Below, piece after piece: positions 1 through 33,471 of a DNA stretch of 33,471 bases. A program made the position numbers and the translations under genes. The notes below the pieces were generated by a model. That model saw only the letters and a list, made by a program, of their open reading frames with translations, searched no databases and was not told where the DNA came from. Every line of letters begins with the position of its first letter. Position 1 is the first letter of the stretch. The stretch comes from Spirochaetaceae bacterium (lineage in GTDB: Bacteria > Spirochaetota > Spirochaetia > DSM-27196 > SLAA01), in contig PWQX01000043.1 of the NCBI GenBank assembly GCA_003556605.1, positions 1-33,471 of the forward strand, given 5' to 3'.

Positions 1-199
1 CCGAGAACCCCTCGTACACCATGATTTGCAGCCTTCCGAGCGCCGCGTCGGTAAAGAACTCTTCGGTGGTATCGGAGCCGCTCACCTGCACACCCAAACG
101 AACGAGCAGATCGGCAAGCGCGGCCATCCCCGATCCCTTGATCCCGACCATATAGACCGAGCGGCACAGCAGGGAGGCGGGATCTACGAGCTTCGACAT
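1..199 (-). CDS. murC: Mur ligase, N-terminal fragment (probably UDP-N-acetylmuramate--L-alanine ligase)
   Basis: Only the first 66 codons lie in the window; the gene runs off the left edge. The fragment carries the Rossmann-type N-terminal Mur ligase signature (VYMVGIKGSGMAALADLL, residues 15-32), then a beta-strand and GSD motif (VSGSDTTEEFF) and the start of a second strand (IMVYEGFS). This is the UDP-binding domain of MurC, which adds L-Ala to UDP-MurNAc in the cytoplasmic stage of peptidoglycan synthesis. Mpl, or another MurC-like ligase, shares this domain, so MurC is the best but not the only reading. The ATG at 199 has no Shine-Dalgarno sequence, but a promoter ends 6 nt before it. 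The reading frame stays open upstream of this ATG, so a longer start cannot be fully excluded. It follows rsmE on the same strand after 115 bp. Confidence 0.8.
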   Translation of the reverse strand, partial: MSKLVDPASLLCRSVYMVGIKGSGMAALADLLVRLGVQVSGSDTTEEFFTDAALGRLQIMVYEGFS

Positions 200-205
200 G
201 GCGAC

Positions 206-234
206 ATCGTAGTGGAACTGCGGCGATTGATCAA
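206..234 (-). promoter_or_regulatory. Predicted promoter of murC (leaderless type)
   Basis: Reading the minus strand, TTGATC (229-234), a 17-nt spacer and TACGAT (206-211) match 4/6 and 4/6 of the sigma-70 boxes. The -10 box ends 6 nt before the ATG at 199, which would put the first transcribed base at or next to the start codon. No Shine-Dalgarno sequence lies in between. Prediction by eye only. Confidence 0.4.
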
Positions 235-314
235 TTGCGGCTGCCCAGCAGCGCGCCGGCTGTCGCGGACGCCGCCTCGGCCGCGAGGCAGATATCAGCT
301 GCGCGGTCAACGCG

Positions 315-1061
315 CTAAAGCAGATGCAACCGACCGAGCAAGACCGCCGTAGCGGCCACCACGGCCGTTTCGGTCCGCAAGACTCGCTCTCCCAGCCGCA
401 CGCGCAGATATCCGCCGGACTCGAGCAGCGCGAGCTCCGCGGTACTCCAGCCGCGTTCGGATCCGACAGCCAATACTACCGGGGGCATCAGACCTTCCGC
501 GGCAGCCAACCGCGATCCGCCGGGCGCGGGGTGTAGCACCAGCCGAGCGGCCGGGCGCGGCTCACCGCGCTCGAGCCGCAGCACGGCGCGCTCAAGGGTG
601 TGCTCGCGCACCACGAGCGGCAGCCGAGTGCCGCCGCCCTGCGAGCAGCCCTCCAACAGCAGTCGCCTGATACTGTCACCGCTCCAGATTGTACTCTGAA
701 AGTATGAACGCTCGCCGAGCTCGGTATGGCTGACAACCACCTGCGAAACGCCAATCGCGGCCAGCTCACGGAGAATGCGCTGCAGCTGAATTGGACGCGG
801 ATGACCGAGCAGTAGCCGCACCGGCGCGTTGGGCGGGGAACCGCACTCGGCGTGAAAACGCAGCTGGATTACCTCGCCGGTCAGCGCCACTACTTCCCCA
901 CGCCCCAGCGGACCGTCCGCAAGCCCGGCCCGAAAGCAGTCGCCGCAACTACAGCGCAACACCGTGCGGAGGTGTTTCGCCCGCGGGTCCGCCAGCGGGA
1001 GCGTCACTGCATAGTGTCGCTCGCCTTCGAGCTCGTGACGCTCGAATAACACGATATTCAT
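315..1061 (-). CDS. rsmE: 16S rRNA (uracil-1498-N3)-methyltransferase RsmE
   Basis: A protein of 248 residues, the usual RsmE length. RsmE is a SPOUT-class methyltransferase that methylates U1498 of 16S rRNA using SAM. The N-terminal part is a PUA-like RNA-binding region (AKHLRTVLRC). The C-terminal part shows the family's knotted SAM-binding motifs: LAVGSERGWSTAEL and, close to the end, RLGERVLRTETA. I chose the ATG at 1061 (MNIVLFERHEL), which fits family N-termini; a GTG four codons upstream at 1073 is possible. Neither has a clear Shine-Dalgarno sequence. It is divergent from the SMUG gene and followed by murC on the same strand. Confidence 0.92.
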   Translation of the reverse strand: MNIVLFERHELEGERHYAVTLPLADPRAKHLRTVLRCSCGDCFRAGLADGPLGRGEVVALTGEVIQLRFHAECGSPPNAPVRLLLGHPRPIQLQRILRELAAIGVSQVVVSHTELGERSYFQSTIWSGDSIRRLLLEGCSQGGGTRLPLVVREHTLERAVLRLERGEPRPAARLVLHPAPGGSRLAAAEGLMPPVVLAVGSERGWSTAELALLESGGYLRVRLGERVLRTETAVVAATAVLLGRLHLL

Positions 1062-1155
1062 CGATACAACCACTTAGTTTATCGGCTGTGCATAGCAGGT
1101 ACGGCGCACGCGGGTCGCGGCCTGCGCCCGCCCACTATAGAACCCGCGCCGGGAG

Positions 1156-1184
1156 CTGTCAATCTGAGCCCGCCATGCTACAGT
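1156..1184 (+). promoter_or_regulatory. Predicted promoter of the SMUG gene (leaderless type)
   Basis: CTGTCA (1156-1161), 17-nt spacer, TACAGT (1179-1184): 4/6 and 4/6 matches. Six bases separate the -10 box from the ATG at 1191, so the transcript would begin at the start codon. No Shine-Dalgarno sequence is present (the six bases are AAGCGC). Confidence 0.4.
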
Positions 1185-1190
1185 AAGCGC

Positions 1191-1988
1191 ATGACAGGCG
1201 CTTCATCGCGAGCAAACAGCGCATTCGCCGCCGCCGCCGAGCGGCTGATCGCGGCTGCCTGCGAGCTGCGCGACAGCACGGCGGTACTGGCTTTCGGCCC
1301 GCCGGTTGCGTATGTATATAACCCGCTCGCTTACGCGTTTGCAATGCACACTGAGTATCTGCGGAGGTTCGCCGGCACCCCGAAAGAGGTGGTGTTTTTC
1401 GGGATGAATCCGGGGCCGTGGGGCATGGCCCAGACCGGAATACCGTTTGGTGAAGTTCACGCCGTTCGCGAGTGGCTGCAGATCGCGCAGCCGATTGCGT
1501 CACCCAACTCGGTGCACCCTAGGCGCCCGGTCGAGGGGTTGAACTGCGCACGCAGCGAGGTCAGCGGCAAGCGGCTGTGGGGCGCTTTTCACAGGCGCTT
1601 CCGGACGCCCAGCCGGTTTTTCGCGCGTCACTTTGTCGCCAACTACTGCCCGCTCTTGTTCATTGAGCACAGCGGACGTAACCGCACCCCCGACAAACTC
1701 CCAAAGCCCGAGCGCTCCGCACTCACCACGGCGTGCGATCGCCACGCCGCCGCCGTCTTGACCGTCTTGCAGCCGCGCTACGCAATCGGTGTTGGGCGGT
1801 ACGCGCGGGAACAGCTTGATCGCGTGGTCGCCGGGTTAGACGCCGGTGAGTTCACCGCTCGCGACGCGTGGGAAAAGGGGAAACCGCAGGTGGTGGAGCT
1901 GTTGCACCCGAGTCCGGCTAATCCGCGCGCCAACCGCGGTTGGGAAGCCGAGCTCCACCGCCGCATGCGCGAGCTCGGGCTGTGGTGA
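1191..1988 (+). CDS. smug1: Single-strand-selective monofunctional uracil-DNA glycosylase (SMUG family)
   Basis: A protein of 265 residues that cuts uracil, and in known SMUG enzymes hydroxymethyluracil, out of DNA to start base-excision repair. The hallmark motif 1 of SMUG proteins, GMNPGPWGMAQTGIPFGE, is at residues 68-85; motif 2, HPSPANPRANRGW, is at about 238-250. In between are a conserved NYCPLLFIE segment and GVGRYAREQL. Both motifs match the SMUG class rather than UDG/UNG (GQDPYH) or MUG. The bacterial distribution of SMUG is patchy and includes spirochaetes. The gene stands alone, divergent from rsmE and convergent with the downstream nuclease gene. It appears to be leaderless. Confidence 0.9.
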   Translation: MTGASSRANSAFAAAAERLIAAACELRDSTAVLAFGPPVAYVYNPLAYAFAMHTEYLRRFAGTPKEVVFFGMNPGPWGMAQTGIPFGEVHAVREWLQIAQPIASPNSVHPRRPVEGLNCARSEVSGKRLWGAFHRRFRTPSRFFARHFVANYCPLLFIEHSGRNRTPDKLPKPERSALTTACDRHAAAVLTVLQPRYAIGVGRYAREQLDRVVAGLDAGEFTARDAWEKGKPQVVELLHPSPANPRANRGWEAELHRRMRELGLW

Positions 1989-2060
1989 GCAGGTAACCGC
2001 CGCAGCCGGGCACGGCGGGCACTCCGGTCCGCCGCACCGTCGCGGCGGTAGGCGAGTCTG

Positions 2061-3167
2061 TCAGTTGCGCCGCAGTCGCGCAAGCAGCGGCAGGTGGTCG
2101 GAAAAACCGCTGCGCGTCGCGGTATCCCAGCGCAGCGGTTCGCCGAAACGGTTCAGCATGAACTCCTCCATCACGACACTGAACGATTCAAGATGCAGCC
2201 CGTCGCCGTTCAGGAGCCCCGGACTGAACAGCATGTGGTCTATCGTGTACCACTCCTGCTGATAAACGTAACTGCCCGGTGCGTCACTCGACTTCCAAGG
2301 GGTGTACAGCACCACCTTATCACCGCGCAGCCCGGCACGGTCGGCCGAATCGGTTATAAACAGGCTAGACCCGTGGTACGCCGTGGGGTAGGCGCTGCTT
2401 TTCGGGATTACCGCGGTTTGATAGGCCTTCCCAACCCGGCGATACTCATCGTAGCTCAAGTTCAAATCGCCGAGCACAATGATCTGCGCATCCGCGTCCT
2501 GAGACAGCAGCTCCCGCAACCGGAGCCTCAGCAGCTCAGCCGTGGCAATGCGCAGCGGCTCGGTCGCTTCCCCTCCACCTCCAAACTTTGATTTCCAGTG
2601 ATTCACCAGTACGATGAGGTGCTGATCCTCGACTTTGAGCTCAACTTCGAGAATGTTGCGGAGCCGAGCCGGAGGATCCGGGCGTACCAGGTGAGAGGCA
2701 ACACGGCGCACCGGGAAACGCGAGAGCAGCGCGACGTTGAACGCGATTCCCGGCACCGGTACCATCACTGCCTCGGTGTACCCGAGCCGATCGAGCGCGT
2801 CTTCCGCGAGCGCCGCTAAGGTGCGTGGGTTTTCGATCTCCTGCAGCGCGAGGATGTCCGGTCCGCCGGACACCGCCGCCTCCACTACCGCGGCAATACT
2901 ATCCAGTTTGGCGTGGTAGCTGCGGCTGTCCCACTCGTCGCGCGCCGGGTCAAACCCGTGAAACTCGGTACCGTCGGACACGTCGTCAAAGAGATTCTCC
3001 ACATTGTAGCTCATTACCGAGACCACAGAGCTACCGGAAGCCTGGGGGGTGAACAGCTCACAGCACACTGCGCCGCTGCACAGCACCGGCACCGCGACTG
3101 CCGCAACCACTGCCGAGAGCCGGTTGGAGGACCCCGTACGCGCGGACAAACGACGCGCTATGTGCAT
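2061..3167 (-). CDS. Exported endonuclease/exonuclease/phosphatase (EEP) family protein
   Basis: A protein of 368 residues with the DNase I-like EEP fold. The catalytic set is visible in order: MSYNVENLFDD (Asn), LALQEIENP (metal-binding Glu), VNHWKSKFGG (His), IVLGDLNLSYDEY (Asp-x-Asn), IDHMLFSP and GFSDHLPLLARL (Asp-His pair). The N-terminus is basic, followed by a hydrophobic stretch (LSAVVAAVAVPVLCSGAVCC), so it is exported and perhaps lipidated on one of the Cys residues, although the lipobox is not canonical. The substrate cannot be told: extracellular nuclease or phosphodiesterase are both possible. The start at 3167 is supported by GGAGGT five bases upstream. It follows purC after 29 bp, and its Shine-Dalgarno sequence lies in an inverted repeat, so translation may be controlled separately. 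Confidence 0.82.
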   Translation of the reverse strand: MHIARRLSARTGSSNRLSAVVAAVAVPVLCSGAVCCELFTPQASGSSVVSVMSYNVENLFDDVSDGTEFHGFDPARDEWDSRSYHAKLDSIAAVVEAAVSGGPDILALQEIENPRTLAALAEDALDRLGYTEAVMVPVPGIAFNVALLSRFPVRRVASHLVRPDPPARLRNILEVELKVEDQHLIVLVNHWKSKFGGGGEATEPLRIATAELLRLRLRELLSQDADAQIIVLGDLNLSYDEYRRVGKAYQTAVIPKSSAYPTAYHGSSLFITDSADRAGLRGDKVVLYTPWKSSDAPGSYVYQQEWYTIDHMLFSPGLLNGDGLHLESFSVVMEEFMLNRFGEPLRWDTATRSGFSDHLPLLARLRRN

Positions 3168-3172
3168 ACCGC

Positions 3173-3192
3173 ACCTCCGTATTCAAGGAGGT
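3173..3192 (-). promoter_or_regulatory. Shine-Dalgarno sequence inside an inverted repeat before the EEP gene
   Basis: On the minus strand ACCTCC, an 8-nt loop and GGAGGT form a perfect 6-bp stem. The right arm is the only ribosome-binding site of the EEP gene, 5 nt before its ATG. When folded, the site is hidden. The stem lies in the 29-bp gap after purC. Confidence 0.5.
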
Positions 3193-3196
3193 TTGG

Positions 3197-4159
3197 TTAC
3201 ACCCCCTCATCCAATAGAGACAGGATTGCGGTGCGTTCTGCTTCGCTTGAGGTCGCTTTCGGCCGAAACTCGGTACCGGTCAACCGCTCAAACGCCGTGC
3301 GGTAGCGGCTGCTGAGCTCGGTGATAATCTCGGGCGGTATCGGGGGCGCCTTGCCGTCACCCCGAAATCCGTGCTCCATCAGCCACTGCCGCAGGTATTC
3401 CTTGTCGAGCATCCGTTGCCGCTCGCCCGCATACAAGAGCTGCTCGTATGTGTCGGCGTACCAGTACCGCGACGAGTCGGGGGTATGCAGCTCGTCGATC
3501 AAGACGAGCCGCTCGTCGAGCAAGCCGAACTCGTACTTCGTGTCGACCAATATGAGCCCCGCCCCCGCGGCATGCGCGCTGCCGCGCTCAAACAGCGACA
3601 AGGCCGCCCGCTCTACTTGTTCCCAGATCTGCGGTGCCACCAGCCCAGCCGCCAATAGCTCATCGCGCCCAATCGGTCGATCGTGCCCCCCCTGCTGTTC
3701 CTTGGTTGACGGCGTCAGGATCGGCTCAGGCAGGCGGTCGTTCATTCGCAGCCCCGAAGGCAGCACAACGCCGGACACCGGTCTACCGGCCTGATAGTCG
3801 CGCCAAGCCGAACCGCTGAGGTAACCGCGTACAACTACTTCAACCGGCAGCGGTGTGCAGTGCCTCACCAATACGGTGCGACCGGTAACCTCACGCACCA
3901 GATGATTCTCAATGATATCCGCCGTCTGCCGAAACCAGAAGCTCGACAAGCGCGAAAGCAGTTCACCTTTGTCGGGAACCACATCCAGCACGCGGTCGAA
4001 GGCAGATACCCGATCACTGCAGGTTATCAACAGAGTATGATCAAGCGGGATCAGGTCGCGCACCTTACCGCGGTGATACTTGACATGTTTCGGCAGGTCC
4101 AGCGCCTCTAAACCGGCGAACGGAACCGCTTCATCTGCCGGTATCTGCTCGTTGTTCAT
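3197..4159 (-). CDS. purC: Phosphoribosylaminoimidazole-succinocarboxamide synthase (SAICAR synthetase)
   Basis: A protein of 320 residues, the longer PurC form (about 300 residues, as in yeast Ade1) rather than the 240-residue E. coli form. It joins CAIR to aspartate using ATP in de novo purine synthesis. Visible motifs: KYHRGKVRDLIPLDHTLLI (nucleotide-binding loop), CSDRVSAFDRVL, EVVVRGYLSGSAWRDYQAG (substrate-binding loop), ILTPSTKEQQGGHD, and LILVDTKYEFGL with the catalytic/Mg-binding Asp. Its ATG overlaps the clpP stop codon (ATGA), so the two are translationally coupled. The EEP nuclease follows. No other pur gene is in the window. Confidence 0.95.
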   Translation of the reverse strand: MNNEQIPADEAVPFAGLEALDLPKHVKYHRGKVRDLIPLDHTLLITCSDRVSAFDRVLDVVPDKGELLSRLSSFWFRQTADIIENHLVREVTGRTVLVRHCTPLPVEVVVRGYLSGSAWRDYQAGRPVSGVVLPSGLRMNDRLPEPILTPSTKEQQGGHDRPIGRDELLAAGLVAPQIWEQVERAALSLFERGSAHAAGAGLILVDTKYEFGLLDERLVLIDELHTPDSSRYWYADTYEQLLYAGERQRMLDKEYLRQWLMEHGFRGDGKAPPIPPEIITELSSRYRTAFERLTGTEFRPKATSSEAERTAILSLLDEGV

Positions 4160-4797
4160 TCGTCCACTTCGGCGCGATTCTTCACAATTCGGCTGATGAG
4201 TCCGTAGTCCTTCGCCTCCTCAGCCCCCATCCAGTAATCACGATCAGTGTCTTTTTCAACCTTCGAGAGCTCCTGCCCGGTCTCCTCCGAGATCAGCTTG
4301 TTGATACGTTCGCGGGTCCGCTCGATCTCCCGAGCATGAATCTCGATATCGGTGGCCACACCCAGCATGCCGGAGATCGGCTGGTGGATTAGGTAGTGCG
4401 AGTTCGGCAGTCCGAAGCGGTAGTCTTTCTCGGCGGCAAGCAGGATCAACGCTCCCGCGCTCGCGACCAAACCCATACCGATAGTATACACCCGTGGGGT
4501 AATGAAGCGCATCACGTCGAAGATTGCATACCCGGCGTCGGCGTCCCCCCCGGGAGAATCGATAAAGACCCGAACGGGGTCGTCGGCGGCGTCTTCCAGC
4601 AATAACAGCTGGCGCACTACACGCTCCGCTAAGCCCTTGTTGATCTCGCCGGAAACTAGAATCGTGCGCGTTTTCAACATCTTCTGAACGAGCATATCTC
4701 CGGCGCGTTCGTTATCATCCCGCCGCGCGTCGTCGTCCTCATCGGCGGTTCGCGTATCGTTCCCAGGGGCGATGATGGACCTCATTCGCTTCTCCAT
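4156..4797 (-). CDS. clpP: ATP-dependent Clp protease proteolytic subunit ClpP
   Basis: A protein of 213 residues: the serine peptidase that assembles as a 14-mer barrel and is fed by ClpX or ClpA/C. The triad is present: Ser113 in VASAGA, His138 in YLIHQP and Asp187 in DTDRDYWM. FIDSPGGDADAGYAIFD forms the oxyanion-side strand. The sequence around Ser is VASAGA rather than the common AASMGA. It has an acidic N-terminal extension of about 30 residues (TADEDDDARRDDNE) ahead of the usual start of the fold, which may be a propeptide. The ATG at 4797 is preceded by AAGGGAG 9 nt upstream. It is first in the clpP-purC-EEP operon; no clpX is adjacent, so it may be an accessory ClpP paralogue. Confidence 0.93.
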   Translation of the reverse strand: MEKRMRSIIAPGNDTRTADEDDDARRDDNERAGDMLVQKMLKTRTILVSGEINKGLAERVVRQLLLLEDAADDPVRVFIDSPGGDADAGYAIFDVMRFITPRVYTIGMGLVASAGALILLAAEKDYRFGLPNSHYLIHQPISGMLGVATDIEIHAREIERTRERINKLISEETGQELSKVEKDTDRDYWMGAEEAKDYGLISRIVKNRAEVDE

Positions 4798-4861
4798 AGT
4801 AGACTGCTCCCTTGTTGCATGGTTGCTGCGTGGCAGCGCTTAATATACTAGGAATTCCAGC

Positions 4862-5794
4862 GTGATGAAAGAAGCCGATCGCAAATCCGGTTTCATCGCG
4901 GTCGTCGGCCGCCCGTCAACCGGAAAATCGAGTCTCGTGAACGCCTTATGCGGCCATAAGATCTCGATTGTCTCGCCCACACCTCAAACCACCCGCAACA
5001 AGATCCGGGGAATCTACAATACCGCCCACGGACAGGCGGTATTTCTCGACACCCCCGGCCTGTACAACTCACGCAAACCGCTGAACCGGCACCTGCGGGA
5101 GCTCGTGACCGCGAGCCTCGACGAGGTCGATGCGGTTCTCTACGTGATCGACGTTTCACGGCCGGTCGGCAGCGAAGAGCGCTACATCGCCGCACTCCTC
5201 GGCGAGTCGAGACTTGCCACGGTTGTTGCGCTGAACAAGATCGACCTCCGGCGAGCCGGCGGCCGCGATCCCCTCGAGCTGGTCCGTAGCAGCCTCCCCG
5301 CCGCCGCGGTGGCGGAAACCTCGGCGGTACGCGGCGACGGTTTGGAAAAGCTGCAGCAGGCGCTGTTCGCCGCGCTTCCGGAAGGTGAACTGCTGTACCC
5401 CGAGGAGTTTTACACCGATCAGGACCCCGAGTTCCGCATCGCCGAGCTCATACGCGAGCAAGCGGTGCTACAATCGCGCCAAGAGCTCCCGCATGCCCTC
5501 TACGTTGAGATCAGCGACCTGGAGCTGCGTGACGAGCAGGCCGCTCGGCCGGCGGCCGAGGATGAAAAGGAGCGGGAGGAGCCCTTGTGGATTCGCGCAT
5601 TCTTGATAGTTGAGCGCGAGAGCCAGAAAGGTATTATGGTCGGCAAGGGGGGCAGCCGTATCAAGGCGATTCGGCAAGCGGCACAGCGCGAGATTTCGCG
5701 CGTGTTCCCGTACCGCATTCATCTTGATCTGCGCGTCAAGGTGAACCCCGGCTGGCGGCGGCAGGAGCATTTACTTTCCAGGCTTGTACGTTAG
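4862..5794 (+). CDS. era: GTPase Era
   Basis: A protein of 310 residues: a GTP-binding protein needed for 16S rRNA maturation and 30S assembly. The GTPase domain shows G1 GRPSTGKSSLVN (residues 16-27), G2 PQTTRNKIRGIY, G3 LDTPGLYN, G4 NKID and a G5-like SAV. The C-terminal KH RNA-binding domain carries IMVGKGGSRIKAI and ends RVKVNPGWRR. A 14-residue charged insert (ARPAAEDEKEREEP) sits between the domains. The GTG at 4862 is 8 nt after AGGA; the next codon is ATG (4865), so either could be used. It is divergent from clpP, with 64 bp between the two start codons. Confidence 0.95.
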   Translation: MMKEADRKSGFIAVVGRPSTGKSSLVNALCGHKISIVSPTPQTTRNKIRGIYNTAHGQAVFLDTPGLYNSRKPLNRHLRELVTASLDEVDAVLYVIDVSRPVGSEERYIAALLGESRLATVVALNKIDLRRAGGRDPLELVRSSLPAAAVAETSAVRGDGLEKLQQALFAALPEGELLYPEEFYTDQDPEFRIAELIREQAVLQSRQELPHALYVEISDLELRDEQAARPAAEDEKEREEPLWIRAFLIVERESQKGIMVGKGGSRIKAIRQAAQREISRVFPYRIHLDLRVKVNPGWRRQEHLLSRLVR

Positions 5795-5804
5795 GCGCCG
5801 GGCA

Positions 5805-5823
5805 CGGCCAACCGCGTTGACCG
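5805..5823. terminator. Possible bidirectional stem-loop between era and rpiA
   Basis: CGGCCAAC, a 3-nt loop and GTTGACCG form an 8-bp stem with one mismatch in the 30-bp gap between the two converging genes. No T-run follows on either side, so this is a weak terminator candidate. Confidence 0.3.
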
Positions 5824-5824
5824 G

Positions 5825-6526
5825 CTACTCGAGCACGCGCAACGACCCATCGGGTTTCGCCAGATACACCGTGTAATGTCCCCCGGTAAACAGACCGTTC
5901 TCCACCACGCCCGGAATAGCGTTTAGTTCGCGCTCCAGCCACCCGGCGTCAAACGCGGCCTCAAAGGTAAGGTCCAAAAGGATATTGCCGTTATCCGTGA
6001 TAGTAGGACCTATCTTGCGCTCGGCCATCCGTAAGCTCGCCGACGCGCCCATAGCCTCAACAGCGCGCGTGACCGTTGCGCGCGCCTGGCGCAGCACTTC
6101 AACCGTGATGGGGAACGATTTGCCGAGCCGTGCCACGTACTTACGTTCCTCGGCAAGAATCACGACGCGCTTTGAGTTGTAGGCTACAACCTTTTCAAGC
6201 GCAAGTGCTCCTCCGCCACCCTTACAGAGATTACCGGAAGGTTCGATCTCATCGGCGCCGTCTATCGTCACATCGAGCTTACCGCCGACGTGGGTGTGAT
6301 TGAGGCTGTAGATCGGTATACCCAGCTGTTCGCACTCGAGCTCCGTTTGACTGCTGGTCACCACGCACGCAAGGTGTTCCAACTCGCCGGCACGCAGTTT
6401 CTCCCCAACGCACCGAACCGCCCAAACTGCCGTTGATCCCGTGCCTAACCCGACACGCATTCCGCCTCGTACAAAATCGTCTACCGCTCGGCGCCCCAGT
6501 CGTTGTTTGAGCTCATCGCTGTTCAC
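5825..6526 (-). CDS. rpiA: Ribose-5-phosphate isomerase A
   Basis: A protein of 233 residues. RpiA interconverts ribose-5-phosphate and ribulose-5-phosphate in the pentose phosphate pathway. Motifs: VGLGTGSTAVWAV (phosphate-binding loop, residues 27-39), the catalytic stretch TIDGADEIEPSGNLCKGGGGAL, and EKVVAYNSKRVVILAEERK. The C-terminus GVVENGLFTG is also typical. The start is GTG at 6526, with AGGA 7 nt upstream. It follows lysS after 15 bp on the same strand, so the two are probably co-transcribed. Confidence 0.95.
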   Translation of the reverse strand: MNSDELKQRLGRRAVDDFVRGGMRVGLGTGSTAVWAVRCVGEKLRAGELEHLACVVTSSQTELECEQLGIPIYSLNHTHVGGKLDVTIDGADEIEPSGNLCKGGGGALALEKVVAYNSKRVVILAEERKYVARLGKSFPITVEVLRQARATVTRAVEAMGASASLRMAERKIGPTITDNGNILLDLTFEAAFDAGWLERELNAIPGVVENGLFTGGHYTVYLAKPDGSLRVLE

Positions 6527-6541
6527 AGTGTTGTCCTTATC

Positions 6542-8173
6542 TCAACGGTATTTCTGCAGTATTTCAAGACATCGTTCGCGACCGATGGTCTTCAAGAACC
6601 CGGCAAGGCGCGGGCCTTGCTCCTTGCCGATGAGCACGCGATACATCGCAAGAAACAATGCTTTCGACTCTATTCCCACCTCACGCGCGAGATTATACAG
6701 TTCCTGTTGCAGTTGCTTCTCATCGAGCTCTTCGAAGCGCTGCTCAACGAGCTCCACGACGCGTTGTACCGCCGCCTGTTCCAGCGCCTGCAGAGAGACC
6801 GGCGCGCTGCCGGCGCCGGCGAGCTCAAAGCGATAATCCTCCGGCGCGAAACGCCGCACCCAGACCAGAGCACATTCGGCCCGCTGCTCCAGGCGCCTGC
6901 GCTCATCAGCGCTCAACGCGGCGACCCCGTCGGCGCCGAGTGCCAACTCCAGCGCCTTGAGAATGTCGCCATCGGCAATCTGCACCTCGGTACAGAGGTG
7001 ACGAAACGAAAGCTGCGGCGCCATACGCACCGGCACGTCACGCACCTGTGAAAGCTCGTAGACGCGGACTTCTTTCGCCTTGCGCTTCTCGTTGACCTGC
7101 TGCTGCCCGAAATAAATGCGCTCGCACTTGTCATAGTCTTCGTAGATCTTGATCACATCAAGATCGAATGAGATCGCAAACTCGGTGTTAGGTCGTGTGC
7201 CTGCAAACAAGTAGCGTATCACCTCCGGTTGGTAGACCTCCAACACCTCGCGCAGACCAATGACCTCGCCGCTGGACGACGAGATCTTACCGCCGCGTCC
7301 CTTTATACTGAGAAACTCGTACTGGAAGGTCACCGGCGGCTCGAACTCGTATACCTCCCGCACAACGCCCCGCGCAGTATCGAAGCTGCCGCCCTCGGAG
7401 TGGTGGTCCTTCCCCGCCGGCTCAAAGTCAACCGACTCGTAGGCCCAGCGCATCGGCCAGTCGATGCGCCAGGGCAGCTTCGCGAGTGAAGTGCTGCGGA
7501 GATCGATCGTTTCGCAGTTTCCGGTTTCTTCGCAGCGGTAGGTCACACTCCACTCACCGTCCCAGTCGAGCACGGTTGTGGTGTCTTTGTTAGTGAAACT
7601 GCTGAACACCGAAACCGGCCACCAGTCTTGCGGCAACGGCTCGCTGCGATGTTCATTCAGCACCGCGCGGATCCGTTGACGCTTCGCAAGCGCGGTGCGG
7701 ATTCCCTCGGCGTATGCCGAGCTGCGATAGCGGTCGGCCTGATAGATGTACTCCGGCTCAACGCCGACCACTTCGAGCAACCGCTCCAACTCGCGCTCGT
7801 TCGCCCGCGCGAAGCTCTCTTCCGCACCCGCAGGGTCGGGCACCAGCGTTATCGGCATGCGCAGGTAGTGTTCAAACGCCTCGCGGTTCGGAATGTTGCT
7901 CGGGACTTTTCGAAAGACGTCGTAGTCGTCCCAGGAGTAGATAAATCGCGCGGCGTAGCCGCGGTCGCGCAGCGCACGCACAACAAGCTCAACCGAGATG
8001 ATCTCCCGGAAGTTGCCGATATGTACCGTTCCCGACGGTGTGATACCCGAGGCGCAGGTGTAGTGCGCGTGCACCCGCTCGGCAGGGGCGCCTTTCTCGC
8101 GGACGATCTTCTCGGCGCTGATATCCGCCCAATGCACCGGCCGGGTGGCGGCGTAATCCTTCTTGCTGCTCAT
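6542..8173 (-). CDS. lysS: Lysyl-tRNA synthetase, class I
   Basis: A protein of 543 residues that charges tRNA-Lys. It is the class I (archaeal-type) enzyme, structurally unrelated to the usual bacterial class II LysRS. The class I motifs are both present: HIGN at 51-54 after GITPSGTV, and KISSS at 296-300 as the KMSKS counterpart. The C-terminal helical region (from about 400) would be the anticodon-binding cage. Among bacteria this form is characteristic of spirochaetes, some alpha-proteobacteria and a few others, and it is one of the best taxonomic hints in the window. The ATG at 8173 lacks a Shine-Dalgarno sequence; a perfect TATAAT lies 11 nt upstream. rpiA follows. Confidence 0.95.
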   Translation of the reverse strand: MSSKKDYAATRPVHWADISAEKIVREKGAPAERVHAHYTCASGITPSGTVHIGNFREIISVELVVRALRDRGYAARFIYSWDDYDVFRKVPSNIPNREAFEHYLRMPITLVPDPAGAEESFARANERELERLLEVVGVEPEYIYQADRYRSSAYAEGIRTALAKRQRIRAVLNEHRSEPLPQDWWPVSVFSSFTNKDTTTVLDWDGEWSVTYRCEETGNCETIDLRSTSLAKLPWRIDWPMRWAYESVDFEPAGKDHHSEGGSFDTARGVVREVYEFEPPVTFQYEFLSIKGRGGKISSSSGEVIGLREVLEVYQPEVIRYLFAGTRPNTEFAISFDLDVIKIYEDYDKCERIYFGQQQVNEKRKAKEVRVYELSQVRDVPVRMAPQLSFRHLCTEVQIADGDILKALELALGADGVAALSADERRRLEQRAECALVWVRRFAPEDYRFELAGAGSAPVSLQALEQAAVQRVVELVEQRFEELDEKQLQQELYNLAREVGIESKALFLAMYRVLIGKEQGPRLAGFLKTIGRERCLEILQKYR

Positions 8174-8184
8174 GATGATAGCGC

Positions 8185-8213
8185 ATTATAGTGAACAGCA
8201 CAGCATGATGCAA
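8185..8213 (-). promoter_or_regulatory. Predicted promoter of lysS
   Basis: Minus strand: TTGCAT (8208-8213), 17-nt spacer, TATAAT (8185-8190), the best promoter match in the window. Transcription would start about 5 nt before the ATG at 8173, leaving almost no leader. Confidence 0.6.
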
Positions 8214-8235
8214 CGAACACCTCGGGCGCAGGGTC

Positions 8236-8264
8236 TTTACAAGCGGCGCAGCCGTGCCGATACT
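8236..8264 (+). promoter_or_regulatory. Predicted promoter of rlpA (leaderless type)
   Basis: TTTACA (8236-8241, 5/6), 17-nt spacer, GATACT (8259-8264, 4/6), then 6 nt to the ATG at 8271. It supports 8271 rather than the in-frame ATGs at 8205/8208, which would overlap the lysS promoter. Confidence 0.45.
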
Positions 8265-8270
8265 CCCGGT

Positions 8271-8987
8271 ATGGGGCCCACTCGTTTCGCTTGCTTGTTT
8301 GCATCGCTACTTCTGTGCGCTGCGCCGCTTGCCGCCGACAGCGGTACCGGCCGTCGGCTGCCCCTGCCCCGGTTGGGTACTATCCTAGCTACGCAGAATA
8401 CGGAGAACGAGACCGCTGCAACACACAGCGCCGCCGGCGCGACCGGCACGGCGGACGGCGTGCTCGACACCCAACGAGGCATCGCTTCGTGGTACGGGGG
8501 CAAATTCCAAGGGCGCATGACCGCCAATGGTGAGATTTTCGACACGAACGACTACACCGCCGCCCACCGCACGCTGCCGTTCGACACCGTTGTCCGCGTT
8601 GTCAACCCGGAAGACAACTCGGCGGTGACGGTTCGCATTAACGATAGGGGGCCTTTCATCGAAGGCCGCATCATCGACCTGTCACGCGCGGCCGCCGAGG
8701 CGATCGGCATTGCCGGCCACGGTGTTGCCCCGGTTGTGCTTGAAATCCTCGAGTATCCCGAGCCGAAAAACTACCGGATCATTCAGGTGGCGTCGTTCGC
8801 CGGCCGGGGCAACGCCGAGGCATTGGTCACCCAGCTCACCGATGCCGGTTTCACTCCGCAGATTGAGCCGGCGGAGAGCGGGGTTCACCGCGTCGTGCTG
8901 CCGGAGGTGCCGAACGATGAGCTCGAGAGCTATCGCCGGAAGTTGCGCGAGCTGGGGTTTGCCGGAGTTCTTGTTCGAGAGCCGTAG
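8271..8987 (+). CDS. rlpA: RlpA-family septal/lytic transglycosylase with SPOR domain
   Basis: A protein of 238 residues from the ATG at 8271. It starts with a signal peptide (MGPTRFACLFASLLLCAAPLA), so it is exported. The double-psi beta-barrel (RlpA/expansin-like) domain shows GIASWYGGKFQGRMTANGE, AHRTLPFDTVVRVVN and the catalytic-face motif INDRGPFIEGRIIDLS. The C-terminal 70 residues (YRIIQVASFAGRGNAEALV...) are a SPOR domain, which binds denuded peptidoglycan at division sites. RlpA cuts glycan strands lacking stem peptides. An in-frame ATG at 8208 would give a longer N-terminus; the signal peptide and promoter position favour 8271. It is coupled to the next gene through TAGTG (stop/start overlap of 1 nt). 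Confidence 0.88.
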   Translation: MGPTRFACLFASLLLCAAPLAADSGTGRRLPLPRLGTILATQNTENETAATHSAAGATGTADGVLDTQRGIASWYGGKFQGRMTANGEIFDTNDYTAAHRTLPFDTVVRVVNPEDNSAVTVRINDRGPFIEGRIIDLSRAAAEAIGIAGHGVAPVVLEILEYPEPKNYRIIQVASFAGRGNAEALVTQLTDAGFTPQIEPAESGVHRVVLPEVPNDELESYRRKLRELGFAGVLVREP

Positions 8988-11182
8988 TGGAACACCTTAC
9001 CAAACATTTGTCCCGTACCGAGCGTGAACAGGGGCTTGCAGCGTATCGCAAACATATCCTGTGGAACGGCCTTGGTATCTACCTGCTAAATCACACTGTG
9101 GCCTCACTGCTGGCGATTCATTTCGGCGCCAGCAACCTGCAGCTCGGCTACATCACATCGGCCTTTCACATAGCCGGACTCGCCGCCCTGGTTGTGCCGC
9201 GGCTTCTTGCCGGCAGAAACATCGGCAGCGTCTATTCCGGAGCGTGGCTGCTGCGCGGTCTGATCTGCTTGGGATACGGCGCTCTGTTCTTCCTCGACGG
9301 GCAGCCGGCGGTCATTACCGTGATGGCGGTGTTCACCGCGTTTGCGGTTGCGCGGGCGATGGGCATTGCGATGGTCCACCCGGTACAACGCACGATCATG
9401 CTCGATCGCGAAGCCGGCGGCTTGGTGGTGGGGATAAACATCCGCTTATCGATCACGCAGATGCTCTCGCAGCTTCTCAGCTTCCTGCTGTTATCGGTAC
9501 AGGCTTTCAGCGGGTTGTTGGGTTTGGTAGGGCTCACCTACATCGGGGCCACTATGAACACCATCGCCGCGGCGCACCTGCGCCGGATACCCAGCCGGGA
9601 GAGCATTGAGTACCGCCGCGGGCGGGGCGTTGTGCCGACCTTACGCGAGGCGATGCAGAAACGTACGCGCTCTCATGCGCTCTGGATTCACTGGCTGAGT
9701 TTGGCAATCGTTGTCTTGTTCGGTTTTCAAATCCCCTACTTGAGACGGGTTGTGGCGATGCCCAACAACCTGGTCTTTCTGTACATGCTGTTCGGTAGTA
9801 TTGCCTCCATCGCCGCGGGAGTAGCGCTGAAACCGTTCGCCGACACCTTCGGGGACCGGCCGGTGGTGATCCTCGCGAGTGTGGCGACGATGGCGATCGC
9901 GCTGGTCTGGGTTGTACTGCCGGGTGATCTTCCCTATCACTGGTATTACGCAATGGGGTTCGCGACGTTTTTTCTGTATAAGCTGCTCCTGATCATCCAG
10001 AACAGCGTCTTCATCAAGTCGATCCCCGAGCACGAGCGGATCAGTTACTCGACGATGGCGCAGTTCTTTACCGCAACCGGAGCACTGCTCGTAGGGCTTA
10101 TCGGTGGCGGGCTCGCCGACCTGCTCGTCGGACGCGAGCCGGCCGGGCTGCATATGTTCAGTCTTACTTACCTACTGTTGGTTGCGATCGCCGCAGCGAA
10201 TCTGTATTTCGGAATCGTAATGCGCGAGCGCGGAAGTCTCTCGCTGCGAGAGAGCACCGCGATTCTTCTTTCGGCCAAGAACCTCAAAGCGTTTCTCGAC
10301 GTATACCAGCTGGAGAGCAGCGAAGACCCGATCAAACGGGAAACAACGCTGCTGTCGCTCGAGCGCAGCAGTACCTTGGTAGCCACCGCGGAGCTTCGCA
10401 AACGCCTAAAGTCACCGCGGGCCTCCGATCGCGAGCGCATTCTGCGATCGCTATACGCCTATCCGCGCCCTGAGCTCTTACATCAGATCATTGCGGAGGC
10501 GCTCGACTCCGACTCATACACCCGCAGGCTCGCGATATTCACGCTCGGTGCCTACCCCGAAGCCGCGGTTTTCCCGGTCCTCCGGGATATCGTTGCCGAG
10601 GACAACATAGAAACCACCGCCGTAGCGCTGAAGTCGCTCGCCCGTGTTGGGTCGCGCGAGGAGCTGCAGTTCATACACCAGCTGCTGAGGGGGCCGGCGC
10701 TGCCGGCGCGCGCCGAGCTGGAGCTGGTGGTTGCGCTCTCAATTATGGACACCGATGGCGCGTGGCTTGTAGACCTCTTTCAGATCGCCGCGCGCAGAAC
10801 AAGTCCCCGCTTCAAACAAGCGGTGTACGGCATCGCCGCCCGCAGCATTGAACCGAACAGCACGCTGTACGAGCTGTTTTACCTCGAGAATCAAGAAGCG
10901 GGTCAGGGCTTCGCCGAGCTCGTCGACGAAGCCCGCCACTTCACGGTGATCGACCAGGCGTCCCGCGAAATGCAGCAGCGCTATAACCGCGCGGCGTACA
11001 CCGATCTGCAGATACTGATCCGTTCAATTGCGGATGCCGTTGTCATCTCAGACCGCCCCGAGGCCGGTGTTCGCCGCAGCATTCGCAGCACGCTGTCGGC
11101 CGAGAGCCCGAGCTTTGTCGATTCCTCCGACGCCATCGCCGGACTGTACCTGCTGTATTACCTCCTAGAGCAGGATCATTGA
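8987..11182 (+). CDS. MFS-type transporter with a large C-terminal HEAT-like domain
   Basis: A protein of 731 residues. Residues 1-412 contain about 12 hydrophobic helices arranged like a major facilitator protein, with a cytoplasmic loop at about 200-230 (RRIPSRESIEYRRGRG) between helices 6 and 7. Residues 415-731 are soluble and helix-rich, with HEAT-like repeats (YTRRLAIFTLGAYPEAAV, TAVALKSLARVGSREEL), ending in a family-specific segment. Typical MFS proteins are about 400 residues, so the C-terminal 300 residues are an added domain, possibly regulatory or protein-binding. The substrate is unknown. The start is GTG at 8987, whose G is the last base of the rlpA stop, so the two are translationally coupled. 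A link to cell-wall metabolism is suggested only by this coupling. Confidence 0.75.
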   Translation: MEHLTKHLSRTEREQGLAAYRKHILWNGLGIYLLNHTVASLLAIHFGASNLQLGYITSAFHIAGLAALVVPRLLAGRNIGSVYSGAWLLRGLICLGYGALFFLDGQPAVITVMAVFTAFAVARAMGIAMVHPVQRTIMLDREAGGLVVGINIRLSITQMLSQLLSFLLLSVQAFSGLLGLVGLTYIGATMNTIAAAHLRRIPSRESIEYRRGRGVVPTLREAMQKRTRSHALWIHWLSLAIVVLFGFQIPYLRRVVAMPNNLVFLYMLFGSIASIAAGVALKPFADTFGDRPVVILASVATMAIALVWVVLPGDLPYHWYYAMGFATFFLYKLLLIIQNSVFIKSIPEHERISYSTMAQFFTATGALLVGLIGGGLADLLVGREPAGLHMFSLTYLLLVAIAAANLYFGIVMRERGSLSLRESTAILLSAKNLKAFLDVYQLESSEDPIKRETTLLSLERSSTLVATAELRKRLKSPRASDRERILRSLYAYPRPELLHQIIAEALDSDSYTRRLAIFTLGAYPEAAVFPVLRDIVAEDNIETTAVALKSLARVGSREELQFIHQLLRGPALPARAELELVVALSIMDTDGAWLVDLFQIAARRTSPRFKQAVYGIAARSIEPNSTLYELFYLENQEAGQGFAELVDEARHFTVIDQASREMQQRYNRAAYTDLQILIRSIADAVVISDRPEAGVRRSIRSTLSAESPSFVDSSDAIAGLYLLYYLLEQDH

Positions 11183-12375
11183 GCTATTGTGACCGCCGCG
11201 GCGCGCAGCACCGCACTGACTGGTGCGTAATTGGGATACGTCTCGGCGTCAATGAAGTACACCTCTCCGCGGTGACGCCAAGTCTCGCGTACCGCCAAAT
11301 CGATTAGATCGATATTACCGTTCTTCTGAGCAGCAACCGCATCTTCGTCGGCGAAATCGGATATCTGCACGTCTTCATCGGCACGCTCGAACGTGCCCCA
11401 TATCGGCCGGCTGGGGTCTACGAAGAGCGTATCGACGTGACCGCGCGCGGCCGCGATAACGATGTCGCGCACATCAACGCTCGAGTGATTGCGGCCGAGC
11501 TCACGCTCGAACCGTTCGAGCGCGGAATCCAGCTCGCGCGTGATGCGTGGAGCAACCAATTCCCAAGCACGGCGGTGAAGCTCATACTCGTCCACGCGTT
11601 CGGGACTACCGGGCACGTACTGCCCGTGAATGCTAGGGTAAGAGCTTTGCTTGCGATAACAGCCCACTAGATATTCTACTCCCGCCAAAACCAGTGGAGT
11701 ACTCGAGTCCGAAAAACGCGCGCGTACAACGGAATCCAGTTGCTCGAAGAACTCAATGACATACTTTTTGTTCTGTTCTTCGCCGGGATATTGCCCGTGC
11801 GCGACAGTTCCCGGCGCCTTTCCCGCACCGGTGCCCGATGTATAGGCGCCGAGGTTACGCTCGAACTCCAAAGGCCTGAGATACTCCTCCAAGGCGGCCG
11901 GAACACCGTTCAGCGGGACCGGCGAAAACGAGTACCGCGTAGCCTCGTACAACCGGACCTTTTTGAGATTGAGCGCCAACACTGCGAACCGACCGTCGGC
12001 ACGATGAAGCTGCAACAAAGGCGACAGCATGAACTGATCGTCCACCCGACACACGCGCATCGGACGTACCGGCAAGCTGTAAGTCTGAAAAGAATCGGGG
12101 CTGAGAAACACCGCATACCCGCGTGCGCCCCCTTGCCAAGGCGCAGGCTTTTCCATCTCGCGGTGCAAAGGGCGCAGCAACTCGGACACCTGCCCGGAAT
12201 CGCAGCCGTGCGCCTGCAAAATCTCCTCAGCGTCACGAACCAGGTTCTTCAAGTCGATGACGTTCTCGGTTTCGCGTTTAGTGCTATGCTCGAGCGGAAG
12301 CACGAGCGATACGCACGGCCCTGTTCGATCTCGCGCTATAGCATCCAATGCCTCGGTAATCGAAAACTGCAGCAT
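11176..12375 (-). CDS. baeRF3-family protein (bacterial relative of archaeal/eukaryotic release factor 1)
   Basis: A protein of 399 residues. I recognise the baeRF3 pattern: PCVSLVLPLEHSTKRETENV then DLKNLVRDAEEIL at the N-terminus; GYAVFLSPDSFQTYSLP; FAVLALNLKKVRLYEATR; PLVLAGVEYLVGCYRKQSSY; GHVDTLFVDPSRPIWGTF; and DLIDLAVRETWRHRGEVYFI near the end. Family proteins are related to domains 2-3 of aRF1/eRF1 and are proposed to act on ribosomes; no activity is established for this one. The ATG at 12375 is chosen because GGAGGT stands 5 nt upstream; the in-frame GTG at 12390 would place that site inside the gene. The 3' end overlaps the convergent MFS gene by 7 bp. Confidence 0.78.
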   Translation of the reverse strand: MLQFSITEALDAIARDRTGPCVSLVLPLEHSTKRETENVIDLKNLVRDAEEILQAHGCDSGQVSELLRPLHREMEKPAPWQGGARGYAVFLSPDSFQTYSLPVRPMRVCRVDDQFMLSPLLQLHRADGRFAVLALNLKKVRLYEATRYSFSPVPLNGVPAALEEYLRPLEFERNLGAYTSGTGAGKAPGTVAHGQYPGEEQNKKYVIEFFEQLDSVVRARFSDSSTPLVLAGVEYLVGCYRKQSSYPSIHGQYVPGSPERVDEYELHRRAWELVAPRITRELDSALERFERELGRNHSSVDVRDIVIAAARGHVDTLFVDPSRPIWGTFERADEDVQISDFADEDAVAAQKNGNIDLIDLAVRETWRHRGEVYFIDAETYPNYAPVSAVLRAAAVTIAQ

Positions 12376-12382
12376 GCAGCAC

Positions 12383-12412
12383 CTCCTCACGTGCGTCGAT
12401 AATCACCTCCTC
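12383..12412 (-). promoter_or_regulatory. Two strong Shine-Dalgarno sequences in tandem before the baeRF3 gene
   Basis: On the minus strand GAGGAGGTGAT is followed about 15 nt later by GAGGAGGT, 5 nt before the ATG at 12375. The first copy has no ATG at a usable distance; the in-frame GTG at 12390 lies about 15 nt after its GGAGG core, which is long. The first copy may be a standby site or serve an alternative GTG start. Confidence 0.45.
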
Positions 12413-12482
12413 TAGTTTGCTGCCAGAATACGAGAACCGTCAAGCACATGCTGAAACCCATATCCGGCCTCTTTCGACCGCA

Positions 12483-12511
12483 TTGACGGCTGCACGGTTT
12501 TCAGGCATCAT
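12483..12511 (+). promoter_or_regulatory. Predicted promoter of the tRNA gene
   Basis: TTGACG (12483-12488, 5/6), 17-nt spacer, CATCAT (12506-12511, 4/6). The expected start lies roughly 12-15 nt upstream of the mature tRNA 5' end at 12531. Confidence 0.5.
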
Positions 12512-12530
12512 ACAGACTCCGGCAGGAAGA

Positions 12531-12604
<74 letters not shown>

Positions 12605-12656
12605 GTACTTGCCGCTTCCTCTCAAGTGAATCTTCTTTGACAAGGCCCGTCGCCGC

Positions 12657-13379
12657 TTACAAAGCGGGCAGATACTCCGCCGGCACCGCGATCCGGGCCT
12701 GGGCCAACAGAGGGCGCCACGTCTCCGGTATTACTGCAGTTACGGTAAGCGGCTTTCCGGTAGCTGGATGGGTGAATTGCAATGAAGACGCACGCAGGAA
12801 CAGCTCGCGTGTCTCAAGATGCTCCTCAACAACGTGATTAAACCGCCTGTGCCCATAGCGCCGGTCTCCGACAATCGGTGTGCCGAGTGCGCGCGCGTGC
12901 CGGCGTGCTTGGTGCTGCCGTCCGGTTACCAACTCGAGCTCCATTAGGCTCACCACCGCGTCTTCTTCGGACAACACCGGCACCTGTAGTGCCCCGCTGC
13001 TCAGTACGCGATAGCGCGTGAGAGCGTTAGTTGCACCCTTGCGCCCTTGACGCTTCTGCAGCGGTTGATCTATCGAACCGGAGCTCTGTGCCGGTTCACC
13101 GTGCACTAGTGCCATATAGCGCTTCTGCACCGCCTGCGACCGAAAGAGGTCTGCCAGCGCTCCCGCCGTTTCCGCGCTGCGCGCGAACACCAGGAGCCCG
13201 GAGGTCTTGCGATCAAGGCGGTGCACCGTGAAGAAACGCTGGTGGTAGCTCTTTTGCAGTATTCCAAGGCAGGTCGGCTCATGACGTTCCATCTCGTTTT
13301 GATGCACCATGAGCTCGCAGGGTTTATCGAGAACAACGAGATACTCATCCTCGAACACCACCTGCAGATCGTGCTCCAT
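12657..13379 (-). CDS. truC: RluA-family pseudouridine synthase, TruC-like
   Basis: A protein of 240 residues from the ATG at 13379. The catalytic motif HRLDRKTSG (Asp is the nucleophile) is in the first third. LELVTGRQHQARRHARALG, then PIVGDRRYGHRRFNH, and the tail ELFLRASSLQFTHPATGKPL follow E. coli TruC, which makes pseudouridine 65 in tRNA, more closely than RluA/C/D. No S4 domain is present, also as in TruC. An in-frame GTG at 13394 overlaps the upstream stop as GTGA and is an alternative start; family N-termini align with MEHDLQVVFEDE, so the ATG is preferred. It lies behind the flavoprotein gene on the same strand. The exact RNA target is inferred. Confidence 0.8.
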   Translation of the reverse strand: MEHDLQVVFEDEYLVVLDKPCELMVHQNEMERHEPTCLGILQKSYHQRFFTVHRLDRKTSGLLVFARSAETAGALADLFRSQAVQKRYMALVHGEPAQSSGSIDQPLQKRQGRKGATNALTRYRVLSSGALQVPVLSEEDAVVSLMELELVTGRQHQARRHARALGTPIVGDRRYGHRRFNHVVEEHLETRELFLRASSLQFTHPATGKPLTVTAVIPETWRPLLAQARIAVPAEYLPAL

Positions 13380-13390
13380 GCTCAGACCGC

Positions 13391-14635
13391 TCACTGCCCC
13401 GTTCGCTCGCCGAGCGCCCACTGTTTGACGGCTCGTGCGAGCTCGCGCGCGCGCTGCTTCAGCAGTTCGATATCGTCCTCGCGCGGCCGACCTTTGAACT
13501 CAACCGGCTCGACAAACTTCCAGTTCATCTTGTGCCGCTCGTTGATTTCCTCAAGCTCCTTCTGCGCGCCGCCCGACCATCCGTACGATCCGAAGCGGAG
13601 ACAAATCCGGTTCTGGATCTTCTTCTTGCCGATCTCATCGAGCGCCGCAGCCATCGGCGGAAACATCTTGTACTCGTAGGTCGGCATGCCAAGCACGACC
13701 CCGGAACTCTGCAGCGCCGACTCGAGCACAAAGCTGAGGCCAGTCTCCGGGATGCGGTGCACGTGCGTGGGTACCCCTTCAGCCTCAATCGCATTGACAA
13801 CCGGCTGCAGGGCCCGCTCGGTCATCCCATACATACTCCCCCACACCACCGTGACTTCGGGCTTGGCCGGACCTTTGGCGTACGAGGTGAGCCGCTTGTA
13901 GTCGCGTACAACTCTCTGGGGGTCGCGGCGCCACACGATTCCGTGCCCCGGCGCAATAATGCGCACGTCCAAGTTGTCAACCTTCGCGATTGCTTTCTGA
14001 GTCGGCCCGGAGAACGCCGAGACGATGTTGGCGTAGTACCGCTCCATCTCGCGCTCAAAAAACTCGATGTGTTCCTCCTCGAGGGTATCGTCATACGGTG
14101 CATCGTCGGAAACCGCCCCGAACGAGCCGAACGCGTCACAAGGAAACAATGTCTTGCTCTTGGTATCGTAGGTAGCCATCGTCTCAGGCCAGTGGACGTT
14201 CGGAATGTCTTCGAACGCCAAGACCCGCCCGTCGCCGAGATCAAGGGTATCACCGGACTTGACGGTATGAACGTTGTCGATAATGCCGTAGAACGCCTCC
14301 AGCAATGGTTTAGCGCGTTCGCTGCAGTACACCGTAAACTCGCTGCGTAGTCTCCGGAAGGCGTCAAGCCATCCGGAGTGATCGGGTTCCATATGATTAA
14401 TGATGATGTAGTCGATATCCTCGAGCTTGACCTGCATCTCGTCGAGCTGGGCGAAGAGCGTCTCGGGGACGCCATCCCAGTCGCAGACTCCATCGATGAT
14501 GGCGCACTTATCGCCCTTTACCACGTACGAGTTCAGCGAGACGCCGTTCGGAATAGGCCAGAAGCCCTCGAAGAGAATGTTGTGCACATTTGCTGAGAGG
14601 CGGTACACGCCCTCGGTGACCTGTGTCGTTCGCAT
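13391..14635 (-). CDS. fprA: A-type flavoprotein (flavodiiron protein, FprA/ROO type)
   Basis: A protein of 414 residues. Flavodiiron proteins reduce O2 to water and/or NO to N2O in the cytoplasm of anaerobes. The metallo-beta-lactamase-like domain has the diiron ligands: His81, Glu83, Asp85 and His86 in NHMEPDHSG, a further His in NVHWPETM, an Asp in FPCDAFGSFG and a His in APGHGIVWR. The C-terminal flavodoxin domain begins at about 255 (EVTVVWGSMYGMTERAL, FMN phosphate loop) and includes LGMPTYEYKMFP and RFGSYGWSGGA. No rubredoxin domain is fused, so an external electron donor is needed. The ATG at 14635 follows GAGGA by 6 nt. A promoter and an inverted repeat immediately upstream suggest regulation. 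Confidence 0.95.
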   Translation of the reverse strand: MRTTQVTEGVYRLSANVHNILFEGFWPIPNGVSLNSYVVKGDKCAIIDGVCDWDGVPETLFAQLDEMQVKLEDIDYIIINHMEPDHSGWLDAFRRLRSEFTVYCSERAKPLLEAFYGIIDNVHTVKSGDTLDLGDGRVLAFEDIPNVHWPETMATYDTKSKTLFPCDAFGSFGAVSDDAPYDDTLEEEHIEFFEREMERYYANIVSAFSGPTQKAIAKVDNLDVRIIAPGHGIVWRRDPQRVVRDYKRLTSYAKGPAKPEVTVVWGSMYGMTERALQPVVNAIEAEGVPTHVHRIPETGLSFVLESALQSSGVVLGMPTYEYKMFPPMAAALDEIGKKKIQNRICLRFGSYGWSGGAQKELEEINERHKMNWKFVEPVEFKGRPREDDIELLKQRARELARAVKQWALGERTGQ

Positions 14636-14642
14636 AGCATTT

Positions 14643-14659
14643 CCTCACTTGCTGTGAGG
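14643..14659 (-). promoter_or_regulatory. Inverted repeat over the fprA start site and Shine-Dalgarno
   Basis: CCTCAC, 5 nt, GTGAGG: a perfect 6-bp dyad just downstream of the -10 box, covering the expected transcription start. Its proximal arm contains the GAGG of the ribosome-binding site. It could be a repressor operator or a 5'-terminal hairpin. Confidence 0.5.
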
Positions 14660-14688
14660 ATAATACCGCCCACACACAATTTCAACAA
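14660..14688 (-). promoter_or_regulatory. Predicted promoter of fprA
   Basis: Minus strand: TTGTTG (14683-14688), 17-nt spacer, TATTAT (14660-14665, 5/6). The start site would fall inside the adjacent inverted repeat. Confidence 0.5.
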
Positions 14689-14829
14689 CTTGAAGCGCGC
14701 ACGCGCCGGCCTGCAGCGTGACGGCGCTTCCCTGCTGCGCTATGTTACCTGCAAGCTAGCACCGTGGCGCGCACGCCGGGTGTGAGCGGTTGCAACGGAG
14801 CCTCGCCGCCGCTACGATACGAGGCGTTT

Positions 14830-15843
14830 ATGAATTATTCACGCTCGGGCTCTGTGCCGCTGTATCTTGCTCCGATGGTCACGCTTACCCACGCCGGTCT
14901 CCGCCATCTGATTGCCGAGTTTGGAGGGTGCGACCGCTATTACACCGAGATGATCAGCGCGGAGGCGATTACCGCCCATAGCGCCTTTCACCGGTGGTAC
15001 CTGGATCTGCAGCCTGAGCCCGAGCGTACCGTATACCAGTTTCTCTTCCGCGACGCTGCCGCGGTCAAGGCGGTGGCCACGAAGATCGCCGGTCGCGGCG
15101 GGCTGGGGATAGACCTAAACATGGCCTGTAGCGCCCCGCACATCGTCCGCGCCGGCGGGGGCATCGCGTGGATGAAGCGTGTAGATGAGGCCCGGCGGGC
15201 TGTGGCCGCGGCCCGCGAGGTGCTGCCGGATGCGCACCTATCGGTGAAACTGCGCCTTGGAGAGCGCCGCGAGATAGAGCAACTGGCGAGATTCGCTGTG
15301 AGCTTATGCGCCGCAGGCGCCGGGGAGCTCACTCTGCACCCCAAGACGCGAAAGGAGCCTGAGGCGCGCCCGGCAGACTGGCGCTTTGTTGCAGAGCTGC
15401 AGCAACGGGTTGCGGTGCCGGTAGTTGCAAGCGGAGGCGTAAGCGACATTACCACACTTGAATACCGGATCCGCCGCTATGAGCCGCGCGCGGTGATGAT
15501 TGGACGCGAGGCGGTACGTTCGCCATGGATCTTCGCGCTTGCGCGCAACGCGCAGCTTGTTATAGACCGGCTGGCGGTCGCCCGCCGTTTCGGGGCACTG
15601 CTTCGCGAACACCAGCCCCCGGAGTTTCAGCTCACGCGTGCCAAACGGTTTTATCAGTACTACACTCAGCCCTTGCAATGGGGCACGCGCCTGTTCGCAG
15701 CGCTAAAGACCGCGCGCTCTATGGCCGAAATCGAACAACGGGTAGGTGTATACTTTGCCGAGCACCCGCAAGACCGATATCCCGAACCGTCTCGCCGGCA
15801 GCACGCGCACACGGTTCCGGCGGCAGCCGCTGCGCTACAATAG
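14830..15843 (+). CDS. dus: tRNA-dihydrouridine synthase family protein
   Basis: A protein of 337 residues. Dus enzymes are FMN-dependent TIM barrels that reduce uridines in tRNA loops. Visible: LYLAPMVTLTHAGLRHLIAEFG at the start of the barrel, DLNMACSAPHIV where the catalytic Cys lies (most family members have a GCP motif here), LSVKLRLG, LTLHPKTRKEPEARPADW (usually HxRT), VVASGGVSD and AVMIGREAVRSPWIF for phosphate binding. The C-terminal helical domain (FYQYYTQPLQWG) binds tRNA. The ATG at 14830 has GAGG 5 nt upstream, better than the GTG at 14764. The deviations in the GCP and HxRT motifs mean the subfamily (A, B or C) cannot be stated. The next gene starts 7 nt later. Confidence 0.87.
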   Translation: MNYSRSGSVPLYLAPMVTLTHAGLRHLIAEFGGCDRYYTEMISAEAITAHSAFHRWYLDLQPEPERTVYQFLFRDAAAVKAVATKIAGRGGLGIDLNMACSAPHIVRAGGGIAWMKRVDEARRAVAAAREVLPDAHLSVKLRLGERREIEQLARFAVSLCAAGAGELTLHPKTRKEPEARPADWRFVAELQQRVAVPVVASGGVSDITTLEYRIRRYEPRAVMIGREAVRSPWIFALARNAQLVIDRLAVARRFGALLREHQPPEFQLTRAKRFYQYYTQPLQWGTRLFAALKTARSMAEIEQRVGVYFAEHPQDRYPEPSRRQHAHTVPAAAAALQ

Positions 15844-15850
15844 GAGCATC

Positions 15851-17449
15851 GTGCAGGTAACCGCAAACGCTGCCGCCGGCCGGACCACACCGGTACGGTT
15901 TGTTTTAGCCGTTCTCGGGTTGTTTCTGCTGCCGGCCGCAACTCCGGCGCTAGCGGCGCAAGTGCGCCCGGCGTACTTCGATCAGCCGGCCGAAGTCGTG
16001 CTACCGGCCGGCTACAGCTCACAGCGCATCTATCCCGTGTTCGTCGTTTTGCCTCCTACCGGTGCGCGAGCCTCGCATATGGCACGCCGCATGGGCTTGG
16101 ACCCGGAACGGCAACGCGAGTTTATCCTCGTATTCCCCGCCGGCCGGCCCGACCGCACCGAGTACCTACCCGACTTCATTCGGTTTGTCGAGTGGTACGA
16201 GGAGCGCTTATTCGCCGACCTAGACCGCGTGTTCGACACTTACGGCGCCAATCCGTCCGAGGTGTATCTCGGCGGCTACTCACTCGGGGGTGACTTGAGC
16301 TGGGCGCTTGTCGCGCGTAATCCGGACCGATTTGCGGGTGCGGTGATGGCCGGGACCAGGGCCTCTTACCCGGTCACCGAAGCTGGTCTCCAGCGGATGC
16401 GCGAGAGTGGGTTCCGCGGGGCATTCTTGATCGGCAGCCGTGAAGACCGGGCCCGCTACGAGGGAATCAACTATGTGCGCCGCAGCTTGCAAGAAGCCGG
16501 AGTGGCCAACCGCTACGCCGAGTACCCCGGAGGCCACGTGATGCCGCCGACCGGCCGGCTGCAAACCAAGATTGCGTACGTGGCCGGCATCGAGACTCTG
16601 CCCCCCGGCGCACCCACCGGCGTGCGCACAGCCGCTTCCTCGACCCGCCGGCCGGCCCCGGGAGGCGACCCGCGGCCCATTCCGACTGAGACGCTGCAGC
16701 GCCATCTCACTCGCCCGACCCGCGACAGAGTCGGATTTCGCTTCGGTTTACCCGCCGAGGTGGGCGCGGACGGATGGCAATCGGCGCGCGATAACGAGGT
16801 ACGCGTGCGCGTTGAATGGCCGTGGTCGCGCTATTATCTGAAGAGCCTCACCACCTACAATGGAAGCGAGGTCTCTACCGCTCTGAAGCATCGCCGCTTG
16901 AGCCAGGCGCTGCTATTCGGTATGGGAGCGGAAGGCGCGACGGCATCAGATGGCCGGATCATCGGCGCAGGCGTCGGGTGGGATTGGCTGCGTACCTTTG
17001 ATGATGACGGCAACGCGCTTCGCCAGGTAGAACTCTTGTTCGTGCGCGGCGACCGCAACCTCAGTTGGCTGCCGCAGCGCTGGCACGGAGGCGAACGAGT
17101 CGACTCCCTTCTGACTCTCCGCTATATCCTGCCCCGTGGAATCGCAGCGCAGTTCGTGCCCGAACACGTCTTCAATCTCCGCGCGCAGTATCTGCTGCGG
17201 TTGGCGGAGTTTGTTGTGATCGACACCGGTGTCGGCTCTTACACGGTACAAAACCGTTCGGTCTCAAATACCGGCGAGCTTCTCGATGCAATCGATCATC
17301 GACTGGAGTGGGAGCTCGGCTTCGGAGTACGTGCGCCCGCTCCCTTTCTGTGGCGCGTAAGTCACCGCGGTACCGCCGAGCGCGCCTTACCGGATGGGTC
17401 GTTCGAGTACCGGCCGGCTTGGCGCTTAACCCTTGAATACAGTTTTTGA
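15851..17449 (+). CDS. Exported alpha/beta-hydrolase (esterase) with predicted C-terminal outer-membrane barrel
   Basis: A protein of 532 residues. The start is GTG at 15851: AGGAG lies 4 nt upstream and overlaps the dus stop codon, and a signal peptide follows (VRFVLAVLGLFLLPAATPALA). Residues 40-245 resemble esterase D/PHB-depolymerase hydrolases: PVFVVLPPTG, nucleophile Ser144 in GGYSLGG, probable acid Asp199 in GSREDRARYE, and His229 in YPGGHVMPP. A Pro/Arg-rich linker follows. From about residue 292 to the end the sequence alternates polar and hydrophobic residues in strand-sized stretches and ends WRLTLEYSF, with the C-terminal aromatic residue typical of outer-membrane barrels. I infer a surface- or periplasm-facing esterase anchored by an 8-10 stranded barrel. 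The substrate is unknown. Confidence 0.7.
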   Translation: MQVTANAAAGRTTPVRFVLAVLGLFLLPAATPALAAQVRPAYFDQPAEVVLPAGYSSQRIYPVFVVLPPTGARASHMARRMGLDPERQREFILVFPAGRPDRTEYLPDFIRFVEWYEERLFADLDRVFDTYGANPSEVYLGGYSLGGDLSWALVARNPDRFAGAVMAGTRASYPVTEAGLQRMRESGFRGAFLIGSREDRARYEGINYVRRSLQEAGVANRYAEYPGGHVMPPTGRLQTKIAYVAGIETLPPGAPTGVRTAASSTRRPAPGGDPRPIPTETLQRHLTRPTRDRVGFRFGLPAEVGADGWQSARDNEVRVRVEWPWSRYYLKSLTTYNGSEVSTALKHRRLSQALLFGMGAEGATASDGRIIGAGVGWDWLRTFDDDGNALRQVELLFVRGDRNLSWLPQRWHGGERVDSLLTLRYILPRGIAAQFVPEHVFNLRAQYLLRLAEFVVIDTGVGSYTVQNRSVSNTGELLDAIDHRLEWELGFGVRAPAPFLWRVSHRGTAERALPDGSFEYRPAWRLTLEYSF

Positions 17450-17578
17450 GATACAGAGAAACGACCGCCCCGCGCTGCGCTCCGTTCCGCCCTATTCTAA
17501 GTTGAACACTCAGAATTTTCCGGGTGAACTGCACACACGCCTACGAACACAGTATTTTAGAGCGGAAAGGAGAACACT

Positions 17579-18310
17579 ATGCACAACAGCACGGCTAACT
17601 TGAAAAAATGGGGAGCGATACTGGTTCTGGCTGCGGTATTCAGCCTTCCGCTGTTCGCCGCCGGAGGATCGGAAGAACCTGAAGCGACGGAGGAGCAGTC
17701 GGACTCCGGCGAGCGCAGCATTATCGTCCATTCCGGTCAGACGCCTCTCGAGGTGGAATACATCACCACCGCCGAAGCCACCGAGCAGGGCTATGAAGCG
17801 GCGACACTCGCCGGCGGATGCTTCTGGTGTATGGAACCGCCGTACGAAAAGCTTAACGGGGTAATTGATGTCACCTCGGGCTTCAGCGGGGGCGAGCTCG
17901 AGCACCCGCGCTACCGCCAGGTCGTAGAGGGCGGCACGGGTCATGTCGAGGTGGTTCAAGTGATTTTCGATCCCCACATTATCAGCTATGCTGAGATTCT
18001 CGACGTGTATTGGGTTAACATCGACCCCTTAGACGACGGCGGGCAGTTCTGCGATCGCGGGGATATCTACCGCAGCGCAGTCTTCTACCACGACGAAGAA
18101 CAACGCCGGATTGCCGAGCAGTCGAAGCGTGAGCTCGAGGAAAGCGGCAGGTTCAGCGACCCGATAGTCACCGAGATACGCACCTATGAAGAGTTTTACC
18201 CGGCGGAGAACTACCACCAGGGGTATGCCCGAAAGAACCCGGTTCGCTACAACTTCTATCGCTCAGGCTGCCGGCGGGACGCGCGTTTAAGAGAGCTGTG
18301 GGGCGAGTAG
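17579..18310 (+). CDS. msrA: Exported peptide-methionine (S)-S-oxide reductase MsrA
   Basis: A protein of 243 residues. It reduces methionine-S-sulfoxide in proteins. The active site GGCFWCM is at residues 79-85 (Cys81 catalytic, Cys84 second cysteine). SGGELEHPRYRQVVEGGTGHVEVVQ, INIDPLD-type and FYPAENYHQGYARKNP segments are standard MsrA; further Cys residues (QFCDRG and the near-terminal SGCRRD) may act as resolving cysteines. The first 28 residues are a signal peptide (WGAILVLAAVFSLPLFAA), and the mature part starts GGSEEPEATEEQ, acidic as in many spirochaete exported proteins, so it works outside the cytoplasm. The ATG at 17579 follows AAAGGAG. No msrB is fused or adjacent. Confidence 0.93.
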   Translation: MHNSTANLKKWGAILVLAAVFSLPLFAAGGSEEPEATEEQSDSGERSIIVHSGQTPLEVEYITTAEATEQGYEAATLAGGCFWCMEPPYEKLNGVIDVTSGFSGGELEHPRYRQVVEGGTGHVEVVQVIFDPHIISYAEILDVYWVNIDPLDDGGQFCDRGDIYRSAVFYHDEEQRRIAEQSKRELEESGRFSDPIVTEIRTYEEFYPAENYHQGYARKNPVRYNFYRSGCRRDARLRELWGE

Positions 18311-18371
18311 GCGCTGCCGCTGATGACACCGGCGGCTCGCCGGCACCGAATGTAGAGGTAATGAGGTAATA

Positions 18372-18779
18372 ATGGAAGCACCGGAACCTCTGTATCGCGT
18401 TGCCGTAGAGGTGCGCTTTCGCGATCTCGACGCCTATGGGCACGTCAATAACGCAGTGCTGTTTAGCTATCTTGAAGCGGCTCGGGTGCGGTTCCTCGGC
18501 GATCGTTTTTCGGTTAAGCCGCAGGCCGACGATCTCGTGTTCTTGGTGAAACGAGCGGAGTGCGAGTACGAGCAGCCTATCCCTTTGCTTGACCGAGTCT
18601 TTGTGGAGCTTCACGTTGGGGAGCTTGGAAGCAGCAGCTTCCGGCTGAGTTACGATATCCGTGACGACAGCGGCACCAGGTACGCCCGGGCCGAGACCGT
18701 GATGGTCGCTGTAAGCCCCCGAACCGGACGCCCGGCGCGCCTGCCGTGGTGGTTGCGACAGAAACTCGATTCGCCGTAA
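18372..18779 (+). CDS. Hotdog-fold acyl-CoA thioesterase (4HBT/YbgC-like)
   Basis: A protein of 135 residues, the normal size for a single hotdog domain. The active-site segment FRDLDAYGHVNNAVLFSYLEAARVRFL (residues 16-42) has the catalytic Asp and the HVNN helix start of the 4-hydroxybenzoyl-CoA thioesterase family. It likely hydrolyses acyl-CoA thioesters in the cytoplasm; the chain length preferred cannot be read. GAGGT lies 6 nt before the ATG. It follows msrA after 61 bp and is convergent with the KamA-family gene. Confidence 0.87.
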   Translation: MEAPEPLYRVAVEVRFRDLDAYGHVNNAVLFSYLEAARVRFLGDRFSVKPQADDLVFLVKRAECEYEQPIPLLDRVFVELHVGELGSSSFRLSYDIRDDSGTRYARAETVMVAVSPRTGRPARLPWWLRQKLDSP

Positions 18780-18849
18780 ACACACCCGCAAGCCCCCGGG
18801 AAACCGCAGACTCACCATACAGGGTGCTCAGCCCCGATTCGGCGCCGAA

Positions 18850-19851
18850 CTATCGCGCCTGTGTCCGGGGATAGCGGTGCTCGCGGCCGTCGGCATCGCG
18901 CAACACATACATGCGGGGCTCTACGCGCACGAGCGCCGTTTCGAGATTGAGCTTAGAACCGGCGCCGGGAACGTCAAGCGCATAGATCGGCAGTGAAAGC
19001 CCCGACAGCCGGCGCCGCAGTCCGCGCATCAGCGTCAATCCATCTTCAATCGCGACTCGGAAATGCGAGGTGCCCGCGGCCAAGTCGGCCTGAAATAGAT
19101 AGTACGGTTTCACCCGAGCCCTCGCCAAGCCGCGAAACAGCTCGCTCAGCGTCTCGAGCTTGTCGTTGACGCCGCGGAGCAAGACGCTCTGATTCAGCAT
19201 CGGCACGCCGTTCCGTTGCAGAAGTCGAGCCGCCTCGCAAAACTCCGCTGTGAGCTCGCGCGGGTGATTTACCTGGGTAACGAGCCACAGACCGCCGCGG
19301 TCACCGAGCAATCGCGCGAGATGCGGGGTGACACGGCTCGGCATCACCACCGGAACCCGCGTGCATACCCGTAGCACATAACCGGCGGTTTCGTCATCGA
19401 GCGCTGCGAGCAGGGCTTCGACCTCGCTGTCGCTGAGTGTCAGCGGATCACCTCCTGACAACAATACCTCAACGACCTCGGGGTGATCGTCGAGATACGC
19501 CCGCACGGATGCCAGCTGCGCGGGCCCGATAGAGCCCGCCCCCCCGGCGGTGAAGTGCCGTCGAAAACAGTGGCGGCAGTATGTTGCACAGCGGTCGGTC
19601 ACCAGCAACAACACTCGATCATGGTAACGGTGGATGAGCCGCGGCAGTACTTCGTTACCCTGATCGTTTAAGGGATCATCGGTCTCAGCCGGTTCACGGC
19701 GGTGTTCGGCCGTTTGCGGCACAAACTGAGCGGCAATTGGATCGCACACCGGATCGCGCGACTGCGCCAAGGCTGCGTAGTAGTCAGTTACACGCTCGCG
19801 GTACGCCGGCTTTTCGGCGATATTACCGGCTGCATTCATACTGCGGGTCAT
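18850..19851 (-). CDS. KamA/EpmB-family radical SAM aminomutase (short form)
   Basis: A protein of 333 residues, close to EpmB (about 340) and shorter than KamA lysine 2,3-aminomutase (about 415). The [4Fe-4S] motif CATYCRHC is at 88-95 (Cys88, Cys92, Cys95) with FRRHF following. VLLSGGDPLTLSD is the SAM-binding GGD motif. LNQSVLLRGVND is conserved across the family. DVPGAGSKLNL carries the Lys expected to bind PLP, in the KamA-like context. It would move an amino group from C2 to C3 of lysine (free, or for modifying EF-P). No efp, epmA or beta-lysine acetyltransferase gene lies nearby. AGGAG directly abuts the ATG at 19851; a second ATG at 19839 is a possible start. It follows the PrcB-like gene. 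Confidence 0.87.
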   Translation of the reverse strand: MTRSMNAAGNIAEKPAYRERVTDYYAALAQSRDPVCDPIAAQFVPQTAEHRREPAETDDPLNDQGNEVLPRLIHRYHDRVLLLVTDRCATYCRHCFRRHFTAGGAGSIGPAQLASVRAYLDDHPEVVEVLLSGGDPLTLSDSEVEALLAALDDETAGYVLRVCTRVPVVMPSRVTPHLARLLGDRGGLWLVTQVNHPRELTAEFCEAARLLQRNGVPMLNQSVLLRGVNDKLETLSELFRGLARARVKPYYLFQADLAAGTSHFRVAIEDGLTLMRGLRRRLSGLSLPIYALDVPGAGSKLNLETALVRVEPRMYVLRDADGREHRYPRTQAR

Positions 19852-19875
19852 CTCCTGAGGATTGCGGGGTTCTCG

Positions 19876-20409
19876 TTAGGGCACGTCCGCGCGGCAGTTC
19901 TCAAATCGTACGCGAGTGCCCGGATCATCGAGCTCAAGCCATACCAGATGATACGGCGCGGTCAGCGCCTGGGTAACAATATCGCCGGGGCCGGGAACCT
20001 TCCGGTTGAGCTCGACGATTACCTCTGCGCCGCGCAGGCGCGCCGACTCAATCGTGATTGCATACCCACCCGTCGGCTTTTGCCCCATGAATGCCGCAAG
20101 CACCACACCGCTCTCAAACGGCAGCTCGGGCATAGAAGGCAGCGGCGACCGACTGCGATGCAGCTTCCGCCACATGGTCTCGAGCTGCTCTGCCGAGCGT
20201 ACCACAAGGCAGCGCGGTTCGCTATACCCGGCTGTACTACCGCGCTCGAGCGTCTCTATGGGCAGATTACGCGCCGGCTCTCCTGACGGCCGATTTGAAA
20301 CCTCTCCGCCCCCGCTCTTTGAGTCTCCCAAACCGCTATCTGCGCCGGTACTCATCGCGATACAACCTGCGAGTATTAGCCCGAATACAACTGCAATCAG
20401 ACACTTCAT
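19876..20409 (-). CDS. Lipoprotein with PrcB C-terminal domain
   Basis: A protein of 177 residues from the ATG at 20409. MKCLIAVVFGLILAGC is a lipoprotein signal with lipobox LAGC, so the mature protein is a membrane-anchored lipoprotein. After a low-complexity Gly/Ser linker, the last 110 residues fit the PrcB_C domain: VVLAAFMGQKPTGGYAITIE and VIVELNRKVPGPGDIVTQAL then PYHLVWLE. In Treponema denticola PrcB is part of the dentilisin protease complex; here no protease gene is adjacent, so only the fold is assigned. It is followed by the KamA-family gene after 24 bp and is divergent from hemB. Confidence 0.8.
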   Translation of the reverse strand: MKCLIAVVFGLILAGCIAMSTGADSGLGDSKSGGGEVSNRPSGEPARNLPIETLERGSTAGYSEPRCLVVRSAEQLETMWRKLHRSRSPLPSMPELPFESGVVLAAFMGQKPTGGYAITIESARLRGAEVIVELNRKVPGPGDIVTQALTAPYHLVWLELDDPGTRVRFENCRADVP

Positions 20410-20419
20410 CGTCACTGCT

Positions 20420-20448
20420 ACTATGACACATCTCGCTGTATTCGTCAT
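20420..20448 (-). promoter_or_regulatory. Predicted promoter of the PrcB-like lipoprotein gene
   Basis: Minus strand: ATGACG (20443-20448, 4/6), 17-nt spacer, CATAGT (20420-20425, 4/6). Ten bases separate it from the ATG at 20409; no Shine-Dalgarno sequence is visible. Confidence 0.35.
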
Positions 20449-20452
20449 GGGT

Positions 20453-20482
20453 TTGTGAACCGAACGTGTTCCGTGCTACAAG
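20453..20482 (+). promoter_or_regulatory. Predicted promoter of hemB
   Basis: TTGTGA (20453-20458), 18-nt spacer, TACAAG (20477-20482, 4/6). The -35 box stands 4 nt from that of the divergent PrcB-like gene. The roughly 95-nt leader contains a perfect hairpin, CCGGGG-8 nt-CCCCGG, at 20512-20531. Confidence 0.35.
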
Positions 20483-20582
20483 AAACAACAAGACGTGCTG
20501 CTGGAATCCGGCCGGGGTCGCCGAGCCCCGGTGCCGGTGTTCATACGCAAGCCGGCAGCTCTCAAAGGAGGCAGAAGCCGCT

Positions 20583-21692
20583 ATGAAAGCACGTAACACA
20601 AGCGATGCCGCCGGCAATGAACCGCGCCCGCGCACCGATGAGCGCCTGCGAGCCGGCGATTCACCTCTGCCGCGGCCGGCGGGTCCTGAACGGCCTCGGC
20701 GCCTGCGTCGCAGCATTGGGGTCCGTCGAATGGTCCGCGAGACGCGTTTGGCCGCGGCCGACTTGATCTACCCGCTGTTCGTTGAAGAAAACCGGAGCGA
20801 GCCATACCCGATCGCGTCGATGCCGGGAGTAGCGCGCCTATCGGTCGGCGATGCGGCCGCCGAGGCCGAACGCGCCTGTGCGCTGGGAATTCCTGCGGTG
20901 CTCTTGTTCGGGATCCCAAGAACAAAGGACCCGGGCGGGTACGGCAGCTACGCGCCCAACGGGGTTGTGCAGCAGGCAATTGCAGCGATCAAGGACCGCG
21001 TCCCGGATCTCATCGTCATCACCGACGTATGCCTCTGCGAGTATACCGACCACGGGCACTGCGGTGTGCTCAATCGTCACAAGCAACCGCAGCCGTATGC
21101 TGCGCTCCCTGCCGAGTACGTTCTCAATGACGAGACGCTCGCGGTTCTACAGCGCATCGCGGTCTCTCACGCGGTAGCAGGCGCAGACATCGTTGCCCCA
21201 TCGGGAATGATCGACGGCATGATAGCGGCGATTCGAAGCGCGCTCGATGAAGCCGGGTTCGCCGACCGAAGCATCATGTCGTATGCAGTCAAGTATGCGT
21301 CCGCGTTTTACGGGCCCTTCCGCGAGGCGGCTGATGGCGCGCCGCAGTTCGGTGACCGGCACACCCATCAGATGGATCCGGCTAACGCGCGTGAAGCCTT
21401 GAGGGAGGCCGTGCTTGACTGCCGCGAGGGCGCGGACTTCCTCATGGTGAAGCCGGCCCTCGCCTATCTTGATGTCATTTATCGTCTGCGGCAGCAGTAC
21501 CCCGAGCTGCCGTTGGTAGCCTACAACGTCAGCGGAGAGTACAGCATGGTCCAAGCCGCCGGCGAATGCGGCCGTTTGGATGCCGCTGCAATCCAATGGG
21601 AGATTACCACTGCAATAAAGCGCGCCGGTGCCGATCTCATCATCAGCTACGCCGCTCCCGCCCTCGCGCACTCCATCGCCAACCAGGACTGA
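20583..21692 (+). CDS. hemB: Delta-aminolevulinic acid dehydratase (porphobilinogen synthase)
   Basis: A protein of 369 residues. HemB condenses two 5-aminolevulinates into porphobilinogen, the first common tetrapyrrole step. The metal site DVCLCEYTDHGHCG has the three Cys of Zn-type enzymes. The two Schiff-base Lys residues lie in MSYAVKYASAFYGPFR and FLMVKPALAYLD. LIYPLFVEE and GIPRTKDPGGYGSYAPNG are also conserved. An Arg/Pro-rich N-terminal extension of about 40 residues precedes the fold. The ATG at 20583 follows AAAGGAGG by 11 nt, somewhat long. No other heme or cobalamin gene is in the window, so the end product is unknown. Confidence 0.95.
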   Translation: MKARNTSDAAGNEPRPRTDERLRAGDSPLPRPAGPERPRRLRRSIGVRRMVRETRLAAADLIYPLFVEENRSEPYPIASMPGVARLSVGDAAAEAERACALGIPAVLLFGIPRTKDPGGYGSYAPNGVVQQAIAAIKDRVPDLIVITDVCLCEYTDHGHCGVLNRHKQPQPYAALPAEYVLNDETLAVLQRIAVSHAVAGADIVAPSGMIDGMIAAIRSALDEAGFADRSIMSYAVKYASAFYGPFREAADGAPQFGDRHTHQMDPANAREALREAVLDCREGADFLMVKPALAYLDVIYRLRQQYPELPLVAYNVSGEYSMVQAAGECGRLDAAAIQWEITTAIKRAGADLIISYAAPALAHSIANQD

Positions 21693-21757
21693 ATGGGTGG
21701 GCGCGATTCAGGCCCGCTGCGGATATCGCGGTCTAATGGGCTGGGGCAACTGCCTCC

Positions 21758-21787
21758 TTGCGCTCGCAGTCACGCCCGTCGTATACT
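21758..21787 (+). promoter_or_regulatory. Predicted promoter of yqgE (short or no leader)
   Basis: TTGCGC (21758-21763), 18-nt spacer, TATACT (21782-21787, 5/6). The ATG at 21797 lies only 9 nt beyond the -10 box; an upstream in-frame ATG at 21788 abuts it. Confidence 0.45.
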
Positions 21788-21796
21788 ATGGGTGGT

Positions 21797-22426
21797 ATGA
21801 GTGAGGACGATCGCAACGCAGACAACCCGTTGGCACGCTCGTTCCCCAATGACCTCACGGGGTATTTCCTCATTTCCGGTACCGACTTGAACGATCCAAA
21901 CTTCTACCGCACGGTGGTGCTGATTGTAGAACACAACAGCGACGGCGCATTTGGGCTGGTTGTAAACCGGCAATCGGATGTACGGCTTGGGTCGCTGCTT
22001 GGAGAGCTGGAGGACTCGCCGGCGCACGACATTCTCGTGCAGATCGGCGGTCCGCTGCAACAGGAATACCTGTTCGTTCTCCACGGAGAGCTTCCCGGGT
22101 ACGAGCTATCGGAGCACGCTACTTACCCCGCAAAGGGGGTTGTGTTTGAACCGGCAACCGAGCCGCTCGTGCAGTATTTGAGCACAGCTTGGGCCGACCT
22201 GCCCGCCGATCAGCGTCCTCCCCTGCGCGTATACGCCGGCTACTCGGGGTGGGGACCAGGACAGCTTGAAACCGAGCTGCAGCAAGACGCGTGGTTTGTG
22301 CATCCCGCAGGCGCGGCAATAGTGTTTCACCCTAATCCTGACTCCGGCTGGAAAGACGCGCTCGGCGAAAAGGGAGCGTTCTACCGGATTGTAGCCGATA
22401 CCGGTTACATGCCTTCAATGAACTGA
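21797..22426 (+). CDS. yqgE: YqgE/AlgH family protein (UPF0301)
   Basis: A protein of 209 residues from the ATG at 21797. The family signature is complete: GYFLISGTDLNDPNFYRTVV at the N-terminus, HNSDGAFGLVVNRQ, IGGPLQQEYLFVLH, VYAGYSGWGPGQLETEL, and FHPNPDSGWKDAL. The biochemical role of the family is not established; AlgH was described as a regulator of alginate genes in Pseudomonas. In-frame ATGs at 21758+30 (21788) and further upstream are less likely because they overlap or precede the -10 box. It sits between hemB and the dehydrogenase with its own promoter. Confidence 0.9.
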   Translation: MSEDDRNADNPLARSFPNDLTGYFLISGTDLNDPNFYRTVVLIVEHNSDGAFGLVVNRQSDVRLGSLLGELEDSPAHDILVQIGGPLQQEYLFVLHGELPGYELSEHATYPAKGVVFEPATEPLVQYLSTAWADLPADQRPPLRVYAGYSGWGPGQLETELQQDAWFVHPAGAAIVFHPNPDSGWKDALGEKGAFYRIVADTGYMPSMN

Positions 22427-22459
22427 GCAGGCACACCTGTAAAGCGCGACAGGCTCTGC

Positions 22460-22488
22460 TTGACACGTGGTACACCTTATCTCATACC
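22460..22488 (+). promoter_or_regulatory. Predicted promoter of the serA-like gene
   Basis: A perfect TTGACA at 22460-22465, 17-nt spacer, CATACC at 22483-22488 (3/6). The start codon is at 22518, preceded by GGGTGG. Confidence 0.4.
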
Positions 22489-22517
22489 GGAGCCATTCGG
22501 TACACAGGGGTGGTGCA

Positions 22518-23726
22518 ATGAAAACTCTTATAGCCGACAGCTTTCCGGGATACGCGATTGAGCGCTTGCGCGAGCTCACCACGGAAGTCCGATACGAGCC
22601 TAAGCTCACCGCCGATGAACTGCCGCAGGCGATCGGAAACTCGAGTATACTCGTGGTTCGGTCCACTAGAGTTACTGCCGCCTGCGTGAAGGCGAGCAAC
22701 GACCTGGGCCTGGTTATACGTGCCGGCGCCGGGGTGAACACCATCGACGTGCGAGCGGCAAGCGACCGCGGTGTTTACGTAGCAAACTGCCCGGGCAAGA
22801 ACTCCATCGCGGTCGCTGAGTTGGCGCTGGGGCTCATGCTCGCGATAGACCGCAGAATAGCCGATAACGTCGCCGACCTGCGCAGCGGTATCTGGAACAA
22901 GGCCGAGTACTCCAGGGCCGACGGCCTGTACGGCAAACGCTTGGGAGTTATCGGCGTGGGCCGGATCGGAATTGAGCTCATCAAGCGCGCGAAGGCCTGC
23001 GGCATGCAACTCGAGGCCTGGTCTCGCTCATTGGGCGCCGAGCGCGCGGCGGAGCTCGGTGTCGGGTTTTGTGCAACGCTACAGGAGTTGGTCGCCCGTT
23101 GTGACGTAATATCGGTGCACCTCGCTCTGAACGAGAACACCCGCGGCATAGTCTCGTCCGAGCTTATAGACCGCATGCGTCCCGGCACAGTTTTCATCAA
23201 CACCGCTCGCGCGGAGGTTGTCGATGAAGAGGCGCTGCTCACGGCAGTACAGGCGGGGAAACTCCGGGTAGGCCTTGACGTCTTCGCTGATGAGCCCGAG
23301 AGCAAGTCCGGATCGGTAGACACGCCGTGGAGCGCGGTTGACGGTGCGTATATCACCCATCACGTGGGCGCATCAACGCAACAGGCGCAAAACGCGGTGG
23401 CGGACGAGACTATCGGCATAATCCGCGATTATTTGCGAAGCGGTCGGGTACGGAACTGGGTCAATCGTTGTCTGTTCACCGAAGCGCGCTGGCAACTCGT
23501 GGTGCGGCACTACGACCGCCCGGGAGTGCTCGCCAACGTCATGACGACGCTCAAGGACGGCGAGATCAACGCCGAGGAAATCGAAAACGTCATCTTCGAC
23601 GGTCGCAAGGCGGCGTGCTGCGTTATACAGCTGGACGACAAACCGACCGACGCGATGTTGGAACAAATCCGAAGCCGCGAAAACGAGATCATCAGTGTGA
23701 TGTTGGTGGACCTGCACGAACGCTGA
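22518..23726 (+). CDS. serA: D-3-phosphoglycerate dehydrogenase-like 2-hydroxyacid dehydrogenase with ACT domain
   Basis: A protein of 402 residues. It oxidises 3-phosphoglycerate at the start of serine synthesis, if a true SerA. The NAD-binding motif GVIGVGRIGIELI is at about 146-158. The catalytic Arg (INTARAEVVDE), Glu (DVFADEPE) and His (THHVGAST) are all present. The C-terminal 85 residues (RWQLVVRHYDRPGVLANVMT) form an ACT domain, the site of feedback by serine in other SerA proteins, so allosteric control is likely. The ATG at 22518 is chosen because GGTGG and the N-terminus MKTLIADSFPG fit the family. No serB or serC neighbour is present. Confidence 0.88.
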   Translation: MKTLIADSFPGYAIERLRELTTEVRYEPKLTADELPQAIGNSSILVVRSTRVTAACVKASNDLGLVIRAGAGVNTIDVRAASDRGVYVANCPGKNSIAVAELALGLMLAIDRRIADNVADLRSGIWNKAEYSRADGLYGKRLGVIGVGRIGIELIKRAKACGMQLEAWSRSLGAERAAELGVGFCATLQELVARCDVISVHLALNENTRGIVSSELIDRMRPGTVFINTARAEVVDEEALLTAVQAGKLRVGLDVFADEPESKSGSVDTPWSAVDGAYITHHVGASTQQAQNAVADETIGIIRDYLRSGRVRNWVNRCLFTEARWQLVVRHYDRPGVLANVMTTLKDGEINAEEIENVIFDGRKAACCVIQLDDKPTDAMLEQIRSRENEIISVMLVDLHER

Positions 23727-23796
23727 GCGCCCGCGGCGGACTCACGCCGGCAGCGGGCTACCCGATAATCGCTAGAACAGCCCCAGTTGCGCAGCG

Positions 23797-24036
23797 TTAT
23801 AGCGCAGCACGTCGAAGAGGTCTTCGGTCGCGTGGCGTGCCCGGGAGATTGATGAGACTGCTGTACGATCGCCCCGGGACACCGACCAGCTCGCCGCAGC
23901 GGGTCGGCAAAGAGACTGATCGCAGCACCGGCCGGCGGCCGTAACCGGCTGAAACGCGTTCAAACGCCACCGCATCGTCGCTGTGCGGCGTTACCGCTAA
24001 GCTAGGCGCCGGTACCGGTGAGCTCACGATACACAT
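23797..24036 (-). pseudogene. Remnant of an ABC transporter ATP-binding subunit
   Basis: Overlapping the end of the NikR-like gene and continuing in the same direction is a frame that starts like an ABC ATPase: VAFERVSAGYGRRPVLRSVS, then GELVGVPG, i.e. the first strands, the A-loop aromatic, and the residues just before the Walker A motif. Walker A itself, the signature motif and Walker B are absent: after VPG the frame continues with unrelated residues and stops within about 24 codons. A second frame through the same DNA (ending at 23772, ATEDLFDVLRYNAAQLGLF) could be the tail of another deleted gene. I infer an operon of regulator plus metal ABC transporter, collapsed by an internal deletion. 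This fills the 275-bp gap between the serA-like gene and the regulator. Confidence 0.6.
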
Positions 24037-24445
24037 CCTCTGTCGCTGTAATGCTCAGTTTGCCGATGACGCCGCGCTGGCCGACCAGCTTCTGCGCCCA
24101 GGCGTGGAGATCACCGCTGTCGCCCGTGAGGATGAGCAGCTTGAGGCAGATATCCTCATCGAGATGGAGCTGCATATTGCCCGCAATCCGCAGCGAAGAA
24201 AAGTCTTTAGTAGACACACGCCTGAGCTTCGTGCCATAGCGGTAAACCAAGGTAATGACTCCCGCCACCCGACGGTTTTCACTGTCCTTACCGGAGCGGA
24301 TAATCTCTTGGCGCACAAGCGAGCGTAGAGTCTCCGAGCGATTACTGTAGCCCTCGTCGGCCGTCAACTGATCGAGCATCTCTACCAAGGGCTTGTCCAT
24401 TGAAACGCCGAAACGCACCGTATCGCTCGTTTTTTGTTCGCGCAT
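24002..24445 (-). CDS. NikR-family ribbon-helix-helix regulator with altered metal site
   Basis: A protein of 147 residues from the ATG at 24445. The N-terminal ribbon-helix-helix DNA-binding domain (DTVRFGVSMDKPLVEMLDQL, then GYSNRSETLRSLVRQEI) and the C-terminal ACT-like metal domain (HLDEDICLKLLILTGDSGDL, AQKLVGQRGVIGKLSI) follow E. coli NikR along their length. Aligned to E. coli NikR, its nickel ligands His76, His87, His89 and Cys95 correspond here to Asp, Gln, His and Cys, so two of four are changed. It probably senses another metal or none. A longer in-frame start (24559) lacks similarity. A 15-bp palindrome lies 24 bp upstream. It is divergent from the chemoreceptor gene and followed by the ABC remnant. 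Confidence 0.82.
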   Translation of the reverse strand: MREQKTSDTVRFGVSMDKPLVEMLDQLTADEGYSNRSETLRSLVRQEIIRSGKDSENRRVAGVITLVYRYGTKLRRVSTKDFSSLRIAGNMQLHLDEDICLKLLILTGDSGDLHAWAQKLVGQRGVIGKLSITATEDVYRELTGTGA

Positions 24446-24468
24446 AACAGCCCCAGAGTACCACAACC

Positions 24469-24483
24469 GGCACAATTCGTGCC
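24469..24483. promoter_or_regulatory. Palindrome upstream of the NikR-like gene (candidate operator)
   Basis: GGCAC, 5 nt, GTGCC: a perfect 5-bp dyad 24 bp before the start codon and between the two divergent genes. It differs from the E. coli NikR site (GTATGA-16 nt-TCATAC), as might be expected for a regulator with another metal or DNA specificity. Confidence 0.4.
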
Positions 24484-24630
24484 ATTCCCGTCTGTGCGGA
24501 ACAGGTGCGGACGTAAGACTTACAAAGGCGAACGCGATCCGGTCAATCATCCGGTTCATTCATCTGATCTAGATACCGATCATAATACCAGGCGGTGAAC
24601 GTAGACAACCGCTCCGGAGTAGAGCACGGT

Positions 24631-26376
24631 ATGAGTATTGCACGACTATCTCTCGCCAATCGCGTTTTGCTGGTGACCATCCTTATCCTGATCGCCGCAC
24701 TCGCACTGGTATTCGGGGTCATAGATGCGCACGGCCGGGTCGATTCAACCGCAACGTTTGTCATGATCGTTGCCGTCGCCACCATTGCGGTCTTGGTTGC
24801 CGCGAATCGCCTTGTGCTTAGCAAGATGGTTGCCCGGCCGCTTCGCCGCCTGGCAAATGCTGTGGACGAAGTCGCCGACGGCGATTTGACTACACGAGTA
24901 CGATTGCGGGCGACGCTCCCTGAGCTCAGGCGTCTCTCACATCAGTTTGACGAAGGTCTCGTTGCCGGTCTGCAGTTCACTCTGTTGGGGATGAAAGAGC
25001 TCATCGCGGAGAATGCACGGATGAGCGAGCGCTTTCAACGCGAAACCGATCGCTCGCTCGAGCACTCCTCTGAGATTACCGGCCGTGCAACTACGGCGAA
25101 CGAGCACATGAGCAGTCTCAATACCCAGATCGAGGAATCCTCGTCCGGGATCGAGGAGCTGAACACCAGCATCTCGAGTCTGGGAGACCAGATTTCGAGT
25201 CACTCCGCCACCGTAGACCAGACCTCCAGCGCTGTTGAACAGATGTCTGCGTCTATTACCAGCGTCGCCAGAATCGCAACCGAGAAGCGACAATCCACCG
25301 ATCGCCTCATCGACACCACCGATCGCGGCGGCGAGCACGTACGTGCCATGACCGGGGTCATGGAGGAAGTCGCTTCGGGAATGAACGAGCTATTCAGAAT
25401 GATCTCCGTCATCAACCACGTTGCGGCGCAGACCAATCTTCTGGCAATGAACGCCGCTATCGAAGCGGCTCACGCCGGTGAGTACGGTCGCGGTTTCGCC
25501 GTGGTCGCGGAGGAAATTCGGAGCTTGTCGGAATCAACCACCAAGAATACGAAACAGATCACAGCATCGCTGAAGGAGTTCGTTGAGCGAATTCAACAGG
25601 CACATGATGCCGGCCTACAGACCGGACAGGTATTCAATTCAATCAAGTCCGAGGTAGAGACCTTTGTCGCGGCATTCACTGAAATCGCCAACAGCACCGA
25701 TGAGGTCGCTTCCGGAACCGACCAAATGCTGGAGGCGGTAGGCGCACTCAGGCAAATCTCACAGGAAATCAGCGAAGGCTCCTCTGAGATGAAGCGCGGA
25801 GTACAGGACATCAATACCGCACTGCTCGCGATTCGAGACTTTTCTCAAGGGACTGTCGCACAGATCAAGGATTTCACATCAGCAGCGCAAGAAATCCGTG
25901 ATTCACAAGAACGCATCGCGTCGATGAGCGCCGAGAGCAACACGCACATGGGCCAGCTGGCAACCGAGCTGAAGTACTTCCGCATCGAGAGCAGTGATAG
26001 GACCGGTCAAGAGACGTACGTCCCGGTACTGCGCCAGGTGATCTTAGACCACAAGAAGCGCGTGATGGGATCTCGGCTCCTGCTCGACGGCCGCATGCCG
26101 GTCGAGAATCTGCCCGGGGAAAACCGCGGCGCCGACTGTCCGCTCGGCAGTGTTATTACGATGATGAAGTCTCACCGGGCCGAGGCCGCCTCGTTGTCAT
26201 CGCTTGAAGCGCTTCACGACGAGTTCCATGAACGTTACAACAGCCTGATCGACGCGTACTACCACAGCCGCAGCGACCTTTGTGAGCAGCACTACAAGGA
26301 ACTCGAGCGCATTTGGAAACAGCTCATTGAGTTCCGAGAAACGATCAACGCGATCATGCAGCAGGTTGAGACTTAA
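24631..26376 (+). CDS. Methyl-accepting chemotaxis protein with C-terminal CZB zinc-binding domain
   Basis: A protein of 581 residues from the ATG at 24631 (GGAG upstream; a GTG at 24595 would add 12 residues). Two membrane helices (12-31 and 41-60) are joined by only about 10 residues, so there is essentially no periplasmic sensor. A HAMP linker follows (RPLRRLANAVDEVADGDLTTRV), then the signalling hairpin with the conserved tip FRMISVINHVAAQTNLLAMN and IEAAHAGEYGRGFAVVAEEI. The C-terminal 110 residues form a CZB domain with the 3His-1Cys zinc set His474, Cys503 (CPLG), His529 and His533 (HDEFH). It should report cytoplasmic zinc, or zinc-linked oxidant, to CheA. It is divergent from the NikR-like regulator. 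Confidence 0.9.
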   Translation: MSIARLSLANRVLLVTILILIAALALVFGVIDAHGRVDSTATFVMIVAVATIAVLVAANRLVLSKMVARPLRRLANAVDEVADGDLTTRVRLRATLPELRRLSHQFDEGLVAGLQFTLLGMKELIAENARMSERFQRETDRSLEHSSEITGRATTANEHMSSLNTQIEESSSGIEELNTSISSLGDQISSHSATVDQTSSAVEQMSASITSVARIATEKRQSTDRLIDTTDRGGEHVRAMTGVMEEVASGMNELFRMISVINHVAAQTNLLAMNAAIEAAHAGEYGRGFAVVAEEIRSLSESTTKNTKQITASLKEFVERIQQAHDAGLQTGQVFNSIKSEVETFVAAFTEIANSTDEVASGTDQMLEAVGALRQISQEISEGSSEMKRGVQDINTALLAIRDFSQGTVAQIKDFTSAAQEIRDSQERIASMSAESNTHMGQLATELKYFRIESSDRTGQETYVPVLRQVILDHKKRVMGSRLLLDGRMPVENLPGENRGADCPLGSVITMMKSHRAEAASLSSLEALHDEFHERYNSLIDAYYHSRSDLCEQHYKELERIWKQLIEFRETINAIMQQVET

Positions 26377-26421
26377 TCGAGACCACGCCTGCTGACACCG
26401 CCGGCGGCTTCCAAGATTGAA

Positions 26422-26442
26422 ACGGCCCGTTCGCCCGGCCGT
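26422..26442 (-). terminator. Weak intrinsic terminator candidate after the lipase gene
   Basis: ACGGCC, 9 nt, GGCCGT, followed on the minus strand by a short T-rich stretch (TTCAATCTT). It lies 14 bp past the lipase stop codon. The T-run is interrupted. Confidence 0.35.
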
Positions 26443-26455
26443 AACAACTGTAGCC

Positions 26456-27283
26456 TCAGGCTTCGGGAAGACCGCGCAGCCAGGGTTCCTCTTCGCCCGC
26501 CCGCCGTTCCAACTCTTCACGATAGCCGGGATGGTGATCGTAGTACGAGAACAGTTGATACCACCGCCCCCGCGACAGGATGACTTTGGTTCCGGCGTGG
26601 CGGAACCCGAAAATGCGCAACGGAATCCGCGGCACGAAGTCGTTGCCGTGCACTACGCGGAGGAAGCGGTCGGCGCTGCGGTTGATGATTTCAGCCCCGG
26701 CTCGATTGAAGACCCGCGGCATCCCGAACGTAATCGCGCGCACGCGCCGATCCGGAAACGCGCGCTTGAGGTCGAAGTACGCCAAGGAAGCGAGCGCCCC
26801 GCCGCCGCTGTGCCCGGCAACCGTAATCTCCGGTTTGTTCGACGCCTCCACAATTGCATGCATCTCGTCACGCACCGAGACGTATTTCTTGAGAAACCCA
26901 CGGTGAACTCGCACCGGCTCGGGCGTGTGGTCGAACGACAGCAAGACCGGTTGAAACTGGAAGTTCAAGCGCCGGTCGACAGCGCTCTTCTGAATCTGAG
27001 ACCCGCGGAACGCAAAAAACAGCCGCGAGCCACGCTCATGTGCGATTCCCAGCGTATTGGTTTCGTCAGATCCGAAGTAGCGAAGATCCCAGCCGGTATC
27101 CCGGTACTCGTCACGCTCGCGCCACGCGGCAAGACCCATGTGGTAGTAGGTGAGTAAGCGTGCCGCGTCGACGCCGTGGCTCGTCGGCAAATCCTCGAAC
27201 CGGGCACGATGCGTCACGCCCGCGCATCCGAGCACGACAGGGGCCAGGACAACGGGCAGAAGCCATCGCGCGTTGAGAACCAT
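26456..27283 (-). CDS. Lipoprotein lipase, class 3 (alpha/beta hydrolase)
   Basis: A protein of 275 residues. The N-terminus MVLNARWLLPVVLAPVVLGC is a lipoprotein signal with lipobox VLGC. The Lipase_3 fold shows RLFFAFRGSQIQKSAVDRRLNF (oxyanion region), the nucleophile elbow TVAGHSGGGALASLAYFDL, ITFGMPRVFNRAGAEI, and RVVHGNDFVPRIPL with the probable catalytic Asp; the His is likely in YYDHHPGY near the end. It is expected to hydrolyse acyl esters at the cell envelope; the substrate is unknown. AAGG lies 5 nt before the ATG at 27283. It follows another small lipoprotein gene after 74 bp, probably in one transcript. Confidence 0.85.
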   Translation of the reverse strand: MVLNARWLLPVVLAPVVLGCAGVTHRARFEDLPTSHGVDAARLLTYYHMGLAAWRERDEYRDTGWDLRYFGSDETNTLGIAHERGSRLFFAFRGSQIQKSAVDRRLNFQFQPVLLSFDHTPEPVRVHRGFLKKYVSVRDEMHAIVEASNKPEITVAGHSGGGALASLAYFDLKRAFPDRRVRAITFGMPRVFNRAGAEIINRSADRFLRVVHGNDFVPRIPLRIFGFRHAGTKVILSRGRWYQLFSYYDHHPGYREELERRAGEEEPWLRGLPEA

Positions 27284-27357
27284 TCACACCTTGCCCTATT
27301 ACGCTACCGGGGCGCGGCATACCGCCTGCGCACCGCCGATGCAGGCACACACCGCGA

Positions 27358-27918
27358 TCATCGACTCAGCGACTGATGCACCGAGAACCTGAACTGCACG
27401 TCCGAGCGGCGATCTCGGGTTACGCCCCGGCGGTCGGCAATCGCAGCCAGACCATAGTACCCGGCAAACTCCCGCAATTCGCGCGGATCAAGATAGGCCG
27501 ACAGGTTCTCACGGCGCACCCAAACCCACCCGCTCGGCGTACCCGGCCGGCGCTCTTCCAGTTCAGCGAGGTACCAGCCGCGGTTTCGTTCTCGACGAGT
27601 CAGCTCGGGACCGGCTTCGATGATCTCCGGCAGCTCGAACTCCTCATCCGCCCGGTAGCCCTGAAAGGGATCACGCTCGGTGCGATATCGGTACTGATAG
27701 CGCTGCCCGAACACTACAAGCTCAGAGAAGAACGTCGGGATCGCGCGGCCTCGAAACCGGAGCTCACCGGTCTCCAGGTCTGCCGATCCAACGCGAGGTT
27801 GCACGCGAATCACGTACTCCCAATCGCCTTCCGGCCCCATCGCGTCCCTGGTGCGCACGCTGGCGCACCCGGTGGCAAAAACCAGCAGCAAGGCCGTAAT
27901 AATCGTTGCCGCTTTCAT
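27358..27918 (-). CDS. Small lipoprotein of unknown function
   Basis: A protein of 186 residues that I do not recognise. It begins MKAATIITALLLVFATGCAS, a clear lipoprotein signal peptide with lipobox ATGC (Cys18 as the mature N-terminus). The mature part is rich in Arg, Glu and aromatic residues with no hydrophobic segment, so it is soluble and envelope-anchored. The gene just upstream of the lipase lipoprotein may share its transcript. AGGG lies 8 nt before the ATG. A short upstream frame ends on this ATG (ATGA), which may be chance or coupling. Confidence 0.8.
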   Translation of the reverse strand: MKAATIITALLLVFATGCASVRTRDAMGPEGDWEYVIRVQPRVGSADLETGELRFRGRAIPTFFSELVVFGQRYQYRYRTERDPFQGYRADEEFELPEIIEAGPELTRRERNRGWYLAELEERRPGTPSGWVWVRRENLSAYLDPRELREFAGYYGLAAIADRRGVTRDRRSDVQFRFSVHQSLSR

Positions 27919-28252
27919 AGCGTTACCCTGTCATAAAGTATAACGAACGCGGGCTCACCTTTCACGCGGCAGAGCTGCTCTGCTTCCGGCTGCTCTGTAT
28001 GCGCAGCAGCCAGTATTCCCCGCCAGCGAATATGCCTTGCGGCTCCTCTCCGCAGTACATATACTCGCGTGCTGCACCGTACCGTGATACGTACCCCGCT
28101 CAATCAGAGCGCTCGCAGCTTCGGCGTACTCGCCGAGTTTGTTGCGATTCTTACCATCAGAGCCCACACGAACCTCGTTACACCCCTTGTGAGTCATGCT
28201 AAAGATACCGATACTCGTAGTCTGTCGGCCACTGCTTCAACGCAGCATCGTT
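27919..28252. other. 334-bp stretch between hslO and the lipoprotein gene, no certain gene
   Basis: No recognisable gene. On the minus strand coding-like sequence changes frame: 28197-27955 begins MTHKGCNEVRVGSDGKN and LGEYAEAASALIERG, while a second frame (28103-27915, TTG start) ends GEPAFVILYDRVTL and its TGA overlaps the next ATG by 4 nt. A third frame contains AREYMYCGEEPQGIFAGGEY. This could be a small gene broken by one or two frameshifts, or noise in GC-rich DNA. No RNA gene, repeat or strong promoter was seen. Confidence 0.3.
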
Positions 28253-29185
28253 TCACCGCGCCATGTCATAGGCGTTCTCGATTTCGGGGCGGCTGAACTC
28301 GTAGGTAGTGTTGCAGTTGTAGCAGGTGGTTCGCAGCGGGAACGGCCCGTTATCACGGATGTCCCGGATTTCATCGACCGGCAGCGCGGCCAGGAAATCC
28401 GCAAACCGTCTCTTGGAGCAATGGCAACTGAAGCGCGGACTGCGCGCTCCAACGACAATGGGCTCATACGCCCGGAACTCTCTAGTGACGACATCCTCGG
28501 GAGCCTCACCGGCTGCAAACAGCTCACCGAGCGAATCGAGATGGCGCACCTTCTCATCGAGCTTGGTACTCACCTCGACATCGGCGCCCGGAAAGGCCTG
28601 AATCATGAGTCCGCCGGCACCGATCACTCGACCGTCCTGATCAAACTTCACGCTCAAATTGAACGCCGTGGGCGTTTGTTCCGACCGGGTGAAGTGCAAT
28701 GCCAGGTCTTGTGCCGGCGTTCCGTACTCCAACGCCGTCTTACCGACGAACGGCTGCTTGGCATCCTCGAGGTGCTTTGTCACCGACAGCACGCCGTCAC
28801 CGATAAACGGCGCCGGATCAAAACTCTCCATCGGCCCGGTAATTTCGACCGGCACGCGATGCAGATATCCCCGCAGCGCCGCAGATGCGTTGACCTCTAT
28901 CGAGAATCCGCCGACCGGCCCGTCGCAGTCCAGCTCAACTCCAATGCGGTCCCTGCCTTTAAGATTACAGCTTAACAGACCCGCAGCCAGATACGCCTGC
29001 CCGAGGAGTAAGGTTTCGATAATGCCGAGCTCGTGGTTGGCCCGCATCTGATTCACCAGAGCGGTTCCGTTAAGCAGCGCACCACGGTAGTTCCCGCGCT
29101 GCAGAATGAAAATATTCAAGCTATCCGGTGCAATCCCGGCCAAGTGCACCTGCAGTTCTAAGTCTTCGATTGGCTTTCTAATCAT
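28253..29185 (-). CDS. hslO: Redox-regulated chaperonin Hsp33
   Basis: A protein of 310 residues. Hsp33 is a cytoplasmic holdase switched on by oxidants. The C-terminal zinc switch is complete: Cys254 and Cys256 in SCHCSKRR, and Cys288 and Cys291 in CYNCNTTY. The N-terminal substrate-binding domain has the usual layout, including LLGQAYLAAGLLSCNLKGRDRI and TKHLEDAKQPFVGKTAL. The ATG at 29185 has no Shine-Dalgarno sequence; an A/T-rich stretch (TTTATAG) lies directly upstream, so it may also be leaderless, although no -35 box is clear. It is divergent from moeA. Together with FprA and MsrA it forms the oxidative-stress group of this window. Confidence 0.95.
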   Translation of the reverse strand: MIRKPIEDLELQVHLAGIAPDSLNIFILQRGNYRGALLNGTALVNQMRANHELGIIETLLLGQAYLAAGLLSCNLKGRDRIGVELDCDGPVGGFSIEVNASAALRGYLHRVPVEITGPMESFDPAPFIGDGVLSVTKHLEDAKQPFVGKTALEYGTPAQDLALHFTRSEQTPTAFNLSVKFDQDGRVIGAGGLMIQAFPGADVEVSTKLDEKVRHLDSLGELFAAGEAPEDVVTREFRAYEPIVVGARSPRFSCHCSKRRFADFLAALPVDEIRDIRDNGPFPLRTTCYNCNTTYEFSRPEIENAYDMAR

Positions 29186-29198
29186 GACACGCTATAAA
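29170..29198 (+). promoter_or_regulatory. Predicted promoter of the moeA-mobB operon
   Basis: TTGGCT (29170-29175), 17-nt spacer, TATAAA (29193-29198, 5/6). The -35 box lies inside the hslO coding start. The leader of about 50 nt contains a perfect 7-bp hairpin GCTTCGT-7 nt-ACGAAGC at 29216-29236, ending 4 nt before the AAGGAGG ribosome-binding site of moeA (29241-29247). Confidence 0.5.
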
Positions 29199-29253
29199 GT
29201 ACTGGTAACGTACCTGCTTCGTCATCAGCACGAAGCCGGGCAAGGAGGTGCGA

Positions 29254-30564
29254 ATGGCGACCGCGCTGTCTCTCGAACACGCGCGTCACGAGGTGGCGGT
29301 CCGCGCACGTGCGTGCCCGCCGGTATACGAGGCGCCCGAGCGCTGCGACCGGCTCTACGCCGCCGAGCCGATTCATGCGCCGATCGGGCTCCCACGCGAC
29401 GCCACTTCGCGGCGCGACGGCTACGCCCTGCATTCGGCCGACACGGTTCGCGCCGGCGCCGACACCCCGGTAAGTCTCGCTGTCATCGGAACCGTTACAG
29501 CCGGCGACTCCTCACCGCCGCCCCCGGCGCCGGCGCCGGGGCAGGCGGTACGAATAATGACCGGCGCCCTGCTCCCGCTCGGAACCGACACCGTTCTCGC
29601 TTTTGAGGAGCTAGAGTACAACGCAGGCGCCGGCGCCGTAACGGTGTGTGCGCCGGCACCGCCCGGCCGGTGGGTGCGCACGCCCGGAAGCGAAATCACG
29701 TGCGGTGAGCTGCTGCTAAACGACAGCCTCGCCGTCGGCCCGGCACAGATCGCGGTGGCAACCGCACTCGGCATCGAGGCGATGCCGGTGCATCGGCGGC
29801 CGCGAATCGCGGTGGTGGCGATTGGAAGCGAGCTGGCCGCCGCGGGCGCGCCGTTACCACCAGGGCACTTATACAACGATGCCGCCACGCTGCTGTGCGC
29901 TCACCTGCACCGGCTCGGCGCGGAAACGCGTTGTGGCGAGCCGGTTGAGGACACCGTCACAGCGATACAAACGCGCCTGCGCGAAGCCTTACAGGACGGT
30001 GTAGATCTGGTCATCACCACCGGCGGGACCGGCGACGGGCACAAGGATCTCAGTGCTACTGTCCTGAGCCAGATGACCGGCCCTGCGGTTTTCCGGGGCG
30101 TCGCGATACGGCCGGGCGGGGGTACCGCTCTTTTCGATTGTGACGGCATTCCGTGCTTCGCACTGCCCGGAGCTCCTTCGGCCGCCGCTATGGCCTTCGA
30201 TCTGCTGGTGAGGCCGGCGGTTCGGATTCTGCTCGGTGCGGCCCGGACCCACAACCCGCTTGTGGCCGCCACCTTGGTAGACACAGGGTACGAAGACCGC
30301 CCGACGTGCCGCGAACGTCCAGGCCGCGCCGGCCCTCCCGGACTAATCCGCGTTGAGCGGGCCCAAGTCTCGGCCGCCGGCGCCGTTGTGAGCGCCCGGG
30401 TTGTGCGGCACAGGAACGTGTATCGTGAGCTCAGCGAGAGCAATGCGCTGTGGCTGCGAGGCGCTGAAGCGCGTGAGGCCGAAGCGGGAACGAGCATAGA
30501 GCTCGAATTGGTCGCTCCTATCACGCTCGAAGAATACTACCGAGCGGTGTCGACAAGCGGTTGA
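29254..30564 (+). CDS. moeA: Molybdopterin molybdenumtransferase MoeA-like protein
   Basis: A protein of 436 residues. MoeA inserts molybdenum into molybdopterin. The domains follow MoeA: N-terminal RRDGYALHSAD, the GQAVRIMTGALLPLGTDTVL stretch, GRWVRTPGSEITCGELLL, the MPT-binding GPHN domain with IAVVAIGSEL, VITTGGTGDGHKD and AIRPGGGTALF, ALPGAPSAAAMAF, and a C-terminal beta domain. Several sites differ from E. coli: TGGTGDGHKD for TTGGVSVGxxD, LPGAPSA for LPGNPVS, and RRDGYA for AMDGYA, so the protein may be a divergent paralogue. The ATG at 29254 is 6 nt after AAGGAGG; a GTG two codons upstream is less well placed. mobB follows after 30 bp. Confidence 0.88.
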   Translation: MATALSLEHARHEVAVRARACPPVYEAPERCDRLYAAEPIHAPIGLPRDATSRRDGYALHSADTVRAGADTPVSLAVIGTVTAGDSSPPPPAPAPGQAVRIMTGALLPLGTDTVLAFEELEYNAGAGAVTVCAPAPPGRWVRTPGSEITCGELLLNDSLAVGPAQIAVATALGIEAMPVHRRPRIAVVAIGSELAAAGAPLPPGHLYNDAATLLCAHLHRLGAETRCGEPVEDTVTAIQTRLREALQDGVDLVITTGGTGDGHKDLSATVLSQMTGPAVFRGVAIRPGGGTALFDCDGIPCFALPGAPSAAAMAFDLLVRPAVRILLGAARTHNPLVAATLVDTGYEDRPTCRERPGRAGPPGLIRVERAQVSAAGAVVSARVVRHRNVYRELSESNALWLRGAEAREAEAGTSIELELVAPITLEEYYRAVSTSG

Positions 30565-30594
30565 CAATATCGCAAGAGCGGAGTAGGAGGGTCC

Positions 30595-31119
30595 ATGATT
30601 CCGACTCTATCGGTGGTAGGAAAATCATCGCGCAAAGGGAAGACAGCGGTGATCTGCACTCTCATCGAGAGCTTGAAGAAGCGCGGTTACCGCGTCGCCA
30701 CCATCAAACACGACGTCCACGGCTTCGAAATCGACAAACCCGGCAAAGACACTTATCGGCACGCCGCGGCCGGCTCCGACGTAGTCATGATCTCCTCACC
30801 GTGGAAATTCGCAATGATAGAGAAACGCAGCGAGGAGTATCGGCTCGATGAGATCCTCGCAAAGCTCACCGCAATTGATCTCGTGCTGACCGAGGGTTAC
30901 AAGAGCGCCGACAAACCGAAGCTCGAGGTATACCGCACCGATGTCGGACAAGAACTGTTATGTAACGAGTCGGAGCTATTCGCCATAGTGACCGACACTC
31001 CTCTGCGCTATGACGTGCCGCAGTTCGGTTTCGATCAGCTCGAGCTCCTTGTCGACCACGTTGAGTCGCATTTTCTCAACGCCAAGCCGGGCGCCGCCGG
31101 CAGCGGCAGCCGGGAATAG
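30595..31119 (+). CDS. mobB: Molybdopterin-guanine dinucleotide biosynthesis protein MobB
   Basis: A protein of 174 residues. MobB is a GTP-binding adaptor helping MobA to make the guanine-dinucleotide form of the cofactor. TIKHDVHGFEIDKPGKDTYR (residues 36-55), VVMISSPWKFAMIEK and DLVLTEGYKSADKPKLEVYR are diagnostic. The P-loop reads GKSSRKGKT, with five residues between the two Gly instead of the usual four. GGAGG lies 5 nt before the ATG at 30595. The C-terminal tail KPGAAGSGSRE is low complexity. No mobA is in the window. The pair moeA-mobB implies a molybdo- or tungsto-enzyme elsewhere in the genome. Confidence 0.92.
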   Translation: MIPTLSVVGKSSRKGKTAVICTLIESLKKRGYRVATIKHDVHGFEIDKPGKDTYRHAAAGSDVVMISSPWKFAMIEKRSEEYRLDEILAKLTAIDLVLTEGYKSADKPKLEVYRTDVGQELLCNESELFAIVTDTPLRYDVPQFGFDQLELLVDHVESHFLNAKPGAAGSGSRE

Positions 31120-31707
31120 GCACATTGTACACAGGCTCTGCACCTCCCCCCACCGGGACTGTCTTGCACCTGCGAGCCACTTGATGGCTCCAGTTCGCCG
31201 GCATTCGCGAGCCTCAATTTTGCCGTGATTCTTCCTTTCCGCCGCACACCCAAATGCAGATGACGGTGAACAGAGCAATTAGGGCTCCGGCATTCAACCG
31301 GCCACCTCACGCACCGCCTCCCCGGGTAACCACCCGGAGAGCAGAAGTGCTTCGACCTGGGCGAGCACCGAGTAGCGCAGCAGCGCCTCGCAGGACACAG
31401 GGGTGGAGGGCTGCGACCCTCGGCGGTAGTGGCACCCGGGTGTTCCGCCTGTCGGGAATCGGAGCAAGCGAGGTGATCCAGCTCGCTCGAGCTGCATCCC
31501 AGCGCCGCGGATGTGCCCACAAGCCGCTTTCCGCAGCGGCTGCCAGCATCCGCTCCAGGAGGGAGGCTTGGAGGGGAAGCACCAGAAGTACCGGCCATGA
31601 TCACCGCCCCACACCTACGCCATCAAGCGTGCAACCAGAACCCCTTCACGCCGCCTTTGGGCGTGCTACGTAAGAACCGCTATCGCGGCGTGGCTCGTAA
31701 GCACTGA
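31120..31707. other. 0.6-kb hairpin-rich accessory stretch without an intact gene
   Basis: No credible complete gene. Perfect inverted repeats follow one another: CCGGGT-4-ACCCGG (31322-31337), GAGGG-6-CCCTC (31406-31421), GGCGG-18-CCGCC (31422-31449), CAGCTC-4-GAGCTG (31479-31494) and AGCCGCT-6-AGCGGCT (31522-31541). Two near-copies of a GCCGGCATTC-like decamer lie near 31200 and 31290. On the minus strand one frame ends plausibly (ALLRYSVLAQVEALLLSGWL) before a stop near 31296. On the plus strand the last codons before the TGA at 31705 read RKNRYRGVARKH, similar to the tail of IS5/IS1182-type transposases. It is probably a mosaic of decayed mobile elements, or a structured RNA. Confidence 0.4.
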
Positions 31708-31938
31708 CAACAATGGTGCCGCATGGCACGGGCGGTGGATCATCCGGCTGTCGGCAAGTTTGCCGATACCCTCGAGCGCTACGCCGACGGCATTCTCAAC
31801 CACTGCCACTACGCGGTGGGCACCTCAAAGCTCGAGGGAGTCAATAACAAGATCAAGGTTATCAAGCGCAAAGCCTACGGATTTCGCGATGAACGCTACT
31901 TCTGTCTGAAGGTGATTCAGGCATTTTCCACCAACTGA
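31708..31938 (+). pseudogene. ISL3-family transposase, C-terminal fragment
   Basis: The last 76 codons of a DDE transposase of the ISL3 family, open from just after a TGA at 31705-31707. The fragment shows KFADTLERYADGILNH, the catalytic-Glu helix LEGVNNKIKVIKRKAYGFRD, and YFCLKVIQAF, all typical of the ISL3 C-terminus. The zinc-finger N-terminus and the first two Asp of the DDE triad are missing. It is a truncated remnant and cannot be active. It is followed 3 nt later by the outer end of the element. Confidence 0.85.
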
Positions 31939-31961
31939 TTTGGAGAATAACCAAAAGAGCC
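31708..31961 (+). mobile_element. Truncated ISL3-family insertion sequence
   Basis: This spans the transposase fragment and the right terminal repeat. The terminal repeat, read inwards from 31961 on the minus strand, begins GGCTCTTTTGGTTATTCTCC (20 nt), matching the GGCTCTT start of ISL3 ends. No matching left end was found between 31120 and 31708, so the left part is lost. Confidence 0.75.
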
Positions 31962-32027
31962 TTCTATGTTACAATGGTCTGCAGGAGAATTCCGCACAAG
32001 CAGATTAGCTACAGAGGGAGGCAAAAT

Positions 32028-33239
32028 ATGAAGATTGCAGAAAGAATCAACAGACTGGGTACCGAGACGGCGTTTGCGGTTTCGGCAGAAGCGGCCGAGT
32101 TCGCGAAAGGCGGAAACAAAGTCTATCCGTTTCATCTGGGAGATATAAATCTTCCCACACCAAAGACCGTGGTAGATGGGGCATTCAAGGCCATACAAGA
32201 CGGGAAAACCGGGTATTGTCCCAACGCCGGTATACCGCCATTGCGCGAGGCTCTTGCCGAAGATATCAATCGGGCGCGGAGGACGGACTACAAGGCGGAG
32301 AACGTCGTCATGCAGCCCGGAGGCAAGCCGGTAATCGGCAAGTTCATTCTGTCATTGATGAACCCCGGCGACGAGGTTCTCTATCCTAATCCCGGCTATC
32401 CGATCTATGAATCGCAGATAGAGTTTCACGGCGGCGTACCGGTTCCCTACGGTTACCGGGAAGGCGCCGACGGATTTGAGCTTGATGTCGACGCAATGGA
32501 GAACGCTATCACCGATAAGACAAAGCTGCTGATCTTCAACGATTTTCAGAATCCGATGGCAGCCGAAGCTTCGATGGAGGAGCTCAAACGAATCGCGGAC
32601 ATTGCCCGCAAGCACAATCTCTACGTTCTGTGCGATGAAGCGTATTTCGACATGAGGTACTCGGGAAAGTCACATTCACTGACTTCGCTGGAGGGCATGA
32701 AAGAGCGCTGCGTCATTCTGTACACTTTTTCCAAGAAGTTTGCAATGACCGGCTGGCGTCTGGGCGCGGCAATCGCTCCGGTTGACGTAGCTTCAACGAT
32801 AGCCCAGTTGAATACCAACGATGAATCGTGCTCAAACCATTTCATCCAGTACGGTGCCCTGGCCGGACTACAAGGTGATCAGAGTGAAGTGAAGAACATC
32901 GTAGACACTCTCGAAAAGAGACGGGACCTCGCGGTCGATATATTGAATTCAATCGACGGGGTGAAGTGCTTCAAGCCTCAGACGACGTTTTATCTGTTCC
33001 CTAACATGACCGGCGCCATGGAGAGGCTGAAGATGAAGGATTACGACGAGTTCCGCAAGGCGGCTCTTCATCAGACCGGCGTCTCGTTCTGTACCCGGCT
33101 CCACTTCGGCAGAGCGCTCGATGGCGAAACAGAGAAGTACATGAGGTTCGCCTATTCGGGGATCAACTCCGACCAGATGGAAGAGGGGCTGCTGAAGCTG
33201 AAGAGTTTAGTACGAGGGCAAACCACACCACCAACATAA
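32028..33239 (+). CDS. PLP-dependent aminotransferase, class I/II
   Basis: A protein of 403 residues from the ATG at 32028 (GGGAGG 6 nt upstream; the longer frame from 31974 starts within the -10-like sequence). Fold-type I aminotransferase features: GYCPNAGIPPLREALAEDI near residue 64, PGDEVLYPNPGYPIYES, a degenerate NP motif FNDFQNPMAAEA, LCDEAYFDMRY with the PLP-ring Asp/Tyr, and TFSKKFAMTGWRLG with the Schiff-base Lys. An Arg in the final region (KYMRFAYSG) would bind the substrate carboxylate. The amino-acid specificity cannot be read; aspartate/alanine/aromatic types are possible. Codons are visibly more A/T-rich than in neighbours, and it starts 66 bp after an IS end, so it was probably acquired by transfer. 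Confidence 0.88.
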   Translation: MKIAERINRLGTETAFAVSAEAAEFAKGGNKVYPFHLGDINLPTPKTVVDGAFKAIQDGKTGYCPNAGIPPLREALAEDINRARRTDYKAENVVMQPGGKPVIGKFILSLMNPGDEVLYPNPGYPIYESQIEFHGGVPVPYGYREGADGFELDVDAMENAITDKTKLLIFNDFQNPMAAEASMEELKRIADIARKHNLYVLCDEAYFDMRYSGKSHSLTSLEGMKERCVILYTFSKKFAMTGWRLGAAIAPVDVASTIAQLNTNDESCSNHFIQYGALAGLQGDQSEVKNIVDTLEKRRDLAVDILNSIDGVKCFKPQTTFYLFPNMTGAMERLKMKDYDEFRKAALHQTGVSFCTRLHFGRALDGETEKYMRFAYSGINSDQMEEGLLKLKSLVRGQTTPPT

Positions 33240-33471
33240 CCGCGAGAAGCCGGAACCAGCGCAGACAGCGGCGGCCGGCAATGCAGACCATACTGCCATT
33301 TGCTTATCCCTCGGATCGTCCTTTGGATGCCGTGTTGCGCCGCTTCGCGCCGCAACAGTGGTGATTCCCGAGCCCACCGCCGTTGCCGGGGCGCAGCGAC
33401 CCGCGGGTGAGCAGAAAACGCTGCGTCGGCGCAAGCTGCGCGCGGGTGAGAAGGTCGTCTCTCGCCATAAG
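33240..33471. other. Right-edge stretch, no certain gene
   Basis: After the aminotransferase there is a hairpin TGTTGCG-11 nt-CGCAACA (33333-33357) without a T-run. A plus-strand frame from GTG at 33358 stays open to the window edge (IPEPTAVAGAQRPAGEQK then a basic stretch) and might be the start of a gene; it is too short to identify. Confidence 0.25.

Follow-up and report, generated by a model that had tools for sequence, protein, structure and literature searches.

In the window, the whole 33,471-nucleotide stretch of DNA that was analysed, one forward-strand gene (15851-17449) very probably encodes an exported protein in which an alpha/beta-hydrolase is followed by a linker and a predicted 12-stranded outer-membrane barrel. 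The first-pass annotation had proposed an exported hydrolase and a barrel in one protein, and this is borne out by a Pfam match to Abhydrolase_1, a signal peptide and a barrel predicted with 12 strands. Enzymes fused to outer-membrane barrels are a known kind of protein; what is new here is the hydrolase family together with an uncatalogued barrel, recurrent in spirochaetes. In our partial coverage of the literature, no published description of an alpha/beta-hydrolase paired with an outer-membrane barrel was found, nor was any mention of spirochaetes in the two autotransporter reviews searched. The enzyme-on-barrel proteins treated in PMC6555100 belong to proteobacteria (EstA, ApeE, McaP, PlpD) and to Fusobacterium (FplA). 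We lean with modest confidence towards an esterase that would be tethered to the outer membrane and placed in the periplasm.

The gene and its enzyme half

The reading frame starts with GTG and runs for 532 codons, the last residue being Phe. It lies directly downstream of a dihydrouridine-synthase (Dus) gene, whose stop codon occupies 15841-15843; an alternative in-frame start at 15746, which would mean a 98-base overlap with Dus, is less likely. The signal peptide and its cleavage site were assigned by inspection. No lipobox cysteine was seen on inspection of residues 1-35, and the whole protein is free of cysteine. A promoter scan near the gene found none, and terminator-like sites near it were no more frequent than in shuffled sequences. 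The features of this part are as follows.

15842-15846, + strand: Shine-Dalgarno-like AGGAG, 4 bases 5' of the GTG and overlapping the Dus stop, read from the sequence
15851-15955, + strand: residues 1-35 (RFVLAVLGLFLLPAATPALA^A), a probable Sec signal peptide, from the sequence and the similar N-termini of homologues
15965-16585, + strand: alpha/beta-hydrolase (esterase) domain, residues 39-245, from Pfam PF00561 and the LC-Est1C (3wyd) profile match
16280-16282, + strand: nucleophile Ser144 in GYSLGG, kept in 28 of 28 homologues
16442-16444, + strand: probable catalytic acid Glu198, at the G-x-x-D/E position after a strand, Glu in 22 and Asp in 6 of 28 homologues
16535-16537, + strand: catalytic His229, kept in 28 of 28 homologues

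The Pfam model Abhydrolase_1 scores 28.0 bits over residues 135-255 (cut-off 25.8; E 2.2e-6), and this score and the Ser-acid-His set present in all 28 homologues place the enzyme half in the alpha/beta-hydrolase superfamily. It had been assigned before to a hydrolase family other than GDSL, correctly so: no GDSL family was matched in Pfam, and the serine motif, GYSLGG, is not that of a GDSL/SGNH esterase. For the enzyme half, a profile built from 11 homologues found LC-Est1C as its best PDB match (E 9e-14), followed by carboxylesterases and feruloyl esterases, including those of CE1. The solved chains of this group resemble the enzyme half and lack an outer-membrane barrel; in most of the spirochaete family, moreover, the acid is Glu.

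The catalytic set proposed earlier was Ser-Asp-His, of which the serine and the histidine stood. The acid is most likely Glu198 and not the adjacent Asp199, because position 198 is Glu or Asp in every homologue, whereas at position 199 an Asp is present in just 13 of the 28; the set would then be Ser144-Glu198-His229. In the full-length model the enzyme half is weak (pLDDT 30-60), so the placement of the enzyme with respect to the barrel is not fixed by it, and the barrel region is the more confident part. A Foldseek search with this model matched both esterases and outer-membrane barrels.

The barrel half and its second architecture

The C-terminal half is described by two features.

16727-17446, + strand: predicted 12-stranded outer-membrane beta-barrel, residues 293-532, from AlphaFold2, Foldseek, VIA-align and strand alternation
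17420-17446, + strand: putative C-terminal barrel-assembly signal WRLTLEYSF, aromatic or hydrophobic at every second residue, with terminal Phe

AlphaFold2, run on residues 283-532 alone with nine relatives, gave 12 antiparallel strands (pLDDT 81, pTM 0.79), a count that takes residues 294-311 as a single kinked strand. The first-pass annotation had read the last 240 residues or so as alternating strands ending in Phe. The Phe is there, and the mean in/out hydrophobicity alternation of the predicted strands is 1.35, against 0.60 +/- 0.13 in shuffles (p ~1e-4), a value reached by none of 10,000 within-strand shuffles. Of the outward strand residues, 71% are hydrophobic and 22% aromatic, compared with 27% and 6% of those that point inward; since the faces were assigned by the same hydrophobicity, this composition follows from the alternation test and lends no added support. 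Among the inward residues, 33% are Asp, Glu, Arg or Lys, and many inward Arg, Glu and Asp are conserved. The last nine residues conform to the known BAM signal, and a C-terminus of the form (L/V)EYSF/Y is retained in most homologues.

With the barrel half as query, the best Foldseek matches were outer-membrane barrels, and nearly all of the 50 matches listed by VIA-align were membrane barrels. The leaders were the oligosaccharide porins VhGalP, NanC and KdgM, which share the 12-stranded fold (Z 14.7-15.3, rmsd 2.9-3.8, 169-194 residues aligned) at 8-10% identity; they are stand-alone barrels and, by Pfam, have no sequence family in common with the barrel half. Further matches were invasin (Z 14.0), NalP (13.4), EstA (13.1, 4.0 A over 193 residues, for its barrel at residues 338-622 of 628) and FapF (12.5). 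By sequence, none of the families in Pfam and NCBIfam, the autotransporter beta-domain included, matched the C-terminal half at E<=1, and a PDB sequence-profile search with it gave no match.

Had the C-terminal half been a soluble beta-sandwich or a carbohydrate-binding domain, the protein would be an ordinary secreted esterase, and some CE1 esterases that match the enzyme half do bear carbohydrate-binding modules (7b6b). Yet neither kind of domain appeared in the structure prediction, and the predicted 12-stranded barrel, its fold matches, the strand alternation and the BAM-type C-terminus make this alternative very improbable.

A profile of the C-terminal half also recovered a homologous C-terminal domain in proteins of about 520-790 residues from other families of the class (L043-L050 and L113-L116). 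The motifs WDW, FRLPxPFLW and EYSL/F are common to both groups of barrels. The N-terminal part of this second architecture is unrelated to the esterase and consists of a short domain, which may be LPP20-like, followed by a long sequence that appears helical by eye. The proteins of this kind that we tested scored above cut-off with none of the Pfam and NCBIfam models and had no credible PDB sequence match. A profile of the barrel family would make it possible to annotate proteins that are at present without any match. This second architecture indicates that the barrel family has been re-used.

Placement relative to the outer membrane

According to the mechanism that we propose, Sec would export the protein and BAM would insert its C-terminal half as the 12-stranded barrel that prediction and fold comparison point to. 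The disordered linker would then keep the alpha/beta-hydrolase close to the outer membrane, where it would probably hang on the periplasmic face, as the N-domains of MOSP/Tpr and FapF do, and cleave acyl, feruloyl-like or other small esters found near the polar-lined barrel or arriving through it.

16586-16726, + strand: flexible Pro/Ala/Gly/Arg-rich linker, residues 246-292, from low pLDDT and the alignment of homologues

Both ends of known barrels face the periplasm, which we counted for a periplasmic placement. On balance, this placement is slightly favoured over surface display, because there is precedent for it and no pore helix is predicted, and also because the linker is Pro-rich and variable in length (28-57 residues across homologues, counted from aligned residue 243) and the homologous barrel stands elsewhere behind a long helix-like N-terminal part. 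The full-length model has no long helix before strand 1, only a short, low-confidence one at residues 279-287. As for precedent, the bipartite MOSP/Tpr proteins of treponemes, also spirochaetes, combine a soluble N-domain, held in the periplasm, with a C-terminal barrel (PMC5643300, PMC8407342). Unlike the protein described here, their N-domain has no known enzymatic role, and their barrel forms trimeric porins; no MOSP-type Pfam match was found for the whole esterase-barrel protein. FapF, the amyloid exporter of Pseudomonas, likewise has a 12-stranded barrel behind a linker and an N-terminal domain, which is periplasmic despite the autotransporter-like barrel (PMC5557850); that domain is a coiled coil, and identity is 6-8%.

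The counter-example is EstA, whose similar barrel carries its enzyme on the surface, and an extended linker of at least 28 residues could thread the pore as in inverse autotransporters. By this alternative, the hydrolase, helped by the barrel to leave the cell through or with BAM, would remain attached to the surface as an autotransporter-like esterase. We regard this as a real possibility, though one that we would not bet on. Domain order and strand number are those of EstA (PMC6555100, PMC9289746), EstA and NalP are among the close fold matches, the linker is long enough, and the absence of cysteine is common in passengers. The lack of a Pfam autotransporter domain at E<=1, of a predicted pore-spanning helix, and the Pro-rich linker speak against it, as do those bipartite barrel proteins of spirochaetes whose topology has been examined, which hold their N-domain in the periplasm (PMC5643300). 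Loop lengths and conservation do not settle the topology, with long or variable loops on both sides of the barrel. In two homologues (L006 and L009), the loop that joins strands 5 and 6, which is predicted to lie outside the cell, is extended by an acidic stretch of about 12 residues.

The type Va plan is present, that is, a signal peptide (by inspection), an N-terminal passenger and a C-terminal predicted barrel of 12 strands, and in overall plan the EstA-type autotransporters come closest; membership in type Va is not claimed. EstA, ApeE and McaP likewise are single exported proteins with an esterase at the N-terminus and a 12-stranded barrel at the C-terminus. The domain order had been taken at first to be the reverse of theirs, which does not hold, as EstA too has its enzyme N-terminal and its barrel C-terminal (PMC6555100). 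The differences are instead that theirs is a GDSL hydrolase, whereas here the GYSLGG alpha/beta-hydrolase precedes a barrel with no Pfam autotransporter match and no long predicted pore helix. The patatin-like type Vd proteins PlpD and FplA also place a lipase or esterase on an outer-membrane barrel (PMC6555100), with a patatin dyad, a POTRA domain and a TpsB-like barrel; none of these was found here with Pfam and NCBIfam, and the strands number 12. The recurrent spirochaetal fusion, with its different hydrolase and uncatalogued barrel, is well suited to the question of whether a 12-stranded barrel at the C-terminus exposes the N-domain on the outside or keeps it within.

Within the periplasmic reading, the barrel could be a KdgM/NanC-like porin for acidic or acylated oligosaccharides, whose tethered esterase would strip esters on entry. 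The best fold matches are oligosaccharide porins, conserved charged residues point inward, and CE1 feruloyl esterases are among the enzyme profile matches, but likeness among 12-stranded barrels is generic, the inward charges may make a closed salt-bridge network, and no conserved neighbours suggest carbohydrate use; we consider this sub-case unlikely. More broadly, we suggest tentatively, and with less than even confidence, that an unnamed family of spirochaetal 12-stranded barrels may be a portable module, an anchor in the outer membrane or a channel through it, that is joined to two or more unrelated N-terminal parts: the esterase in one order and, in several other families of the class, a helix-rich part. 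The esterase form would then be an enzyme-tethered porin that processes esters at the outer membrane by a non-type V route.

Recurrence of the fusion and its neighbourhood

A search of genome contigs found nine relatives in spirochaete metagenome assemblies, eight of them spanning both halves. Searched with each half separately, the genomes of the taxonomic order, for the most part metagenome assemblies, contained the enzyme half in 27 of 46 and the barrel half in 28 of 46. The fusion recurs in related spirochaetes, in one group from salt and soda lakes. Uncut, unbroken homologues in the order all have both halves in one frame, with no unfused one among them; the remaining copies either run into the end of a contig (G003, G005, G008, G019, G028) or are broken (G042). 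In the latter (L038, G042:C185:9-567), the enzyme half is spread over two frames close to the contig start, either a broken gene or an assembly error. One homologue (L028, G013:C1:2928950-2930455) lies in a complete genome of 3,285,855 bases from the same order, and two assemblies hold two esterase-barrel genes each (G018, contigs C414 and C48; G043, contigs C19 and C181). Beyond the order, G057 encodes a 231-residue enzyme without the barrel, and weaker matches to the enzyme came from G442 and G337.

Dus, MsrA, a thioesterase and other neighbours are kept beside the gene within the genus only, and in six other lineages the flanking frames, compared by eye, differ. Neighbour genes were considered as a clue to function; not being conserved beyond the genus, they give no hint of the substrate. 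The gene for MsrA (methionine sulfoxide reductase, 17579-18310), which has an apparent signal peptide, adjoins the esterase gene in this genus-only association. Elsewhere in the window, the reverse strand at 11176-12390 encodes a protein that matches several baeRF (bacterial archaeo-eukaryotic release-factor) families at once.
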